Of a stretch of DNA of 64,000 bases, positions 1 to 64,000 are shown one piece after another (the stretch's first letter is position 1; each line of letters begins with the position of its first letter). The stretch is from positions 930,001-994,000 of the forward strand of contig NZ_FNZG01000001.1 of assembly GCF_900109195.1 (NCBI RefSeq), in the 5' to 3' direction. The position numbers and the translations under genes were made by a program. This DNA is from Pseudooceanicola nitratireducens. Its GTDB lineage: Bacteria; Pseudomonadota; Alphaproteobacteria; Rhodobacterales; Rhodobacteraceae. Below the pieces are notes generated by a model. It made no database searches. It was not told the DNA's origin and saw nothing but the letters and a program-made list of their open reading frames with translations.

Positions 1-2
1 CC

Positions 3-734
3 GTGATGTTCCAGCCTGGCACCGACGTGAAGACCTTTGCCTATGACGACGGCTCGACCCGCACGGTCGCTGTCCGTCAGGACGGCACGCAGATCGAAAC
101 CATCCGCGCCGCCGACGGCACGGTTCTGCGCCGCGCCCGGATTTTCGAGGACGGCACCCGCGTGGTCCTGTTCGACGACACCCAGGTCGCGCAGGAGGTC
201 GAGGTGAACAAGCTGCCGCAGGTCACCGATACGCAGCGCGAGATCAACATTCGCCAGGCCGAAGAGGACGAGCTGCGCGCCGCCCTGGCCGCCAACCTGC
301 CCGAGACGGTCGATCGCCGCTTCTCGCTCAGCCAGGTGCGCAATATCAATGCCGTCCGTCAGCTGGTGCCGGAAATCGGCGTGGACAGCATCAACTTTGA
401 AACCGGGTCGTCCGTGATCCGCCCCGAGGAGGCCAAGGAGCTGGCCGCCCTGGGCACGCTGATGCGCGAACGGATCAGCCAGAACCCCGGTGAGGTCTTC
501 CTGATCGAAGGTCACACCGATGCTGTTGGCGCAGCAGGCTACAACCTGGCGCTGTCCGACCGCCGTGCGGAAAGCGTGGCCCTCGCCCTGACCGAATACT
601 TCGACGTGCCGCCGGAGAACATGGTTGTACAGGGCTACGGTGAATATGATCTTAAGATCCGCACCGCCGAGGCCGAGCGTGAAAACCGCCGCGCCGCCGT
701 GCGCCGCATCACCGCGCTTCTGTCGGGCAATTGA
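3..734 (+). CDS. OmpA-family outer-membrane protein, C-terminal part (5' end outside window)
   Basis: The reading frame is open to the left edge, so the N-terminus is missing. The visible part starts with a repetitive acidic stretch (repeated DDGT/DGTQ units) and ends in an OmpA-like peptidoglycan-binding domain over about the last 115 residues. Recognisable elements are NFETGSSVIRPEE, EGHTDAVG, the LSDRRAESV helix and QGYGEYD, in family order. Known role of the domain: non-covalent anchoring of the outer membrane to peptidoglycan. A strong terminator follows about 50 bases after the stop, so this is the last gene of its transcript. Which OmpA-fusion subfamily it belongs to cannot be told from the fragment. 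Confidence 0.85.
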   Translation: MMFQPGTDVKTFAYDDGSTRTVAVRQDGTQIETIRAADGTVLRRARIFEDGTRVVLFDDTQVAQEVEVNKLPQVTDTQREINIRQAEEDELRAALAANLPETVDRRFSLSQVRNINAVRQLVPEIGVDSINFETGSSVIRPEEAKELAALGTLMRERISQNPGEVFLIEGHTDAVGAAGYNLALSDRRAESVALALTEYFDVPPENMVVQGYGEYDLKIRTAEAERENRRAAVRRITALLSGN

Positions 735-780
735 TCCGGCCCCGCGCCAGGGATTGATCCCTGAAGTAGGCAACAGGAAG

Positions 781-806
781 GCCGGGCATCGCTGCCCGGC
801 CTTTTT
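781..806 (+). terminator. Rho-independent terminator after the OmpA-family gene
   Basis: A perfect 8-bp stem (GCCGGGCA / TGCCCGGC, 781-788 with 793-800) with a TCGC loop is followed by CTTTTT. Confidence 0.85.
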
Positions 807-989
807 GGTGTCCACCTGACGGGGAGACGCGCCAGATGGCCACATGCGCCCGATCCTGACAGGGCAAAAGCCCCCGCGCCATGCGACCTTGATCCGGGTC
901 CTGCCGGTGCCAAAAGGGTGATATGCCCTTGCTTGCGCCGCCCCGGGGCCCCCCCTAAGCTGCGGTGCAGATTGGAAAAGGGGCGTGCC

Positions 990-1952
990 ATGGATCGGAT
1001 CGCGGAACAGGCCTGGGAATGGCATCTGGCCGGCAAGGGCGCGGCCTTGGCCACGGTGGTCGAAACCTGGGGCAGCGCCCCGCGCCGCGTGGGCGCGATG
1101 CTGGCGGTCTCGGGCGATGGCGACCTCGCGGGCTCGGTCTCGGGCGGCTGTGTCGAGGGCGCGGTGGTGACCGAGGCCTTCGACGCCCTGGAAACCGGCA
1201 AAAGCACCATCCTGACCTATGGCGTTTCGGACGACGATGCCTTTGCCGTGGGGCTGGCTTGCGGCGGCACGATCCGCATCCTGTTGCAGCCCGTCGGGTT
1301 CGATGCGGGTATCCCGGTCGACACGTTGACCGCCCTCTGCGCGGCGCGGGCCGCCCGCACCCCCGTGGCCCATGTGGTCGATACCGAAGGCTGGACCAGC
1401 CACACCGCCGGTGCCGAGGACTTCCCCGACCGCTTCCGCGCCGATCGCAGCGGGTTCGAGGATGAAACGACCTTTGTTGCCATCCACAACCCGCCCTTGC
1501 GCATGGTTGTCGTCGGTGCGGTACATATCTCCCAGGCCCTGGTGCCCATGGCCCGAATGGCTGGCTACGATCCGCTGATCGTCGATCCGCGCCCCGCCTT
1601 CGCCACGCCCGAGCGTTTCCCGGGCGAAGATGTGCGCGACGCCTACCCGGACGAGGTGCTGGACGGTCTTCTGGACAGCCGTACCGCGTTGGTGCTTCTG
1701 ACGCACGACCCCAAGATCGACGACCCCGCGCTCGAGATGGGGCTGCGGTCAGATGCCTTCTACATCGGCGCGCTCGGGTCCACCCGGACCCATGCCAAAC
1801 GGGTGCAACGCCTGACGGACAAGGGCTTTTCCGACAGCCAGATCGCCCGCATCCACGCCCCTGTGGGTCTGGATATCGGAGCCGCGGGACCGGCCGAAAT
1901 TGCCATCGCCACAATCGCCCAGATCACCCAGGTGTTGCGGAAGGGCGCATGA
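990..1952 (+). CDS. XdhC/CoxI-family molybdoenzyme maturation factor
   Basis: A protein of 320 residues. The N-terminal XdhC-CoxI domain shows ETWGSAPRRVG and the signature SGGCVEG; the C-terminal Rossmann-type domain contains VVGAVHISQAL and ends with IGALGSTRTHAKR and GAAGPAEIAIATIAQI. Family members bind molybdenum cofactor and help its sulfuration and insertion into xanthine dehydrogenase or CO-dehydrogenase-like enzymes. The start at 990 fits the family's N-terminus; an in-frame start at 918 would add an unrelated arginine/proline-rich leader. It overlaps the next gene by 4 bases (ATGA), implying translational coupling. A likely client, a form-II CoxL-like protein, lies at 33.2-35.5 kb; that link is inference. 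Confidence 0.9.
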   Translation: MDRIAEQAWEWHLAGKGAALATVVETWGSAPRRVGAMLAVSGDGDLAGSVSGGCVEGAVVTEAFDALETGKSTILTYGVSDDDAFAVGLACGGTIRILLQPVGFDAGIPVDTLTALCAARAARTPVAHVVDTEGWTSHTAGAEDFPDRFRADRSGFEDETTFVAIHNPPLRMVVVGAVHISQALVPMARMAGYDPLIVDPRPAFATPERFPGEDVRDAYPDEVLDGLLDSRTALVLLTHDPKIDDPALEMGLRSDAFYIGALGSTRTHAKRVQRLTDKGFSDSQIARIHAPVGLDIGAAGPAEIAIATIAQITQVLRKGA

Positions 1953-2956
1953 AGTTCGGCCCTGTTCCCCTGTCCCAGGCGGAAGGCGCGATCCTGGCGC
2001 ACTCCGTTGGTCTGCCTTCCGGTCGGCTGCGCAAGGGGCAGCTTCTGGACCGGGACCATCTGGATCAGATGGCCTCTGCCGGCCTTGCAGAGGTCATCGT
2101 CGCCAGTCCCGATCCCGGCGACATTTTGGAAAACGACGCCGCCCTTCGCCTGGCTCAGGCTTTGGTGCCGGATCCCCAGGCTGTGCACCTGACCCTGTCC
2201 CATGCCTTCACGGGTCGGGTGAATGTCACCGCCTCCGGCCCCGGTGTGGTCGTGCTGGACCCGGATCGTATCGCGCGCCTGAACGCGATCGACCCGATGC
2301 TGACCCTGGCCACGGTTCCCCAGCATCAGCAGATGGGGCAGGGCGGCATGGTTGCGACCGTCAAGATCATCTCATACGCAGTGCCCGAAACGTCCGTCGC
2401 GGCGGCCGAGGCGCTTTTGTCCGGCGGCACGCCCCTGGCCTTGCTTCCGCCTGTTTTGCGCCGCGCCCGGCTGATCGTGACCGAAATCCCCTCTGGTCCC
2501 GGCGAAAAGGGCGTAGAGGCGATCCGCAACCGTCTGAGCGCGCTGAACATCACGCTAGACCAGGTCATTTCCGTCCCGCATCGCCAGGATGCGATCCGTG
2601 ACGCTTTGTCGGCCACTGGGGCGCAGGATCTGACGCTGATCCTGACGGCCTCGGCCACCTCTGACCCGTATGACGTGGCCCCCCAGGCGCTGCGCGACGC
2701 CGGTGGTCATGTCGAACGGTTCGGGATGCCGGTGGATCCCGGCAACCTTCTGTTTCTGGGCGATCTGCACGGACAGCCCGTGATCGGCCTTCCGGGCTGC
2801 GTACGTTCGCCGGCGTTGAACGGGGCAGACTGGGTGCTGTCCCGTGTAGCTTGCGGCGTCCCGGTCAGCGGGGCGGATATCGCGGGAATGGGCGTCGGGG
2901 GATTGCTGAAGGAAATCCCGACGCGACCGCAGCCACGCTCTGGTCGTCGCACATAG
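1949..2956 (+). CDS. MoeA/Mog-like molybdopterin-binding domain protein
   Basis: A protein of 335 residues. The first 150 residues resemble the MoeA-like leader found in rhizobial and rhodobacterial two-domain proteins (PLSQAEGAILAHS, GRLRKGQLLD). The second half resembles a MoaB/Mog molybdopterin-binding domain, with LILTASATSDPYD and a late GLPGCVRSPALNGADWVLSR segment of the kind seen in MoeA (GLPG.P). Related proteins elsewhere carry a C-terminal MobA-like nucleotidyltransferase domain, which is absent here. Coupling with xdhC by a 4-base overlap supports a role in cofactor delivery to a molybdenum hydroxylase. The exact reaction is unknown. Confidence 0.75.
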   Translation: MKFGPVPLSQAEGAILAHSVGLPSGRLRKGQLLDRDHLDQMASAGLAEVIVASPDPGDILENDAALRLAQALVPDPQAVHLTLSHAFTGRVNVTASGPGVVVLDPDRIARLNAIDPMLTLATVPQHQQMGQGGMVATVKIISYAVPETSVAAAEALLSGGTPLALLPPVLRRARLIVTEIPSGPGEKGVEAIRNRLSALNITLDQVISVPHRQDAIRDALSATGAQDLTLILTASATSDPYDVAPQALRDAGGHVERFGMPVDPGNLLFLGDLHGQPVIGLPGCVRSPALNGADWVLSRVACGVPVSGADIAGMGVGGLLKEIPTRPQPRSGRRT

Positions 2957-2963
2957 GGATTAA

Positions 2964-2991
2964 CAAATAGAAAACGGCCCCGCAGGGCCGT
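2964..2991 (-). terminator. Rho-independent terminator of infC
   Basis: A 7-bp stem (ACGGCCC / GGGCCGT, 2974-2980 with 2985-2991) is followed on the minus strand by TTTCTATTTG. It lies 42 bases beyond the infC stop. Confidence 0.8.
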
Positions 2992-3032
2992 CTGTCATCT
3001 TCGATAAAATTCGATCCAAAAAGCGCTTGGGC

Positions 3033-3578
3033 TTATTTGGCGACCGGTCCGATCATCATGATCATCTGGCGGCCTTCCATCTTCGGCATGTTTTCGACCT
3101 TGCCGATTTCCTTGATGTCTTCCGCCACGCGTTCCAGCAGCTCACGACCCAGATTCTGGTGCGCCATTTCCCGTCCACGGAAGCGCAGGGTGACCTTCAC
3201 CTTATCGCCTTTTTCCAGGAATTTCACAACGTTGCGCATCTTGACTTCGTAATCATGCGTGTCGGTGTTGGGCCGGAACTTGACCTCTTTCACCTCGATG
3301 ATTTTCTGCTTTTTGCGCGCTTCGGATTCCCGCTTTTGCTGTTCGTATTTGAACTTGCCGAAATCCATGATCTTGCAGACCGGCGGGGTCGCGTTCGGAG
3401 AAATTTCGACAAGATCCAGCTCGGCCTGTTCGGCCAGTTCCATCGCCCAGGCGGGCGACACAACGCCAATATTTTCGCCTTCGGCGCCGATCAAACGGAT
3501 TTCAGGGGCGCGGATTCGGTCGTTGACGCGGGGGCCGGTGTCACGGGTCGGCGGCGCGTTATGGGGTCTGCGGGCTAT
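3033..3578 (-). CDS. infC: Translation initiation factor IF-3, apparently starting at AUA
   Basis: IF-3 prevents premature 30S-50S joining and proofreads start-codon choice. The conserved core is clear: [45 protein letters not shown], linker helix, [16 protein letters not shown] and [15 protein letters not shown]. No ATG, GTG or TTG gives the whole protein: the first TTG (3494) falls inside the conserved N-terminal domain. Reading upstream in frame gives [20 protein letters not shown] preceded by ATA at 3578-3576, with AAGAGG 7-12 bases upstream as ribosome-binding site. From there the protein has 181 residues, the usual IF-3 length. Rare start codons on infC are the known basis of its autoregulation (AUU in E. 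coli). Confidence 0.9.
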
Positions 3579-3777
3579 GTCTCTGGTCCTCTTATGGCCG
3601 TATGTCAGTGATCGCGTAAATTAGTCCTGCCGGACCTTTCTTTCAAGCGCCAAATGCGCGAAACCTATGGGTGCAGGCAATTCCTTCCAAGTGGTTAAGG
3701 CCGGGGAGGTGGATCGATTGCGCCTCTGTCGACAGGTCTGCCCGGACGGATAGGTTCTCATTTGTTAAGGTCTTCAC

Positions 3778-4260
3778 ATGCGTCTGGTTCTCGCCTTGTT
3801 TGTTGCCGCGGTGGTGCTATCCGTCTGGCTTTTCGCGCCCATGCGTGAGGGTGAGCCAGAGGTGATTTCCATGCCGCAGGTCCTTCGGATCGCGCCGCCC
3901 GAGAAGGGCGAGGGACCGGCGGACATCGGTGATGCCATCAGTGCCGCAGTCGCAGGTGCCGCTGAAAAGTCTTCGCAATACCAAGGCAATGCCGAAGCGA
4001 TCGCCGCCGATCAAGCCGAGGCCCTTCCGGATCCCAGGGAACTGGCCGCAGAACTGGGGCTGTCCAAGGAAGAGTTACGACGTCGGCTCACGCCACCGGA
4101 TTTTGAACCGGAGTATGTGGTCGAGATCATTGATAGATCTTTGTTGTCGCCTGTAGAAAAGGCGCAACTGGTCGAAGAATTGACCGCTGTCGTCGACCAA
4201 CCCGAAATCCTTGCCAAATACCTGACGGCGCTGCGGCAGAGCCTGGGCTTCGACGACTAG
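3778..4260 (+). CDS. Small membrane-anchored hypothetical protein
   Basis: A protein of 160 residues that I do not recognise. Residues 3-20 form a single hydrophobic segment (LVLALFVAAVVLSVWLF), either a signal anchor or a signal peptide. The remainder is hydrophilic and rich in alanine and glutamate, predicted helical, and ends LRQSLGFDD. It stands alone between infC and the Lrp-type regulator, which converges on it 10 bases downstream. Composition matches its neighbours. The product is probably periplasmic, tethered to the inner membrane; function unknown. Confidence 0.65.
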   Translation: MRLVLALFVAAVVLSVWLFAPMREGEPEVISMPQVLRIAPPEKGEGPADIGDAISAAVAGAAEKSSQYQGNAEAIAADQAEALPDPRELAAELGLSKEELRRRLTPPDFEPEYVVEIIDRSLLSPVEKAQLVEELTAVVDQPEILAKYLTALRQSLGFDD

Positions 4261-4270
4261 TGGGCTGATT

Positions 4271-4732
4271 TCAAAGGGGCAGGGCGCTGGTCGACTTGAT
4301 TTCCTCCATGGAAAGCAGCGCCGTCACATTGTGGATCTTAACCTCGGAAATCAGCGCCTGGTAAAAGACGTCATAAGCCCGCGCGTTGGCGACCCGTACC
4401 TTGAGGATATAGTCGATGTCGCCGGCCAAACGGTGCGCCTCTTGTACCTCGGGACGTTCGCGCAGCGCCTTGAGAAATGCGTTCTGCCAAGCCGCATCAT
4501 GTTCGGACGTGCGGATCAGGACGAAGAAACAGGCCTCGAACCCAAGTGCGTCGGCATCCAGAACAGCGACCTCGCGCTTGATGATCCCGCGTTCCCTCAT
4601 CTTGCGGATCCGGTTCCACACAGGGGTCTTCGAAGACCCGACGGAACGGGCGATATCCTCGATCGAGGGGCTGGTGTCCTGCTGCAGCTGCAAGAGGATT
4701 TTCCGGTCCAACTCGTCCAATCGGTCTGCCAT
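4271..4732 (-). CDS. Lrp/AsnC-family regulator divergent from the cysteine-biosynthesis cluster
   Basis: A protein of 153 residues. The N-terminal helix-turn-helix is typical (LDRKILLQLQQDTSPSIEDIARSVGSSKTPVWNRIRKM), and the C-terminal ligand-binding domain has the family's hallmark HRLAGDIDYILKVRV. The start at MADRLDELD fits the family; an in-frame start 12 codons earlier would add a basic leader. It is transcribed away from the siroheme synthase/cysI genes across a 143-base gap containing a GGAA-TAT-TTCC inverted repeat. It is therefore the likely regulator of sulfite reduction genes and of itself; the effector is unknown. Confidence 0.85.
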   Translation of the reverse strand: MADRLDELDRKILLQLQQDTSPSIEDIARSVGSSKTPVWNRIRKMRERGIIKREVAVLDADALGFEACFFVLIRTSEHDAAWQNAFLKALRERPEVQEAHRLAGDIDYILKVRVANARAYDVFYQALISEVKIHNVTALLSMEEIKSTSALPL

Positions 4733-4825
4733 TCCTGTTTTCCCCGCTTTGCTAGGATTCCGGCCCATGGCCCTTGGGTGTCGGGAACGCTGTTCTTATT
4801 TGGGCGCGCTACTGGTGTCAGGGTG

Positions 4826-4836
4826 GGAATATTTCC
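4826..4836. promoter_or_regulatory. Candidate Lrp-type operator (GGAA-TAT-TTCC)
   Basis: An inverted repeat with an AT-rich centre sits 40 bases before the siroheme synthase start, in the divergent gap with the Lrp-type regulator. Lrp/AsnC proteins bind short AT-centred palindromes, so the position is suggestive. The arms are only 4 bp, so chance is possible. Confidence 0.35.
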
Positions 4837-4875
4837 TATTTTGAGTGCAGTCAATGACACCCGGATTCGATCACG

Positions 4876-5871
4876 ATGCAGCACTTTCCGATCTTCGTAG
4901 CGATGCAGGACGCCCGTGTTCTGCTGTCCGGCGGCGGCGATGCTGCGCTGGCGAAGCTGCGGCTGCTGCTCAAGACGCCCGCCCGGATCGAGGTTTTCAG
5001 CCGCACCCCGGCCGAGGAAATTCGGACCTGGCACCGTCAGGGGCGTCTGCACCTGATCGCACGCGACCTGCAGCCCGGTGACCTTAACGGCGCGACCTTG
5101 GTCTATGCCGCCGACGAAGACGACGCGCTGGATGCCCGGACCGAGGCCTTTGCCCGCGCCGCCGGCGTGTTGGTTAACGTGGTCGACAACCTCGCGGCTT
5201 CGGCCTTCATCACGCCGGCCATGATCGACCGTGCCCCGGTCACCATCGCGATCGGGACCGAGGGAACCGCCCCTGTTCTTGCCCGTAAGATCAAGGCAGA
5301 GTTGGAAGAATCCCTTCCCGTCGTTACCGGTGTGCTGGCGCGCGCCGCTGCAGCCTTTCGCACTCGTGCAGAAGTTCTGGCGCATGGCGAACCGCGCCGC
5401 GCCTTCTGGTCCGACTGGTTCGACCGCACTGGCCCCGCCGCCCATGCCACCGGAAATGATCTGGAAAAGGCCCTGACCGAGCTTCTGACGCAACACCTTA
5501 ATAATACTGCGACCACCGACCGCGTGACCCTGGCCTGGAGCGGATCCGACGATCCGGACCTTCTGGTCATGAAGACCCGTCGTGCCCTGGATCAGGCGGA
5601 CGTTGTCGTGCATGACGCCGACATCGCGCCCCAAATCCTGGAGCTCGCCCGGAGAGAGGCGGATTTCCTGCCGCTTCATGGGCCTGAAACCGTTCCGCCG
5701 CTGCCCCAGCTTCTGGCGCGCCGGGCGGAAGGGGGACGGCACGTCCTTTACCTTTCGACCTGCCCGATCCCGGTGGCGTTGATCGCAAGCCTGCAGGCCA
5801 TCGGTTTGCAGGTCACTGAAATTCCCGGCATTCCCGCCGAAATCGAACTCAAGAAACGGGGGCAAGCCTGA
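4876..5871 (+). CDS. Siroheme synthase with a truncated methyltransferase domain (CysG/Met8-like)
   Basis: A protein of 331 residues. Residues 1-200 match the CysG N-terminal half: precorrin-2 dehydrogenase/sirohydrochlorin ferrochelatase (PIFVAMQDARVLLSGGGDAALAKLRLLL, NVVDNLAASAFITPAMIDRAPVTIAIGTEGTAPVLARKIK). From about residue 215 it follows the start of a SUMT (uroporphyrinogen III methyltransferase) domain. The SAM-binding GAGPGDP loop is degraded to WSGSDDP, and the chain stops after the segment matching VPGVTSA, about half the normal domain. It should therefore make siroheme from precorrin-2 but not methylate uroporphyrinogen III. First gene of the cys operon; its stop overlaps the next start by one base. 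Confidence 0.85.
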   Translation: MQHFPIFVAMQDARVLLSGGGDAALAKLRLLLKTPARIEVFSRTPAEEIRTWHRQGRLHLIARDLQPGDLNGATLVYAADEDDALDARTEAFARAAGVLVNVVDNLAASAFITPAMIDRAPVTIAIGTEGTAPVLARKIKAELEESLPVVTGVLARAAAAFRTRAEVLAHGEPRRAFWSDWFDRTGPAAHATGNDLEKALTELLTQHLNNTATTDRVTLAWSGSDDPDLLVMKTRRALDQADVVVHDADIAPQILELARREADFLPLHGPETVPPLPQLLARRAEGGRHVLYLSTCPIPVALIASLQAIGLQVTEIPGIPAEIELKKRGQA

Positions 5872-6170
5872 TGCCACGCGCCTTTACACCCAAAGTCGTC
5901 ACCGCGAACGCGCTGCTGGAAGGCGATGTCGTCTACCTCACCGCAGATGACCGCTGGACCCGCCAGCTGAGCGAGGCCGAACTGCTGACAGACGAGGCCG
6001 TCGCGGCCGAACGCCTGCTCTCGGCCGAGCGTCGCCAGGCCGAGATCGTCGGGGCCTATCTGGTGGACATGGTCGCGGGTGACAACGGTCCCGAACCCAC
6101 TCATTTCCGTGAAGGCTTCCGGCGCACCGGTCCTTCGAACTACCACCACGGCAAACAGGCGGAGGTCTGA
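5871..6170 (+). CDS. DUF2849 protein of the sulfite reductase operon
   Basis: A 99-residue protein beginning MPRAFTPKVVTANALLEGDVVYL with a later RWTRQLSEAELLTDE segment. I recognise it as DUF2849, a family commonly encoded between siroheme synthase and sulfite reductase in alphaproteobacteria. It starts in the overlapping TGATG of the preceding stop and ends 1 base before cysI. The position implies an accessory role in sulfite reductase assembly or electron delivery, but no biochemical role is known to me. No cofactor-binding motif is evident. Confidence 0.8.
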   Translation: MPRAFTPKVVTANALLEGDVVYLTADDRWTRQLSEAELLTDEAVAAERLLSAERRQAEIVGAYLVDMVAGDNGPEPTHFREGFRRTGPSNYHHGKQAEV

Positions 6171-6171
6171 G

Positions 6172-7845
6172 ATGTACCGTTACAACGATTTCGACACCGC
6201 TTTCCTGGCCGAGCGTAACGCACAGTTCCGTCAGCAGGTTGAACGCCGCATCGACGGGTCGCTGACCGAAGAGGAATTCCGTCCGCTGCGCCTGATGAAC
6301 GGCCTTTACCTGCAGCTGCATGCCTACATGCTGCGGGTCGCCATCCCTTACGGAACCCTGAATTCTGGCCAGATGCGCCAGCTGGCGCTGATCGCCGAAA
6401 AGTTCGACAAAGGTTACGGCCATTTCACCACAAGGCAAAATATTCAGTACAACTGGCCGAAATTGCCCGATGTTCCGGATATCCTTGACGCTCTGGGCGA
6501 GGTGCAGCTGCACGCCATCCAGACCTCGGGCAACACCATCCGCAACGTGACCGCCGACCATTTCGCCGGTGCCGCAGCCGATGAAATCGCCGACCCGCGC
6601 CCCGTGGCCGAGCTGATCCGCCAGTGGTCCACCGACCACCCGGAATTCCAGTTCCTGCCGCGGAAATTCAAATTCGCCGTGACCGGGTCGCCCAATGACC
6701 GCGCCGTGACCCGCGCCCACGACATCGGCGTGCGCATGGTGCGCAACGCTGCCGGAGAGCCGGGTTACGAGATCCTTGTCGGCGGCGGCCTGGGCCGGAC
6801 CCCGATGATCGGCAAGGTCATCCGCGACTTCCTTCCGCCCGAGGACCTGCTGCCCTACCTCGAAGCAATCGTCAGCGTTTACAACGTCTTGGGTCGCCGC
6901 GACAACAAGTACAAGGCGCGCATTAAGATCACCGTGCACGAAAACGGGCTCGACACCTATCGCGACCGGGTCGAGGCGCGCTTTGCCGAGATCAAGCCGC
7001 TGTTCTCGGGGGTCGACCAGCAGATGCTGCGCGAGATCGAGGATCACTTCGCCGCGCCGGCCTTCCGCAACGCACCGACCGACGCCTACGACGCCGCCCG
7101 CGATGCCAATCCCGCCTTCCGTGCCTGGTCCGACACCAACCTGGCCGAGCATAAGGCAAACGGCTATGCGATCGTTACGGTTTCCCTGAAGAAACATGGG
7201 GATACGCCGGGTGACGCCACCGCTGAACAGATGCGTGTTCTGGCCGATCTGGGCGAGAAATACAGCCATGATGAGCTGCGGATCAGCCACGAACAGAACG
7301 CGATCTTGCCGCACGTTCACAAATCCGACCTTCCGGCCGTTTACGCCGCGCTGCGCGAGGCCGGGCTGGCCACCGCCAATGTCGGCCTGATCTCGGACAT
7401 CATCGCCTGCCCGGGCATGGACTATTGCGCCCTTGCGACCGCCCGTTCGATCCCCGTTGCGCAGGAAATTGCGCAGCGTTTCGATGACCTTAAGCTTGAG
7501 CACGACATCGGTCCGCTCAAGCTGAAGATCTCGGGCTGCATCAATGCCTGCGGCCATCACCACGTGGGGCACATCGGCATCCTCGGCCTCGACCGCGCGG
7601 GTGTTGAGAACTACCAGATCACGCTTGGTGGTGATGGAACGGAAACGGCCGAAATCGGGTCGCGCACCGGGCCTGGCTTTGCCTATGACGAGATCACCGA
7701 CGCGATCGAACGCATCGTGCTGGCCTATCTCGACCTGCGCGAAAGCCCCGAGGAAACCTTCCTGATGGCCTATCGCCGGGTCGGAGCGGACCCGTTCAAG
7801 GCCGCGCTCTACCCAGAGGACAAGGGGAAAAGCCGTGCCGCCTGA
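6172..7845 (+). CDS. cysI: Siroheme-dependent sulfite (nitrite/sulfite) reductase
   Basis: A protein of 557 residues catalysing six-electron reduction of sulfite to sulfide in assimilation. Two ferredoxin-like/reductase repeats are visible (YGTLNSGQMRQLALIAEKFDKGYGHFTTRQNIQYNW is the N-terminal siroheme-contact region). The [4Fe-4S]/siroheme cysteines are in CPGMDYC and CINACGHHH (C-x5-C and C-x3-C). The start at 6172 follows the GGAGG-containing end of the previous gene; the in-frame frame further upstream lies inside that gene. The neighbours (siroheme synthase, APS reductase) favour sulfite over nitrite as substrate. No cysJ is present, so electrons probably come from ferredoxin. The end overlaps cysH by 11 bases. 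Confidence 0.93.
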   Translation: MYRYNDFDTAFLAERNAQFRQQVERRIDGSLTEEEFRPLRLMNGLYLQLHAYMLRVAIPYGTLNSGQMRQLALIAEKFDKGYGHFTTRQNIQYNWPKLPDVPDILDALGEVQLHAIQTSGNTIRNVTADHFAGAAADEIADPRPVAELIRQWSTDHPEFQFLPRKFKFAVTGSPNDRAVTRAHDIGVRMVRNAAGEPGYEILVGGGLGRTPMIGKVIRDFLPPEDLLPYLEAIVSVYNVLGRRDNKYKARIKITVHENGLDTYRDRVEARFAEIKPLFSGVDQQMLREIEDHFAAPAFRNAPTDAYDAARDANPAFRAWSDTNLAEHKANGYAIVTVSLKKHGDTPGDATAEQMRVLADLGEKYSHDELRISHEQNAILPHVHKSDLPAVYAALREAGLATANVGLISDIIACPGMDYCALATARSIPVAQEIAQRFDDLKLEHDIGPLKLKISGCINACGHHHVGHIGILGLDRAGVENYQITLGGDGTETAEIGSRTGPGFAYDEITDAIERIVLAYLDLRESPEETFLMAYRRVGADPFKAALYPEDKGKSRAA

Positions 7846-8596
7846 AGCAGCTATGGATTTCGGCGCGCCCGCGCTTCCTGAACAGGAAGAACGCGTGCGC
7901 GTGCTGAACGATCGCTATCGCCATCACAGCGCGACCTCTGTTCTCGAGGGCGCGTTGCGCGACCCCGAGGCCGGGAAGATCGCGCTTGTCTCGTCCTTCG
8001 GGGCGGAAAGCGTCGCGCTTCTGCACCTTGTAGCGATGGTCGATTCCTCGACACCGGTGCTATTCATCGACACGCAAATGCTGTTCCAGGAAACCATGGA
8101 TTACCAGGCTGAACTGGCCGAACGTCTGCACCTAAAGGACCTGCGCATCATCAAGGTCAACCCGTTGGATTTGCAGAAGGAAGACCCCGAGGACAACCTT
8201 CATCAGTTCAACACCGATGCCTGCTGCGACCTGCGCAAGACGCGCCCCCTGCAGCGCGCGCTGGACCAGTTCGACGGCTGGATCACCGGGCGCAAGCGGT
8301 TCCAAAGCTCGACCCGATCGACGCTGGAGTTCTTCGAGGCCGATGGCCCGCACCGGATCAAGGTGAACCCCCTGGCGCATTGGACGCCTGAGGATGTGCG
8401 CAACTACATGGAAGAAAACCGCCTGCCGAAGCATCCGCTTGTGGCCCGCGGGTATCCTTCGATCGGCTGCGCGCCCTGCACGTCGCCCGTGAAGCCGGGC
8501 GAAGACCCCCGCGCCGGTCGCTGGCGCGGTGAAGACAAGATCGAATGTGGTATCCACTTCGTTAACGGAAAAATGGTCAGAGGAGGCGCAGCATGA
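7835..8596 (+). CDS. cysH: Assimilatory adenylyl-sulfate (APS/PAPS) reductase
   Basis: Reduces activated sulfate to sulfite in the cytoplasm. The product has 253 residues from GTG at 7835; ATG at 7853 would give 247. The PP-loop-like SSFGAES segment, ACCDLRK and GCAPCT cysteine pairs, and C-terminal ECGIH with the nucleophilic cysteine are all present. The CC...CxxC pairs bind a [4Fe-4S] cluster and mark the APS-using type rather than the E. coli PAPS type. It overlaps cysI upstream and DUF934 downstream (4 bases), so the cluster is translated as a coupled unit. Confidence 0.93.
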   Translation: MPPEAAMDFGAPALPEQEERVRVLNDRYRHHSATSVLEGALRDPEAGKIALVSSFGAESVALLHLVAMVDSSTPVLFIDTQMLFQETMDYQAELAERLHLKDLRIIKVNPLDLQKEDPEDNLHQFNTDACCDLRKTRPLQRALDQFDGWITGRKRFQSSTRSTLEFFEADGPHRIKVNPLAHWTPEDVRNYMEENRLPKHPLVARGYPSIGCAPCTSPVKPGEDPRAGRWRGEDKIECGIHFVNGKMVRGGAA

Positions 8597-8979
8597 GCGT
8601 CCTAGTCACTGATAACGGTTTTGAAACCAACGATTGGGCCGCCGACCTGGCCGAGGATCAGATCCTCGACCTCGGCTCGGACACCGATGTGCCATCCCTG
8701 GATGCACCGGAAGGGATCACCCTGGTTCGCGTTGATTTCCCTGCGTTTTCCGACGGTCGCGGGTTCACCATCGCGCGTGCTTTGCGGCAGCGCGGCTACA
8801 CTGGAAAGCTGCGGGCGAAGGGGCATGTGATCTCGGATCAATATGCCATGGCGCGTCGCTCTGGCTTTGATGAGGTCGAAATCTCGGATGATCTGGCTGC
8901 CCGCCAACCGGCGGAACAGTGGAAATTTCGTGCAGATTGGACCGCCCATGACTATCAGTCGCGGCTGCGCGCGGGCTGA
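8593..8979 (+). CDS. DUF934 protein of the sulfate assimilation operon
   Basis: A 128-residue protein. Recognisable DUF934 segments are LVRVDFPAFSDGRGFTIARALRQRGYTGKLRAKG and DQYAMARRSGFDEVEI. The family is found beside cysH/cysI in proteobacteria and is presumed to be an oxidoreductase-associated accessory factor. It overlaps cysH by ATGA. Codon use resembles its neighbours. Exact function unknown. Confidence 0.85.
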   Translation: MSVLVTDNGFETNDWAADLAEDQILDLGSDTDVPSLDAPEGITLVRVDFPAFSDGRGFTIARALRQRGYTGKLRAKGHVISDQYAMARRSGFDEVEISDDLAARQPAEQWKFRADWTAHDYQSRLRAG

Positions 8980-9034
8980 GAGCTTTCTATTTCCTGACAG
9001 AAACGGTAGAGGGGGCCCAAAGGCCCAGTACAAC

Positions 9035-9862
9035 ATGACCGAGGCGACAGTGACCGAACTTGCAAAACCCAAAGCTCCGACTCTGCCGGATGCCCAGAAG
9101 ATCACCTATGTAAAACACTGGACGGACAGGCTTTTTTCCTTCCGTGTGACCCGCCCTGCGTCGCTGCGGTTCCGTTCCGGCGAATTCGTGATGATCGGCC
9201 TGATGGGCGACAACGGCCGCCCGCTGCTGCGAGCCTATTCCATCGCCTCGCCGTCCTGGGATGAAGAGCTCGAGTTCTACTCGATCAAGGTTCAGGACGG
9301 TCCTCTTACGTCCCGCCTGCAACACCTTGAAGTTGGCGATGAATTGATCATCCGGCCCAAGCCTGTCGGCACCCTGGTGCATGACGCGCTTCTGCCCGGT
9401 AAACGGATTTGGTTCTTCGCCACCGGCACCGGTTTTGCGCCTTTCGCCTCGCTGCTGCGTGATCCGCAGACCTACGAGGACTATGATGAGGTCATCATCA
9501 CCCACACCTGCCGTGAAGTGGGTGAACTGACCTATGGTGCTGAATTGATTGATTCTATCCGCAAGGATGAAATGCTGGTCGAACTGATCGGGGCCGAAAA
9601 CCTGGCGAAGCTGCGCTACTATCCGACCACCACCCGGGAAGAGAGCCCGAAGATGGGGCGGATCACTGACCTGATGCGCTCGGGCGAGGTGTTCAAGGAT
9701 CTAGGCATCGACCCGATCAACCAGGACAACGACCGTGCAATGGTGTGCGGCAACTTGGCCTTCAACTTGGAAATCAAGGAAATCCTTGAGGAATTCGGCC
9801 TTCGCGAAGGCGCCAATTCCGATCCAAAGGAATACGTGGTCGAAAAAGCCTTTGTCGACTAA
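9035..9862 (+). CDS. fpr: Ferredoxin--NADP+ reductase
   Basis: A protein of 275 residues. The FAD-binding RAYSIASP motif, the GPLTSRLQHL segment, the NADP-binding GTGFAPFASLLRDP motif and the MVCGNLAFNLEIKEIL segment are in order, and it ends in the FVD typical of the bacterial class. The start at 9035 lies 55 bases after the DUF934 stop; an in-frame start at 8843 would run through that gene. It transfers electrons between NADPH and ferredoxin or flavodoxin. Next to a siroheme sulfite reductase with no flavoprotein subunit, it plausibly supplies the electrons (inference). A terminator follows. Confidence 0.93.
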   Translation: MTEATVTELAKPKAPTLPDAQKITYVKHWTDRLFSFRVTRPASLRFRSGEFVMIGLMGDNGRPLLRAYSIASPSWDEELEFYSIKVQDGPLTSRLQHLEVGDELIIRPKPVGTLVHDALLPGKRIWFFATGTGFAPFASLLRDPQTYEDYDEVIITHTCREVGELTYGAELIDSIRKDEMLVELIGAENLAKLRYYPTTTREESPKMGRITDLMRSGEVFKDLGIDPINQDNDRAMVCGNLAFNLEIKEILEEFGLREGANSDPKEYVVEKAFVD

Positions 9863-9883
9863 CGGTTTCGCGATCCTGCGGAC

Positions 9884-9906
9884 AAGGGCCCTTCGGGGCC
9901 CTTTTT
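9884..9906 (+). terminator. Rho-independent terminator of the cys/fpr operon
   Basis: An 8-bp stem AAGGGCCC / GGGCCCTT closed by a TTCG tetraloop, followed by a T run. Confidence 0.9.
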
Positions 9907-10029
9907 CAATGGGATGTCAGCCGAAATGGTTTTGAAGCCGCACCGGCGCAAAGGATTTGGCAGTCTTTCTTGCCAAAATCTTACCTGCCTTCCAGTGAAA
10001 GATCAGGCGAATTGACGATTTCGAAACGT

Positions 10030-10059
10030 CAAAGGGCGGCCCGGCAGGACCGCCCTTTG
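10030..10059. terminator. Hairpin between convergent genes, likely terminator of the minus-strand amine operon
   Basis: A perfect 10-bp inverted repeat CAAAGGGCGG / CCGCCCTTTG (10030-10039 with 10050-10059) lies 17 bases beyond the aminotransferase stop. T residues follow on the plus strand and lie within the stem on the minus strand, so it may act in both directions. Confidence 0.65.
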
Positions 10060-10075
10060 TTTATTCATCAACCGT

Positions 10076-11290
10076 TCAGGTGCCGTAGGCCTGAACCCGT
10101 CCCATGACATCCTCGGCCGCGGCGACCAGGGCCTCGGCCACCAGGCTGCATTGCTCGGGCGTAAGGCGGGCGGGCAGGCGGGTATCGCAGGCACGCATCA
10201 GCATGGCGCGTGTCTTGGGAAGCTCGGGCAAATCGCCCAGGAATTGCCAGTTCCAGAAGGCGCGCGCATTGTCGGTGGACATGCCGAAGACCTGTACTTT
10301 CACGCCGCGCGCTGCAGCCGCGTCCTGAAAGGCCTTGGTCTCTTCGTCGCTCAAGCCAAGCAGATTGAATTGCAGCGAATCCGGTGCGCGATCCTCTTGC
10401 GGAAGTTTGTCGGGCACCGTGATCCAAGGAGATTGCGCAATAATACCAGCAACATGGTCGTGATTGCGCCGACCGTCTCGGACCCTGCGATCCAGCTCGG
10501 GCAGCTGGGCGCGGGCGATGGTTGCGCTCATGTTCGACAGGCGAAGATTGTACAGCGGCAGCTTGTTCTGCCAGCGTTCCAGCGCGTCGATCAGATCGCG
10601 GGAATTCTCGCCGTGGCGCGACTTGTGCTTTTTCCACATGTGTTCGTAGGCGCCGGACATGATGATCGCGCGGGCCACCAGATCGGCGTCGTCGGTGACA
10701 AGGATTCCGCCCTCGCCCGAGTTGATCATCTTGTAGGACTGGAACGAGAAACAGCCGATACGGCCTATCGTACCGATTTTCCGGCCATTCCAAAGGGTTC
10801 CAAGCGAATGCGCCGCGTCCTCAACAACCGGCACACCGGCCGCATCGCAGGCGAGCATGATCGCATCCATGTCCGAGGTATGCCCGCGCATGTGCGAGAT
10901 GATGACCGCGTCGACGCCGGGCAGTTTGGCGTAAAAGTCATCCAGATCAATGCGGTAGTTGTCTGCGCATTCGCAAAGCACGACCTCGCAATCCGCATGG
11001 ACGATCGACGACGGCACGGCGGCGAAGGTAAACGCCGGGATCATCACCTTGGCACCACGGGGCAGGTCCAGGGCTTTGAGAGACAGGAAAAGCGCGGCAG
11101 AACAAGAGCTTACCGCAAGAGCATACCGCGTGCCCATCATGCCGGCGAATTCCGTTTCCAGCAGAGTCACAGGGGCGTTTTCGGGCGCGGTATAGCGGAA
11201 CAGATCGCCGGATTGCAGCAGGCGCTCGATCTCCTCGCGGGCGGCTTCGGGGATGGGCTCTGCGTCATAGACATTCGGCGGGAGAGTCAT
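10076..11290 (-). CDS. DegT/DnrJ/EryC1/StrS-family PLP aminotransferase
   Basis: A protein of 404 residues. It has the fold-type I hallmarks of the family: SSCSAALFLSLKAL, VMIPAFTFAAVPSSI, VPVVEDAAHSLG, and SFQSYKMINSGEGG with the PLP lysine. The start at MTLPPNVYDAEP has AAGGA upstream; an earlier in-frame ATG would add 41 low-complexity residues. The family usually transaminates keto-sugars, yet there are no sugar genes here. It ends a minus-strand series of amine-utilisation genes 89 bases after the PuuB-like oxidase, so it may transaminate the aldehyde or an amino-acid product. Substrate unknown. Confidence 0.8.
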   Translation of the reverse strand: MTLPPNVYDAEPIPEAAREEIERLLQSGDLFRYTAPENAPVTLLETEFAGMMGTRYALAVSSCSAALFLSLKALDLPRGAKVMIPAFTFAAVPSSIVHADCEVVLCECADNYRIDLDDFYAKLPGVDAVIISHMRGHTSDMDAIMLACDAAGVPVVEDAAHSLGTLWNGRKIGTIGRIGCFSFQSYKMINSGEGGILVTDDADLVARAIIMSGAYEHMWKKHKSRHGENSRDLIDALERWQNKLPLYNLRLSNMSATIARAQLPELDRRVRDGRRNHDHVAGIIAQSPWITVPDKLPQEDRAPDSLQFNLLGLSDEETKAFQDAAAARGVKVQVFGMSTDNARAFWNWQFLGDLPELPKTRAMLMRACDTRLPARLTPEQCSLVAEALVAAAEDVMGRVQAYGT

Positions 11291-11379
11291 CTTTTCGGCT
11301 TTCCTTAAGTGTTCTTTCGGAAAACCTAAACGATGCGCGCATGACAGCCAAATGAAATCTATACGACAGCCATCTTGCG

Positions 11380-12684
11380 CTAGACGCCCAGCCGATCCCG
11401 CAGGGCAAACCACGTCATGGCTGCGCGCAACAATGGTTGCCGCATCGAGGAGCCGCCGGGGAATGACGGGGCGGGCAGGTTGGACATGGCGTCGAAGCCG
11501 GCGGCCTGGCCCTGGATTGCATTGGCCATCAGCCAGCCCGCGTGGGTTGCCGTGCCGACCCCATGGCCGGAATAGCCCGAGGCCGACAGGATCGTGCGCC
11601 CGATACAGGTAAAAAAGGGTAGTCTTTTCATGGTGATGGCCAGGGTCCCGCCCCAGGCATAGTCGATGCGGACATCGCGCAGATGGGGATAGATCTCGGT
11701 CATCGGTTTGCGCACCTTGGCCGCGATGTCGGCAGGAAAGCGGTAACCATAACTCTCGCCGCCGCCAAAAATTAACCGTTTGTCAGCAGACAGCCGGTAG
11801 TAATTGACCACGAACTTGCTGTCAGCGACGGCGATGTCTTCGCCCAGGACCCGGGCGGCGTCATCGCCCAAGGGTTCCGTCGCGACAACGAAATTATTGA
11901 TCGGCATGACCCGCGCCGCGACCTTTCGGTCGAGCGTGCCGAGGTAGCCGTTGCAAGCCAGGATCACGTGGTCGGCGTGGACCTGTCCGGAACCGGTGCG
12001 CACGATGTTCGGGCTGCCGGGGTCAAGCCGATGCACTTCGGAGCGTTCGAAGATCTGCGCGCCGGCTGACTTCGCCGCGCGGGCAAGGCCGAAGGCGAAT
12101 TTCAGCGGGTGCAGATGACCTGCGTCCCAATCCACGATGCCACCCTTATAGGCTGGGGAGGGGATGGCGCGAGAAAACTGATCAGGATCAAGGATCTGGA
12201 TATGCGGATAATCATAGCGGGCATTCAGATGGGCCGCGTAATCATGCAGATCATGCACCTCGCCCGCGCGCGAACCGGTCCAGGCGACGCCCGGCTTCAA
12301 CTCGGCATCGATCCCGTGCCTGGTGATCAGCGCCTTGACCAGCGCCTTGGCCTCTTCACCAAGGCCCCACATCGTCCGGGCATCATCCAGGCCAAGCATC
12401 TTCTCAAGCGTCTGCTGGTCCTGACGCTGGCCCGAGCCAAGCTGTCCGCCGTTGCGGCCAGAGGCCCCGAATCCGACGCGCTGTGCCTCGACCAGGATAA
12501 CGGACAGGCCGGCCTCGGCCGCGTGCAGGGCCGCGGAAAGGCCGGTGTAACCGCCGCCGATGACACAGACGTCGGCGCGCTGTTCCCCCTTGAGCACGGG
12601 GAAGGGCCCCGGGGCTTCGGCCGTCGCGGCATAGTAGCTTGCCGGGTATTCGCCGGGGCGGTCGTTGGAATGCAACAGGTTCAC
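11380..12684 (-). CDS. puuB: FAD-dependent oxidoreductase, gamma-glutamylputrescine oxidase type (PuuB-like)
   Basis: A protein of 434 residues in the DAO superfamily. The N-terminal dinucleotide-binding motif is VCVIGGGYTGLSAALHAAEAG, followed by the QRVGFGASGRNGGQLGSGQ segment characteristic of PuuB relatives. A late GYSGHGVGTATHAGWLMA segment binds FAD. In the E. coli Puu pathway this enzyme oxidises gamma-glutamylputrescine to the aldehyde with release of ammonia and H2O2. The two neighbouring glutamine-synthetase-like ligases support the same logic here, but the amine may differ. Confidence 0.85.
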   Translation of the reverse strand: MNLLHSNDRPGEYPASYYAATAEAPGPFPVLKGEQRADVCVIGGGYTGLSAALHAAEAGLSVILVEAQRVGFGASGRNGGQLGSGQRQDQQTLEKMLGLDDARTMWGLGEEAKALVKALITRHGIDAELKPGVAWTGSRAGEVHDLHDYAAHLNARYDYPHIQILDPDQFSRAIPSPAYKGGIVDWDAGHLHPLKFAFGLARAAKSAGAQIFERSEVHRLDPGSPNIVRTGSGQVHADHVILACNGYLGTLDRKVAARVMPINNFVVATEPLGDDAARVLGEDIAVADSKFVVNYYRLSADKRLIFGGGESYGYRFPADIAAKVRKPMTEIYPHLRDVRIDYAWGGTLAITMKRLPFFTCIGRTILSASGYSGHGVGTATHAGWLMANAIQGQAAGFDAMSNLPAPSFPGGSSMRQPLLRAAMTWFALRDRLGV

Positions 12685-12730
12685 GCCGGTCCTCCGCTGC
12701 GCGAGATACGGGAAAGAAGCCCGCCGGGCA

Positions 12731-14092
12731 TCAGACGTTCAGCAACAGGTGTTCGCGTTCCCAAGGGCTGATAACGCCAAGAAATTCCTCGTACTCCGTG
12801 CGTTTTACGATGGAATAGACGCGGCAGAATTCCTCGCCCAGGATTTCGGCGATGCCGGTGGCCTCGTCCATAGTATCCAGCGCCTCGCCCAGGGTGCGGG
12901 GGAAGTCGCCGTCGCCCTCGTAGGCGTCACCCCGGAATTGTTTGGCAGCGCGTTCTTCGCCCATCAGCCCCAGGTAGCCGGCGGCGAGCGACGCGGCGAT
13001 GCCCAGATAGGGGTTACAGTCCATGCCGGCGACGCGGTTTTCCACCCGGCGCGAAGACGGATCGGAAATCGGAACCCGGATCCCGGTGGTGCGGTTGTCG
13101 CGGCCCCATTCCAGGTTGATCGGCGCGGCGTGGTCCTTCACGTAGCGGCGATAGGAGTTCACGTAAGGCGCAAGCAGCGGGATCACCTGCGGTAGATGAT
13201 GCTGCAACCCGCCGATGAAGCTGTAGAAAGCGTCCGTTTCGCCCCCCTGGGGACCGGTGAAGATGTTCTTCCCCGTTTCGATGTCGAGGATCGAGTGGTG
13301 GATATGCATGGCGCTGCCGGGTTCGTCCCCGATCGGTTTCGCCATGAAGGTAGCGAAACATTCGTGGCGCAGGGCGGCTTCGCGGATCAGGCGTTTGAAA
13401 TAAAAGACCTCGTCCGCCAGTTTGACCGGGTTGCCGTGGCGCAGGTTGATTTCCAGCTGTCCGGCCCCGCCTTCCTGGGTGATACCGTCGATCTCGAACC
13501 CCTGGGCCTCGGCGAAATCATAGATGTCGTCGATCACCGGGCCGAATTCGTCGACAGCCGTCATGGAATAGGCCTGACGCGCGGCGGCGGGGCGACCGGA
13601 GCGGCCCATCATCGGCTGGATCGGCTTGGCCGGATCAAGGTTGCGCGCGACCAGGTAGAACTCCATCTCGGGGGCGACAACCGGTTTCCAACCCTGGTCT
13701 TCGTAGAGTTTCACCACCCGTTTTAAAACGTTACGGGGGGAGAAGGGGATCGGGTTGCCCTTGCGGTCATAGGCGTCGTGGATCACCTGCAAGGTCCAGT
13801 CGCCGGTCCAGGGCGCGGCGGTGGCGGTGGAATAATCCGGCCGCAGGATCATGTCCGGCTCGATGAAGCCCTCGTCGCCCGCAGCCTCGCCCCAGTCGCC
13901 GGTGATGGTCTGGAAGAAGATCGAGTTGGGCAGGTGGAAATACTGTTGGCGGGCAAATTTCGACGCAGGCACGGCCTTGCCGCGGGCGATGCCGGGCAGG
14001 TCCGAGATGATGCATTCGACCTCGTCCAGTCGACGGTCCTGCAGATAGGCCTGGGCCGCTTCGGGGATCTGGGTGGTCCAATCGTCGCTCAT
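12731..14092 (-). CDS. puuA: Glutamine-synthetase-like gamma-glutamyl-amine ligase (PuuA-like)
   Basis: A protein of 453 residues with the GS catalytic domain: VAPEMEFYLV, GGAGQLEINLRHG, ECFATFMAKP, GSAMHIHHSI, RVPISDPSSRRVENRVAGMDCNPYLGIAASLAAG. The chain lacks the regulatory tyrosine loop of GlnA and resembles PuuA-type ligases that join glutamate to amines using ATP. The start overlaps the amidotransferase stop by 4 bases. It is the second ligase of the locus; the two are clearly different sequences, suggesting two substrates or a heteromeric enzyme. Confidence 0.85.
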   Translation of the reverse strand: MSDDWTTQIPEAAQAYLQDRRLDEVECIISDLPGIARGKAVPASKFARQQYFHLPNSIFFQTITGDWGEAAGDEGFIEPDMILRPDYSTATAAPWTGDWTLQVIHDAYDRKGNPIPFSPRNVLKRVVKLYEDQGWKPVVAPEMEFYLVARNLDPAKPIQPMMGRSGRPAAARQAYSMTAVDEFGPVIDDIYDFAEAQGFEIDGITQEGGAGQLEINLRHGNPVKLADEVFYFKRLIREAALRHECFATFMAKPIGDEPGSAMHIHHSILDIETGKNIFTGPQGGETDAFYSFIGGLQHHLPQVIPLLAPYVNSYRRYVKDHAAPINLEWGRDNRTTGIRVPISDPSSRRVENRVAGMDCNPYLGIAASLAAGYLGLMGEERAAKQFRGDAYEGDGDFPRTLGEALDTMDEATGIAEILGEEFCRVYSIVKRTEYEEFLGVISPWEREHLLLNV

Positions 14093-14784
14093 GTGGGCAC
14101 CTTCTGGAAGAAATCGGCAACATGCCGGGCCAGTCGCGCATTGTCGACGGGCCGGGCCAGGTCGGCCTGGGCCTTGGCCATCTCGGCCTTGCTCAGCACC
14201 TCGACGCCCTTGATCTGCAAGAGACCGGAGAGCTCGGGCGCGTTGAATTCGGGGTGGGGCTGCATGGTCAGGATCTGGTCGCCATAGGCCACCACCGCAT
14301 TGCGGCAGGTATCAGACGAGGCAAGCAGCCGCGCGCCTTCGGGCAGCCTCAGGATCTGGTCCTGATGCCAGGCATTTAGCCAGAGATCCCCGTCGAAGGG
14401 CGCATCGGTCACCATGTGATAGGCCGTCCGGCCGATGGCCCAGCCGCCGTCGAACTTGGCCACGTGACCGCCCAGGGCCTGGGCAATGATCTGGTGGCCA
14501 AAGCAGATCCCGACCAGCGGGCGCTGGCTGTCGCGGATGTCGCGGATCAGCGCCTCGAGCCGGGGGATCCAGGGCAGATCTTCATAGGCCCCATGCTTGG
14601 AGCCGGAAATCAACCAGCCGTCACAGGCAGTTGGCCCGTCGGGGAAAGTGCCATCGCAGACCGGGTAGACCGCGAAGTCAAAGCCCTGATCCGCGAGGAA
14701 TCTTTGGTAAATGTCGCCATAATCACCGACCTCTCCCTGAAGCTCGTCAGGGAAATGGCCGCATTGCAGGATGCCGATCAGCAT
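14089..14784 (-). CDS. Class I (type 1) glutamine amidotransferase
   Basis: A protein of 231 residues and a free-standing GATase domain. The nucleophile elbow GICFGHQIIAQALGG carries the catalytic cysteine, and MQPHPEFNAPEL supplies the His-Glu pair. In the Puu pathway PuuD hydrolyses gamma-glutamyl-GABA; that enzyme belongs to a related but distinct C26 peptidase group. Here this protein is the best candidate for hydrolysing a gamma-glutamyl intermediate. It lies between the two GS-like ligases and overlaps the second by ATGA. Confidence 0.85.
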   Translation of the reverse strand: MLIGILQCGHFPDELQGEVGDYGDIYQRFLADQGFDFAVYPVCDGTFPDGPTACDGWLISGSKHGAYEDLPWIPRLEALIRDIRDSQRPLVGICFGHQIIAQALGGHVAKFDGGWAIGRTAYHMVTDAPFDGDLWLNAWHQDQILRLPEGARLLASSDTCRNAVVAYGDQILTMQPHPEFNAPELSGLLQIKGVEVLSKAEMAKAQADLARPVDNARLARHVADFFQKVPT

Positions 14785-14885
14785 GAGTCACCGAGGTTTG
14801 GAATACCGCGACGGTAGAGGAGCGCGCGGCGGGCGACAAGGGGGGGTAATCCGATTGTGCGCCGGGGGCGCATTCCTTTTATGCG

Positions 14886-14948
14886 ACTGCGGTCCCAAGG
14901 GACCGCAGTGCGAGGCCTCCGGCGGGGATATTTAACAAAACCAAAGAG
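14886..14948. repeat. Roseobacter-type intergenic motif with an adjacent 11-bp hairpin
   Basis: A perfect inverted repeat ACTGCGGTCCC-AA-GGGACCGCAGT (14886-14909) is followed by GGCCTCCGGCGGGGATATTT and AACAAAACCAAAGAG (14914-14948), ending 1 base before the GS-like stop codon. A second copy (GAGGATATTTGGAAAAACCA, then AAGAGA) lies at 24952-24985. On the minus strand it sits in the only large gap inside the amine operon and could act as a processing or attenuation site. Confidence 0.6.
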
Positions 14949-14949
14949 A

Positions 14950-16266
14950 TCAGACCGCTTCGAGGTAGGTCTTCCAATGCGATTTGGGCGGTATTTCCGC
15001 CAGGCGCTCCATCTCCTGGCGCTTGGTCAGGGTCAGGTTGCGGATCAGCGCGGGCGAGAAGATGCGCGCGATCAGCGGGTCGGTCTCGAAGGCTTCGATG
15101 GCCGACAGCCAGTCGGATTTCAGCTGTGGGAGGTCCATGTCATAGGCGTTGCCGGTGATGGGCGGCGGCGCGACGAGCCCGTCTTCCATCCCGATCAGCG
15201 CGGCCCCGAGGATCGCGGCGAGCACGAGGTAGGGGTTGTTGTCCCCCCCGGCGACGCGGTGTTCGATCCGGCGGGCGGCGGGCGCGCCGCCGGGGATGCG
15301 CAGCGCGGCGGTGCGGTTTTCATAGGCCCAGCAGGCCCCCGTGGGGGCATGGGCCCCGGGCACGAAACGGTCGTAGGAGGGCCCGTGCGGCGCAAAGACC
15401 AGGGTCGACGCGGGCATCGCCTCGAGGCAGCCGGCAACGGCGTGGTGCAGCAGCGGCGTGCCGGCGGGGCCGCCGTTGCCGAAGATGTTGCGCCCTTCGC
15501 GGTCGGTGACCGAGAAATGCACATGCATGCCGGAGCCGGCTTCATCGGGCAGGGGTTTCGACATGAAGGTGCCGGCCATGCCGTGCTTGCGCGCCATGCC
15601 CTTGATCAGGGCCTTGAACAGCCAGGCGTCATCGGCGGCGCGCAGGGCCTCGCGGTGGTCGAGGTCGATTTCGAACTGGCCCAGCCCGGCCTCGGAGATC
15701 GTCGACTGTGCGGGGATGTCCATATCCTCGCAGGCCTCGTAGACGTCCGAGATGAAATCGTCGAAGGCGTCGAGCTGACGCAGCGACAGGATCGCATGAC
15801 CCTGCAGCGGGCGGCCGGACTGCGGGTTTTCCGGCGGCGCAAGGTCCGGGCCGCTGTCGTCGACCAGGTAGAATTCCATCTCGATCCCGGCGCGCACGGT
15901 CCAGCCGTTGTCGTCGTAGCGTTTCAGCACGTCGCGCAGCGCATGGCGCGGGTCGCCGGCAAAGGGGATCCCCTGATCCGAGAACATCTCCATCGGGACG
16001 AGGGCCGAGGGCGTTTCCAGCCAGGGCATCGGCACGGGGCCGCGTTCCGTGGGCATCATCACGCCATCCGCATCGCCGGTCTCGAAGACCAGTGGGCTGT
16101 CCTTGATGTCGGCCCCCCAGATGTCGACGTTCAGCACCGACAGGGGCAGGCGGGTGTTGCCCTGGTCCAGCTTGTCGAAAGCCGAGCGGGGCAGGCGTTT
16201 GCCGCGCATCTGACCGTTCAGGTCAGCTGCTGCGACGCGGAAGGTTCGGATGTGGCCTAGGCTCAT
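14950..16266 (-). CDS. Glutamine-synthetase-like ligase, first copy in the amine operon
   Basis: A protein of 438 residues. GS catalytic segments are present: VRAGIEMEFYLVD, EAGLGQFEIDLDH, AGTFMSKPLPDEAGSGMHVHFS, ENRTAALRIPGG, RRIEHRVAGGDNNPYLVLAAILGAAL. It is a GS-III/PuuA-type chain without the adenylylation site. Transcribed just downstream of the ABC transporter permeases (3-base gap), it presumably activates the imported compound by gamma-glutamylation. The starting segment (MSLGHIRTFRVAAADLNGQMRGKRLP) is typical of this subgroup. Confidence 0.85.
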   Translation of the reverse strand: MSLGHIRTFRVAAADLNGQMRGKRLPRSAFDKLDQGNTRLPLSVLNVDIWGADIKDSPLVFETGDADGVMMPTERGPVPMPWLETPSALVPMEMFSDQGIPFAGDPRHALRDVLKRYDDNGWTVRAGIEMEFYLVDDSGPDLAPPENPQSGRPLQGHAILSLRQLDAFDDFISDVYEACEDMDIPAQSTISEAGLGQFEIDLDHREALRAADDAWLFKALIKGMARKHGMAGTFMSKPLPDEAGSGMHVHFSVTDREGRNIFGNGGPAGTPLLHHAVAGCLEAMPASTLVFAPHGPSYDRFVPGAHAPTGACWAYENRTAALRIPGGAPAARRIEHRVAGGDNNPYLVLAAILGAALIGMEDGLVAPPPITGNAYDMDLPQLKSDWLSAIEAFETDPLIARIFSPALIRNLTLTKRQEMERLAEIPPKSHWKTYLEAV

Positions 16267-16269
16267 CTG

Positions 16270-17109
16270 TCAGCGCATCAATTGGGGGCGCGGGCGCAGG
16301 CGCGGTTTGCGGGCTTGCGGCAGGTGCCGGTTGAGGTGGCGGTAGACCCGCCCGTAGAGGAAGATGATCGCAAGCGAAAGCAGGATGAAATAGAACGCCA
16401 GGATCGGGTAGGAAATGAACGGGTTGAAGGTCTTGTCGGCGAAATAATTCGCGTAATACAGCGCATCGCCTTTCTGTTGCCAGGCCGGGAAGGACGAGAA
16501 ATAGACCAGCGTCGTGGCATGGGTCAGAAAGATCGCCTCGTTCGTGTAGGCGGGCCAGCCCAGGCGCAGCATCGTCGGAAAGGTGATCCGGCGGAACTTC
16601 TTGAAGCCCGAGAAGCCATAGGCATCCGCGGCCTCGAGATCGCCCTTGGGAACGGACCGCAGCGCACCATGAAAGATCTCACCGGCGTAGGCCGAGGTAT
16701 TCAGGAACAGCACGATCAGCGCGCCGGCGCCCGCGCGGGTCAGCCAGCGGGTTTCGGCGGTGAGGGTGGTGAAGCCCAGGTTCAGCTCCAGCCCGTTCTT
16801 GGGCAGCAGGGTGAAGGCCTCGTAGAACAGGAAGAACTGGATAAAAAGCGGCGAGCCCCGGAAGACGAAGATGAACCAATCTGCCGGTTTGCGCAGCCAG
16901 GGCGAGGCAGAATTGCGCGCCAGGGCCAGGCTGATCGACAGGCCAAAGCCCAGGATCAGCGCGCAGAGCGCGAAGTAGACGTTCCAGATCAGGCCCGAGC
17001 CGATCAGGGTGAATTGCTGGCACAGCGTGATGTCGGCCTTGGGCAAAAGCCGTTCGCCGATCCCGATGGACCGCAGGCCATAATCCGCGATGGTCTGAAG
17101 ACAGCTCAT
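16270..17109 (-). CDS. ABC transporter permease, polar amino acid/opine type
   Basis: A protein of 279 residues with five to six hydrophobic segments. The HisM/GlnP-type loop is visible (ALIVLFLNTSAYAGEIFHGALRSVPKGDLEAADAYGFSG), and the EAA motif contacts the ATPase. A long first segment carries a cysteine-containing non-membrane leader, as in the opine/octopine subgroup. It overlaps the partner permease by 4 bases. Together with the ATPase and periplasmic protein encoded upstream it forms a complete importer. Confidence 0.88.
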   Translation of the reverse strand: MSCLQTIADYGLRSIGIGERLLPKADITLCQQFTLIGSGLIWNVYFALCALILGFGLSISLALARNSASPWLRKPADWFIFVFRGSPLFIQFFLFYEAFTLLPKNGLELNLGFTTLTAETRWLTRAGAGALIVLFLNTSAYAGEIFHGALRSVPKGDLEAADAYGFSGFKKFRRITFPTMLRLGWPAYTNEAIFLTHATTLVYFSSFPAWQQKGDALYYANYFADKTFNPFISYPILAFYFILLSLAIIFLYGRVYRHLNRHLPQARKPRLRPRPQLMR

Positions 17110-17981
17110 GCCTTGGCCCCTTCCATGCCGGCCAGGGTGGCCTGCCCGCGGGCGAGGCGGCGCGATAGCCGGGCAAAGCCGATCTCGCTAAGTTTGGTCA
17201 ATAGAAGGTAGAAGACCAGCAGCGCCAGGAAATACCACAGCCGCCAGTCGGGGTGCGGATAGTCGAAGGCCTGGGTCTTGCGACCGCCCAGTTCGCGCGC
17301 CCAGAAAACGACGTCTTCGATCCCCAGAAGGAACAGCAGGGGCGTCGCCTTGATCAGGATCATCCACAGGTTCGACAAGCCGGGCAGGGCATACGTCCAC
17401 ATCTGTGGCACCAGAATCCGCCAGGTCGCCTGGCGGCGCGTCATGCCATAGGCCTCGGCGGTTTCCATCTGGGCGCGGGGCACGGCATTCATCGCACCGG
17501 CCATGACAAAGGCGGCGAAGGCCCCGAAGACAAAGGCGAAAGCCGCGATCCCAAGCGCGATGGAGTAATATTCATGCACCCATTGCGGGGACGAGGACAG
17601 CGGCAGCTTGGCCTCGGCACAGACGACGAAATCGTTGCCCTGGCGGATCGCGTCGGTCCAGTCGGGGCATTTCACCTTGTGGCGCACCCATTCCAGGCCC
17701 TGGTCCAGCGCAAGCGGCATGAAAAGGAAAAAGGCGATATCCGGCACGCCGCGCACGATCGAGGTATAGCCCACCCCCAGCCAGCGCACGGGCGGGATAT
17801 GCGACCGAGAGGCGAGCGCCCCGGCAAATCCCACGGCCAGCGCGATCGGGGCCGTGATCAGCATAAGGACGATGACGAAAACAAAGCTTTGATAGAACAG
17901 CATATGTTTGCCCGTCGTCAGGTAACAGGCAAGCCACTGGAATCCTTCAAGGCTTTTCGGGTCGGCGCAGAAGTCGAACAT
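17106..17981 (-). CDS. ABC transporter permease, polar amino acid/opine type (first subunit)
   Basis: A protein of 291 residues. It has an insertion of about 60 residues in the first periplasmic loop (around DQGLEWVRHKVKCPDWTDAIRQGND) with paired cysteines, then AFVFGAFAAFVMAGAMNAVPRAQMETAEAYGMTRRQATWRI, the EAA loop. Heterodimer partner of the following permease. A strong hairpin separates it from the periplasmic-binding-protein gene. Confidence 0.88.
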   Translation of the reverse strand: MFDFCADPKSLEGFQWLACYLTTGKHMLFYQSFVFVIVLMLITAPIALAVGFAGALASRSHIPPVRWLGVGYTSIVRGVPDIAFFLFMPLALDQGLEWVRHKVKCPDWTDAIRQGNDFVVCAEAKLPLSSSPQWVHEYYSIALGIAAFAFVFGAFAAFVMAGAMNAVPRAQMETAEAYGMTRRQATWRILVPQMWTYALPGLSNLWMILIKATPLLFLLGIEDVVFWARELGGRKTQAFDYPHPDWRLWYFLALLVFYLLLTKLSEIGFARLSRRLARGQATLAGMEGAKA

Positions 17982-18011
17982 GCGGGTCCGGAATTTGGTC
18001 CGTCGGATGGA

Positions 18012-18036
18012 AACGGGGCCGTCAGACGGCCCCGTT
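18012..18036 (-). terminator. Attenuator hairpin between binding-protein and permease genes
   Basis: An 11-bp stem AACGGGGCCGT / ACGGCCCCGTT with a 3-base loop lies 10 bases after the binding-protein stop and 30 bases before the permease start. Only a short T run (GTTTCC) follows on the minus strand, so partial read-through is expected, giving excess binding protein. Confidence 0.65.
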
Positions 18037-18046
18037 CCTTATTGGA

Positions 18047-18781
18047 TTATTCGTAGGTCTGGGCTTCTTCGCCGAAGTATTCGACCAGCCACTTGTTCAG
18101 CGTGCCGTCAGCCTTCATCGAGGCGATGGCCTCGTCCAGCTTGGCCTTCAGCTCGGTGTCGCTTTCGCGCACGCCCAGGCCGATACCGCCGCCCAGCTGC
18201 ACCGCGTCGCTGACGAACATGAAGTCACCGTTGGATTCGTCCACGAAGGGCTTCAGGTAATCGGTGTCGGCGAAAACCGCATCCGCTTCGCCGTTCTGCA
18301 GCGCCGAGATGGTTTCGTCGGGCGTTGCGAATTCCACCAGGGTCGCGCCGGATTCGGCCACGTGACCGGCCTGGATCGTGCCAGTCTGTGCGGCGACCAC
18401 GGCGGTCTTGACGTCGATGTCATCGCTCATCGCGATGTAGGACGAGGTGGCGGGCGGGAAGTAGTTCTGGGTGAAGTCGATGACCTCGTCCCGCTCGTCC
18501 GTGATGGACATGCCGGCGATGATCACGTCGTAGTTGCCGGACACCAGGTTGGGGATGATCGAATCCCAGTCGTTGGTGACCCATTCGCAGGTCAGGTTGG
18601 CGCGTTTGCAGATCTCGTCGCCCACGACGCGTTCGTAGCCGGCCACTTCGCCGTTGTCGTCGATGAAGTTGAACGGAGGATAGGCGCCCTCGGTGCCCAG
18701 GCGCACGGTCATCGAATGGCTTTCCGCCAGGGCCATGCCAGCGGTCAGGACCAGTGCGGTCGAAAGCATCAGTTTTTTCAT
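18047..18781 (-). CDS. Periplasmic substrate-binding protein, polar amino acid family
   Basis: A protein of 244 residues. The signal peptide is clear: MKKLMLSTALVLTAGMALA, with cleavage after ALA. The mature protein carries the SBP family-3 signature TEGAYPPFNFIDDNGEVAGYERVVGDEIC and ITDERDEVIDFTQNYF. Two cysteines (in ICKRANLTCEW) probably form the usual disulfide. The start at 18781 is set by the signal peptide. The ligand cannot be read from the sequence; the operon suggests an amine or basic amino acid. Confidence 0.88.
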   Translation of the reverse strand: MKKLMLSTALVLTAGMALAESHSMTVRLGTEGAYPPFNFIDDNGEVAGYERVVGDEICKRANLTCEWVTNDWDSIIPNLVSGNYDVIIAGMSITDERDEVIDFTQNYFPPATSSYIAMSDDIDVKTAVVAAQTGTIQAGHVAESGATLVEFATPDETISALQNGEADAVFADTDYLKPFVDESNGDFMFVSDAVQLGGGIGLGVRESDTELKAKLDEAIASMKADGTLNKWLVEYFGEEAQTYE

Positions 18782-18960
18782 CTTTGTCTTCCCTATTGTT
18801 GCCGGGGCCCGTGGTTGCGGGCCCTTCGGTTTCGTCGCCGGTCTTGGCCGGCCATGACATGGTAGCCTTGGCATGAATTTCTGCCGTGGCAAGAGGCACT
18901 CGCCCGAAAATTGCGCAAAACACCTCTGACGACGCGTTAAGCAGCGGGCCGAAGCCGGGT

Positions 18961-19734
18961 TCAGGCGGCGCTGGTGGCCGAGAGGAAACCGCGCAGACGT
19001 TCGGACTTTGGCGCACCGAAAACCGCGTCGGGCGTGCCTTCTTCTTCGATCAGGCCCTGGTGAAGGAAAACCACCCGGTCCGAGACATCGGCGGCCATCT
19101 TCATGTCGTGGGTCACGATCAGCATGGTGCGCCCCTCGGCGGCCAGGTCCTTGATCACCTTGACCACTTCCTGTTCCAGCTCGGGGTCCAGCGCGCTGGT
19201 CGGTTCATCGAACAAAAGCGCCTCGGGCTCCATGCACAGGGCGCGGGCGATGGCGGCGCGCTGCTGCTGGCCACCCGAAAGCTGCGCGGGCCAGGCGTCG
19301 GCCTTGTCGCCGATGCCCACCTTGGCCAGGTAGTCGCGGGCCTTCGCCTCGACCTCTTTGCGGTCGCGGCCCAGCACGGTCAGCGGGGCCTCCATCACGT
19401 TTTGCAGGATCGTCATGTGGGACCACAGGTTGAACTGCTGGAACACCATCGACAGGTTCGTGCGGATGCGCAGCACCTGTTTCGGATCGCCCGGACGGCG
19501 CGCCATGCCCTGACCGCGCCAGTGAACGCCTTCGCCCTTGAACAGGATCTCGCCCTGCTGGCTGTCTTCCAGAAGGTTGGCGCAGCGCAGCAGCGTCGAC
19601 TTGCCCGAACCGGAGGACCCGATCAGCGAAACCACTTCGCCCTGCCGCGCCGTCAGGGACACGCCCTTCAGCACTTCCAGCGCGCCATAGCTTTTGTGTA
19701 GGTCGCGAATTTCGATGACGGCTTCGGTCTGCAC
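18961..19734 (-). CDS. ABC transporter ATP-binding protein, polar amino acid type
   Basis: A protein of 257 residues from a GTG start. Walker A GSSGSGKSTLLRCANLLE, Q-loop VFQQFNLWSH, signature LSGGQQQRAAIARAL, Walker B ALLFDEPTSALDPE and H-loop VTHDM are all intact. The start at 19734 (VQTEAVIEIRDLHKSYG) has AGGGGG upstream; any longer frame adds unrelated residues. First gene of the long minus-strand transport/gamma-glutamylation locus, about 180 bases before the binding protein. Confidence 0.9.
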   Translation of the reverse strand: MQTEAVIEIRDLHKSYGALEVLKGVSLTARQGEVVSLIGSSGSGKSTLLRCANLLEDSQQGEILFKGEGVHWRGQGMARRPGDPKQVLRIRTNLSMVFQQFNLWSHMTILQNVMEAPLTVLGRDRKEVEAKARDYLAKVGIGDKADAWPAQLSGGQQQRAAIARALCMEPEALLFDEPTSALDPELEQEVVKVIKDLAAEGRTMLIVTHDMKMAADVSDRVVFLHQGLIEEEGTPDAVFGAPKSERLRGFLSATSAA

Positions 19735-19855
19735 TGGACCCCCTGCAAGCTTCCCCGGATGATCGCCCAATAGGATGCAGAAACGCGCAAAATGCAACCT
19801 TTCTGGCTGATTTGGCCGCACTGACCCGACGCAAGCGTATCCTGACGCTGCTATT

Positions 19856-20635
19856 TCAGGCCGCGGTGGCGTCTTCGGGGGCCGGGGTGGGCACGTCCAG
19901 ATAGGCCTGCGCGGGCACATCGACCAGGTCGTGGATATGCAGGACCGCCCGGTCGCTGTCGGTCAGATCGCGCACGGCCGCAGCCACGGCCCGGCGCAGC
20001 AGCGCCACGGTCTCGGGCGGAGTGGTCGCGGCGGTGATCAGCGGCAGCCCCGGCGTCGGTTCGGTAGTGTCGATGATCTTCAGGGCATCCGCCCAACCGT
20101 CATAGGCCGAGATCATGCGCCAGGTCTGTGCGTCGATACAGGCGATATCAGCCCGCCCTTCCGCCACCGCGCGTGAAGCTTCGCGATGCGATCCGGTTTC
20201 CCTGGCCGAGGCAAAGAAGGTGCCCAGCCCGAAGGCGTGGTTCAGCATAGCCGCCCAGCCGGACTGGGACCGCAACTCGTTAAAGGCCATGCGCTTGTGC
20301 GGCCAGTGCTCTGGTCCGATCGCCTGGTCATCCGCCCGCACCACGATGTGGGACGCATAGTACCCCGGCGGACAACCCGGCAGCCGATAGTCCGGGACCG
20401 CTACGATCTGCACCTTGTCCTTCAGTCGCGCCCGGTAGGGCAGGCCGCAGGTCAGCGACAGGATCATCTGCGGATCCTCCCACTGTGCCCAAAGGTCGTC
20501 GCCTCGCGTCAGCGGCGGCAGGTCCAGCCCCTCCTGCGCCGCGTGATCCCGGATCAGCGCCCAGAAGGCATCATGCGCAGCGGCCGTTTCCGGCCGGTCG
20601 TACATCGGAAGCGATGCGATCATTCCCGCGCTCAT
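19856..20635 (-). CDS. PhnD-like phosphate/phosphonate binding-fold protein without signal peptide
   Basis: A protein of 259 residues from ATG at 20635 (overlapping the TerB gene stop by ATGA). The fold resembles the PhnD/SsuA-like type II binding proteins: IASLPMYDRPE start, SLTCGLPYRARL, VPDYRLPGCPPGYYASHIVVRADD, MAFNELRSQSGWAAMLNHAF, GRADIACIDAQTWRMI. No hydrophobic signal segment precedes it, so the product appears cytoplasmic, unlike transport PhnD. No phosphonate ABC genes are nearby. Its partner is a TerB-like protein. Role unknown. Confidence 0.75.
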   Translation of the reverse strand: MSAGMIASLPMYDRPETAAAHDAFWALIRDHAAQEGLDLPPLTRGDDLWAQWEDPQMILSLTCGLPYRARLKDKVQIVAVPDYRLPGCPPGYYASHIVVRADDQAIGPEHWPHKRMAFNELRSQSGWAAMLNHAFGLGTFFASARETGSHREASRAVAEGRADIACIDAQTWRMISAYDGWADALKIIDTTEPTPGLPLITAATTPPETVALLRRAVAAAVRDLTDSDRAVLHIHDLVDVPAQAYLDVPTPAPEDATAA

Positions 20636-21081
20636 CCCCAGGGGCTGCCCTTGCCGACCCGCAGCCGGGCGGCGTTGCTGTCCTGATCGGTCACCCCAAG
20701 CAGAGAGGCGGCCAGCCGCAGAAGCGCGTCCTCTTCCGGGTCGCGGCTGCCATCGGCCAGCACGACCTTCCACAGCGCCTCGATCACGCCCAGGCGGTCG
20801 TCATAAGCGACGCTGTCCTTGATCGCGCGGGTAAAGCGCACGGTGTCCGGCGCTTCGGCTTCCAGCGCCTCGGCACGGGTGGCCAGCGCCTCGGTTTCGG
20901 CAGAATCCAACTGGTAACGGGCGGCGATGATGCGCCGGATCTGGTTGCTTTCCGCGACGTCATACACGCCATCGCTCTTGGCGACACGCACCAGAAGGGC
21001 GGTCAGCGCAAGCTGGGCGTCCAGATCGGTCAGCGGGGCGGGGTCGGGGCGGACGAGCCGCGTTAGGAAATCGGCAAACAT
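20632..21081 (-). CDS. TerB-family tellurite-resistance-like protein
   Basis: A protein of 149 residues. The TerB/DjlA-like helical domain is recognisable: LALTALLVRVAKSDGVYDVAESNQIRRII and LWKVVLADGSRDPEEDALLRLAASLLGV, two acidic metal-binding-like DG repeats. Such proteins are widespread and not proof of tellurite resistance. It is coupled by a 4-base overlap to the PhnD-like gene, and both are divergent from the gene at 21346. Confidence 0.85.
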   Translation of the reverse strand: MFADFLTRLVRPDPAPLTDLDAQLALTALLVRVAKSDGVYDVAESNQIRRIIAARYQLDSAETEALATRAEALEAEAPDTVRFTRAIKDSVAYDDRLGVIEALWKVVLADGSRDPEEDALLRLAASLLGVTDQDSNAARLRVGKGSPWG

Positions 21082-21345
21082 TTCTGGGATATAAGAAATT
21101 CAAGCGCGCCCGCCAATGGGCAAGATGGCCTGATGCCCGGAAAGTGAGGTGGCGAGATAGTCAAATTTAATGCATTTAATAGCTCTCGGTTAAGCTGTTT
21201 AATTGCATAGCTGTATACTGGATATAAATTAAATGCACCTTAAGGTTGTCGGGACAAATTTTCGCCTTAATCCGATGGTTGTGTGAGTTATCGGCATACC
21301 GCCGTTTCGAAAACACAATAACCCCCGAACGGGAAGGTCGAGCGC
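21082..21345. other. AT-rich intergenic region, promoter zone of divergent genes
   Basis: A 264-base gap with an AT-rich core (about 21160-21245) unlike the surrounding GC-rich DNA. TTTAATGCATTT (21167-21178) and AAATTAAATGCACCTTAA are similar TTAA-TGCA words about 50 bases apart. No coding frame is convincing. The region probably holds promoters for the TerB pair (minus) and the 178-residue protein (plus). Confidence 0.45.
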
Positions 21346-21882
21346 ATGCTGGCAATTGTTCACAAAGATTGGGTCGCGATGCCCGCAGACCGTCAGGTGA
21401 CGGTTCTGAAGAAGCTCAAACCCGAAATGTTATGTAGTTTCGTCCGCCGCATCGATCCGCTGACGACGGATGTATCGGTTCTACGCTGGATTGCAGCGCG
21501 ACAGGAAATCGATCTGGCGACGGCACTGACGTTGTTCTTCAACTTCAATCCCAGGAAGCTGACGGCACAGCGGGCCGACAAGACCTCGGACGATATGCGC
21601 AACTATTGCTCTGTCATGGATGTTCTGTGCCAGCGCATCAATTGCGGTTTCTACATTCCCATGGCTTCCCGCGCGATGGACGACCCGGCGATGCTGCGCG
21701 CCTGGCTGGATCAGCAAGCGGCCACGCAACGCAACGGCCATCAGCTGCGCTGGACCCTCTCCGCCAAGATCCTTGAGCCGATGTTGCAGGGCGGCAAACC
21801 CGGGTTGCGTCCGACCAAGGCACGCCCCGGCCTGATCCAGGGTCTGTTCACGCCGCTTTTCGTTGCGAACCGCACACAATAA
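21346..21882 (+). CDS. Hypothetical protein, possibly DUF4274-like
   Basis: A protein of 178 residues. The segment VLRWIAARQEIDLATALTLFFNFNPRKL resembles DUF4274, a short domain that usually reads as W.A..p.cD.atAl..fw...P; this is a tentative match by eye. The rest includes a cysteine-bearing stretch (NYCSVMDVLCQRINCGFYIP) and a basic C-terminus. No signal peptide or membrane segment. Monocistronic behind an AT-rich promoter region and followed by a hairpin. Function unknown. Confidence 0.6.
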   Translation: MLAIVHKDWVAMPADRQVTVLKKLKPEMLCSFVRRIDPLTTDVSVLRWIAARQEIDLATALTLFFNFNPRKLTAQRADKTSDDMRNYCSVMDVLCQRINCGFYIPMASRAMDDPAMLRAWLDQQAATQRNGHQLRWTLSAKILEPMLQGGKPGLRPTKARPGLIQGLFTPLFVANRTQ

Positions 21883-21979
21883 TCGGTCAGGGGCAGGGCT
21901 GCCCCCGACCGTCTGAAGCCGACCTTCCGACACGGACCCGCCGAAAGGCACTGCGGGACAGATGATCCCCGCAAACAGA

Positions 21980-22001
21980 AACAGGCCCCGTAGGGCCTGT
22001 T
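21980..22001. terminator. Bidirectional terminator between convergent genes
   Basis: A 9-bp stem AACAGGCCC / GGGCCTGTT (21980-21988 with 21993-22001), CGTA loop. On the minus strand it is followed by TCTGTTT and serves pyrG; on the plus strand it ends the gene at 21346-21882. Confidence 0.8.
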
Positions 22002-22024
22002 TGTCGTGTTGGTTCTGTGCTGGC

Positions 22025-23668
22025 TTAGACCAGGCGCGAGACTTCTTTTGCGGCGCGCACGAAATCCTTGAACAGCGGATGTGGATCGAAGGGCTTCGAC
22101 TTCAGCTCGGGGTGGAACTGCACGCCGATGAACCAGGGGTGGTCCTTGACCTCGACGATCTCGGGCAGGCGGCCGTCTGGCGACATCCCCGAGAATTGCA
22201 GACCGCATTCTTCCAGCTTGTCGCGATAGGCCACGTCGACCTCGTAGCGGTGGCGATGGCGTTCCTCGATCGTGGTATCGCCGTAAACCTGCGCGACCTT
22301 GGACCCTTCGGCCAGCGACGCGGTATAGGCCCCAAGGCGCATGGTGCCGCCCTTGTCGTCACCCACGGACCGCTTCACCTGATGGTTGCCCTGCACCCAT
22401 TCCTTGAGGTGATAAACCACCGGTTCGAAACGCTTTTCACCGGCTTCATGGTCGAATTCCTCGGACCCTGCGTCGGACAGGCCGGCCAGGTTCCGCGCCG
22501 CTTCGATCACCGCCATCTGCATGCCAAGGCAGATCCCGAGATAGGGGATCTTGCGCGTGCGGGCGAATTCCGCCGCCTTGATCTTGCCCTCGGTGCCGCG
22601 TTCGCCAAAGCCGCCAGGCACGAGGATCGCGTGATAGCCCTCCAGATGCGGCGCGGCGTCGTCCTTGTCAAAGACCTCGGCATCGACCCATTCGACATTC
22701 ACCTTGATCCGGTTGGCCATGCCGCCGTGGATCAGCGCTTCTTTGATCGATTTGTAGGCGTCTTCCAGCTGGGTGTACTTGCCCACGACCGCGATATTGA
22801 CCGAGCCGTCGGTGTTGTGGATGCGGTCGGACACATCCTGCCAGACGGTCAGGTCGGGACGCGGGGCGGGGGCGATCTGGAAGGCATCCAGAACCGCCTG
22901 GTCCAGGCCCTCGCGGTGATAGGCCAGCGGGGCCTCGTAGATCGATTTCAGGTCATAGGCGGCGATCACCGACTCGGGGCGGACGTTGCAGAACAGCGCC
23001 AGCTTTTCGCGTTCCTTGTCGGGAATCGGCTGTTCCGAGCGGCAGACCAGGATGTCCGGCTGCAGCCCGATCGAGCGCAGCTCCTTCACCGAGTGCTGGG
23101 TCGGCTTGGTCTTCAGCTCTCCACTTGCCGCCAGCCAGGGCAGCAGCGTCAGATGCATGAAGATGCACTGCCCGCGCGGCTTGTCCTGGGCGAACTGGCG
23201 GATGGCTTCAAAGAAGGGCAGGCCTTCGATGTCGCCGACCGTGCCGCCGATCTCGCAGAGCATGAAATCGACCTCTTCATCCCCGATGTTGATGAAGTCC
23301 TTGATTTCATTGGTGACGTGAGGGATCACCTGAATGGTCTTGCCCAGGTAGTCGCCCCGCCGTTCCTTTTCCAGCACGTTGGAATAGACCCGGCCCGAGG
23401 AAATCGAATCCGTCTGCCGCGCCGCCACGCCGGTGAAGCGTTCGTAGTGGCCCAGGTCGAGGTCGGTTTCGGCACCATCGTCGGTCACGAAGACTTCGCC
23501 ATGTTCGAAGGGCGACATCGTGCCGGGGTCGACGTTCAGGTAAGGATCCAGCTTGCGCAGGCGAACGGAATAGCCACGGGCCTGAAGCAGCGCGCCAAGC
23601 GCCGCCGAGGCCAGACCTTTCCCAAGGGACGACACAACGCCGCCCGTGATGAAAATGTACCTCGCCAT
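22025..23668 (-). CDS. pyrG: CTP synthase
   Basis: A protein of 547 residues that aminates UTP to CTP with glutamine. The N-terminal synthetase domain starts [33 protein letters not shown] and contains [40 protein letters not shown]. The C-terminal glutamine amidotransferase has [16 protein letters not shown] with the nucleophilic cysteine and [14 protein letters not shown]. The start at 23668 matches the family; an earlier in-frame ATG lengthens it by 26 unrelated residues. Monocistronic, in convergent orientation to 21346-21882. secG lies 170 bases upstream on the same strand. Confidence 0.97.
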
Positions 23669-23838
23669 GTGCGAAAGCTCCCGTGAAATCTGGTGCGAAT
23701 GAACGCAAATCTGATCAGATTGCGTGCCAAAGCAACGCATCATCACGGGGTTTAAGCCCTAACAGATTCGCGACGGATTGTCTATGCGCACCGCAAGATG
23801 ATGTTAACCTTGCGATGCGATACTCAAGGGGTGGTGGA

Positions 23839-24207
23839 TCAGTCCGCGGACGGCGTCAGCGTGCCGCCAGTCGTGGGCGACGGGGGCAGAAGCGACCCGC
23901 CACCCGGCAGGGCCGGAGCCTCTTCGCCGGTGCTTTCCGTGGCTGCGCCGCCGGGCGTCAGACGGTCAAGGACCGAGGCATCGGCCGATTTTTCCGCCGC
24001 CACGATGGTCAGCGCGATCGAGGTGCCGATGAAGGCTGCCGCCAGGAACCAGGTCACCTTGCTCAGGGCCGTTGCGGCCGAGCGGCCCGACATGGCCCCG
24101 CCGCCACCGCCCATGCCCAGGCCACCGCCCTCGGACCGCTGCAGCAGCACCGAGACGATCAGCGCAAGCGCCAGAAGCAGGTGGACGATCAGGACGACAT
24201 TTTCCAT
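23839..24207 (-). CDS. secG: Preprotein translocase subunit SecG
   Basis: A protein of 122 residues. Two membrane helices (VVLIVHLLLALALIVSVLLQ and WFLAAAFIGTSIALTIVAA) flank the conserved QRSEGGGLGMGGGGGAMSGRSAATALSKVTW loop. An alphaproteobacterial low-complexity Pro/Gly-rich tail follows. Part of the SecYEG inner-membrane channel. Encoded upstream of pyrG on the same strand, an arrangement common in alphaproteobacteria. Confidence 0.93.
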   Translation of the reverse strand: MENVVLIVHLLLALALIVSVLLQRSEGGGLGMGGGGGAMSGRSAATALSKVTWFLAAAFIGTSIALTIVAAEKSADASVLDRLTPGGAATESTGEEAPALPGGGSLLPPSPTTGGTLTPSAD

Positions 24208-24374
24208 TTGGGCGGGCCTATCGGTTATGTTCGGCAGTCAAAGGGCACGGCACCGGAAAACCTCCGGCGCGGGCTTCGCGGCTAGATAGGCGTTTCACGT
24301 CCGGGCCGCAAGGCTTTTGCCAAGATGCTTGCCCCGCCGTCGTATTGGCGGTGTCGCCTGAGCGGGCGGGCGCG

Positions 24375-24770
24375 TCATTCATCCACGTCATCCACATCGG
24401 CCTGGCCAGAGAGCTTGCGTCGAACCAGGCTCCAGCTCAGGCCGATGCCAAGGACCAGCGACAGCGCCAGGATGCCAAGCCAGGTGTTCACCCCGGGATT
24501 GGACAGCCGCACGACCCCGAAATCCACCAGAACCCAGATCAGCGCCCCGAAGACCGCGGCAACCAGCCCCATGCCAAAGGGCCCGATCGAGCGCAGCGTG
24601 GCCCGAAGGTAGATCACGTAGCCCACGAAAAGCAGCAGGCCAAGCAAAACGGCCAGGGGCATCTGCTGAGGCCAGGTCTGTCCGACCCAGGCGGTATAGT
24701 TCCAGTCGGTCGGATTATAGGTGGCGGCGATCAGCAGGAAGGCCGCGCTCCATCGCAGTATGAATCCCAT
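24375..24770 (-). CDS. Small four-helix membrane protein, DUF6524-like
   Basis: A protein of 131 residues with four hydrophobic segments: ILRWSAAFLLIAATYNPT, LAVLLGLLLFVGYVIYL, FGMGLVAAVFGALIWVLV and WLGILALSLVLGIGLSW. The YNPTDWNY and YLRATLRSIGPFGM elements and the acidic end VDDVDE match a small Rhodobacterales family I recall as DUF6524. The start at 24770 is chosen over 24776 because the AAGGAAG ribosome-binding site would abut the earlier ATG. Function unknown. Confidence 0.75.
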   Translation of the reverse strand: MGFILRWSAAFLLIAATYNPTDWNYTAWVGQTWPQQMPLAVLLGLLLFVGYVIYLRATLRSIGPFGMGLVAAVFGALIWVLVDFGVVRLSNPGVNTWLGILALSLVLGIGLSWSLVRRKLSGQADVDDVDE

Positions 24771-24902
24771 CTTCATCTTCCTTGCCGGATCGTGTCTGTC
24801 CTTCATCTGCCGGATGAGGTTCGCTCTGTCCAGCGTTGGAACTTTGGGCGGATTGACCCGCGACGCCCTGCCGATACGGGGCGCGCCTGTGGCAAAGGCG
24901 CA

Positions 24903-25012
24903 CGGGGGGCTCGCCCCCCGAACGGGTCAAATGCCAGGGCATTTGACCCGACCCCCGAGGATATTTGGAAAAACCAAAGAGAGGGGGGCGCGAAAATCGG
25001 GTTTCGCCCCCC
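24903..25012. repeat. Hairpin cluster with second copy of the Roseobacter-type intergenic motif
   Basis: Three strong inverted repeats are packed in 110 bases: CGGGGGGC/GCCCCCCG (24903-24920), CGGGTCAAATGC/GCATTTGACCCG with a CAGG loop (24923-24950), and GGGGGGCG...CGCCCCCC (24983-25012). Between the last two lies GAGGATATTTGGAAAAACCA followed by AAGAGAGG (24956-24985), itself able to fold as TTTGG-AAAAA-CCAAA. The block lies between divergent genes, 52 bases before purA. Confidence 0.6.
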
Positions 25013-25063
25013 GGTTGCTTTGGCTAAAAGGACGCCGTTTGGACCCGAGCCGGAGGAAGTGCC

Positions 25064-26356
25064 ATGGCCAATGTCGTTGTTGTCGGAGCCCAGTGGGGTG
25101 ACGAAGGAAAAGGCAAGATCGTCGACTGGCTGTCGGAGCGCGCCGATGTGGTCGTCCGATTCCAGGGGGGGCACAACGCCGGCCACACCCTTGTGATCGA
25201 TGGCAAGGTCTACAAGCTGCACGCGCTGCCCTCGGGCGTGGTGCGTGGCGGCAAGCTGTCGGTGATCGGCAATGGTGTCGTGCTGGACCCCTGGCACCTG
25301 ATGAAAGAGATCGCGACCGTGCGCGAGCAGGGCGTGGAGATCACCCCCGCGACGTTGATGATCGCCGAGAACACCCCGCTGATCCTGCCGATCCATGGTG
25401 AGCTGGACCGTGGTCGCGAGTCGCAGAGCGCGGTCGCCAAGATCGGGACCACCGGCCGGGGCATCGGCCCCTGCTATGAAGACAAGGTCGGCCGCCGCGC
25501 CATCCGCGTCGCGGACCTGGCCGATGAAGCCACGCTTGAGGCCCGCGTCGACCGCCTGCTGGTGCACCACAATGCCCTGCGCCACGGCCTGGGGCTTGAG
25601 CCCGTCGATCGCGACGCGCTCATCGCCCAGCTGAAGGAGATCGCGCCCGAGATCCTGCCCTTTGCCGCGCCGGTCTGGAAGGTGATGAACGACAAGCGCA
25701 AGGCCGGGAAACGGATCCTGTTCGAAGGGGCCCAGGGCGCGCTTCTGGACATCGATTTCGGCACCTATCCCTTTGTGACCTCGTCCAACGTGATCGCCGG
25801 CCAAGCGGCCACCGGTGTGGGTATCGGCCCCGGCGCGGTCGATTTCGTCCTGGGCATCGTCAAGGCCTATACCACCCGTGTCGGCGAAGGCCCGTTCCCG
25901 ACCGAGCTGCACGACGACGACGGCGAACGGTTGGGCACCCGTGGGCATGAGTTTGGCACCACCACCGGCCGCAAGCGCCGCTGTGGCTGGTTCGACGCGG
26001 CCCTGCTGCGCCAGACCTGCGCCACCAGCGGGGTCAACGGCATCGCCCTGACCAAGCTGGACGTGCTGGACGGCTTCGAGACGCTGAAGATCTGCGTCGG
26101 CTATGACCTGGATGGCGAGCGTCTGGATTACCTGCCGACCGCTGCCGACCAGCAGGCGCGCTGCACCCCGATCTACGAAGAGATGCCGGGCTGGAGCGAG
26201 TCGACCGAAGGCGCACGCAGCTGGGCCGAGCTTCCGGCGAACGCGATCAAATACGTCCGCCGCGTCGAAGAGCTGATCGAATGCCCGGTTGCGCTTCTGT
26301 CGACCTCGCCCGAGCGGGAAGACACCATCCTGGTCACCGATCCCTTCTCGGATTGA
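25064..26356 (+). CDS. purA: Adenylosuccinate synthase
   Basis: A protein of 430 residues, joining IMP and aspartate with GTP in AMP synthesis. The start is the classic [26 protein letters not shown]-loop. Also present are [68 protein letters not shown], and C-terminal [16 protein letters not shown]. The upstream GGAGG places the start at 25064. The gene appears monocistronic; a GC-rich hairpin without T run (26364-26390) follows. Confidence 0.97.
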
Positions 26357-26440
26357 TCGTTGATGGCTGGCCCCTTTCCGGGGCCGGCCAGATCGCCGCA
26401 TACTTTGCTGGCGTGGCCCCCAAGAGCTGAGGACAAGACA

Positions 26441-26677
26441 ATGAGCGCACCGAAGAAAGGCCTGAGCCACAAGGCAAAACGCCGCTGGTCGCTGGTCATC
26501 CTGCTGGTTGGCCTGCCGCTGTACATCGTGCTGGCGGTCAGCCTCGTGAACCTGTTTGAACGCCCCTCGATCCTGGTCGAACTGGCGATCTACATCGGTC
26601 TTGGCGTGCTTTGGGCGCTGCCCTTCAAGTTCGTCTTCAAGGGCGTCGGCCAGGCCGATCCCGACGCGCAGGACTGA
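26441..26677 (+). CDS. DUF2842 small membrane protein
   Basis: A protein of 78 residues. A basic N-terminus (MSAPKKGLSHKAKRRWS) precedes two membrane helices, LVILLVGLPLYIVLAVSLV and LVELAIYIGLGVLWALPF, with KFVFKGVGQADPDAQD at the end. I recognise it as DUF2842, a family near-universal in Rhodobacterales and other alphaproteobacteria; function unknown. The start is set by the family's length; an upstream in-frame ATG would add a proline-rich leader. Confidence 0.85.
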   Translation: MSAPKKGLSHKAKRRWSLVILLVGLPLYIVLAVSLVNLFERPSILVELAIYIGLGVLWALPFKFVFKGVGQADPDAQD

Positions 26678-26769
26678 TCGCGCCTGCGTCTTTGACACCT
26701 GCCGAAATTGCGGGCGCATAGACTGTCTTGCAGGACGAAAACTTGCCTTTCCGGGTGGTTATCTGTCAG

Positions 26770-28002
26770 ATGGCCGAAAATTCGGAAACGTTTCCCATGC
26801 GCGCTGCGACCACGCCCCCCCATCTTTGGACCTTGATCCTTCTGACCGGCAATTCGGTCCTGACCGTGAACATGTTCCTGCCGTCCCTGGCCCACATGTC
26901 CGAGGATTTCGGGGTCAGCTATGGGCGGATGAGCCTGGCCGTCGGCGGCTATCTTCTGATCACGGCCTTCACGCAGATCATCATCGGGCCGCTGTCGGAC
27001 CGCTACGGGCGTCGGCCGGTGATCCTTTGGGGGATGGCGATCTTTACCCTGGCCTCGGTTCTTTGCGCGGTTACACGGGATTTTAACCTCTTCCTTCTAG
27101 GACGGGTGCTGCAAAGTGCGTCGGCCACGGGGATGGCGCTGTCGCGGGCGGTCATCCGCGACCAATATGACGATCGGGAATCCGCCTCCAAGATGGCGAC
27201 GGTGGCAATGATCATGGCGCTGGCCCCCATGATCGGGCCAACCATGGGCGGCTTGCTGGATGCCGCCTTTGGCTGGCGGGCGAGCTTCCTGCTTTATACC
27301 GGGCTGGGTCTGGCGCTTTTCGTGCTGGTCTGGGTCGATCTGGGCGAAACGCACCACCATCGGTCCGTCACCTTCGGGGCGCAGTTCCGCGAATACCCCG
27401 AGCTGTTCCGGTCGCGCCGATTCTGGGGCTATGCCACCTGTGCCAGTTTCTCGGTCTCGACCTTCCATATCTTCGTCTCGGGCGCGCCGCTGGTCGTGGC
27501 CGCGGCCTTTGGCATGGGGCCGGCCAAGCTAGGCATGTTCATGGGGACGATCACGCTTGGTTTCGTCATCGGGTCGGGCATTTCAAGCCGGGTGTCGAAA
27601 CACTCCGAACTTTCGACCATGATGATCGCCGGCCGCCTGATCGCGGTGATCGGGCTGGGCCTGCCTGCGCTGGCGATCTGGATGGGGTACCTGTCGATCC
27701 CGCTGTTCTTTGGCGCGATGGTCCTGTCCGGGCTGGGCAACGGCATGACGACGCCCAATGCCAATGCCGGCGCTATGTCGATCCGGCCGCATATCGCCGG
27801 CAGCGCCTCGGGGCTGTCCTCGGCGATGATCGTCTTTGTCGGGGCCTTTGCCACGACTTTCACCGGGGCCGTCCTGACGGAAGAGCAGGGGGCCTGGATG
27901 CTGCCCGCGATCATGTGCCTGGCCAGCGTGATCGGCCTGGTCGCCGCGCTGATCGTCCGTGCCATCGACCGGCAAGAGGCCCGGATGGCGACGGCCGGGT
28001 AA
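26770..28002 (+). CDS. MFS drug-resistance transporter, Bcr/CflA family
   Basis: A protein of 410 residues from ATG at 26770 (alternative 26797). Twelve hydrophobic segments are visible. The motif-A loop GPLSDRYGRRPVILWGM lies between helices 2 and 3, and the RDQYDDRESASKMATV stretch with APMIGPTMGGLL fits Bcr/CflA drug:H+ antiporters. Its partner gene is not evident; it stands 90 bases after DUF2842 and is followed by a terminator. Substrate unknown. Confidence 0.88.
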   Translation: MAENSETFPMRAATTPPHLWTLILLTGNSVLTVNMFLPSLAHMSEDFGVSYGRMSLAVGGYLLITAFTQIIIGPLSDRYGRRPVILWGMAIFTLASVLCAVTRDFNLFLLGRVLQSASATGMALSRAVIRDQYDDRESASKMATVAMIMALAPMIGPTMGGLLDAAFGWRASFLLYTGLGLALFVLVWVDLGETHHHRSVTFGAQFREYPELFRSRRFWGYATCASFSVSTFHIFVSGAPLVVAAAFGMGPAKLGMFMGTITLGFVIGSGISSRVSKHSELSTMMIAGRLIAVIGLGLPALAIWMGYLSIPLFFGAMVLSGLGNGMTTPNANAGAMSIRPHIAGSASGLSSAMIVFVGAFATTFTGAVLTEEQGAWMLPAIMCLASVIGLVAALIVRAIDRQEARMATAG

Positions 28003-28020
28003 GCCCAGGGGCGCAAAGGA

Positions 28021-28046
28021 AAAGGCGGGACATCGGCCCCGCCTTT
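28021..28046. terminator. Terminator hairpin between the MFS gene and valS
   Basis: A 9-bp stem AAAGGCGGG / CCCGCCTTT (28021-28029 with 28038-28046). It lies 18 bases beyond the MFS stop, and its symmetric A/T edges could serve both convergent genes. Confidence 0.7.
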
Positions 28047-28137
28047 CAACCTGTGACAACTGCGCAACCGACGCGAGGCCGGGGCGCTTCAGCGGGCCGG
28101 AGGAGCACCCCGGCCCAAATATTTTGCCCAATAGCTA

Positions 28138-31100
28138 TCAGCCCAGTTCGGCCATCCGCGCCAGTGCCGCTTCCAGCTTTGACGCCTCGTCCTGGCGCGC
28201 GGCCAGGTTTTCGCGGGCTTCCACGACAACCTCGTCCGGGGCGCTTTCGACGAACTTGGGGTTCTTCAGCCGGCCTTCCAGCCCGCCGATTTCCTTGGCC
28301 AATTTCGTCAGGCTCTTCTCCAGCCGCGCCTTTTCGGCCTCGACATCGATGATGTCGGCCAGCGGCAGGCCAAAGGTCGCGCCCTCTGCGGCGATGGTCA
28401 CGCAGCCCTTGGGGAAGCTTTCCACCCAGGTCAGGCTCTCGACGCGGGCAAGCTTCTGGATCAGCGCCTCGTTCCGGCCCCAGGCGGCCTGCGCGGCCTC
28501 GTCCCAGTCGGTGACGACCAGCGCCACCTGCAGCCCGGCGGGCACATGCATCTGGGCGCGGGCCGAGCGGATATCCTCGATCAGGGAAATCACCCAGTTC
28601 ATTTCGCGGTCGGCTTCGGGCTGGATCAGATCGGCCCCATAGGTCGGCCAATCGGCGTGGATCAGCATCTTGGCGCGGTCACCGGTCGCAGACCAGAGTT
28701 CTTCGGTGATGAAGGGCATGATCGGGTGCAGCAGCACCATGCATTGATCCAGCACCCAGCCCATCACGCGTTGCGTTTCCTCGCGCTCGCCCGCGTCCTC
28801 GGCCAGCAGGGGCTTGGCGAATTCCACGTACCAGTCGCAGACCTTGCCCCAGACAAAGCGGTACAGCGCCTGCGCCGCGTCATCGAAACGATAGGCGGCC
28901 AGCGCGGCATCAACCACTTCGCGCACGCGGGCGGTTTCGCCGATGATCCAGCGGTTCACCGTCGCGACGGCCTCGGGCACCTGGTCCGAGGGCGCGCCGC
29001 GATCGTAAACGCCGTTCATCTCGGCAAAGCGGGTGGCGTTCCACAGCTTGGTGCCGAAGTTCCGGTATCCCGCGATCCGCTGCGCATCCAGCTTCAGCAC
29101 CCCGCCAAGCGACGCCATGGCCGCATTGGCGAACCGCAGCGCGTCCGCGCCGTATTCGTCAATGATCTCAAGAGGGTCGATGACATTGCCGACGGTCTTG
29201 GACATCTTCTTGCCCTTCGCGTCGCGCACCAGCCCATGCAGGTAGACGTCCGAGAAGGGGATCTGATCGACCACAGCCAGCTGCATCATCATCATCCGCG
29301 CAACCCAGAAGAACAGGATGTCCTGCCCGGTCACCAGAACCGAGGTCGGGAAGTATTTTGCCAGCGCCTCGGTCTGGTCGGGCCAGCCAAGCGTACCGAT
29401 CGGCCAGAGCCCGGAGGAGAACCAGGTATCCAGCACGTCGCTGTCGCGCCAGATCGGATAGACCAGATGCGTCGGGTCCTGGCTGGCGGTGTAATCGGCC
29501 AGCGATTTCGCCAGCATCTCGCGCGCGGCGGCACGGTCGGCGACCTCAACCACGCGGGCGTGGTTCAGGGGTACGGGCAGGCGGTTCAGCACATCGGCAA
29601 ACTGCCCCTGCACCGCGTCGAAATCGTGGGCGCAGCGCAGCTGTTCCTCGCCCCGCAGCAGGTGCTGGTCGGACAACAGGCGGGTCAGTTCCACCATATC
29701 CAGCGCGCCGTCGGCCTCGTCATCGCGGAAGCCCTCGCGGGCCAGGTCAAAGCCGTACCAGACGGGGATCTGGTGGCCCCACCACAGCTGACGCGAAATG
29801 CACCAGGGTTCGATATTCTCGAGCCAGTGGTAATAGGTCTTCTCGCCGCTTTCGGGCATGATCCGCACGGTGCCGTCGCGCACCGCGTCCAGCGCGGGGC
29901 CAACGATCTTTTCGGCGTCGACGAACCACTGGTCGGTCAGCATCGGTTCGATCACGACCTTGGAGCGGTCGCCAAAGGGCTGCATGATCGCCTTGGCCTC
30001 GACCAGCGGCACCTGCAGATGCGCATCCTCGGCGTCGGGCTTCAGCGCGGCCTTGCCCAGGCGCGGATCGTCGGCGCGGGTGGTCACGGCCAGGCCTTCG
30101 CGGGTGATTTCCTCGACGACCTTCGCGCGCGCCTCCATCCGGTCCAGGCCGCGCAGGTGGTCGGGCACAAGGTTCAGCGCGTCGACTTCCGTGCCGGTGA
30201 ACTCGGCCCCGTTGGCGATCTCTTGTGCGCGGGCGGCACAGGTGGCGTAATCCTCGCCATCGGCGCGCATCTGGGCGCGGGCATCCATCAGGCGATACAG
30301 CGGAATGCCGCCGCGCTGCGCGACGCCATAGTCGTTGAAATCATGCGCGCCGGTGATCTTCACCGCGCCCGAGCCGAAAGTCTTGTCCGGGTAGTCGTCG
30401 GTGATGATCGGGATCAGCCGGCGGTGTTCCTTGGGGCCGACGGGGATTTCGCACAGCTTGCCGACGATCGGCGCATAGCGTTCGTCGGACGGGTGCACCG
30501 CAACGGCGCCGTCGCCCAGCATGGTTTCGGGGCGCGTCGTGGCGATCGAGATATAGTCCCGCGTCTCGCGCAGGGTGACATTCCCGTCTTCGTCCTTCTC
30601 GACGTATTCATAGGTCTCGCCACCGGCCAGCGGGTACTTGAAGTGCCACATGTGGCCCGCGACCTCGACATTCTCGACTTCGAGATCGGAGATCGCAGTT
30701 TCGAAATGCGGGTCCCAGTTCACTAGCCGTTTGCCGCGATAGATCAGCCCCTTGTCGAACATGTCGACAAAGACCTTGATGACGGCGTCGTGGAAATTCG
30801 CGGTCACCGTGTCGCGGTCCGGATCGCCCGCCGCGCCGCCCATGGTGAAGGCTTCGCGCGACCAGTCGGCCGAGGCACCCAGGCGCTTCAGCTGGCCGAT
30901 GATCGTGCCGCGCGTCTTGACCTTCTGTTCCCAGACCCGTTCGATGAACGTCTCGCGGCCCATCTCGGTGCGCGAGGGTTCGCCATTGGCGGCCATTTCG
31001 CGTTCGGTCACCAGCTGGGTGGCGATGCCCGCGTGGTCGGTGCCCGGCTGCCAAAGCGTGTCGAACCCCTGCATCCGCTTCCAGCGGATCAGGATGTCCT

Positions 31101-31284
31101 GCAGCGTGTTGTTGAAGGCATGGCCAACGTGCAGCGACCCCGTCACGTTCGGCGGCGGGATCATGATCGAGAAGCTTTCCGCCTTCGAGGCATTCGCGCC
31201 GGCCTTGAAGGCCCCGCTGTCTTCCCAGCTCTTGTAGATCCGGTCTTCGGCCTCGGCCGCGTTGAAGGTCTTTTCCATCGCCAT
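28138..31284 (-). CDS. valS: Valyl-tRNA synthetase
   Basis: A protein of 1048 residues. It has [23 protein letters not shown] (HIGH motif), [10 protein letters not shown], editing-domain segments ([18 protein letters not shown]-like [15 protein letters not shown]), [20 protein letters not shown] and a C-terminal coiled coil ending [12 protein letters not shown]. It is about 100 residues longer than E. coli ValS. Much of the excess is an insertion before the [12 protein letters not shown] segment (from [15 protein letters not shown] to [10 protein letters not shown]). The start could also be the ATG two codons later. Monocistronic. Confidence 0.96.
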
Positions 31285-31373
31285 GATCGTCGCCTTTCAT
31301 TCCACCGCGCCGGTCTACCCAATCCCGCCCGCAAGGGCCAGAGGGGAAACTGGGCCGGCTGGACGGCGGGATC

Positions 31374-31808
31374 CTAGCGGCTGCGATCCAGCTTGACCGA
31401 CAGGTGGATCAGGCTTTCCGTCGATTTCACGCCGCGCGCCATGACGATCTGGTCCAGCGCGTCGTTGATCCTTTCGGTCGTGGGGGCGGATAGCTGTGCC
31501 ATCAGGTCATAACGCCCCGAGGTGGTGATCACGCTGTCGACCTCCCGAAGGGCGGTCAGGCGTTTCAGCACCTCGGGCTCGCTGCGCGGCTCAACCGTCA
31601 TCAGGACGGTGGCGCGAACGGCCGCGCGGACGGCCTGACCCAGCCGCAGGGTGTATCCGGCAATCGCGCCGCTGCGTTCCAGCCGGTCGATCCGCGTCTG
31701 AACGGTCGACCGCGCCAGCCCCAGATCCCGCGCCAAATCAGCGACGGACCGGCGGGCATCATCGGACAGCGCCGTCAGAAGCGCGCGGTCGGTGTCGTCG
31801 ATCTGCAT
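31374..31808 (-). CDS. Lrp/AsnC-family regulator, divergent from the decarboxylase gene
   Basis: A protein of 144 residues. The DNA-binding helix-turn-helix is DRALLTALSDDARRSVADLARDLGLARSTVQTRIDRLERSG; the effector domain includes LTALREVDSVITTSGRYDLMAQL. The start at MQIDDTD is the family norm. It is transcribed divergently from the ornithine-type decarboxylase, with 124 bases between the starts, so it probably controls that gene according to an amino acid such as ornithine or lysine (inference). Confidence 0.88.
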   Translation of the reverse strand: MQIDDTDRALLTALSDDARRSVADLARDLGLARSTVQTRIDRLERSGAIAGYTLRLGQAVRAAVRATVLMTVEPRSEPEVLKRLTALREVDSVITTSGRYDLMAQLSAPTTERINDALDQIVMARGVKSTESLIHLSVKLDRSR

Positions 31809-31932
31809 GGCAATCTCGTCAATATGTTCAGAATTTCCGTCATAATAGTCGATCTGCCCGGTGATATCGACCGTTTTCAGGGCGACAATAGGGTGCAGAC
31901 ACCTGTTCCAAAGACGCGAAAAGGACGCCCGC

Positions 31933-33051
31933 ATGAAACACGCCCCGATCTCGACCCTGACGCAGCATCTTGTGGATCATGGTCCCGATCATCCGGTCCT
32001 GTTCTTCGCGCCCGAGCGTCTGCACCATTCGGCCCGGGTCTTTCAGCAAGGCTTCCCCGGTCTCACCACCTATGCGGTCAAGGCCAACAGCGATCCCGGC
32101 GTGCTGGAAAACCTTGTGACGGCGGGGCTTCATGCTTTCGATGTCGCCTCTCCGGCCGAGATGGAGGCGGTGCGCGCCGCCCACCCCAAGGCCGCGCTGC
32201 ACTACAACAACCCCGTCCGCTCCGAGGCCGAGATCGCCGCGGCGCGCGCGTATGGGATTGCCTCGGCCTCGGTCGATGATCTGCGCGGGCTGATGACGAT
32301 CGCACCGCTTGGCTGCGAAATCGCCGTGCGGTTTAAGCTGCCGGTGAAGGGCGCGGCCTATGATTTCGGGTCGAAATTCGGTGCCACCCCGGAGGAGGCC
32401 GAGATGCTGCTGCGGCGCGCCGCCGATCTGGGGTTGCCGCTGGCCATGACCTTTCACCCCGGCACCCAATGCACCGACCCCGAGGCCTGGGCCGTATATA
32501 TCCAGACCGCCGCCCGCATTGCCGCCCGCGCGGGCGTCCGGCTGGGCCGTCTGAACGTCGGCGGCGGGTTCCCGGCACATCGCTATGGGCAGGCCCCGGA
32601 TCTTCACCGTTTCTTCACCCGGATCGGCGAGGCTGTGGTTCAGGCCTTCGGCGCGGACACCCCCGCGCTGGTCTGTGAACCCGGCCGCGCCATGGTGGCC
32701 GATGCCTTTGCCCTGGCCACCCGGATCAAGGCCGTCCGCGACACCGGCGCGATCTTTCTGAACGACGGCATCTATGGCGGGCTGTCGGAACTGCGCGACA
32801 TCGGTCCCAGTGACCGGATCCGAATCCTGTCGCCGCAGGGGCTGCGCCGTCAGGGGGCGGCGGAACCGCATATGGTCTTTGGGCCGACCTGCGATTCCCT
32901 AGACCACCTGCCGCAGCCGCTGGCGCTGCCCGGCGACGCAACGGAAGGGGACTATGTGATCTTTGACGGAATGGGGGCCTATTCCCTGTCGATTGCCACG
33001 CGGTTCAACGGTTATGGGCTGGGCGCTCCGATTGCGGTGACCGCTCTCTGA
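31933..33051 (+). CDS. Fold-III PLP decarboxylase, ornithine/lysine type
   Basis: A protein of 372 residues. The TIM-barrel ornithine/DAP/arginine decarboxylase family is clear: TTYAVKANSDPGVLENL with the PLP lysine, FDVASPAEMEAV, MTFHPGTQC, LNVGGGFPAHRYG, CEPGRAMVA, FGPTCDSLDHL with the catalytic cysteine, and FDGMGAYSLS. The likely product is putrescine or cadaverine. Its length and lack of a DapA-like partner argue for ornithine or lysine rather than diaminopimelate. It could feed polyamines into the PuuA/PuuB-like enzymes encoded 20 kb away (speculative). Confidence 0.88.
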   Translation: MKHAPISTLTQHLVDHGPDHPVLFFAPERLHHSARVFQQGFPGLTTYAVKANSDPGVLENLVTAGLHAFDVASPAEMEAVRAAHPKAALHYNNPVRSEAEIAAARAYGIASASVDDLRGLMTIAPLGCEIAVRFKLPVKGAAYDFGSKFGATPEEAEMLLRRAADLGLPLAMTFHPGTQCTDPEAWAVYIQTAARIAARAGVRLGRLNVGGGFPAHRYGQAPDLHRFFTRIGEAVVQAFGADTPALVCEPGRAMVADAFALATRIKAVRDTGAIFLNDGIYGGLSELRDIGPSDRIRILSPQGLRRQGAAEPHMVFGPTCDSLDHLPQPLALPGDATEGDYVIFDGMGAYSLSIATRFNGYGLGAPIAVTAL

Positions 33052-33188
33052 CGGCCTTCTGACGGGCGTCCGCATAGGCGCAGGGCAGGGGCGGTGGTGC
33101 ATTGCGCAGCGCCGCCCTCTCTCGGGTTCCGCTGGACATGCGCCCTGTGGCCGCTAGTGTCCGGGGAAAAGACCAGCGAGAGAGCCCA

Positions 33189-35483
33189 ATGGAAAAATTC
33201 GGCAAAAGCCAGTCCATCGCCCGGACCGAAGATCTTCGTCTGCTGACGGGGCACGGTCGCTATGTCGATGATATCACCCCCGAAGGCGCGCTGTTCCTGC
33301 ATGTTCTGCGGTCCCCGGTTGCCCATGCGACGATCACCGAACTGGACCTGTCGGCCGCGCGCGAGTTGGACGGCGTGCTTCTGGTGGCCACCGCGCAGGA
33401 CCTGCACGACTACGGCATCACCGAAGGCCTGTCCTGCGTCACCGTGAAGAACCGCGACGGATCCACCGCCGCCAATCCCAAGCATCCCATCCTGGCCGAG
33501 GAAAAGGTGCTTTGGGTCGGCCAGCCCGTGGCGATGATCGTGGCCGAAACGCCCGAGGCCGCCAAGGACGCGGCCGAGCTGATCGGTTTCGACTATGACG
33601 AACTGCCCGCACAGATGGCCCTGGCCCGCGGCGACACCGACCTGCACGCCGAAGCGCCCGGCAACCTCGCCATCGACTACCTTCTGGGCCGCGAGGCCGA
33701 GACCCACGCCGCCTTTGCCGAAGCCGCGCATGTCGTCCGGGCCGAGGTTGCGGACAACCGGGTGCATGTGGCCTCGCTTGAACCGCGGGGCTGTTTTGCG
33801 GAATGGAAGGACGACCGCATCCATCTGGCGGTGAACGGGCAGGGGGTCTGGGGGCCGAAACGCGAACTTGGCCGCCTGATGGGGCTGGAAGATACTCAGG
33901 TCCATGTGACCACGCCCGACGTGGGCGGCGGCTTTGGCATGAAGGCCAAGCTCTATCCCGAATACGTCATGGCCGCCTATGCCGCGCGTTTCCTGGACCG
34001 CCCCGTGCGCTGGATGTCCGACCGGACCGAGGCGATGTTGTCCGACAATGGCGCCCGCGACCTGACGCATGACGTCGCCCTGGCCTTCGACGCCGATCAC
34101 AATCTGATCGGTTACCACGTGAAGACGAAATCGAACCTTGGGGCTTTCAATTCCAACTTTGGCCAGCTGATCCAGACCTATCTGTTCGGCCGCGTTCTGA
34201 TGGGCGTCTACGACTGCCAGAACGCGCTGCTCGAGGTCGAGGGCTATTACACCAACACCACCCCCACGGATGCCTATCGCGGGGCGGGCCGGCCCGAGGC
34301 GAATTACCTGCTGGAACGCGGCATGGATTACGCCGCGCGCGAATTGGGTGTTGATGGCTGGGAGCTTCGGCGCAAGAACTTCATCAAGCCCGATCAATTC
34401 CCCTACAAGACCGTCACCGACGAACTGTATGACGTGGGCGAATTTTCGCGTCTGCTGGACCGCGTGGCCGAAACCGCCGACCGTCCGGGCTTTGCCGCCC
34501 GCCGGGCCGAGTCCGAGGCGCGCGGAAAACTGCGCGGCATGGGGCTTTGTTACTATATCGAAAGTATTCTGGGCGATCCTTCCGAAGGCGCGAAGGTCGA
34601 ATTTCTGGAAGACGGTTCGGTGAACATCTACGTCGGCACGCAATCGAACGGGCAGGGGCATGAAACGGTCTATGCGACCTTCCTGTCCGACCAGACCGGC
34701 ATCCCGATGGACCGCATCCGCGTGATCCAGGGCGACAGCGACCTGATCGCCCAGGGTGGCGGCACGGGCGGGTCCCGGTCGGTCACCACCCAGTCGAATG
34801 CGACGCTGGCGGTGGTGGGCACGATCCTGACCGCCTTCACCGGCTATCTCGCCGACAAGATGGGCGTGGATGAAGGCGACATCAGCTTTGATGACGAAGC
34901 CTTCCGTATCAAGGGATCGAATGCCGCGCCCACGATGCAGGACGTGGCTGAAATGGCCCGCGAAGACGGCCGCGAAGACCTTCTGATGCACGAGGCGCGG
35001 GCGACATTGCCCGGCCGATCCTACCCGAACGGGGCCCATGTGGCCGAGGTCGAGGTCGATCCCGACACCGGCCACACCCAGGTCGTCGCCTATACGGTCG
35101 TGGACGATTTCGGAAACCTTATCAATCCGATGCTCGCCATGGGGCAGGTGCACGGCGGCGTGGCCCAGGGTCTGGGCCAGGCGCTGATTGAAAACGTCAC
35201 CTATGATGAGGACGGCCAGCTTCTGACCGCCAGCTTCATGGATTACGCCATGCCGCGCGCCTCTGACATGCCCTTTGTCGGCTTTACCGCCGAACCGGTG
35301 CCTTCGACCGCGAACCCCATGGGCATGAAAGGCTGTGGTGAGGCCGGGACCGTCGGCTCCATGGCCTCGACCGCGAACGCCGTTCTGGATGCGCTCTGGT
35401 CGCGGGGGGTGCGTCGGGCCGATATGCCGCTGACCCCGCTGCGGGTGTGGGAGATGCTGGAAGATGCTGACACGGCTCAGTAA
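33189..35483 (+). CDS. Xanthine dehydrogenase/CoxL-like molybdopterin subunit (form II), without small subunits nearby
   Basis: A protein of 764 residues. It carries the molybdenum hydroxylase large-subunit features: LLTGHGRYVDDI start, AYRGAGRPEANYLLER (form II active-site loop; true aerobic CO dehydrogenases have AYRCSFR), VGGGFGMK, GQGHETVYATFLSDQTGIP, GTGGSRSVTTQSNATL and the catalytic GCGEAGT glutamate. No FAD (CoxM) or 2Fe-2S (CoxS) subunit gene lies on either side, so the enzyme would need partners from elsewhere. It overlaps the next gene by 20 bases. Substrate unknown, not necessarily CO. Confidence 0.88.
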   Translation: MEKFGKSQSIARTEDLRLLTGHGRYVDDITPEGALFLHVLRSPVAHATITELDLSAARELDGVLLVATAQDLHDYGITEGLSCVTVKNRDGSTAANPKHPILAEEKVLWVGQPVAMIVAETPEAAKDAAELIGFDYDELPAQMALARGDTDLHAEAPGNLAIDYLLGREAETHAAFAEAAHVVRAEVADNRVHVASLEPRGCFAEWKDDRIHLAVNGQGVWGPKRELGRLMGLEDTQVHVTTPDVGGGFGMKAKLYPEYVMAAYAARFLDRPVRWMSDRTEAMLSDNGARDLTHDVALAFDADHNLIGYHVKTKSNLGAFNSNFGQLIQTYLFGRVLMGVYDCQNALLEVEGYYTNTTPTDAYRGAGRPEANYLLERGMDYAARELGVDGWELRRKNFIKPDQFPYKTVTDELYDVGEFSRLLDRVAETADRPGFAARRAESEARGKLRGMGLCYYIESILGDPSEGAKVEFLEDGSVNIYVGTQSNGQGHETVYATFLSDQTGIPMDRIRVIQGDSDLIAQGGGTGGSRSVTTQSNATLAVVGTILTAFTGYLADKMGVDEGDISFDDEAFRIKGSNAAPTMQDVAEMAREDGREDLLMHEARATLPGRSYPNGAHVAEVEVDPDTGHTQVVAYTVVDDFGNLINPMLAMGQVHGGVAQGLGQALIENVTYDEDGQLLTASFMDYAMPRASDMPFVGFTAEPVPSTANPMGMKGCGEAGTVGSMASTANAVLDALWSRGVRRADMPLTPLRVWEMLEDADTAQ

Positions 35484-36534
35484 GGGCCTTCTTCGGGCGA
35501 TACGGCCGCGCTGGCTTTTCCGGGCACAGCGCAAGGCCCCGGGGCTGCGCCGGGGCCCTGTCACCCACGTGGTGATCCTTGACGGCACCATGTCTTCTCT
35601 CGCCCCGGGCGAGGAAAGCAATGCCGGGCTGATCTATCGCCTGCTGTCGGAACAGCTGGGTCCGAACCTGTCGGTCTATTACGAGGCCGGGCTGCAATGG
35701 ACCTCGTGGCGGAACACGCACGAGGTCATGATGGGGCGGGGCATCAATCGCCAGATCCGCCGCGCCTATGGATACCTTGCCTCTCGCTACCGGCCGGGCG
35801 ACCGGATCTTCTTGTTCGGCTATTCGCGCGGGGCCTTCGCGGTGCGGTCTCTGGCCGGGATCATGGACCGCGTCGGCCTGTTGCGCGCCGATCAGGCGAC
35901 CGAGAGGAATGTGCAGCTGGCCTATCGCCACTACCGCGCCGGGGGGCAAAGCCCCGCCGCCCATGCCTTTGCCCGCGAAAACTGCCACCCCGACGCGGTG
36001 GTCGAGATGATCGGCGCTTTTGACACGGTGAAATCCCTGGGTCTGCGCCTGCCGATCCTGTGGCAGCTGACCGAACCGGGCCATGCCTTTCACAATCACG
36101 CCCTGTCGCGCTGTGTGAAATCCGGCTTCCACGCGCTCGCGCTGGAAGAACGCCGCGCGGTCTATACGCCGGTCATGTGGCACAGCGATCCCGACTGGTC
36201 CGGCCGGTTGGAGCAGGTCTGGTTCCCGGGCACCCATGGCGATGTCGGCGGACAGCTGGGCGGGTTCGGCCCGGCGCGCCCGCTGTCCAACCTGCCGCTT
36301 GTCTGGATGCTGTCCCAGGCCGAGGATCGCGGCCTTCCAATGCCCGACGGCTGGAGGGATGCCTTCCCGGTCGATGACGCCGCGCCCTCGATCGGGATGT
36401 GGCGCGGCTGGGGCAAGATGTTCCTGATCCGTCAGAAGCGCACGATCGGCATCGACCCATCCGAAAGGCTGCACGACAGCGCCGCCGCCCGCGGGCTAAG
36501 CCTGCCGACCCACGATCCCACGGCGCACGCTTGA
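35464..36534 (+). CDS. DUF2235 alpha/beta-hydrolase-like protein
   Basis: A protein of 356 residues. A nucleophile elbow FGYSRGAFAVRSLAG (GxSxG-type, G-Y-S-R-G) and a late FPGTHGDVGGQLG motif mark the DUF2235 (Tle1-like phospholipase/uncharacterised alpha-beta hydrolase) family. LDGTMSSLAPGEESNAGLIYRLL near residue 40 is the usual first strand. No signal peptide. It begins inside the end of the CoxL-like gene (20-base overlap), implying coupled translation. No type VI secretion genes are nearby, so an effector role is unlikely. Function unknown. Confidence 0.8.
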   Translation: MLTRLSKGLLRAIRPRWLFRAQRKAPGLRRGPVTHVVILDGTMSSLAPGEESNAGLIYRLLSEQLGPNLSVYYEAGLQWTSWRNTHEVMMGRGINRQIRRAYGYLASRYRPGDRIFLFGYSRGAFAVRSLAGIMDRVGLLRADQATERNVQLAYRHYRAGGQSPAAHAFARENCHPDAVVEMIGAFDTVKSLGLRLPILWQLTEPGHAFHNHALSRCVKSGFHALALEERRAVYTPVMWHSDPDWSGRLEQVWFPGTHGDVGGQLGGFGPARPLSNLPLVWMLSQAEDRGLPMPDGWRDAFPVDDAAPSIGMWRGWGKMFLIRQKRTIGIDPSERLHDSAAARGLSLPTHDPTAHA

Positions 36535-36549
36535 CGGGACTTTTGTGGG

Positions 36550-37059
36550 TTACGTGTCCGTGGGAAGGGGCATGACGATGCAGGTGGTGGATCCGGTGGC
36601 ATAAAGCTTGCCATCCTGCGCACCACGGATTTCGCCGTTGGCGATCCCGGTTGACCGACCGACATGCTGGGCAAATCCGCGGGCTTCGATTTCCATCCCG
36701 ACGGGGATCGGGCGGATGATATTCACCTTGTATTCCAAGGTGGTATAGGTCGACCCCTCGGGCACGCGCGTCGCCACGGCACAGGCCATGCAGCTGTCCA
36801 GAAGCACGCCGTACCAACCGCCATGTACCGCGCCCATGGGGTTGCAGAACTGCGGTTGCGGGGTGCCGGTGAAGCTGACCTCTCCGTCCTCGACCGAGGC
36901 GATGCGATAGTTCATCACCTGCGCGATCGGCGGGCCAAGGCTCTCGTCGTTCAGCATGCGTCGCATGGCCTCAAGGCCGGTGTGGTTCAGGCGTTTGGCG
37001 TCACCCGCGCTTGCACGTGAATCGTTTGACGGCGTCCCGCCATCCTTGGTCGCTGGCAT
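36550..37059 (-). CDS. PaaI-family acyl-CoA thioesterase (hot-dog fold)
   Basis: A protein of 169 residues. The hot-dog domain has NPMGAVHGGWYGVLLDSCMACAVATRVPEGSTYTTLEYKVNIIRPIP and GRSTGIANGEIRGAQDGKLYATGSTTCIV, the substrate-facing glycine/histidine loop being AVHGG. The start at 37059 has GGGAGG 7 bases upstream; an earlier in-frame ATG adds an unrelated 16 residues. It probably hydrolyses an acyl- or aryl-CoA. Neighbours (DUF2235, metF) give no pathway clue. Confidence 0.85.
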   Translation of the reverse strand: MPATKDGGTPSNDSRASAGDAKRLNHTGLEAMRRMLNDESLGPPIAQVMNYRIASVEDGEVSFTGTPQPQFCNPMGAVHGGWYGVLLDSCMACAVATRVPEGSTYTTLEYKVNIIRPIPVGMEIEARGFAQHVGRSTGIANGEIRGAQDGKLYATGSTTCIVMPLPTDT

Positions 37060-37158
37060 GAAAAATCCTCCCGACGTCACGCTATTTGCGCGACGCGGAA
37101 GGATCAACCGCTATGCGAATTTAAGGCTGGGTTTGGGCCCCTGTTTTCAGGCCCAGTA

Positions 37159-38025
37159 TCAGGCGACGTTTTCCAGCCGTGCTTCGGGCGTGACGCCAAG
37201 CGCATGGCAGACGTCGCGCGTCAGTTCCGGGCGGTTCAGCGTGTAGAAGTGCAGCTTGTCCACGCCCTCGGCCAGAAGGTCGGTGCACATCTCGGTGCAC
37301 AGCGCAGTGGCCAGCAGATCTTCGCGCCCGTCGCGGCCCGCCTTTTCAAAGGCTTCGTCCATCCAGGCCGGCACATTGGCCCCGCAGCGCAGGGCGAAAT
37401 TGCGCATTCCCTTCCAGTTCTCGATCGGCAGGATGCCCGGCACGATCGGCGCGGTGATCCCGGCCTTGTCGCAACGGTCGCGGAACCGAAGGAAGGTTTC
37501 GGTTTCAAAGAAGAATTGGGTGATGCCTTCAGAGGCCCCGGCGTCCAGCTTGCGTTTCAGCCACTCGACATCCGCATCCGAGGACGGGCTGTCAGGGTGG
37601 CGTTCCGGGTAGGCCCCGACGCGGATGGTGAACTTGCCGGTGGCGGCCAGCGCCTCGATCAGCTCGACCGAATTGGCAAAACCGTCGGGGTGGGCGGTGA
37701 ACTTGCCTTCGCCTTTCGGCGGGTCGCCACGCAGGGCCACGATCTCGGTCACGCCGGCGGCGGCAAAGCTGTCGGCGATGGCCAGCGTTTCCTCGCGCGT
37801 GGCGTTCACGCAGGTCAGGTGGGCGGCAACATTCAACCCGGCGTTCTTATGCAGCGTGGCCACCGCGTCGCGCGTCAGGTCACGGGTGGTGCCGCCGGCC
37901 CCGTAGGTGACGGAGACGAAGCGCGGGTTCAGCGGGGCCAGCACCTGAACGGTGTCCCACAGACGGAAAGAGGCTTCGAGGTTTTGCGGCGGAAAGAATT
38001 CGAACGAAACGGCAGGCGTGGTCAT
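37159..38025 (-). CDS. metF: 5,10-Methylenetetrahydrofolate reductase
   Basis: A protein of 288 residues that reduces methylene-THF to methyl-THF for methionine synthesis, with FAD. The start AVSFEFFPPQN holds the catalytic glutamate region. VSVTYGAGGTTRD, AHLTCVNATREE, ALRGDPPKGEG and the FFFETE segment follow in order. An earlier in-frame start would add 30 unrelated residues. It is divergent from a LysR/MetR-type regulator; the 92-base gap has two TGAG-N5-CTCA operators, indicating control by homocysteine-responsive MetR. Confidence 0.94.
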   Translation of the reverse strand: MTTPAVSFEFFPPQNLEASFRLWDTVQVLAPLNPRFVSVTYGAGGTTRDLTRDAVATLHKNAGLNVAAHLTCVNATREETLAIADSFAAAGVTEIVALRGDPPKGEGKFTAHPDGFANSVELIEALAATGKFTIRVGAYPERHPDSPSSDADVEWLKRKLDAGASEGITQFFFETETFLRFRDRCDKAGITAPIVPGILPIENWKGMRNFALRCGANVPAWMDEAFEKAGRDGREDLLATALCTEMCTDLLAEGVDKLHFYTLNRPELTRDVCHALGVTPEARLENVA

Positions 38026-38070
38026 CTTGTGTCCCCTTGGGTTTGATCCCTTGTCCCAGATCGTGCTTTG

Positions 38071-38083
38071 TGAGACAAGCTCA
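38071..38083. promoter_or_regulatory. Candidate MetR operator 1 (TGAG-ACAAG-CTCA)
   Basis: A perfect 4+5+4 inverted repeat in the metF/metR divergent gap. It is close to the enterobacterial MetR consensus TGAA-N5-TTCA and differs symmetrically by G/C at the inner position. Centre 52 bases from the metF start. Confidence 0.6.
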
Positions 38084-38101
38084 TAACATTCACGAACATC
38101 A

Positions 38102-38114
38102 TGAGCATAACTCA
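38102..38114. promoter_or_regulatory. Candidate MetR operator 2 (TGAG-CATAA-CTCA)
   Basis: A second copy with identical arms, centred 31 bases (about three helical turns) from operator 1. It ends 3 bases before the metR start codon, overlapping its ribosome-binding region, which would suit autorepression. Confidence 0.6.
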
Positions 38115-38117
38115 CAT

Positions 38118-39023
38118 ATGCATATCGAGTTCCGCCACCTGCGCACGATCAAGGCCATTCATGACGCGGGCGGGCTGCAGCGCGCCGCCGACATGTTGCA
38201 CATCACGCAGTCTGCCCTGTCGCATCAGATCAAGGGGCTGGAGGACCAGGCCGGGGTCGAGCTTTTCGTGCGGAGGTCCAAGCCGCTGAAACTCTCGGCC
38301 GCGGGGCAGCGGATGCTGCGCCTGGCCGAAAAGATCCTACCCGAGATCGACGCGCTTCAGGCCGAATTTGAAGCTTTGGAAGAAGGCAGCGCCGGGCGGC
38401 TGCACATCGCGCTGGAATGCCACGCCTGCTATGACTGGCTGTTCCCGGTGCTGGAACAGTTCCGCCGCGCCTGGCCCGAGGTCGACGTCGATATTCGCCC
38501 CGGCCTTGCCTTCGACGCGCTGACCGCCCTGCGCCGGGAAGAGGTCGACCTGGTGATTTCCTCCGATCCTGAAAAGGATCCCGATACCGTCTTTGCGCCG
38601 CTTTTCGACTATTCTCCTATCCTGATCGCCCCGGCTTCGCATCCGCTGGCTGCGAAACCCTTTGTCGAGGCCGAGGATTTCGCCGGTGAAACCCTGCTGA
38701 CCTATCCCGTCGACCGCACCAAGCTTGATATCTACAAGCTGCTGCTTCACCCCGCAGGAGTCGAGCCCGAAGCCATCCGGCAGGTCGAACTGACGCCCAT
38801 GATCCTCATGCTCGTCGCGTCGGGGCGCGGGGTTGCCGTGCTGCCCGACTGGGTCATGAACTCTGCCCGCAACCGCGCGGAATTCATCACGCGTCCCCTG
38901 ACCGAAAAGGGGATGACCCGCCGCATGTATGCCGCGTCCCGCGCCGATGACGCGGGAAAGCCTTATCTTGCGCATTTCATCCGCCTTGCCCGGACCGAGG
39001 CGGTGAAGCTGCAGCGGGGTTAG
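38118..39023 (+). CDS. metR: LysR-family regulator of methionine genes, MetR-like
   Basis: A protein of 301 residues. The helix-turn-helix is FRHLRTIKAIHDAGGLQRAADMLHITQSALSHQIKGLEDQAG, where the TQSALSHQIK pattern and the pair RRSKPLKLSAAG are MetR-like. The effector domain includes GRLHIALECHACYDWLFPVLEQFRRAWPEVD, closely resembling MetR of E. coli. The start at 38118 is favoured over earlier in-frame starts because those would fall in the operator region. Divergent from metF. Homocysteine is the known co-effector of MetR. Confidence 0.88.
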   Translation: MHIEFRHLRTIKAIHDAGGLQRAADMLHITQSALSHQIKGLEDQAGVELFVRRSKPLKLSAAGQRMLRLAEKILPEIDALQAEFEALEEGSAGRLHIALECHACYDWLFPVLEQFRRAWPEVDVDIRPGLAFDALTALRREEVDLVISSDPEKDPDTVFAPLFDYSPILIAPASHPLAAKPFVEAEDFAGETLLTYPVDRTKLDIYKLLLHPAGVEPEAIRQVELTPMILMLVASGRGVAVLPDWVMNSARNRAEFITRPLTEKGMTRRMYAASRADDAGKPYLAHFIRLARTEAVKLQRG

Positions 39024-39039
39024 ACCACCCCGCTGCAGC
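39008..39039. terminator. Hairpin overlapping the metR stop codon
   Basis: A 12-bp perfect stem GCTGCAGCGGGG / CCCCGCTGCAGC (39008-39019 with 39028-39039) includes the last codons and stop of metR. No T run follows, so termination would be weak or Rho-assisted. Confidence 0.45.
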
Positions 39040-39098
39040 CAACCTATCACCGAAAAACCAAAGATCTGGTTAACGCGTGCCCGTCCGGCCCAAAGACC

Positions 39099-39500
39099 CT
39101 AGTCCGAGACGATATTGGTCACGGTCTCGCGGAAGAAATCTATTTTTCCATCGGCTTCGTGCGACAGGATATAGGTCACGCTCGTGACCTCTTCCTGGCG
39201 GACGCCATAGAAGAACCGCTGGTGAAACCGTGTCAGGTGCCAGCCCCCGCCAAGATCATGCGGCGCAATCTCAAGAGCATTGGTTCCCTTGGGAAAAACC
39301 TCTTGCCCTAGGCGCACGACCACGCCCATCAGCGCCTCTTTGCTGTCGGCACTCTGCCAGCCGGTGTCGGCCTCGTCGCGGTAATGGTCGATCCGGAAAT
39401 CGACGTCATCGGCGACCAGCCCGAACAGGTTGGCATCGCCCTTTGCGAACAGGTCCAGAAGCTGGCCGATCACGGTAGTCTCTGCGTTTACAGGTGTCAT
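39099..39500 (-). CDS. SnoaL/NTF2-like protein
   Basis: A protein of 133 residues. A cone-shaped alpha+beta barrel of the NTF2/SnoaL type is suggested by the N-terminal helix (VIGQLLDLFAKGDANLFGLVADDVDFRIDHY) and the C-terminal strands (VTSVTYILSHEADGKIDFFRETV). It is divergent from a LysR-type regulator and probably controlled by it. Substrate or role unknown; the pocket could bind a small hydrophobic ligand. Confidence 0.7.
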   Translation of the reverse strand: MTPVNAETTVIGQLLDLFAKGDANLFGLVADDVDFRIDHYRDEADTGWQSADSKEALMGVVVRLGQEVFPKGTNALEIAPHDLGGGWHLTRFHQRFFYGVRQEEVTSVTYILSHEADGKIDFFRETVTNIVSD

Positions 39501-39601
39501 TCGGGGGATCCTTTCGAAATGTTGGTGAACATCCCCTTGCTACGGGCCGCCAAATGTGAAGTTAATTGCTATAATGAGTATTGATTACATAGGCATTCGC
39601 T

Positions 39602-40432
39602 ATGATTGACTTGACCGCGCTGAAATACTTTGCCGCCGCCTATGAGACGGGAACCTTCAGCCAATCCGCGCGGGTGAACAATGTCAGCCAGCCGACGGTT
39701 TCCGCCGCAATTCAAAGGCTTGAGGATCGTCTGGACACGGCGCTGTTCACCCGGTCGAAATCCGGGCTGACGCCCACGCCGCTTGCCACGCGGCTGTATC
39801 ACGACGTAGTGGAAAGCGTCGGCCACCTCTCGGGGCTGGAGGCGCGGCTTCGCAACACGCCGCAGACCAGGCTGCGCTTGCACGTCGCCCCGGACATGAT
39901 GGTGGGCCGAATTGCCCCCGCGCTTCAGGGGTTGCGTCGCCGCGATCCCACGCTGGTTTTCACTTTCTGCGATACCGCTGAAGAGGCTGATATCGCGTAC
40001 CTTTCAGAAGACTGCATGCCGAAGGGGCAAGCCTTTATCGCCCTAGAGGACGAAGCGTTCATGATCGCGCTGCACCGCCTGCATCCGTTGGCCCGGCGCA
40101 ACGCCCTGACGCTTGCCGACCTGACGGATCAGCAGATCATCCACCGCCCCTATTGTCCGCGTGCCGACCGGATGGACCTGGGCGTGCTGCCCACAGCCCC
40201 TGCGGCCGAGGTCACGAATGATGCGCAGCTGCTTGATCTGGTCGCCGCCGGTCTGGGCATCGCCTTTGTGCCGCGTGGCCATGGGGCAGGGCGGGACGAT
40301 CTGATCCTTCTGCCCCTGGCGGACGCCGACGCGGGCATCCGCCGCACAGGTCTGGCACACCGGAAAACCGACTTTGCCACCCGGATCGCGCGCGATCTTG
40401 CTGCGGTCATTGCGCCTCAGCACAGGGCCTGA
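39602..40432 (+). CDS. LysR-family transcriptional regulator
   Basis: A protein of 276 residues. The helix-turn-helix is LKYFAAAYETGTFSQSARVNNVSQPTVSAAIQRLEDRL, followed by LFTRSKSGLTPTPLATRLY; the effector domain is short (LHVAPDMMVGRIAP through GLGIAFVPRGHG). It is divergent from the SnoaL-like gene with a 101-base AT-rich gap (TAATTGCTATAATGAGTATTG), typical of LysR autoregulation. Target probably the SnoaL-like gene. Confidence 0.85.
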   Translation: MIDLTALKYFAAAYETGTFSQSARVNNVSQPTVSAAIQRLEDRLDTALFTRSKSGLTPTPLATRLYHDVVESVGHLSGLEARLRNTPQTRLRLHVAPDMMVGRIAPALQGLRRRDPTLVFTFCDTAEEADIAYLSEDCMPKGQAFIALEDEAFMIALHRLHPLARRNALTLADLTDQQIIHRPYCPRADRMDLGVLPTAPAAEVTNDAQLLDLVAAGLGIAFVPRGHGAGRDDLILLPLADADAGIRRTGLAHRKTDFATRIARDLAAVIAPQHRA

Positions 40433-40531
40433 CAAAACGGAAATACCAACGGCACGTCATCCCAGGGGCCTTCCCCCTTGGCATCGCACCCCCTTCAGTC
40501 TATACGCGCGACCTGATCCAAGGAGCCGACG

Positions 40532-41320
40532 ATGACCCTTAGCGCAAATCTCAACATCATGAAGAAAGCTGCCCGCAAGGCGGGGCGGTCTCTTGTCAAG
40601 GATTTCCGCGAGGTCGAAAACCTCCAGGTGTCGATGAAAGGTGCCGGCGATTTCGTCAGCCGTGCCGACATCGCCGCAGAAGAAATCATCAAGGCCGAAC
40701 TGATGGAGGCGCGTCCTTCCTACGGCTGGATCGGCGAAGAGGGCGGTGAGGAAACCGGCAGCGATCCGACCCGTCGCTGGATCGTCGATCCGCTGGATGG
40801 CACCACCAACTTCCTGCACGGCCTGCCGCATTGGGCGATCTCGATCGCGCTTGAGCACAAGGGCCAGATCATCGCCGGCGTCGTCTATGACGCCGCCAAG
40901 GACGAGATGTTCTTTGCCGAAAAGGGCGAAGGTGCCTGGATGAACGAAACGCGGATCCGCGTGTCGGGCCGTCACCGCATGATCGAATCGATCTTCGCCA
41001 CCGGCGTGCCCTTCGGCGGACGCTCGGACCTGCCGAAGACGCTGAAGGACCTCGGTCGTCTGATGCCAGCCTGTGCCGGTGTGCGGCGCTTCGGATCTGC
41101 CGCGCTGGACCTGGCCTATGTGGCCGCCGGCCGCTACGAGGGCTTCTGGGAACGCCGCCTGAACGCCTGGGATATGGCTGCGGGCATCGTCATCCTGCGC
41201 GAAGCGGGCGGCCTGGTCGAGCCGATCAACCCCGAGGCCGACATCCTGGCCAGCGGAGAGGTCATCGGCGCGAACGAAGCGATCTTTGAACAATTCGCCA
41301 AGGTCATCCGCAACAGCTGA
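40532..41320 (+). CDS. suhB: Inositol monophosphatase family protein
   Basis: A protein of 262 residues. Metal-binding motifs are complete: GEEGGEE (Glu pair), WIVDPLDGTTNFLHG and NAWDMAAGIVILREAGG. In alphaproteobacteria such proteins are SuhB-like, hydrolysing myo-inositol-1-phosphate or related sugar phosphates with Mg2+. The upstream AAGGAG supports the start. It stands alone, convergent with a rhomboid protease gene. Confidence 0.9.
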   Translation: MTLSANLNIMKKAARKAGRSLVKDFREVENLQVSMKGAGDFVSRADIAAEEIIKAELMEARPSYGWIGEEGGEETGSDPTRRWIVDPLDGTTNFLHGLPHWAISIALEHKGQIIAGVVYDAAKDEMFFAEKGEGAWMNETRIRVSGRHRMIESIFATGVPFGGRSDLPKTLKDLGRLMPACAGVRRFGSAALDLAYVAAGRYEGFWERRLNAWDMAAGIVILREAGGLVEPINPEADILASGEVIGANEAIFEQFAKVIRNS

Positions 41321-41361
41321 TCGCTTTGCGGCGCTACGGATTTTGATCGAACCCCCGGCGC

Positions 41362-42108
41362 TTAACGGCGCCGGCGTACCTGTGGCACGTTTGATCGTGT
41401 CAGCCGGTATTCCGCCGGCGGGTGGTCCGGGTGGCCATGGGTGCGGTCCCAGAAGGCCGTGCCGCCCAGGCGTCGAAACAGCGGCAATGTCAGCGCGAAG
41501 CCCGCGATGAAGCCCCCCGCATGCGCCCAGTAGGCCACGCCGCCCGCGTTCATATCTGCGCCCAGCCCGTTCACGAATTGCAAGCCGAACCAGATGCCCA
41601 GCATGATCCAGGCGGGCACCGGGATCACCTTGAAAAACACAATGAAGATGAACAGGATATCGACCCGCGCCTTCGGGAACAGAAGAAGATATCCCCCCAT
41701 CACCCCCGCGATCGCGCCCGAGGCCCCGACCATCGGCACCATGGATCCTGGTGCCGCGACATATTGCGCCAGCGCCGCCGCCACGCCAGAGGCAAGGTAG
41801 AAGCCCAGGAAGCGGCCATGCCCCATTTCGTCTTCCATATTGTCGCCAAAGATCCACAGAAACAGCATGTTGCCCGCCAGGTGCATGAAGCCCCCGTGCA
41901 GGAACATCGAGGTCACGAAAGACCCGTACCCTTCGCCGGATGAAATGCGCGCCGGCACCAACCCATAGGTCATGAAGAACCCGTCCAGCGCCTGGGCCGA
42001 CGGCAGTGAGGTCATGTAGAAGGCGAAGACCGCGATATTGATCGCGATCAGGCTCCAGGTGACAAAGGGCGTGCGCCCCGAGGGGTTGTGATCGCGCAAG
42101 GGAAACAT
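41362..42108 (-). CDS. Rhomboid-family intramembrane serine protease
   Basis: A protein of 248 residues with six hydrophobic segments. The catalytic serine is in VGASGAIAG (G-x-S-G) in helix 4 and the histidine in AHAGGF near helix 6, both conserved; HGGFMHLAGNMLFLWIFGDNME is the loop before helix 2. Cleaves membrane proteins within the bilayer; substrates unknown. Its C-terminal tail is basic (VPQVRRRR). Confidence 0.9.
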   Translation of the reverse strand: MFPLRDHNPSGRTPFVTWSLIAINIAVFAFYMTSLPSAQALDGFFMTYGLVPARISSGEGYGSFVTSMFLHGGFMHLAGNMLFLWIFGDNMEDEMGHGRFLGFYLASGVAAALAQYVAAPGSMVPMVGASGAIAGVMGGYLLLFPKARVDILFIFIVFFKVIPVPAWIMLGIWFGLQFVNGLGADMNAGGVAYWAHAGGFIAGFALTLPLFRRLGGTAFWDRTHGHPDHPPAEYRLTRSNVPQVRRRR

Positions 42109-42266
42109 GCGCTCAAGCTGGGGCGGCAGGGGGGGAAGGTCAAGCCAAAGCCCGGATTTCCCTGAAAATTTGGTGTCCTGAAATTTTTACGGATTGTCCC
42201 GGCGCTGTCTCTTTCCCATCCCGCCGGGCAGGTCTATGGTCCCGCCAGCCTTCCGGAAACGGATGG

Positions 42267-42352
42267 GCCCGCGTGGTGGAATGGTAGACACAGGGGACTT
42301 AAAATCCCTAGGCTTTGATGCCGTGCCGGTTCGAGTCCGGCCGCGGGTACCA
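42267..42352 (+). tRNA. tRNA-Leu (anticodon UAA)
   Basis: 86 bases with CCA encoded. The acceptor stem GCCCGCG pairs with CGCGGGT; D-loop, anticodon stem GGGGA-CTTAAAA-TCCCT (anticodon TAA at loop centre), a class II long variable arm and T-loop GGTTCGAGTCC are all in place. It reads UUA and UUG. The coding sequence before it has no obvious promoter box; a T-rich stretch (CTTTTCC..TTTGTTTTTA) follows within 40 bases. Confidence 0.95.
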
Positions 42353-42499
42353 GAAATCTTTTCCTCTAGTCCTTTGTTTTTATAGGGCCTTTGGAGAAGG
42401 GGGCGGAGGGGTGGAATTTTCTGCCCGCGATTAATCCCGTTTCAACGCTTCATGCGCATCCTGCGCCCAGGCAAGTTTGCCCGAGCGAAAGGAATGCCG

Positions 42500-43060
42500 A
42501 TGAAATACGCTGTGTTTGCCGTGATCCTCGCGGCGGGACCGGCCTGTGCCGACCAATATACCGCCGTGATGACCACATTCGCCCGCGACAGTATCGTGGG
42601 CTGGGCGGAAGCCCCTGTGTTGATTGAAGAAATCGTTGCTCAGAACGCGGAACATGCCGGGTTGAGCCAGGCGGACATCGACGAAATGGACCGCCAGTGG
42701 CGGAACCAGGTAGGGCAGGGTAACCGGCCGATTGTCGAACCGGTCCTGTCCAACCCCGCGGCCGACTATCTCCGCCAGATTGTCGAGGAATCCGGTGGCA
42801 TCGTGACCGAGGTTTTCATCATGGACAACAGGGGGTTGAACGTCGCTGCCTCGGATCCGACCTCGGACTACTGGCAGGGGGACGAGGCGAAATTCACCGA
42901 GACTTATGGCAAAGGCGCAAGCGCCCTGCACATCGGGGATATCGAGTTTGATGACTCCACCCAGTCCTATCAGGGGCAGGTTTCCGTTCCGGTGATGGGG
43001 CCGGGCGGCGCGGTGATCGGTGCCATGACCGTGGGTCTGAATGCCGAGATGCTGTTCTAA
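42500..43060 (+). CDS. Secreted single-Cache/PDC-type sensor domain protein
   Basis: A protein of 186 residues. A signal peptide (MKYAVFAVILAAGPACA) is followed by an extracytoplasmic Cache-like domain ending EVFIMDNRGLNVAASDPTSDYWQGDEAKFTETY and SVPVMGPGGAVIGAMTVGL. No second membrane segment and no cytoplasmic output domain. The AAAGGA ribosome-binding site and signal peptide choose 42500 over nearby ATGs. It is 36 bases ahead of a chemoreceptor gene and probably co-transcribed, so it may present ligands to that receptor from the periplasm (inference). Confidence 0.8.
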   Translation: MKYAVFAVILAAGPACADQYTAVMTTFARDSIVGWAEAPVLIEEIVAQNAEHAGLSQADIDEMDRQWRNQVGQGNRPIVEPVLSNPAADYLRQIVEESGGIVTEVFIMDNRGLNVAASDPTSDYWQGDEAKFTETYGKGASALHIGDIEFDDSTQSYQGQVSVPVMGPGGAVIGAMTVGLNAEMLF

Positions 43061-43096
43061 GCCCCTGAGACCCAGATCAAGAAAAGGACCGTGTCG

Positions 43097-45649
43097 ATGC
43101 CGGATTCGACCGCGCGCAGCCGTGTGCCCAAGGCGCTGAAGCAAACATTCTTTGTCGGAACGGTGCTGGTCGCGATCAGCATCCTCCTGGTCGTGTCCCT
43201 GATCGAATTCATGTCGCACCGCCGCTCGATCGAAACGGTCGAGACTTTGGTCGCCGAAAGAGCAGAGGAAAACACCGCCTTCCTGGCGGAACAGGTGGCC
43301 GGCATGGTCAAGTTCGGCAAGGTCACGCCGTTGGAGGCAGCCTTGAAAAGCCTGATCGACCGCGCCGAAGGCGATGTCCTGTCCGCCCTTGCCCTTCAAG
43401 CGGATGGACAGGTGATCGGCCAGGTCGGGAAGGGCGATGATCAGGTGATGGCAGAGCTTGCCGCCCGCGCCCTGCAATCCGGCGTGCCAGAGATCAGCGC
43501 CGACGGTTTCTTCGTCGCCATGCCCTTGCGGTTCGGGCGGGATGCCCAGGTGATCGGCGCGGTCGGCACCCATTGGACGGCAGATCAGAAACGGGCCTTC
43601 CTTGACGCCGAAAGGCCGCAGATGATCCTGACTGGGGCCGGTATCTGTCTGGCCGCCCTGATCGTTGTCGGGGGGATAATATGGCTGTGGTTTTCGCGCC
43701 CGCTGCGGCGGACCGATGCCGCGATGCGGGCCGTCGCCTTTGGCGCGCTGGATCGCGATGTGCCGTATCAGTCCAGGCAGGACGAAATCGGCGGCATTGC
43801 CCGATCGCTCGCCGAATTCCGGGACAAGCTGATCGACGCACGCGCCTCGGACGAGGAAAACGCCTTTCGCAGTGCGGGAATCAAAAGCGCGGGCTCCGCG
43901 CTGGCGTTGCTCGATCAGGATCACGCGATACGCTACGCCAACCCGGCATTTCAGGACCTTATGGTCGCCTTCGGGGGCCAGGTGAAGGGGGAGTGGGGCG
44001 CCTGGGCCACCCCGGACGAGAGCGGGTTGAAAGGACGGTCCGCACGGGACATCCCGGGCCTGTCCGACGTGCTGGAACAGATCGCCTCGGGCCAGATTGC
44101 GCTGCCCGCGGTTGTTCAGCGCCGCTGGACGCGCCACCGGCTGGAAGCCCGGGCATCGGCCGTCCTGAACCCCGAGGGAGAGAACATAGGGCTTGTCCTT
44201 GAATGCAAAGACGTCTCGGAAGAGGTGTTGAACGCCGCCATCCTCAAGGCCATCGATCGCAATCAGTTGCGGATCGACATAGGCGAGGACCGGCAGGTTG
44301 TGTCCTGCAATGATGCCGTGCTGACCCTAACCGGCCTGTCTGTAGAAAAGCTGAAGAGCCTTACCGGGCGGGACATGCTGCAAAGCGTCGATGTCTCGGA
44401 TCAGGTGAAAGAGGCGAATGTCGCTGCCGTGCGCGCTGGAAAGACGGTCTCTGGCCGGTTCGAACTGGTTTCTGCCGGCGCCCGAAAGCCGGTGGTCGAA
44501 GGAACGATCACCCCGATTGTCGGGTCCGACGGGTCAGTTCAACGGCTGGTTTTCATCGGGACCGATACCACCGAAGAACATTATGCAAGGATCGCGGCCA
44601 CCGCGGAACGTGCCGCCCAGCAGGAAGAACAGCAGCGCGTGGTCAGTGCCCTGCGTCGCGGCTTGGACAGGCTTGCGAATGGGGATCTGACGATGAAGAT
44701 CGATGATCCCCTTGGCCCCGACTATGAAGAGCTGCGCTTGAATTTCAACGCGGCAGTGAAAAGCCTTCATGATGCGATGGATGCCGTGGTGCAGAATGCG
44801 ACCTCCATCCGGACCGAAGCCGGAGAGATCACCTCGGCCGCTGATGATCTGGCGCGACGCACCGAACGGCAGGCCGCCACGCTGGAAGAAACGGCGGCGG
44901 CGCTGGATCAGCTGACGGCCTCGGTCGCCTCGGCGTCTTCCGGCGCAATCGAGGCGAGCAACATCGCCCAGACCACGCTGTCCCAGGCTGAAACCGGCGG
45001 TGGCGTTGCCCGACGGGCGGTGGACGCGATGGATGGCATAAGGTCTTCCAGCAAGGAGATCTCGAAAATCACCAGCGTGATCGACGACATCGCCTTTCAG
45101 ACCAACCTTCTGGCGCTGAATGCCGGGGTCGAGGCTGCCCGTGCAGGCGAAGCCGGGCGCGGCTTTGCCGTGGTCGCGACCGAGGTTCGGGCGCTTGCAC
45201 AACGTTCCTCGGAAGCTGCGCGCGAGATCAACGATCTGATCACGGCCTCGGGGCAGCAGGTGAAGACCGGCGTCGACCTTGTGGATCAGACCGGAGAGGC
45301 TCTGGCGCGCATCGTCAGGGGTGTGTCCGATATATCGGAGCGCGTGAAGGCCATTTCCCAATCGGCACAAGAACAATCCACCGGCTTGAGTGAGATCAAC
45401 ACGGCGATGAATGATCTGGACCAGGTCACGCAGCAGAACGCGGCCATGTTCGAAGAAACAACCGCCGCAAGCCATGCGCTGACAGCAGAAGCAGAGGCCC
45501 TGGTCACCGCATCGGAACAGTTCAAGCTGATAGGCTCGGGCCCGCGGACCACGCGGGACAGAACAGCCGGAAAACCGGCGGACGCGGCGAAAAAAGTGGT
45601 GAACGCCCCTCCGGTGGTCGCAGACGACCGGGGCTGGGCCGAATTTTGA
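43097..45649 (+). CDS. Methyl-accepting chemotaxis protein with two PAS domains
   Basis: A protein of 850 residues. Membrane helices lie at about residues 20-40 and 170-195, around a small periplasmic domain. A HAMP-like linker follows (RPLRRTDAAMRAVAFGALDRDVPY), then two PAS-like domains (ALLDQDHAIRYANPAFQDLM and VVSCNDAVLTLTGLSVEKL), then a second HAMP and the signalling hairpin tip IDDIAFQTNLLALNAGVEAARAGEAGRGFAVVATEVRALAQRSSEAAREI. The C-terminal GWAEF fits the xWxxF CheR/CheB-tethering motif. The AAGGA site picks ATG 43097. Confidence 0.92.
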   Translation: MPDSTARSRVPKALKQTFFVGTVLVAISILLVVSLIEFMSHRRSIETVETLVAERAEENTAFLAEQVAGMVKFGKVTPLEAALKSLIDRAEGDVLSALALQADGQVIGQVGKGDDQVMAELAARALQSGVPEISADGFFVAMPLRFGRDAQVIGAVGTHWTADQKRAFLDAERPQMILTGAGICLAALIVVGGIIWLWFSRPLRRTDAAMRAVAFGALDRDVPYQSRQDEIGGIARSLAEFRDKLIDARASDEENAFRSAGIKSAGSALALLDQDHAIRYANPAFQDLMVAFGGQVKGEWGAWATPDESGLKGRSARDIPGLSDVLEQIASGQIALPAVVQRRWTRHRLEARASAVLNPEGENIGLVLECKDVSEEVLNAAILKAIDRNQLRIDIGEDRQVVSCNDAVLTLTGLSVEKLKSLTGRDMLQSVDVSDQVKEANVAAVRAGKTVSGRFELVSAGARKPVVEGTITPIVGSDGSVQRLVFIGTDTTEEHYARIAATAERAAQQEEQQRVVSALRRGLDRLANGDLTMKIDDPLGPDYEELRLNFNAAVKSLHDAMDAVVQNATSIRTEAGEITSAADDLARRTERQAATLEETAAALDQLTASVASASSGAIEASNIAQTTLSQAETGGGVARRAVDAMDGIRSSSKEISKITSVIDDIAFQTNLLALNAGVEAARAGEAGRGFAVVATEVRALAQRSSEAAREINDLITASGQQVKTGVDLVDQTGEALARIVRGVSDISERVKAISQSAQEQSTGLSEINTAMNDLDQVTQQNAAMFEETTAASHALTAEAEALVTASEQFKLIGSGPRTTRDRTAGKPADAAKKVVNAPPVVADDRGWAEF

Positions 45650-45677
45650 TGCCTCAGCTTGCACTGAAACTGAGGTA

Positions 45678-45709
45678 TCGCGCGCCGCCCGGGGCGGGGT
45701 GGCGCGCGA
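45678..45709. terminator. GC-rich hairpin between convergent chemoreceptor and metG genes
   Basis: A 9-bp inverted repeat TCGCGCGCC / GGCGCGCGA (45678-45686 with 45701-45709), plus a CCTCAG/CTGAGG repeat just upstream. No T run, so the terminator function is uncertain. Confidence 0.4.
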
Positions 45710-45717
45710 AAATCTGG

Positions 45718-47430
45718 TCAGCGTGTGCCCGAATAGCGTTCCTGCCAGTCGGCGGTTTCTTCATCCGTGACCTTGCGGAACAGGTTCTCGGGCACCGCAA
45801 AGGTGTGACCGGCGGGCAGGGTGGACAGAGCCTCGGACAGCGGGGCCTTGGGCCAGTCGACCGTCTCCAGCCCGAAGGCCTGCGCCATCTGGGCAGAGGC
45901 GTCCGGAATGAAGGGCGACGACACGGCTGCGTAGAACCGGATCAGGTTCAGCGACAGCCGGACGATCGCCGCGGCGCGCTCGGGATCTTCCTTGAACGCC
46001 GCCCAGGGGGCCGCCGATTGCAGGTATTCGTTCCCGGCCACCCAAAGCGCCCGCAACTCTTGCGAGGCCTTGCGCACTTCCATCGCCTCCATCTGGGTCT
46101 CATAGGCCGCAAGCCGCGCTTCCAGATCGGCAATCAGCGCTTCCTCCTGCGGGCCATAGCTGCCGCTTTCGGGCACCTCTTCGCCAAATTTCGACCGGCA
46201 GAACTTGGTCACCCGGCTGACGAAGTTGCCCAGCACATCCGCGAGGTCCTTGTTGACAGAGGCTTGGAAGTTTTCCCAGGTGAATTCCGCATCCGAGGAT
46301 TCCGGCGCATGGGACAGCAGCCACCAGCGCCAATAGTCGGCCGGCAGGATCTCAAGCGCCTGGTCCATGAAGACACCGCGCCCGCGCGAGGTCGAGAATT
46401 GGCCGCCCTCATAGTTCAGGTAATTGAACGACTTGATGTAATCGACCAGCTTCCAGGGCTCGCCCGAACCCAGGATCGTCGCCGGGAAACCAAGCGTGTG
46501 GAAGGGCACGTTATCCTTGCCCATGAACTGGGTGTAGGTCACATCGTCGGCACCCTTGTCCGTGCGCCACCAGCGTTCCCAGTCCGCGCCCTTGCCGGCG
46601 TCGACCCATTCCTGCGAACAGGCGATGTATTCGATCGGCGCGTCGAACCAGACGTAGAATACCTTGCCCTCCATTCCGGGCCAATCTTCGTTGCCCTTCT
46701 TGACCGGGATGCCCCAGTCGAGATCGCGGGTGATGCCACGGTCCTGCAGCCCGTCACCGTCGTTCAGCCATTTCTTGGCGATCGAGGTGGTCAGCACAGG
46801 CCAGCCATCGCGGGTGTCGATCCATTCCTCAAGCTCGTCCTTCATCTTGGACTGGCAAAGGTAAAGGTGCTTGGTCTCGCGCATCTCAAGGTCGGTCGAG
46901 CCCGAGATGGTCGAATGCGGATTGATCAGGTCGACCGGGTCCAGCTGCTTGGTGCAATTGTCGCATTGGTCGCCGCGCGCGCTGTCGAAACCGCAGTTGG
47001 GGCAGGTGCCTTCGATATAGCGGTCGGGCAGGAAACGCCCGTCCGCATGGGAATACATCTGCGTTTCCGAGACTTCGCGGATGAGCCCGGTCTCGGCCAG
47101 GCGGCCGGCGAAATGCTGGGTCAGCGCATGGTTGCGATCCGAGGACGAGCGCCCGAAGTGATCGAAGGACAGGCGGAATCCTTCGGCGATCCGGGCCTGA
47201 ACCTCGTGCATTTCGGCGCAATACTCGGCGACGGGCTTGCCGGCCTTGGCCGCGGCCAGTTCCGCCGGGGTGCCATGTTCGTCGGTGGCACAGAGGAACA
47301 GCACCTCCTGCCCGCGCGCACGCTGGTAGCGGGCATAAAGATCCGCCGGCAATTGAGAACCCACAAGGTTCCCCAGGTGTTTGATCCCGTTGATATACGG
47401 AATGGCCGAGGTGATCAGATGCCGTGCCAT
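45718..47430 (-). CDS. metG: Methionyl-tRNA synthetase
   Basis: A protein of 570 residues. The start is [29 protein letters not shown] (HLGN-type first motif). The zinc-binding domain carries four cysteines in CPNCGF and CDNC. The KMSKS-equivalent loop reads [13 protein letters not shown]: both lysines of KMSKS are replaced (Q-F-S-T-S), a known variation in some MetRS. The anticodon-binding helical domain follows. There is no C-terminal tRNA-binding EMAP domain. Confidence 0.95.
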
Positions 47431-47449
47431 AATGCGCCTTTCGTCCGTT

Positions 47450-48196
47450 TCAGGCGCTGTTTAACCGCGCAGGCGGCGCAGGACCAGAGGGCTGTTGCCC
47501 TGCAGGCGTGGCCTGAACCCGGGCGGTGGGCTGGAGGGCGCGCGCGGGCCGGGCCAAGGCCATCGCGAAACGCGACCGCGGGTAGCCTTCATTGGCTTCG
47601 GCAAGGTGCCAGCTGCGCGGCGGCTCCATCCGGGCGCGCAAGCGGTCAAGTTGCCAGCCCGCAGGGCGGCTCGCGTGATCCGCCTCGCACCGCCAGCGGC
47701 TTTCGACACCCTGCGCGCCCCCCGCACCGGGCGTCAGCAACAGGCCAAGCGGCGCGCGCCCCGCCTCGGTCCCGGTTTCGGCGGCCAGATGCAGCCGGCG
47801 CACGGAGGTCAGGCTGGGCAGACCGGGAATATCCGCCACCGCCAGCGGGGCAGTGCCGCTGCGCAGGATCTCCTCCAGCGTCCAAAGAACGTCCTCGGCA
47901 CGCTTGGGGCGCACGAAGATCAGACGCTCTGGCCCGATGAACCGCACGACACCCTCGGCATAAAGCTGTTCGGCCTGCCAATCCGGACTGATCCACCAGA
48001 TCGGGGTAAAAGGGGGCAGATCTGGCCCCAGGTCGCGCAGAAGACAGGCCGCCACATAAAGCGCAAAGCTGCGCCGCGCCCCGCCGCAGATTTCGTGCAG
48101 GCGGGCAAGGGACAGCGTGGCCTCGGGGCCAAGCGACAGGGACGGAACGGCCCTGTGCGGCCGGCGTGACAGCAGGGGATGGGGCGGGGCAGACAT
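47450..48196 (-). CDS. imuA: ImuA-like (RecA-related) SOS mutagenesis protein
   Basis: A protein of 248 residues. Core elements of the ImuA group are present: [83 protein letters not shown], and [12 protein letters not shown]. Walker motifs are absent, as expected. In the usual cassette imuA is followed by imuB and dnaE2 for error-prone repair; here metG follows and no imuB or dnaE2 is in the window. The 15-bp LexA box upstream makes SOS control likely. Confidence 0.75.
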
Positions 48197-48212
48197 GCGA
48201 TGAATATAGAAT

Positions 48213-48227
48213 GTTCATCAAATGTTC
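48213..48227. promoter_or_regulatory. LexA (SOS) box, GTTC-N7-GTTC
   Basis: GTTC-ATCAAAT-GTTC is the exact alphaproteobacterial LexA consensus. It lies 17-31 bases upstream of the imuA-like start, where LexA would block the promoter. The aldo/keto reductase start on the other strand is 96 bases away and less likely to be the target. Confidence 0.85.
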
Positions 48228-48322
48228 TCAATGTGAGTCGTGGGAAAAGAAATCCGCCTCTGGGCTTTCCTGTTTCGAATTCCGTAACATCTTGGCGGTA
48301 GACAAAGGAAAAAGAGGGACCG

Positions 48323-49375
48323 ATGCAGAAGAACCGCCTTGGCCGAAGTGATATCAACGTGTCCCGCTATTGCCTGGGGTCCATGACCTGGGGGCGGCAG
48401 ACGACCGCGCGTGCCGCCCATGCGCAGATCGACATGGCGCTGGATCACGGCATCAATTTCATCGACACGGCCGAGATGTATCCCGTGAACCCCGTCAGCG
48501 CCGAAACCATCGGGCGCACGGAACGCATCATCGGGCTGTGGTTCGACGCCTCTGCCGGACGGCGCAGTGATGTGATCCTTGCCACGAAACACTCGGGCGA
48601 AGGGCTGCGCGCCGTGCGCGACGGGGCCCCGATCACCGCGCGCAGCATCCGCGAAACCATCGAAGGGTCGTTGCGGCGGCTCAAGACCGACTACATCGAC
48701 CTGTATCAGTTCCACTGGCCGAATCGCGGGTCGTACCATTTCCGCCAGAACTGGGGCTACGACCCCTCGGGGCAGCAGCCGGCCAAGGTGCGCGACAACA
48801 TGGCCGAATGCCTTGCCGCGCTGGAGGAGGAGCGCAAGCGCGGCACCATCCGCGAATTCGGCCTGTCGAACGAAACCGCCTGGGGCGCGGCACAATGGCT
48901 GCGCCTGTCCGAGGACGCCGGGGGCGACACCCCGCGCGCGGCCTCGATCCAGAACGAATACTCGCTGCTTTGCCGGCATTTCGACACCGACCTGGCCGAA
49001 CTGTCGCTGAACGAGGATCTGGGGCTGCTGGCCTATTCGCCGCTGGCCGCAGGCCTTCTGACCGGCAAGTACCAGGGCGGAGCGGTGCCGGACGGATCGC
49101 GCATGGCCCGGGTGCCTGAACTGGGCGGCCGCAAATCCCCCCGGGTCTTCGACGCGGTCGAGGATTACATCGACCTGGCCTTCAAACACGACCTAGATCC
49201 GGTGCACATGGCGCTGGAATGGGTGGCCGGGCGCAAGTTCACCACCTCGGTCATCATCGGTGCCACCACCGGAGACCAGCTGGACCACATCCTGAAAGGC
49301 ACCAGCCTGAAGCTGACAAAGGAGGTTTGCGACGACATCGACAAGGTGCATCGCGCCCATCCAATGCCCTATTGA
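48323..49375 (+). CDS. Aldo/keto reductase (Tas-like)
   Basis: A protein of 350 residues. The AKR tetrad region is visible: NFIDTAEMYPVNPVSAETIG (Asp, Tyr), VILATKHSG (Lys), LYQFHWPNRG (His). Family AKR11/Tas-type length. It reduces aldehydes or ketones with NADPH; physiological substrate unknown. AAGGAAAAAGAGGGA upstream supports the start. Divergent from imuA. Confidence 0.9.
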   Translation: MQKNRLGRSDINVSRYCLGSMTWGRQTTARAAHAQIDMALDHGINFIDTAEMYPVNPVSAETIGRTERIIGLWFDASAGRRSDVILATKHSGEGLRAVRDGAPITARSIRETIEGSLRRLKTDYIDLYQFHWPNRGSYHFRQNWGYDPSGQQPAKVRDNMAECLAALEEERKRGTIREFGLSNETAWGAAQWLRLSEDAGGDTPRAASIQNEYSLLCRHFDTDLAELSLNEDLGLLAYSPLAAGLLTGKYQGGAVPDGSRMARVPELGGRKSPRVFDAVEDYIDLAFKHDLDPVHMALEWVAGRKFTTSVIIGATTGDQLDHILKGTSLKLTKEVCDDIDKVHRAHPMPY

Positions 49376-49441
49376 TCGGCCATCAAACCGATGCGGAAGG
49401 CGCTGGCATAAGGGTCCGTGATCCGTCATGTAGAAAGCATG

Positions 49442-50326
49442 ATGGAATCATGGATTTTCTTCTCTCTCGCGGCGACCCTGTTTCAGACGATCCGCTTCAT
49501 GCTGCAAAAGGTGCTTGCAACCGGGGGGCTTAGCGCGGGCGGCGCGACCTTTGCGCGCTTTCTCTACTCCGGGCCGATCGTCTGGCTGATCGTGCTGCTG
49601 GTCCCCGATTGGCCCACCATCGCGCCGGGGTTCTGGCCCTATGCGGTGGTTGGCGGGGTGACCCAGATCCTGGCCACGGTCTGTGTCGTGCTGCTGTTCC
49701 AGACCCGGAACTTCGCCGTCGGTATCACGCTGAAAAAGACCGAGGTTCTGCTGACCGTGCTCGTCGGCATCGTGATCCTGGGCGAAGGCGTCAGCTGGCC
49801 GGGGTTTGCGGCCATGGTCCTGGGCGTTCTGGGGGTGCTTTTGCTGTCGGATCCGCCGAAAGTGCAGGGCAGCTGGCGGTCACTTCTGTTGAATCGGGCC
49901 GTCGGGCTGGGCCTGACCTCGGGCATTTTTTTCGCGATCTCGGCCGTGACCTATCGCGGCGCATCCCTTCAGGTCGAGGCAGAGCCGGCGATCCGGTCGC
50001 TCTTCACCTTGGCCTGCGTCCTGATGGTCCAGGTCTCGGCTCTCGGTGCATGGCTCTTGATCCGCGAACCGGGGGAAGTGACCCGCGTGGCCCGCGCCTG
50101 GAGACGCGCCGCCTGGATCGGGGTGACCTCGCTTGCGGGGTCCTATTGCTGGTTCACCGCCTTCACGCTGGAAAACGCGGGCTATGTCTTTGCCGTCGGC
50201 CAGGTCGAGGTCATCCTGTCGCTGATGGCCTCGGTGCTGTTTTTCCACGAAAAGATCAGCCGGAAAGAGGTTTTCGGCATCGGGCTGATCACGCTGTCGG
50301 TCGTCGTGCTGATCGCCGTCACCTGA
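49442..50326 (+). CDS. EamA/DMT-family transporter
   Basis: A protein of 294 residues from ATG at 49442 (alternatives 49418 GTG, 49439). Ten hydrophobic segments form two EamA repeats; conserved GITLKKTEVLLTVLVGIVILGEGVSW closes the first and AVGQVEVILSLMASVLFFHEKISRKEVFGIGLI the second. Drug/metabolite exporter of unknown substrate. Confidence 0.88.
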   Translation: MESWIFFSLAATLFQTIRFMLQKVLATGGLSAGGATFARFLYSGPIVWLIVLLVPDWPTIAPGFWPYAVVGGVTQILATVCVVLLFQTRNFAVGITLKKTEVLLTVLVGIVILGEGVSWPGFAAMVLGVLGVLLLSDPPKVQGSWRSLLLNRAVGLGLTSGIFFAISAVTYRGASLQVEAEPAIRSLFTLACVLMVQVSALGAWLLIREPGEVTRVARAWRRAAWIGVTSLAGSYCWFTAFTLENAGYVFAVGQVEVILSLMASVLFFHEKISRKEVFGIGLITLSVVVLIAVT

Positions 50327-50356
50327 CGGCGATCAATTGGACGGCCGGGGTGCCCG

Positions 50357-51088
50357 TCAATCCAGGCGACCGTCCATGTCGACCAGCCCGCGCAGCCGGT
50401 GAAAGGCCGAATTCGATCCTGTGTTGGCAAAGAACGGCACGCTTGCCGGGGGCTCCGGATCCTGGGCGCGCTGCTGAACCTCGGCCAGGACGACCTCGGT
50501 TATGAAGGGAAGATCAAAGCTGCGCGCTTCTTCCAGGGGGATCCACTGCAGCGTCGACAATTCGTCGCAAGCGGCTGAAAAGTCGTCCAGATCCGTGGCC
50601 ACATGCACATCCGCATCGACCAGGAAGAACCGCGCATCAAAGCGCCGCGGCCGTCCCGGAGGGGTGATCGCGCGGAACACGAACTGCAGCGCAGAGGCGT
50701 CGGGCACATGGCCAGTGGCGGCGAAGGTTTCCCAATCGGCCGGCGCGCCGGTCCAGCTGCCCTTTTGGCCAAGGACCAGCCCGGTTTCCTCCCAAAGCTC
50801 GCGGATCGCCGCCGCGCCAAGCGCGGTCACCAGGTCCCCCTCGGCCGATTCACGCAGCCGCGTGGCGCAGGGATCGGGGATCGGCGCCGCCAGGGGAATG
50901 TCCGCATCGCCCGCGTCCACGGCCCCGCCGGGGAAGACCACCTTGTTCGGCATGAACACGGCCTTGGACCCGCGCTGGCCCATCAGGACCTTGGGGTTCG
51001 AGGCCCGGTCGCGCAGGGCGATCACCGTGGCGGCATTGCGAATCTGGGATTTGTCGACCGGTTTGGTCGCGGGCTCTACAACTGTCAT
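50357..51088 (-). CDS. NUDIX hydrolase (NUDT7/CoA-diphosphatase-like group)
   Basis: A protein of 243 residues. The Nudix box helix AAIRELWEETGLVLG is intact, but an insertion of about 35 residues separates it from the preceding VVFPGGAVD loop, as in the NUDT7/NUDT19-type subgroup. The N-terminal strand VLMGQRGSKAVFMPNKVVFPGG fits. It cleaves nucleoside diphosphate-X compounds, perhaps CoA derivatives. Its 3' end is convergent with the EamA gene. Confidence 0.85.
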   Translation of the reverse strand: MTVVEPATKPVDKSQIRNAATVIALRDRASNPKVLMGQRGSKAVFMPNKVVFPGGAVDAGDADIPLAAPIPDPCATRLRESAEGDLVTALGAAAIRELWEETGLVLGQKGSWTGAPADWETFAATGHVPDASALQFVFRAITPPGRPRRFDARFFLVDADVHVATDLDDFSAACDELSTLQWIPLEEARSFDLPFITEVVLAEVQQRAQDPEPPASVPFFANTGSNSAFHRLRGLVDMDGRLD

Positions 51089-51154
51089 TCATCCTCCTCA
51101 GGCGCCGTCGTCTGGACCGGGCTCATCAGAGACCGGGACGCCACGAGGGGACGA

Positions 51155-51562
51155 TCACTGCGATGACCCGAACCCGTGCATGCGCCGGGCCCATTGAAAC
51201 GCAACCAGCGCCCCCTTCAGTCTGGGCAGAAGGTAAAGCGACAAGGTGACGGTGCCAATAGCGAAACCGGTAAACATGACAAGTGGATCGGGCTGCCATG
51301 CGGTGTATGACGCCAGCATGACCGGAGCCAGAAGGTGCCCGACGATCAGGATCGTCAGATAGGCCGGGCCGTCGTCGGCGCGGTGATGATGCAGATCTTC
51401 GCGGCAGACCGGGCAATGATCGCGCACCTTCAGATAGCCCTTGAGCATCGGGCCGGACCCGCAATTGGGGCATTTGCGCCGGAAGCCACGCCAGACGGTC
51501 GGCCAGAGCTCGCGCTCGGCCGTCTCGGGCTGGGGCATCGGATCGACCTGGGTGTCTTTCAT
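51155..51562 (-). CDS. DUF983 membrane protein with a zinc-ribbon-like N-terminus
   Basis: A protein of 135 residues. The cytoplasmic part has CPNCGSGPML and CPVCREDL (two CxxC pairs) followed by HHHRADDGPAYLTILIVGHLLAPVMLA and a second helix. Matches DUF983, conserved in alphaproteobacteria, often beside a NUDIX hydrolase gene as here. The start at 51562 suits the family; a longer in-frame start adds a basic, low-complexity leader. Function unknown. Confidence 0.88.
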   Translation of the reverse strand: MKDTQVDPMPQPETAERELWPTVWRGFRRKCPNCGSGPMLKGYLKVRDHCPVCREDLHHHRADDGPAYLTILIVGHLLAPVMLASYTAWQPDPLVMFTGFAIGTVTLSLYLLPRLKGALVAFQWARRMHGFGSSQ

Positions 51563-51768
51563 AATTCTCTCGTCGAATGGGGTGCCGGACCGCGCAGGTC
51601 CGGACTTTGGAGGGACCGGCCCAAGATGACGGCCCCGCGCCCCGGGATAAAGGGGACGGAATGTCCTTGCGGCGGGATGTCGCGCAAATCCCCTGTTTTT
51701 CCGGGCGAAACCGGGGCTTGGCCCGGTGCAGCGGCTCCGGCCTTGGGGGCGGTTACAAGGCATGTGAA

Positions 51769-51800
51769 AAAAACTTTGCCGATTGGCGACGGAAGTTTTT
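51769..51800. promoter_or_regulatory. Inverted repeat upstream of the EF-hand gene
   Basis: AAAAACTT (51769-51776) and AAGTTTTT (51793-51800) with CCG/CGG inner arms. The 311-base gap (51563-51873) between DUF983 and the EF-hand gene shows no other feature. A GGAAG...CGTA pair (51791-51812) loosely resembles an ECF promoter but its spacer is short. Confidence 0.4.
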
Positions 51801-51873
51801 GCCCCGCCCGTATGAGCTTGTGAAGGTTGAGCGAAGGCCTTCTCCTAGCAGTCAAGAAATGGAGAGTACTGAT

Positions 51874-52404
51874 ATGAAACGCGCATTTGCCCTGACCGGT
51901 GCCATGATCCTGGCCCTGACCGCCAATGCCCTGCCGGCCGTTGCACAGGATGCCGGCCCCGCCCCGAAAGGTCCGCGCTTTGACTTTGCGCAGGTCGACA
52001 CGGATGGCGACGGCAAGATCACGCCCGAAGAGCTTCAGGCCCATTCCGCCGCGCGCTTTGCCCAAGCCGACACTGATGGCGATGGCACGCTGAGCGTCGA
52101 GGAAATGGTCGCTCGCATGGAAGCCCGCCAGGCCGAGCGCCTGCAGCGCGGGGCCGAACGGATGATCGAACGGATGGACAAGAACGACGACGGAGTCCTG
52201 TCGGCCGATGAAATGGCCCCGCGGGATGAAGGCCGCATGTTCGCCCGCCTCGACGCGAACGAAGATGGCGCGATTTCCCAAGAGGAAATGGAAAAGGCCC
52301 GCGACCGGTTTGAAGAGCGCCGCGAAAAGGGCGGACGCCACGGGGATCATGACCGTGATCACGACCGGGGACACGGTAAGCCCTGGAAAAAGCACAACGA
52401 CTGA
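51874..52404 (+). CDS. Secreted EF-hand calcium-binding protein
   Basis: A protein of 176 residues. The signal peptide is MKRAFALTGAMILALTANALPAVAQ. Four EF-hand loops follow: DTDGDGKITPEE, DTDGDGTLSVEE, DKNDDGVLSADE and DANEDGAISQEE, each with acidic residues at positions 1, 3, 5 and 12. The tail is His/Asp-rich (HGDHDRDHDRGHGKPWKKHND). GGAGAG sets the start at 51874. A sigma-factor operon follows 130 bases on, an arrangement consistent with the EF-hand protein being part of the same regulon. Confidence 0.9.
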   Translation: MKRAFALTGAMILALTANALPAVAQDAGPAPKGPRFDFAQVDTDGDGKITPEELQAHSAARFAQADTDGDGTLSVEEMVARMEARQAERLQRGAERMIERMDKNDDGVLSADEMAPRDEGRMFARLDANEDGAISQEEMEKARDRFEERREKGGRHGDHDRDHDRGHGKPWKKHND

Positions 52405-52532
52405 TCCTGTCGTGAAAGCCCGGTTCGGGGCAGGGGCGCTGACCCCGGACCCGGATCAGGGCAATGAACCAACGGCATCCCGGCCCAGCCCGGGATTGCC
52501 AGCCGCCCGATCAAGAGATACGCCCGCCGGAT

Positions 52533-53129
52533 ATGACGGACATGCCTTTCGACGATCTGTCCAGCCTGGATGACGATGCTCTCCTTGTGCTTTATGCCAA
52601 TGGGGATCCCATGGCTGCGCGGGTTCTGACCGGGCGTCTGGCCCCTGTGGTCATGGCCCATGCCTATCGGCTGACGGGCAACCGGACCGAGGCCGAGGAC
52701 GTCACCCAGGAAGCGCTGTTGCGCCTGTGGAAGATCGCGCCCGAGTGGCGTCAGGGCGAGGCGAAGGTGACCACCTGGCTCTACCGGGTGACCGCAAACC
52801 TGGTGACGGACGGGCTGCGCCGGCGGCGCGGCGGATCCGTCGATCTGGACGCGATCCCCGAGCCGGAAGACGATCGCCCCGGGGCGGATCAGGTCATGCA
52901 GGACCGTGCGCGGATGGATGCGCTGAACGCGGCGCTGATGACCCTGCCGGACCGGCAACGCCAGGCCGTGGTGTTGCGCCACATCGAAGGGCTGACAAAT
53001 CCCGAGATCGCAGAGATCATGGATCTGGGTGTGGAAGCGGTAGAAAGCCTGACCGCGCGGGGCAAGAGGGGACTTGCCAAGGTGCTGGAATGGCAGAAGA
53101 AAAACTTGGGGTATCAGGACGATGACTGA
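52533..53129 (+). CDS. ECF-type RNA polymerase sigma factor
   Basis: A protein of 198 residues from 52533 (alternative 52542). Region 2: LVLYANGDPMAARVLTGRLAPVVMAHAYRLTGNRTEAEDVTQEALLRLWKIAPEW, with the -10 recognition segment VTTWLYRVTANLVTDGLRRRR. Region 4: LPDRQRQAVVLRHIEGLTNPEIAEIMDLGVEAVESLTARGKRGL. It overlaps the anti-sigma-like gene. Such factors respond to envelope or metal stress. Confidence 0.9.
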   Translation: MTDMPFDDLSSLDDDALLVLYANGDPMAARVLTGRLAPVVMAHAYRLTGNRTEAEDVTQEALLRLWKIAPEWRQGEAKVTTWLYRVTANLVTDGLRRRRGGSVDLDAIPEPEDDRPGADQVMQDRARMDALNAALMTLPDRQRQAVVLRHIEGLTNPEIAEIMDLGVEAVESLTARGKRGLAKVLEWQKKNLGYQDDD

Positions 53130-53520
53130 CAAGTACACGGATAAGGACGACGGGTTCGCGGGGCTGGACGCCCTGTTCGATACCGCGCGTGCCGCACCCG
53201 CCCCCCTGTCGGAGGACATGCTGGACCGGCTGACCCGCGACGCGTTGGATGTCCAGGCGGGCTTTGCAGCGTCGCCGGCTGCACCGCCGCGACGCGGACG
53301 CCTGGCCGGTTGGCTGGCCGCGATCGGCGGATGGCCCGCGATGGCAACGCTTGCCACGGCCGGGGTGGCCGGGCTGTGGATCGGGGCCATGCCGCCGGCC
53401 TTTGTCGAAACCCTGGGACTTGGCTCTGCCACGGCGAGCGATACGGCCGAAGATGATCTGTATCTTGTCGATCCGCTGCCGGGCTTTGTCGTGTCCCTGA
53501 CGATGGGAGAGGGCTCATGA
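53122..53520 (+). CDS. Putative anti-sigma factor (single-span membrane protein)
   Basis: A protein of 132 residues. Short cytoplasmic domain (LDALFDTARAAPAPLSEDMLDRLTRDALDVQ), then one membrane helix (WPAMATLATAGVAGLWIGAM) and a short periplasmic tail. No zinc HxxxCxxC motif. Overlaps the sigma gene by 8 bases and the next gene by 4, and stands in the usual anti-sigma position. Confidence 0.7.
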   Translation: MTDKYTDKDDGFAGLDALFDTARAAPAPLSEDMLDRLTRDALDVQAGFAASPAAPPRRGRLAGWLAAIGGWPAMATLATAGVAGLWIGAMPPAFVETLGLGSATASDTAEDDLYLVDPLPGFVVSLTMGEGS

Positions 53521-54032
53521 CCCGCACCACTGACACTGAAAAGTCCTCTGTCCGGACGGGCGGCGCGTCGCGTCGGCTGCGCTGGTTGCTGGTGCCGTCC
53601 CTTGCGCTGAACCTTCTGGTGGTCGGTGCCGTGGTCGGACACGCGGTGTTTGACGAACCCGACCGCAAGGTGCCGCGTGTCGACCGGATTGGCGGCCCGC
53701 TGACCTTTGCGCTAAGCCATGACGACCGCAAGGAAATCGGCAAGGCGCTGCGCCAGCAGTACCGCCAGGGGCGGCCGACCCGGGCGCAAATCCAGGAAGA
53801 ATACCAGCAGGCGATCACGGCGCTGCGGGCCGATCCCTATGATCGCGCGGGGCTTGAGGCGGTCTTTGCCGCACAGCTGGCAGGGGCGACGGAACGGGTG
53901 GCGATTGGCCAGCGATTGCTGTTGGAGCGGATCGCGCAAATGTCTTCGGATGAACGCCGCGCCTTTGCCGATCGTTTGGAAGAAGGGCTGGAGCATCCTG
54001 AACGCTTTGGACGACCGGAAAAGCGGCCCTAG
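53517..54032 (+). CDS. Periplasmic heavy-metal-sensor-like protein (CnrX/Spy-type)
   Basis: A protein of 171 residues. A basic leader and one helix (LRWLLVPSLALNLLVVGAVVGHAVF) anchor a helical periplasmic domain rich in Arg/Gln (KALRQQYRQGRPTRAQIQEEYQQAITALRADPYDRAGLEAVFAAQLAGATERV, then LLLERIAQMSSDERRAFADRLEEGL). The LxxR-type pattern resembles Spy/CpxP/CnrX. With the sigma and anti-sigma genes it forms a stress-sensing module; the signal could be metal or misfolded protein. Confidence 0.75.
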   Translation: MTRTTDTEKSSVRTGGASRRLRWLLVPSLALNLLVVGAVVGHAVFDEPDRKVPRVDRIGGPLTFALSHDDRKEIGKALRQQYRQGRPTRAQIQEEYQQAITALRADPYDRAGLEAVFAAQLAGATERVAIGQRLLLERIAQMSSDERRAFADRLEEGLEHPERFGRPEKRP

Positions 54033-54273
54033 GCGGTCCTCGCCGGGCCCTGACATGCCCGTCTCGGGTGTGGAGGGCGGTTTGGTCTGATCATCGGGTG
54101 GTTCTGCTTGGGGTTGTGTTGCGGGGTGCTGCTGCTGGTTTTGCGAGTCTGTTTTGCGGCAATATCCTGTGCGGGCATTTCTCTAAGATATTAATACAAT
54201 TAGATAGTTCTGGGATTTTCTCAGATCAGATCGGACGTTCTGAAATTTGCTGCGAAATCAGATCAATCATTCT

Positions 54274-55704
54274 TTAACCGCTCGCGACACGAGGTAGCAC
54301 GTCCTCAGGAGCCTTCCGAACCGACCGCCGGAAATCCGAAATCACGCAGTCGCGTCCGGCAGCCTTTGCCCGGTAAAGCGCCTGATCCGCGCGGGTAAGC
54401 AGGCGCGATGCGTCCTCTTCTGGTGTGCGGAACTGGCGAGCGGCGGGGCAGTCAAGGGTTGCCAGGCCGATCGACATGGTGACCTGCAGCCCGTCCGGCG
54501 CGCCGGGATAGGGCACGCAGGTCCGCGCCACGGCCAGGCGGAGCCGGCGGGCCAAAGCCGAGGCCTCGGCCCGCGCGCACCCGGGTAGCAGGATCAGGAA
54601 CTCCTCTCCTCCGATGCGGGACGCGATCCCAGAGGTGCCGAGGGTGTCGGAAAGACACCGCCCGATGGCCTGAAGGACCGCATCCCCGGCGGGATGTCCG
54701 AAGGTGTCGTTCACCCATTTGAAATGATCGAGATCGCCCATCAGTACGGCAACGGGGGCGTCGCGGGTCCGGCTGTCGCGGATCAGCTGGTCTAGCCGGG
54801 GCAGGGCGTAGCGACGGTTGTAAAGCCCGGTCAAGGGATCGGTCAGCGCGGATTGCAGCCCATGGCGCAGCTGATCCCGGGTCCGCAGCATCGAGCGGCG
54901 GCGGTCGGCCAGCAGGGTCAGGCGCGCCATGGCTTCGTCGGCATGGAAGGGCAGGGTCATGACGCCGCCTGCGCCATAGTCCAGCGCCTCGATCACCATG
55001 GAAGGATCGGTCGAGCCGTGGCCGGAATGCGCCAGAAGCACCTCGGGCCCGGCCTCCTGATCCAGACGGGCCGCGCGGGCAGTCAGCCGAAGCGTCGCGT
55101 CGCGGCCCAGGCTGTCGGCATCAAGCAGGGCCAGATCCACCCCTGGCGGCAGCGCATCCGCAGGGCCCAGCACTTTGACCGCTGGCAGGGGCAGGGCCCG
55201 CGCCCAATCCGCCGCCCGCGCATCGCCCGAGAAGATCGCCACACGCGGCGGCGGGGCAAAGGCCCCGGCCGCCTCGGCCAAGCCGGCGGGGCGGATGCCG
55301 GGAACCTCTTGCATCGTCAGGTCGCTCATGCGGGCGCGATACTCAAATAGCCGCCGGACGCGGGCCAGGATTTCCGCGTCGGAACAGGACCTTGGGATAA
55401 CCTCATCCGCACCGGCCTTGATCAGCATGGCGCAGCGCGTCGCATCCGCGCGGTCAGTCAGGACGATGCGCAAGGCATGGCGGGTCTCATCCCCTCCGCG
55501 CAGGCTGTCGCACAGGGCCAGCGCCCCAAGCCCCGAAATCCCGTCCGAGATCAGCACGGCCCCCGGTTGATCCTCTTGCACGATGGCACCGACATCCTCG
55601 GACCGGTCGGCCTGCATCACGTCATAGAAGGCGCCGCTGAACAGCGCGGACAGCATCAGCCGACTGGCGAACCTGTCATCCGCGATCAATATGCGTCCGG
55701 TCAT
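54274..55704 (-). CDS. PleD-like response-regulator diguanylate cyclase
   Basis: A protein of 476 residues. Receiver 1 (ILIADDRFASRLMLSALF, phosphoacceptor segment AVLISDGISG, and IPRSC where the conserved lysine is replaced) plus a degenerate second receiver-like region (AIFSGDARAADW, ALLDADSLG). The GGDEF domain is clear: DPLTGLYNRRYALPRLDQLI, MGDLDHFKWVNDTFGHPAGD, SRIGGEEFLIL. The RxxD inhibitory site is absent. Makes c-di-GMP. The start at 55704 lies before the receiver. Confidence 0.88.
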   Translation of the reverse strand: MTGRILIADDRFASRLMLSALFSGAFYDVMQADRSEDVGAIVQEDQPGAVLISDGISGLGALALCDSLRGGDETRHALRIVLTDRADATRCAMLIKAGADEVIPRSCSDAEILARVRRLFEYRARMSDLTMQEVPGIRPAGLAEAAGAFAPPPRVAIFSGDARAADWARALPLPAVKVLGPADALPPGVDLALLDADSLGRDATLRLTARAARLDQEAGPEVLLAHSGHGSTDPSMVIEALDYGAGGVMTLPFHADEAMARLTLLADRRRSMLRTRDQLRHGLQSALTDPLTGLYNRRYALPRLDQLIRDSRTRDAPVAVLMGDLDHFKWVNDTFGHPAGDAVLQAIGRCLSDTLGTSGIASRIGGEEFLILLPGCARAEASALARRLRLAVARTCVPYPGAPDGLQVTMSIGLATLDCPAARQFRTPEEDASRLLTRADQALYRAKAAGRDCVISDFRRSVRKAPEDVLPRVASG

Positions 55705-55876
55705 CGCAGCAACCTTTTCTTCACGAATTCCCACGCGCCCGACAGGCCCGCGGCTTGGCTGAAGACAGGATTTGCGAATTTGGTTAAGAAAGCGTTGCCC
55801 GGCCCAGGCGATTCCGACGGTCCCGTCGATTTTCGCGCAGATCTCGGCCGGATTGCCACGCAGAAAAGGAGACCCC

Positions 55877-56155
55877 ATGGACAGCGAACAGGCGCAGATC
55901 ATCGCCCTGGCTTCCCTTAACTGGCTGATCGCGAACGACGATCTGCGGGGGATTTTCCTGGGCTCCAGTGGGTTGTCACCCGAGGACCTGATGGCCCGCG
56001 CGGCCGAGCCCGAACTGCTGGGATCCGTGCTGGATTTCATCCTGATGGACGATTCCTGGGTGGTCTCCTGCTGCGATTCCCTGGGCTATCCCTACGAGAA
56101 CCTGCAACGCGCGCGCATGGCCCTGCCCGGCGGACAGCAGGTGCACTGGACCTGA
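55877..56155 (+). CDS. DUF3572 protein
   Basis: A protein of 92 residues: IALASLNWLIANDDLRGIFLGSSGLSPEDLMARAAEPELLGSVLDFILMDDSWVVSCCDSLGYPYENLQRARMALPGG matches the DUF3572 family of alphaproteobacteria. AAAAGGAG precedes the start. Divergent from the PleD-like gene. Function unknown; the family is highly conserved in Rhodobacterales. Confidence 0.85.
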   Translation: MDSEQAQIIALASLNWLIANDDLRGIFLGSSGLSPEDLMARAAEPELLGSVLDFILMDDSWVVSCCDSLGYPYENLQRARMALPGGQQVHWT

Positions 56156-56170
56156 GCGCCGATTAGCCCG

Positions 56171-56641
56171 TCACAGAGCAGACAGATCGGCCGGCGTGCC
56201 TTCGATGATCACATCGAGCAGACGGATCAGTTCGGCGTGTTCGGCGGGGCTGAGAAGGGCGGCCATCAGCTCTCCGTTTTCGCGGGCATGCGGGGTGCCC
56301 TGGGCAACCGCGCGACGGCCCTTTTCGGTCAGCGTGATCCTTCGCGTACGGCGGTCTTCCTCGCCCGAGCTGCGGGCAACCAGCCCGTCGGTCTCCATCC
56401 CGCGCAGCGCGCGTGACGTGGCGGTGCGGTCGATGCCGACGAACACAGCGATATCAGAGGGTTGCGATAGCCCTTCGTTGGCGATGGCCAGCAGGATACA
56501 CCAGGTCGTCCGGTTCAGCCCGATCTGGCGCAGACGATCCTCAAGCCGCCGTTCCTGCAGCCGCGCGGCAAGCGACAGGTGGTAGCCAAGCGAGGAATGC
56601 AGGCGATAGGGCGGGGGCGTGGTGTCTTGCGTGTCGGACAT
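56171..56641 (-). CDS. MarR-family transcriptional regulator
   Basis: A protein of 156 residues. Winged helix: WCILLAIANEGLSQPSDIAVFVGIDRTATSRALRGMETDGLVARSSGEEDRRTRRITLTEKGRRAV. The DRRTRRI wing and dimer helices are canonical. Convergent with DUF3572 (15-base gap) and divergent from the HAD phosphatase gene. Target unknown. Confidence 0.9.
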   Translation of the reverse strand: MSDTQDTTPPPYRLHSSLGYHLSLAARLQERRLEDRLRQIGLNRTTWCILLAIANEGLSQPSDIAVFVGIDRTATSRALRGMETDGLVARSSGEEDRRTRRITLTEKGRRAVAQGTPHARENGELMAALLSPAEHAELIRLLDVIIEGTPADLSAL

Positions 56642-56779
56642 GGACCGAGAGGGCCGCAGCGAAACCCGCTTGTCAAGCCGATCCTGCCCGCGCAGTGTCC
56701 CCGCAAGGCGGCACCGGCCCTGGCACCGGCCCTGGCACTGGGCCTGTGCTGCGAGAGCGACTGCGACAGGAAAGACGTG

Positions 56780-57478
56780 ATGATCATCAAGGGGATATTG
56801 TTCGACAAGGACGGGACGCTGTTCGATTATGGGGCCACCTGGAACGGCTGGGCGTTGCAGCTGATCTCGGATCTTGCGGCTGGTGATGTCACTCTGGGCC
56901 GTCGCCTGGCCGAAGCCGCAGATTTCGACCTGGCATCCGGCGCATTTCGCCCGACCAGCCCCATGATCGCCTGCACCAATCGCGAGGCCGCAGAGATCCT
57001 TCTGCCATACCTCCCCGACACTGACCTGGCCACGTTGGAAGAGCTTCTGACCCTGCGCGCCACCGAGGCTCCGCTGGCCCCGCCCGTCGACCTGCATCCG
57101 CTGCTGGATGACCTGGGCGGTCGCGGCCTGTCGCTAGGCGTCATGACGAATGACAGCGAACAGGCCGCGCTGGTGCATCTGCAAGAGGCCAAGATACTGG
57201 ACCGGTTCGATTTTGTCGCAGGGTTCGACAGCGGCTACGGGGCCAAGCCCGCGCCGACCCCGCTGCTGGCCTTTGCTTCTCAGCTTGGACTGGATCCGGC
57301 GCATGTGGCCATGGTCGGCGACAGCACCCATGATCTGATCGCGGGCCGCGCCGCCGGCATGGTGACGGTTGCGGTCCTGACCGGCTTGGCCGATGCCGAA
57401 ACGCTTGGCCCCCATGCCGATGTTGTGCTGCCGCATATCGGCCATATCCCGGGCTGGCTTGCGGGTATTTCGGCATAG
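56780..57478 (+). CDS. HAD-family hydrolase, phosphoglycolate phosphatase-like
   Basis: A protein of 232 residues. Motif I is GILFDKDGTLFDYGATW, motif II SLGVMTNDS, motif III GAKPAPTPLLAF and motif IV AMVGDSTHDLIAGRAAGM. A helical cap follows motif I. The product is a cytoplasmic phosphatase; the exact substrate is unproven (Gph-like). Confidence 0.88.
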   Translation: MIIKGILFDKDGTLFDYGATWNGWALQLISDLAAGDVTLGRRLAEAADFDLASGAFRPTSPMIACTNREAAEILLPYLPDTDLATLEELLTLRATEAPLAPPVDLHPLLDDLGGRGLSLGVMTNDSEQAALVHLQEAKILDRFDFVAGFDSGYGAKPAPTPLLAFASQLGLDPAHVAMVGDSTHDLIAGRAAGMVTVAVLTGLADAETLGPHADVVLPHIGHIPGWLAGISA

Positions 57479-57557
57479 GGGCGCCTGTTCGCGGCTTGTT
57501 AAGCCCTTGATGCCATAGTGCGCGGATCACCAAGGGGATCGACAGCGCGGGATGGCC

Positions 57558-58154
57558 ATGCATGGGCTGATGAACAGGGCGATACAATGTTTTGTGCGGG
57601 ACACCTACGGGGGCGAGGTCTGGGAACAGGTCGTGCGCCGCGCCGGGCTGGGGTTTTCCGACTTTGCCGCGATGCTGACCTATGATGACCCGCTGACAGA
57701 CGCGGTGCTGGACGCGATCTGTGCCTGCCTGTCGAAACCCCGTGCGACGGTGCTGGAGGATATCGGCACCTATCTAGTCTCGGACCCGCAAATTCAGGCC
57801 CCCCGGCGGCTGCTGCGCTTTGCCGGCATCAGTTACGAGGATTTCCTGCAATCCCTGGACGATCTGCCGGGGCGGGCGCAGCTGGCCGTCTCGGACCTGG
57901 TCCTGCCACGGTTGGAACTTCGGGTTCTACCGGCCGGGCGCTATATCCTTGTGGTCGACAGCGGCGGCGGCACGCCGGCGGGGTTCGGGCATGTCATGGT
58001 CGGCATCCTGCGCGCCATGGCCGACGATTACGGGGCGCTGGTCATGCTGGATCATCGCGGCACCCGCCAGGGCCGGGAAGAGATCGAGATCACGCTGGTC
58101 GAAGCCGCCTTTGCCGAAGGGCGCGCCTTTGACCTTGGGGCCCGTATGTCATGA
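57558..58154 (+). CDS. H-NOX (HNOB)-like protein lacking the heme-binding motifs
   Basis: A protein of 198 residues. The fold is recognisable (MHGLMNRAIQCFVRDTYGGEVWEQVVRRAG, LLRFAGISYEDFLQSLDDL, and a C-terminal AFAEGRAFDL). Aligned on FLQSLDDL with FLQNLDALH of soluble guanylate cyclase beta1, the proximal heme-ligand histidine (His105) falls on Pro104. The YxSxR propionate-binding motif falls on VDSGGG. The only histidines are at 2, 145 and 166. If aligned correctly it cannot bind heme in the usual way. It overlaps the diguanylate cyclase gene by 4 bases, as in known H-NOX/DGC pairs. ATG 57552 is an alternative start. Confidence 0.8.
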   Translation: MHGLMNRAIQCFVRDTYGGEVWEQVVRRAGLGFSDFAAMLTYDDPLTDAVLDAICACLSKPRATVLEDIGTYLVSDPQIQAPRRLLRFAGISYEDFLQSLDDLPGRAQLAVSDLVLPRLELRVLPAGRYILVVDSGGGTPAGFGHVMVGILRAMADDYGALVMLDHRGTRQGREEIEITLVEAAFAEGRAFDLGARMS

Positions 58155-59203
58155 GCGGGGCCAATCACAGGCCCACGGACCTGCCCGAAGACAGCATGCT
58201 TCTGGCGCTTGATACCCTGTGCCCGATGCACTGCCTGGTCGACGAAAGCGGCAACATCACCCATTGCGGCCCGACCCTGCAAAAGCTGCGGCCACAGGTG
58301 ACGATGGTTGGTCAGCGCTTCCTGAAGGTGTTTCAGACCACCCATCCGGGCAATATCACCACCCTGCCGGATCTGTGCAATGCGGCGGGGCGGCGGGCCC
58401 GGCTTCGGCTGCGGTTTCGGTCCGCCCCGCGCACGGATCTGCAAGGTGTCCTGGTGCCGCACGGGCTGGGCGGGGCGATCATCAACCTGTCCTTCGGGAT
58501 CTCGATCCTGGATGCCGTGCGGGACTATGCCCTGACCAATACCGATTTCGCCGCCACCGACCCCACGGTCGAGATGCTGTTCCTGGTCGAGGCGAAATCC
58601 GCCGCGATGGAGGCATCGCGCAAGCTGACCCGCCAGCTGCACATCGCCAAGATTGCCGCAGAAGAACAGGCCTTTACCGACACTTTGACCGGGTTGAAGA
58701 ACCGCCGCGCGCTGGACCACATCTTGAACCGTATGATCGAGGCCGAGCAGGAGTTCGCGCTGATGCACATGGACCTCGATTACTTCAAGGATGTGAACGA
58801 CAGCCTGGGCCATGCCGCCGGGGATCATGTTCTGACCCAGGTCGCGCAGATCATGGTCGAGGAAACGCGCAACGAAGACGTGGTCGCCCGTGTCGGAGGA
58901 GACGAGTTCGTGCTTGTGTTCCACGGTCTCTGCTCTCGCCCCCGGATCGAGGAAATCGCCCGCCGCCTGATCACGCGGGTCGAGGTGCCCATGCCCTGGC
59001 AGGATCAGACCTGTCGCATCTCGGCCTCGCTTGGGACGACGCTGTCCACGGACTACGCCCATGTCCAGGCCGAGACGCTTCTGGCCGACGCCGATGCCGC
59101 GCTATACGCCGCAAAGCGGGCAGGGCGCGCGCAACACCGGTTCCACGACCCGCCCCCCGCCGGAGCCCTGGCCGCCGGGGTCGGCCCTGCGACAGGGTCC
59201 TGA
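58151..59203 (+). CDS. Diguanylate cyclase with HNOBA-like N-terminus
   Basis: A protein of 350 residues. Residues 20-160 resemble the HNOBA (H-NOX-associated) domain: LCPMHCLVDESGNITHCGPTLQKLRP, LQGVLVPHGLGGAIINLSFGISILDAVRDYALTNTDF. A short coiled coil follows, then GGDEF: DTLTGLKNRRALDHIL, HMDLDYFKDVNDSLGHAAGDHV, RVGGDEFVLVF. RNED five residues before is an RxxD inhibitory site. Its activity is likely regulated by the H-NOX-like partner. Confidence 0.88.
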   Translation: MSGANHRPTDLPEDSMLLALDTLCPMHCLVDESGNITHCGPTLQKLRPQVTMVGQRFLKVFQTTHPGNITTLPDLCNAAGRRARLRLRFRSAPRTDLQGVLVPHGLGGAIINLSFGISILDAVRDYALTNTDFAATDPTVEMLFLVEAKSAAMEASRKLTRQLHIAKIAAEEQAFTDTLTGLKNRRALDHILNRMIEAEQEFALMHMDLDYFKDVNDSLGHAAGDHVLTQVAQIMVEETRNEDVVARVGGDEFVLVFHGLCSRPRIEEIARRLITRVEVPMPWQDQTCRISASLGTTLSTDYAHVQAETLLADADAALYAAKRAGRAQHRFHDPPPAGALAAGVGPATGS

Positions 59204-59733
59204 TTTGGGCTGTGCGGACGGTGCATTGTTCGTTGTGGCCGGTCCTGCGACAGGGCTTTCAAGTCGGGCCAATAGGGCGGTGCTTTGCCCGCCGGTGGTT
59301 TCAGCGGAGCGGACCGGAGTGGACAGCTGGTTAAGTAAGGGTGCAAAGCAGTGCCAACGCTGCGCTCGGGCAATCTGAGTGGGGGGTGGGAGCCCTTCTT
59401 CCCCTGGTCGCTTGGTTTTGCGCAGGCATGTGCCCGTGAGCCACCGTCCTTAGCCTATTGAGCGGTGGAGGGCCTAAGTGCCCGTCGCCTTCGCTTGCCA
59501 AAGTCAGAAAGCGCGGACCTCTGCCGATGCCACCCGCGCCGCGACCCGCCCTGAGCAGTTGAACGCAGGAAAAAGCTCGCTCAGGCGCCGACCCGATGAC
59601 CGCCAGAAGGACCCAGCTTGGAGGCTCCGTCAGGACGCTGCACGGAATTTTCCCCTACACCAGCGCGTGTTTCGAATGCTACCTCTCCGCCGCTCCAGCC
59701 CGCCACCGTTCCAGCGACAGCCGAAAGCCCCCC
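59204..59733. other. 530-base gap without a convincing gene
   Basis: No frame shows domain similarity or coherent codon bias. A near-repeat CCTGCGACAGGG occurs at about 59190 and 59246, 56 bases apart. Lower-quality GC content and arginine-rich frames suggest non-coding or a decayed gene. The minus-strand flavoreductase ends at 59734. Confidence 0.45.
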
Positions 59734-60777
59734 TCAGGCGCTCCAGTAGGAGGCGGCGAGGAATTCGCCCCGGATCAAACCGCGCTCGGTCAGCGCCTCT
59801 TTCGCGGCGGCTGCTTCGGATTTTTCAGCGGCGAAAAGCACATAGCGGTCACTGTCGGGCAAAACCAACAGCGGCAGGCCGTCCAGCGGGCTCTTGCCCT
59901 CGCTGCGGTACAGCCAGGTCACCTGAACCCCGGAGGGGCCCGCAATCTCCTGCCGGTCCTCGGGTGAGGGCACGACCAGAACCGTCTGACCCGTCACCGC
60001 AGGATCGGCCTGGGCCAGGATCCGCGCGACGACCGGCACGGCGGTTTCGTCGGCGATCAGGCCAAGATAGGCGCTTGGCTTCGGCATGGCCGATCCGCTT
60101 GGCCCCATCAGGGCGATTTCGTCGCCGGCCACAAGCGACGCGACCCAACCCGGCGTGCGTCCCGTATCGTGCCAGAAGACGTCGAAGGTCAGCACAGGGC
60201 CATCGGGGCCTTCGGTGATCTCGCGCGTGGTAAAGACAGGGCGATGCCAGGCCTCGGCCCCGCCGGGCCAGCGGGTGACGCCGCCTTCGTCCGTGAAGGG
60301 CCAGTCCTGCCCCTCGGCCCCCTGCGGCAGGGTGAAATGCAGCCCGCCTTCGCCAAAGCGCGCAAGGTCGGGGGCGGTCACCGCAATGCGTTGAAACGAC
60401 GGGGAAATCCGTTCAGAGGACACGACGCGCGCCAGGCTGAGGTTGGCGGGCCGACCCTTGGGAAGCGGATCGTCCCAGGTCAGCGTCACCCCCATGCGGC
60501 TGGTCAGAGTGTCCAGCAGGTCGCGCAGCACCTGGGCCCCCATGCGGTCCTTGGGCAGCAGCTGCAGCTGCGTTGAGGCTCCGTCGGCGGACACCAGGAT
60601 CTGGCCGCGCGACAGCGTCACGCTTGCCCCACCCTCCGCGTCGACGACCTTCATGCCCATGCCTTCAACAGCCGTGCGGAACCCCGGCAGGACCACGTCC
60701 AGGGGGCGGCCCACGTGGGCGGCGATCGCAGCCGGGCCGGTCGGGGTTTCGGGCGAGGAAGGCGGGGGCATGGACAT
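59734..60777 (-). CDS. Siderophore-interacting flavoreductase with DUF2218 domain
   Basis: A protein of 347 residues. The N-terminal DUF2218 domain is about residues 15-95 (VVDAEGGASVTLSRGQILVSADG). The SIP domain follows: ISPSFQRIAVTAPDLARF, WHRPVFTTREI (FAD-binding RxYT-like), TPGWVASLVAGDEIALMGPSG, YLGLIADETAVPVVARIL, ending ASYWSA. Such enzymes reduce ferric siderophores. No siderophore or TonB genes are nearby. The start could be the ATG two codons later. Confidence 0.9.
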   Translation of the reverse strand: MSMPPPSSPETPTGPAAIAAHVGRPLDVVLPGFRTAVEGMGMKVVDAEGGASVTLSRGQILVSADGASTQLQLLPKDRMGAQVLRDLLDTLTSRMGVTLTWDDPLPKGRPANLSLARVVSSERISPSFQRIAVTAPDLARFGEGGLHFTLPQGAEGQDWPFTDEGGVTRWPGGAEAWHRPVFTTREITEGPDGPVLTFDVFWHDTGRTPGWVASLVAGDEIALMGPSGSAMPKPSAYLGLIADETAVPVVARILAQADPAVTGQTVLVVPSPEDRQEIAGPSGVQVTWLYRSEGKSPLDGLPLLVLPDSDRYVLFAAEKSEAAAAKEALTERGLIRGEFLAASYWSA

Positions 60778-61379
60778 CGATCAGGGGCTTTCTGGCGTTT
60801 CGTCCGCCCGTTCTAGCATCCTTTTGCGCCAGGTCCACGATCCGGCAAATCCCCGCTGATCGCGGCAGGGGATTCGAGAATCAATTCGCCCTATGGTTGC
60901 TGAAAATGCCCACCCAAACAGCCACCCGCTGTGTCCGTCCGAGTTACCCACAGATCCGAATGTTCAGTGCAATCAGTCAATTCGGGTAGATCTTGTGTAT
61001 TGTTTCCGGTCAGCCCGCAAGTCTGGAGGAAAAACCCAGCTTGCGGCACGATTTTGGCAATCATGGCATTTTTTGGACTTATTCCGGTTAAAAGTTCGTT
61101 AAAGTGCCTCCATGGCTCGCACTGCGCGGGAAGCTGCGCAGGGTGATGTGAATTAAATGGACGCAAGTTTGTAGTCGACGTGAAATTTTGATCGGTCGGG
61201 CCATATTAGGCCCCCAAATCGAGAAAACCCGAGGCCCGTTGTCTGGTCGCGTCTGCTGCGCGACCTGGGGTGTTCTCCTCGGCCGTTTCACATCGCTCGG
61301 GCAAGCGGATCAGCAACCTGAAGGCACCCTGTACGGGGTCTGAAACAAGAAGGCCCGACCTGGGTTTGAAGGGACGGAA
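60778..61379. other. 602-base promoter/leader region of the surface protein
   Basis: No convincing gene. It contains small inverted repeats GGGCC-ATATTA-GGCCC (61198-61213) and GGTCGCG-N7-CGCGACC (61245-61265) and an AT-rich stretch (61070-61200) likely to hold the promoter; GAAGGGACGG precedes the 61380 start. A long leader is possible. Confidence 0.45.
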
Positions 61380-63914
61380 ATGACCTATTCTTACAGCAAG
61401 TACAGCTACAAAAGCTCGTATTCCTACACCAAGTCCTACGAGTGGACCGCCTATACTGAAAGCGATTTCCTGGGACCGAACACCGGATCCTCGATCAGCT
61501 GCGGCGACACCTTCACCATGCCCGGCGGCGCGACTGTCTGCATGTCGACCTATGACAACGACGGCTATCTCTCGGGCGATGCCAAGTGCAACGAGAACGC
61601 CACGGACAGCTATGGTCAGAAGGCCTATGTCGACGGTCAGCGCGAAGGCGGCCAGATGTACGCCGAATGCTACCACGTGCTGAAGGGCTCGGACGGGCGC
61701 ACCTATTACCTGATCGAGATCGAGGTCGAAGGCTATGACGCCCCCGGTGCCGGCGACGACTTCTTCACCTTCTACGGTGCCGTGCCGCCGAAGGGTGTTG
61801 AGCTGACGGTTGTGAACACCTGCAACGTCAAGGGCTGCATGATCGACTACCGTTGCCTTGGCGCGGGTGAAAAGGCTCCGGAGAACACCCCGCCGGAATT
61901 CACCAACGACCCCAAGTATGGCAAGATCTGCATCGACGAAAACACCGCCTTCGTCATCGATCTGAACGCCAATGACGCCGACGGCGACACGCTGACCTAC
62001 GAAATCATCGGCGGCAAAGACGCCGACAAGTTCCAGATCGACGCTTCGACGGGTGAGCTGACCTTCAAGGAAGCCCCCGACTACGAGAACCCGACCGACT
62101 ATGGCCAGGACAACGTCTATGACGTGCAGGTCCGCGTCACCGACGGCAAGGGCGGCGAAGACACCACCTGTCTGTCGATCTGTGTCGAGGACGTGCAGGA
62201 AGGCCAGCCCAAGTGCATCGTGATCGAGGCCGAGGACATGTGCGCCTGGGGCTTCTCGAAGGCCTGGGGCTGCAACGCATCCGGCGGCAAGCTGATGAAG
62301 CTGGGCTGCGCGGGCGGTGAAGGCGTCCTGTGGACCAAGTTCACCGGTGAAGCGGGCACCTATGACCTGAAGCTTTTCGTCCAGGACGAAAACGACGGTC
62401 AGTCCAAGATCTACATCAAGGTCAACGGCGAAGTCGTGAAGACCCTGGTTCTGGACAACGACAACAACGGTGCAGGCAGCAACAACGGCTATTTCTCGGA
62501 AATCGTGCTGGACGATATCGAGCTGAAGCCCTGTGACACCCTGTCGATTTGGGCCGACGGCAACTGCGGCGAATACGTCCGCATCGACAAGATCGAGCTG
62601 TGCAAGGACGACGCACCGCTTGGGTCGATCGGTGACCGTGTGTGGTTCGACGCCGACAAGGATGGCGTGCAGGACGCGGGCGAAGACGGCGTGGCCGGCG
62701 TGACCGTCAACCTGCTGGACGCGGGCGGCAACGTCATCGCGACCCAGGCCACCGACGCCAACGGCAACTACCTGTTCGAGAACCTCGAAGCGGGCGACTA
62801 CAAGGTCGACTTTGACCTGCCCGCCGGCACCTTCGGCTTCACCACCCAGGACGTTGGCGACGACGCGCTGGATTCGGATGCCGATGCCTCGGGTCAGACC
62901 GCGACCATCACCCTGGCCGCCGGTGAAAACAACCTGACCGTGGATGCCGGTATCATCGATCTCAACACCGCACCCGAACCGGTCGCGGACGAGGCGATGA
63001 CCTGTGCCGACCAGGTGAAGACCGTGGACGTCTTGGCCAACGACTTCGACTTTGACGGCGACACGCTGATCATCACCAAGGTCGACGGCCAGGCTATTTC
63101 CGAAGGTCAGACGATTACCACCTCGGCAGGCACCCTGGTGACCCTGACGGGCGGCGAACTGGTCATCGACGGCGAAGCCGCCTATGCGGCGCTCGACATC
63201 GGTGAAAAGGACGTCGAGGTGATTTCCTACACCGTGGCCGACGGCAACGGCGGCACCGCGACCACCGATCTGACCATGACCTTCTGTGGCGACGCAAACA
63301 CGCTGGAAAGCTTCTGCGCCAGCCTGCCGGAGACCATGGATTACCAGATCGTGTCCGATCAGACCTTCCCGCTGGACCCTTCGTCTTTCGAGATTAAGAT
63401 CAGCAACTCGGGTGACACGCGTCTGGACGGCGTCATCTTCGAAAACGCCTACTGCCTCAGCTTCTACGAGGAAGTGGCCGAAGGCGACAATTACACCGAC
63501 GCACCGATGAACTCGGGCACCGTGCTGTGTTCGACCGATGCGGATGTGGCATCTGTCTTCAACCCGAACCAGATCTCGGTCTTCAACGGCAACACTGCGG
63601 CCGAGAACATGGACCTGATCAACTGGATCCTGAACCAGAACTTCGAGGGCAACGGCTATTCCGGTTGGGAAGTTCAGCGCGCGATCTGGGAACTGACCGA
63701 CGATCGGGATCTGGGCTACATGGACAACGTCGAGGACATGGGCGAGGACGTGAACGTTCAGGAAATCCTGAACCTGGCGTCGGCGCACGAAGGCTATGTC
63801 CCCTCCATGGGTGGCAACATCGGCCTGATCGTGGATCCGGGCGATGCAAACGAACTGAACCTGCAGCCGTTCATCGTCTCGGTGAACATCGAGCAGTACG
63901 ACTGCCTCTGCTGA
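61380..63914 (+). CDS. Modular surface protein with cadherin, CBM, SdrD-like and thioester (TQXA/TED)-like domains
   Basis: A protein of 844 residues with no signal peptide. The N-terminus is Ser/Tyr-rich. Domains in order: cadherin-like (~175-275), carbohydrate-binding-like IEAEDM module (~281-410), SdrD/SdrB-like (GSIGDRVWFDADKDGVQDAGEDGVAGVTV, ~414-523), bacterial cadherin-5-like (~533-636) and a C-terminal thioester-domain-like region (~660-800) with Cys692 in AYCLSF and Gln766 in VQRAIWELTDD, 74 residues apart, plus INWILNQNF between. Secretion is probably type I, as no N-terminal signal exists. Many cysteines suggest disulfides outside the cell. Confidence 0.85.
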   Translation: MTYSYSKYSYKSSYSYTKSYEWTAYTESDFLGPNTGSSISCGDTFTMPGGATVCMSTYDNDGYLSGDAKCNENATDSYGQKAYVDGQREGGQMYAECYHVLKGSDGRTYYLIEIEVEGYDAPGAGDDFFTFYGAVPPKGVELTVVNTCNVKGCMIDYRCLGAGEKAPENTPPEFTNDPKYGKICIDENTAFVIDLNANDADGDTLTYEIIGGKDADKFQIDASTGELTFKEAPDYENPTDYGQDNVYDVQVRVTDGKGGEDTTCLSICVEDVQEGQPKCIVIEAEDMCAWGFSKAWGCNASGGKLMKLGCAGGEGVLWTKFTGEAGTYDLKLFVQDENDGQSKIYIKVNGEVVKTLVLDNDNNGAGSNNGYFSEIVLDDIELKPCDTLSIWADGNCGEYVRIDKIELCKDDAPLGSIGDRVWFDADKDGVQDAGEDGVAGVTVNLLDAGGNVIATQATDANGNYLFENLEAGDYKVDFDLPAGTFGFTTQDVGDDALDSDADASGQTATITLAAGENNLTVDAGIIDLNTAPEPVADEAMTCADQVKTVDVLANDFDFDGDTLIITKVDGQAISEGQTITTSAGTLVTLTGGELVIDGEAAYAALDIGEKDVEVISYTVADGNGGTATTDLTMTFCGDANTLESFCASLPETMDYQIVSDQTFPLDPSSFEIKISNSGDTRLDGVIFENAYCLSFYEEVAEGDNYTDAPMNSGTVLCSTDADVASVFNPNQISVFNGNTAAENMDLINWILNQNFEGNGYSGWEVQRAIWELTDDRDLGYMDNVEDMGEDVNVQEILNLASAHEGYVPSMGGNIGLIVDPGDANELNLQPFIVSVNIEQYDCLC

Positions 63915-63936
63915 TCGCAGCGCGATATGACAGATG

Positions 63937-63966
63937 AAAGGCCCGCCGGATTGGCGGGCCTTTTGC
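63937..63966 (+). terminator. Rho-independent terminator of the surface-protein gene
   Basis: An 11-bp stem AAAGGCCCGCC / GGCGGGCCTTT (63937-63947 with 63953-63963), GGATT loop, followed by TTGC. Confidence 0.85.
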
Positions 63967-64000
63967 TTTCCCTGGACACTGGGCGGATCGAAGGTGTCCG

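Follow-up and report, generated by a model that had tools for sequence, protein, structure and literature searches.

A histidine-less H-NOX protein encoded in overlap with a diguanylate cyclase in Pseudooceanicola nitratireducens, and its relatives in the Rhodobacteraceae

What does an H-NOX protein do when the histidine that should hold its heme is missing? This proximal histidine is present in the H-NOX domain of the soluble guanylyl cyclase beta1 subunit, and heme-binding H-NOX proteins have a further motif, YxSxR, for the heme propionates. The question is raised by a gene pair of Pseudooceanicola nitratireducens, found in a 64,000-nucleotide stretch of its DNA (the window), in which an H-NOX-like gene overlaps the gene of a diguanylate cyclase. 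The role of such histidine-less proteins was posed as a question in print in 2017 and again in 2022, and we found no answer to it in the open-licence literature.

The hnoX-like gene lies at 57558..58154 on the forward strand and encodes 198 amino acids, starting MHGLMN. The Pfam HNOB profile (PF07700) matches residues 2-160 with 65.0 bits, against a cut-off of 25.5, and among the sequences of solved structures the protein matches Nostoc Alr2278 H-NOX, with E values down to 1.7e-14, and soluble guanylyl cyclase beta1, with E values down to 1.4e-8; an NCBIfam search gave no match at E<=1. Together with the predicted structure, which has the H-NOX tertiary fold, these matches bear out the family assignment made in a first-pass annotation from the letters alone. 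The predicted model carries no sign of an NO-on as against an NO-off state, the Foldseek scores being equal. The hnoX-like gene is the one HNOB gene of its genome.

We compared the heme pocket through sequence alignment. The Nostoc protein has both the proximal histidine and YxSxR, whereas the window protein has neither whole. At the place of Nostoc H105, the proximal heme ligand, stands Pro104 (codon CCG, 57867..57869, forward strand), whether the two are aligned pairwise by HMMER or by MAFFT in a set of 240 rows to which the Nostoc sequence was added, so the proximal histidine of a heme-dependent, NO-sensing H-NOX is missing here, as had been proposed. The only histidines in the protein are residues 2, 145 and 166, a count that the sequence confirms. 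At the place of YxSxR, residues 132-140 (57951..57977, forward strand) include a three-residue insertion, and the MAFFT alignment sets V133, S135 and P140 in the motif's columns, with the Tyr and Arg lost and one Ser kept. A heme-dependent NO sensor would be expected to carry this motif as well, and the first-pass annotation had counted its loss against heme; the loss stands, but the argument does not, because the whole motif is found in none of the 237 rows that we aligned from the Rhodobacteraceae, Dinoroseobacter shibae included.

The partner gene encodes a diguanylate cyclase of 350 amino acids (58151..59203, forward strand), and its start overlaps the stop of the hnoX-like gene in an ATGA at 58151..58154, the overlap already seen on first reading. 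The protein is laid out as an HNOBA-like N-terminal alpha/beta domain (about residues 13-126), a helix (138-174) and a GGDEF domain (174-327; 141.2 bits against Pfam GGDEF), with the GGDEF active-site motif, the RxxD inhibitory motif and the GGDEF fold all present. HNOBA itself scores 20.3 bits, below the Pfam cut-off of 23.4, but the earlier label of an HNOBA-like region is fair because 44 of 47 aligned partner cyclases match HNOBA at E<=0.01. Among the matches listed from two whole-protein fold searches (the best 50 of each, which GGDEF chains fill), there is no HNOBA chain of soluble guanylyl cyclase; the PAS-GGDEF-EAL protein PA0861 aligns over residues 10-336, but with an rmsd of 24. The arrangement recurs in the family: leaving the window aside, a GGDEF gene adjoins the H-NOX gene in all 18 rows that keep the proximal histidine and in 217 of the 218 that do not. 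The odd one out (L163) is a stretch of 950 bases, which leaves no room for a neighbour to be seen. The neighbour's GGDEF motif is intact in 18/18 and 216/217 of these rows, respectively, and the offset of -4 is the commonest in both groups (12/18 and 161/217). Around the pair, a HAD-family hydrolase gene (PF13419, 78.4 bits; 56777-57478, forward strand) lies immediately upstream, a MarR-type regulator (MarR_2, 46.6 bits) is at 56171-56836 on the reverse strand, and at 54274-56040, also on the reverse strand, is another diguanylate cyclase frame, which includes a receiver domain. The genome has five GGDEF matches, two of them inside the window.

The window protein is not a chance find: of 394 genomes drawn from the family, nearly all of different genera, 287 have a match to it and 296 an HNOB match. 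At class level, 9 of 289 genomes matched, 4 of those inside the Rhodobacteraceae; outside it, three matches have His at the proximal position (L288, L290 and L291, with 91, 73 and 43 bits) and two are weak (L292 and L293, 18 and 14 bits). A profile search of the fetched loci gave 250 copies, from which we dropped one of fewer than 120 residues (L160, which has the histidine), eight duplicates in sequence and the window gene, which was there twice; with the window put in as a single row, this left 240 rows: three canonical H-NOX proteins and 237 family rows. At position 104, these family rows have Pro in 167, His in 18 and other residues in 52. The histidine occurs in 15 of 164 rows from the sampled genomes and the window, and in 3 of 73 from named records, which are the best 80 of a capped match list; the sample is uneven, covering the 30 best of the 287 matches and the greater part of the weaker full-length ones, but leaving out many that rank between.

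Proteins of this kind have been described before, and the suggestion that the window holds an undescribed variant has to be given up, because two papers report such pairs (PMC5588039, PMC8738867). In Paracoccus denitrificans the orthologous pair HnoX/DgcA (Pden_3719/Pden_3720) likewise has an H-NOX gene overlapping a GGDEF gene, and the H-NOX is reported to lack the conserved axial histidine, as is that of Rhodobacter sphaeroides, for which Iyer 2003 is cited (Kumar and Spiro, PMC5588039). The P. denitrificans record is 38.3% identical to the window protein over 97% of the query, and the orthologue of strain HAMBI_2443 (L282) reads FVESLRELP, with Pro104 and an adjoining GGDEF frame. That pair, unlike the window pair, has a described mutant phenotype: the hnoX mutant is partly biofilm-deficient, is without BapA and consumes NO faster, for dgcAB biofilm and BapA are overproduced, and the authors interpret their data as NO-dependent (PMC5588039). 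A similarity network grown from the P. denitrificans protein later gave a large "group 5", in which the proximal histidine is kept in fewer than 10% and mostly replaced by Pro and no Cys is conserved; its authors ask how and what these proteins sense, and suggest other triggers (PMC8738867). The window protein shares with this cluster the proline, the GGDEF neighbour and homology to the seed, and we place it in group 5 through its orthology to that seed; our share of His104, 18/237 (7.6%), agrees with the published figure. Two further papers on Rhodobacterales genes, in their passages on H-NOX, say nothing on the proximal histidine (PMC9756655, PMC9836097), nor does the word histidine occur in the main text of a 2025 study with a P. 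denitrificans hnox deletion (PMC12582929). What we add is the His104 of D. shibae, the family-wide absence of the whole YxSxR, the scatter of the histidine-bearing rows and the purifying selection described below.

Within the family, D. shibae is the one member for which we found directly assayed NO sensing reported in the open-licence literature, and it belongs to the histidine-keeping minority. The single HNOB gene of strain DFL 12 (G035) reads FVDGLDDLH, with His at 104. Its H-NOX (Dshi_2815) is 45% identical to the window protein and its neighbouring cyclase, Dgc1, 49% identical to the window cyclase, with the offset of -4 in both. Unlike the window protein, however, it is reported to be an NO sensor, inhibiting Dgc1 when NO is bound (PMC8846402 and PMC7232146, citing Bedrunka 2018); an HNOX that senses NO is ascribed to Rhodobacter capsulatus as well (PMC7232146). 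D. shibae is no basis for calling any Rhodobacterales "HNOX" an NO sensor. The family does offer a natural experiment, the histidine-keeping protein of D. shibae with reported NO control to set against the histidine-less one of P. denitrificans with its mutant phenotype, the same kind of cyclase adjoining both. A biochemical study of a histidine-less member was not found in open-licence papers, and may exist elsewhere.

Might the window protein still bind heme, through His145 on the distal side, His2 or a Tyr, and serve as a gas or redox sensor? We think this unlikely, though there is something to be said for it. His145 aligns with Nostoc P143, beside M144, which we take to be a distal-pocket residue; rows with and without the histidine hardly differ in how well they keep P117 and, at Nostoc positions 5, 9, 144 and 148, the hydrophobic residues; and YxSxR is dispensable, because D. 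shibae has C.W.R in its place and is reported to bind NO. Yet in no column of the 237 family rows does a His or Cys appear in step with the disappearance of the proximal histidine, for which eleven different kinds of residue stand in. His2, kept in 89% of the 219 rows that lack this histidine, is equally common in rows that have it (16/18), while among the same 219 rows His145 is kept in 42%, His166 in 54%, His76 in 64% (Asp in the window protein) and His98 in 58% (Gln in the window protein). The first-pass annotation had proposed a search of orthologues for a substitute and named a heme-side His145 or His166 as what would overturn it: no family-wide substitute appears, but for His145 a distal role is possible. 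A zinc and cysteine redox site like that of Vibrio cholerae H-NOX is not conserved in the family alignment: in the histidine-less rows Cys exceeds 30% at a single column, 133 (57%), which is Val in the window protein.

The histidine seems to have changed many times. Trees built without column 104 require at least 14 changes of its state, with 240 rows as with a subset of 112, so that the histidine-bearing rows are scattered. A single ancient loss, which would require all 21 histidine rows of the 112-row subset (including the three canonical proteins of the outgroup) to be separated from the rest by one branch, was rejected (p-AU 0.00113), in a test whose histidine group was defined after the first tree had been seen and whose backbone is poorly resolved. 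In the 112-row tree, 47 of 109 inner branches are open and the bootstrap had not converged. With equal costs it implies 1 loss and 13 gains; with gains costed at 2, 15 losses and 4 gains; and with gains forbidden, 32 losses. The tree is thus compatible with repeated loss or with repeated regain, the direction depending on the costs. NnrS, a link to NO metabolism, is present in 10 of 15 histidine-bearing genomes against 24 of 65 others (Fisher p 0.045, uncorrected for kinship, the 65 picked in fetch order and not at random), but we give this little weight because NnrS also occurs in the window's own genome, where the H-NOX is without the histidine.

The gene is under purifying selection in the family. 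Across 41 of 48 close pairs that yielded a value (40 of them with both members histidine-less, and the pairs not independent of one another), dN/dS has a median of 0.063 and a maximum of 0.263, and the gene thus seems to be maintained for a function independent of the proximal histidine. One such function would be to sense a new ligand, a different small molecule having taken the place of heme in the pocket; the purifying selection, the conserved fold and the other triggers proposed for group 5 (PMC8738867) are in keeping with this, and we hold it to be improbable to the same degree as a retained heme. That the gene is a decaying relic without a role is very improbable: the match is interrupted by a stop in three genomes (G271, G196, G176), but the low dN/dS, the matches in most sampled genomes and the phenotype of the P. 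denitrificans mutant (PMC5588039) all argue against it.

The reading that we prefer, and to which we give an even chance, is that the window protein is a group 5 H-NOX of intact fold, histidine-less, which probably binds and restrains the cyclase made together with it and rests in a state resembling NO-on. The fold would be kept while the histidine tying the heme iron to the signalling helix is gone; the protein would probably be produced along with its cyclase; its H-NOX surface would bind the HNOBA-like domain; and, so bound, it would hold back c-di-GMP synthesis. An NO-on state is expected on the view that ordinary H-NOX proteins are switched on when NO severs their iron-histidine bond, a rupture regarded as required for activation; an exception is Caulobacter Cc H-NOX, whose NO-bound form is reported not to inhibit its kinase (PMC12329717). 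Having no such bond, the window protein should sit permanently in the cyclase-inhibiting state, probably heme-free, and control would pass to the level of H-NOX expression or to another ligand; the heme-independent sensing that the first-pass annotation proposed is likewise inferred. We infer the restraint of the cyclase from the P. denitrificans phenotypes, where loss of the histidine-less HnoX and loss of both cyclases have opposite effects on biofilm (PMC5588039), from the reported effect of D. shibae H-NOX on Dgc1, which it inhibits once NO is bound, and from the presumed likeness to the NO-bound state.

More tentatively, and we regard it as doubtful, the module may have flipped many times in the Rhodobacteraceae between an NO switch, with the histidine, and a ligand-free, permanently NO-on brake on c-di-GMP in most genera. 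Were this so, one and the same locus would serve some genera as an NO switch, while in most others it would be a fixed brake.

Some further observations concern the wider family. In Phaeobacter sp. G2 the H-NOX/GGDEF pair is carried by a plasmid, whose record is 120 kb long (L283:2501-4107), with a HAD gene near the pair too, and one genome (G246) has two copies of the family's H-NOX gene. Elsewhere in the family, the frame that comes after a canonical, histidine-bearing H-NOX has GGDEF and EAL-like motifs (L112, L289; G294). A second, separate type of H-NOX has H[VF]EV at the expected histidine in 27 of 28 loci (L114-L141, the exception being L116), and most of the 27 show a kinase H-box-like motif in the neighbouring frame.
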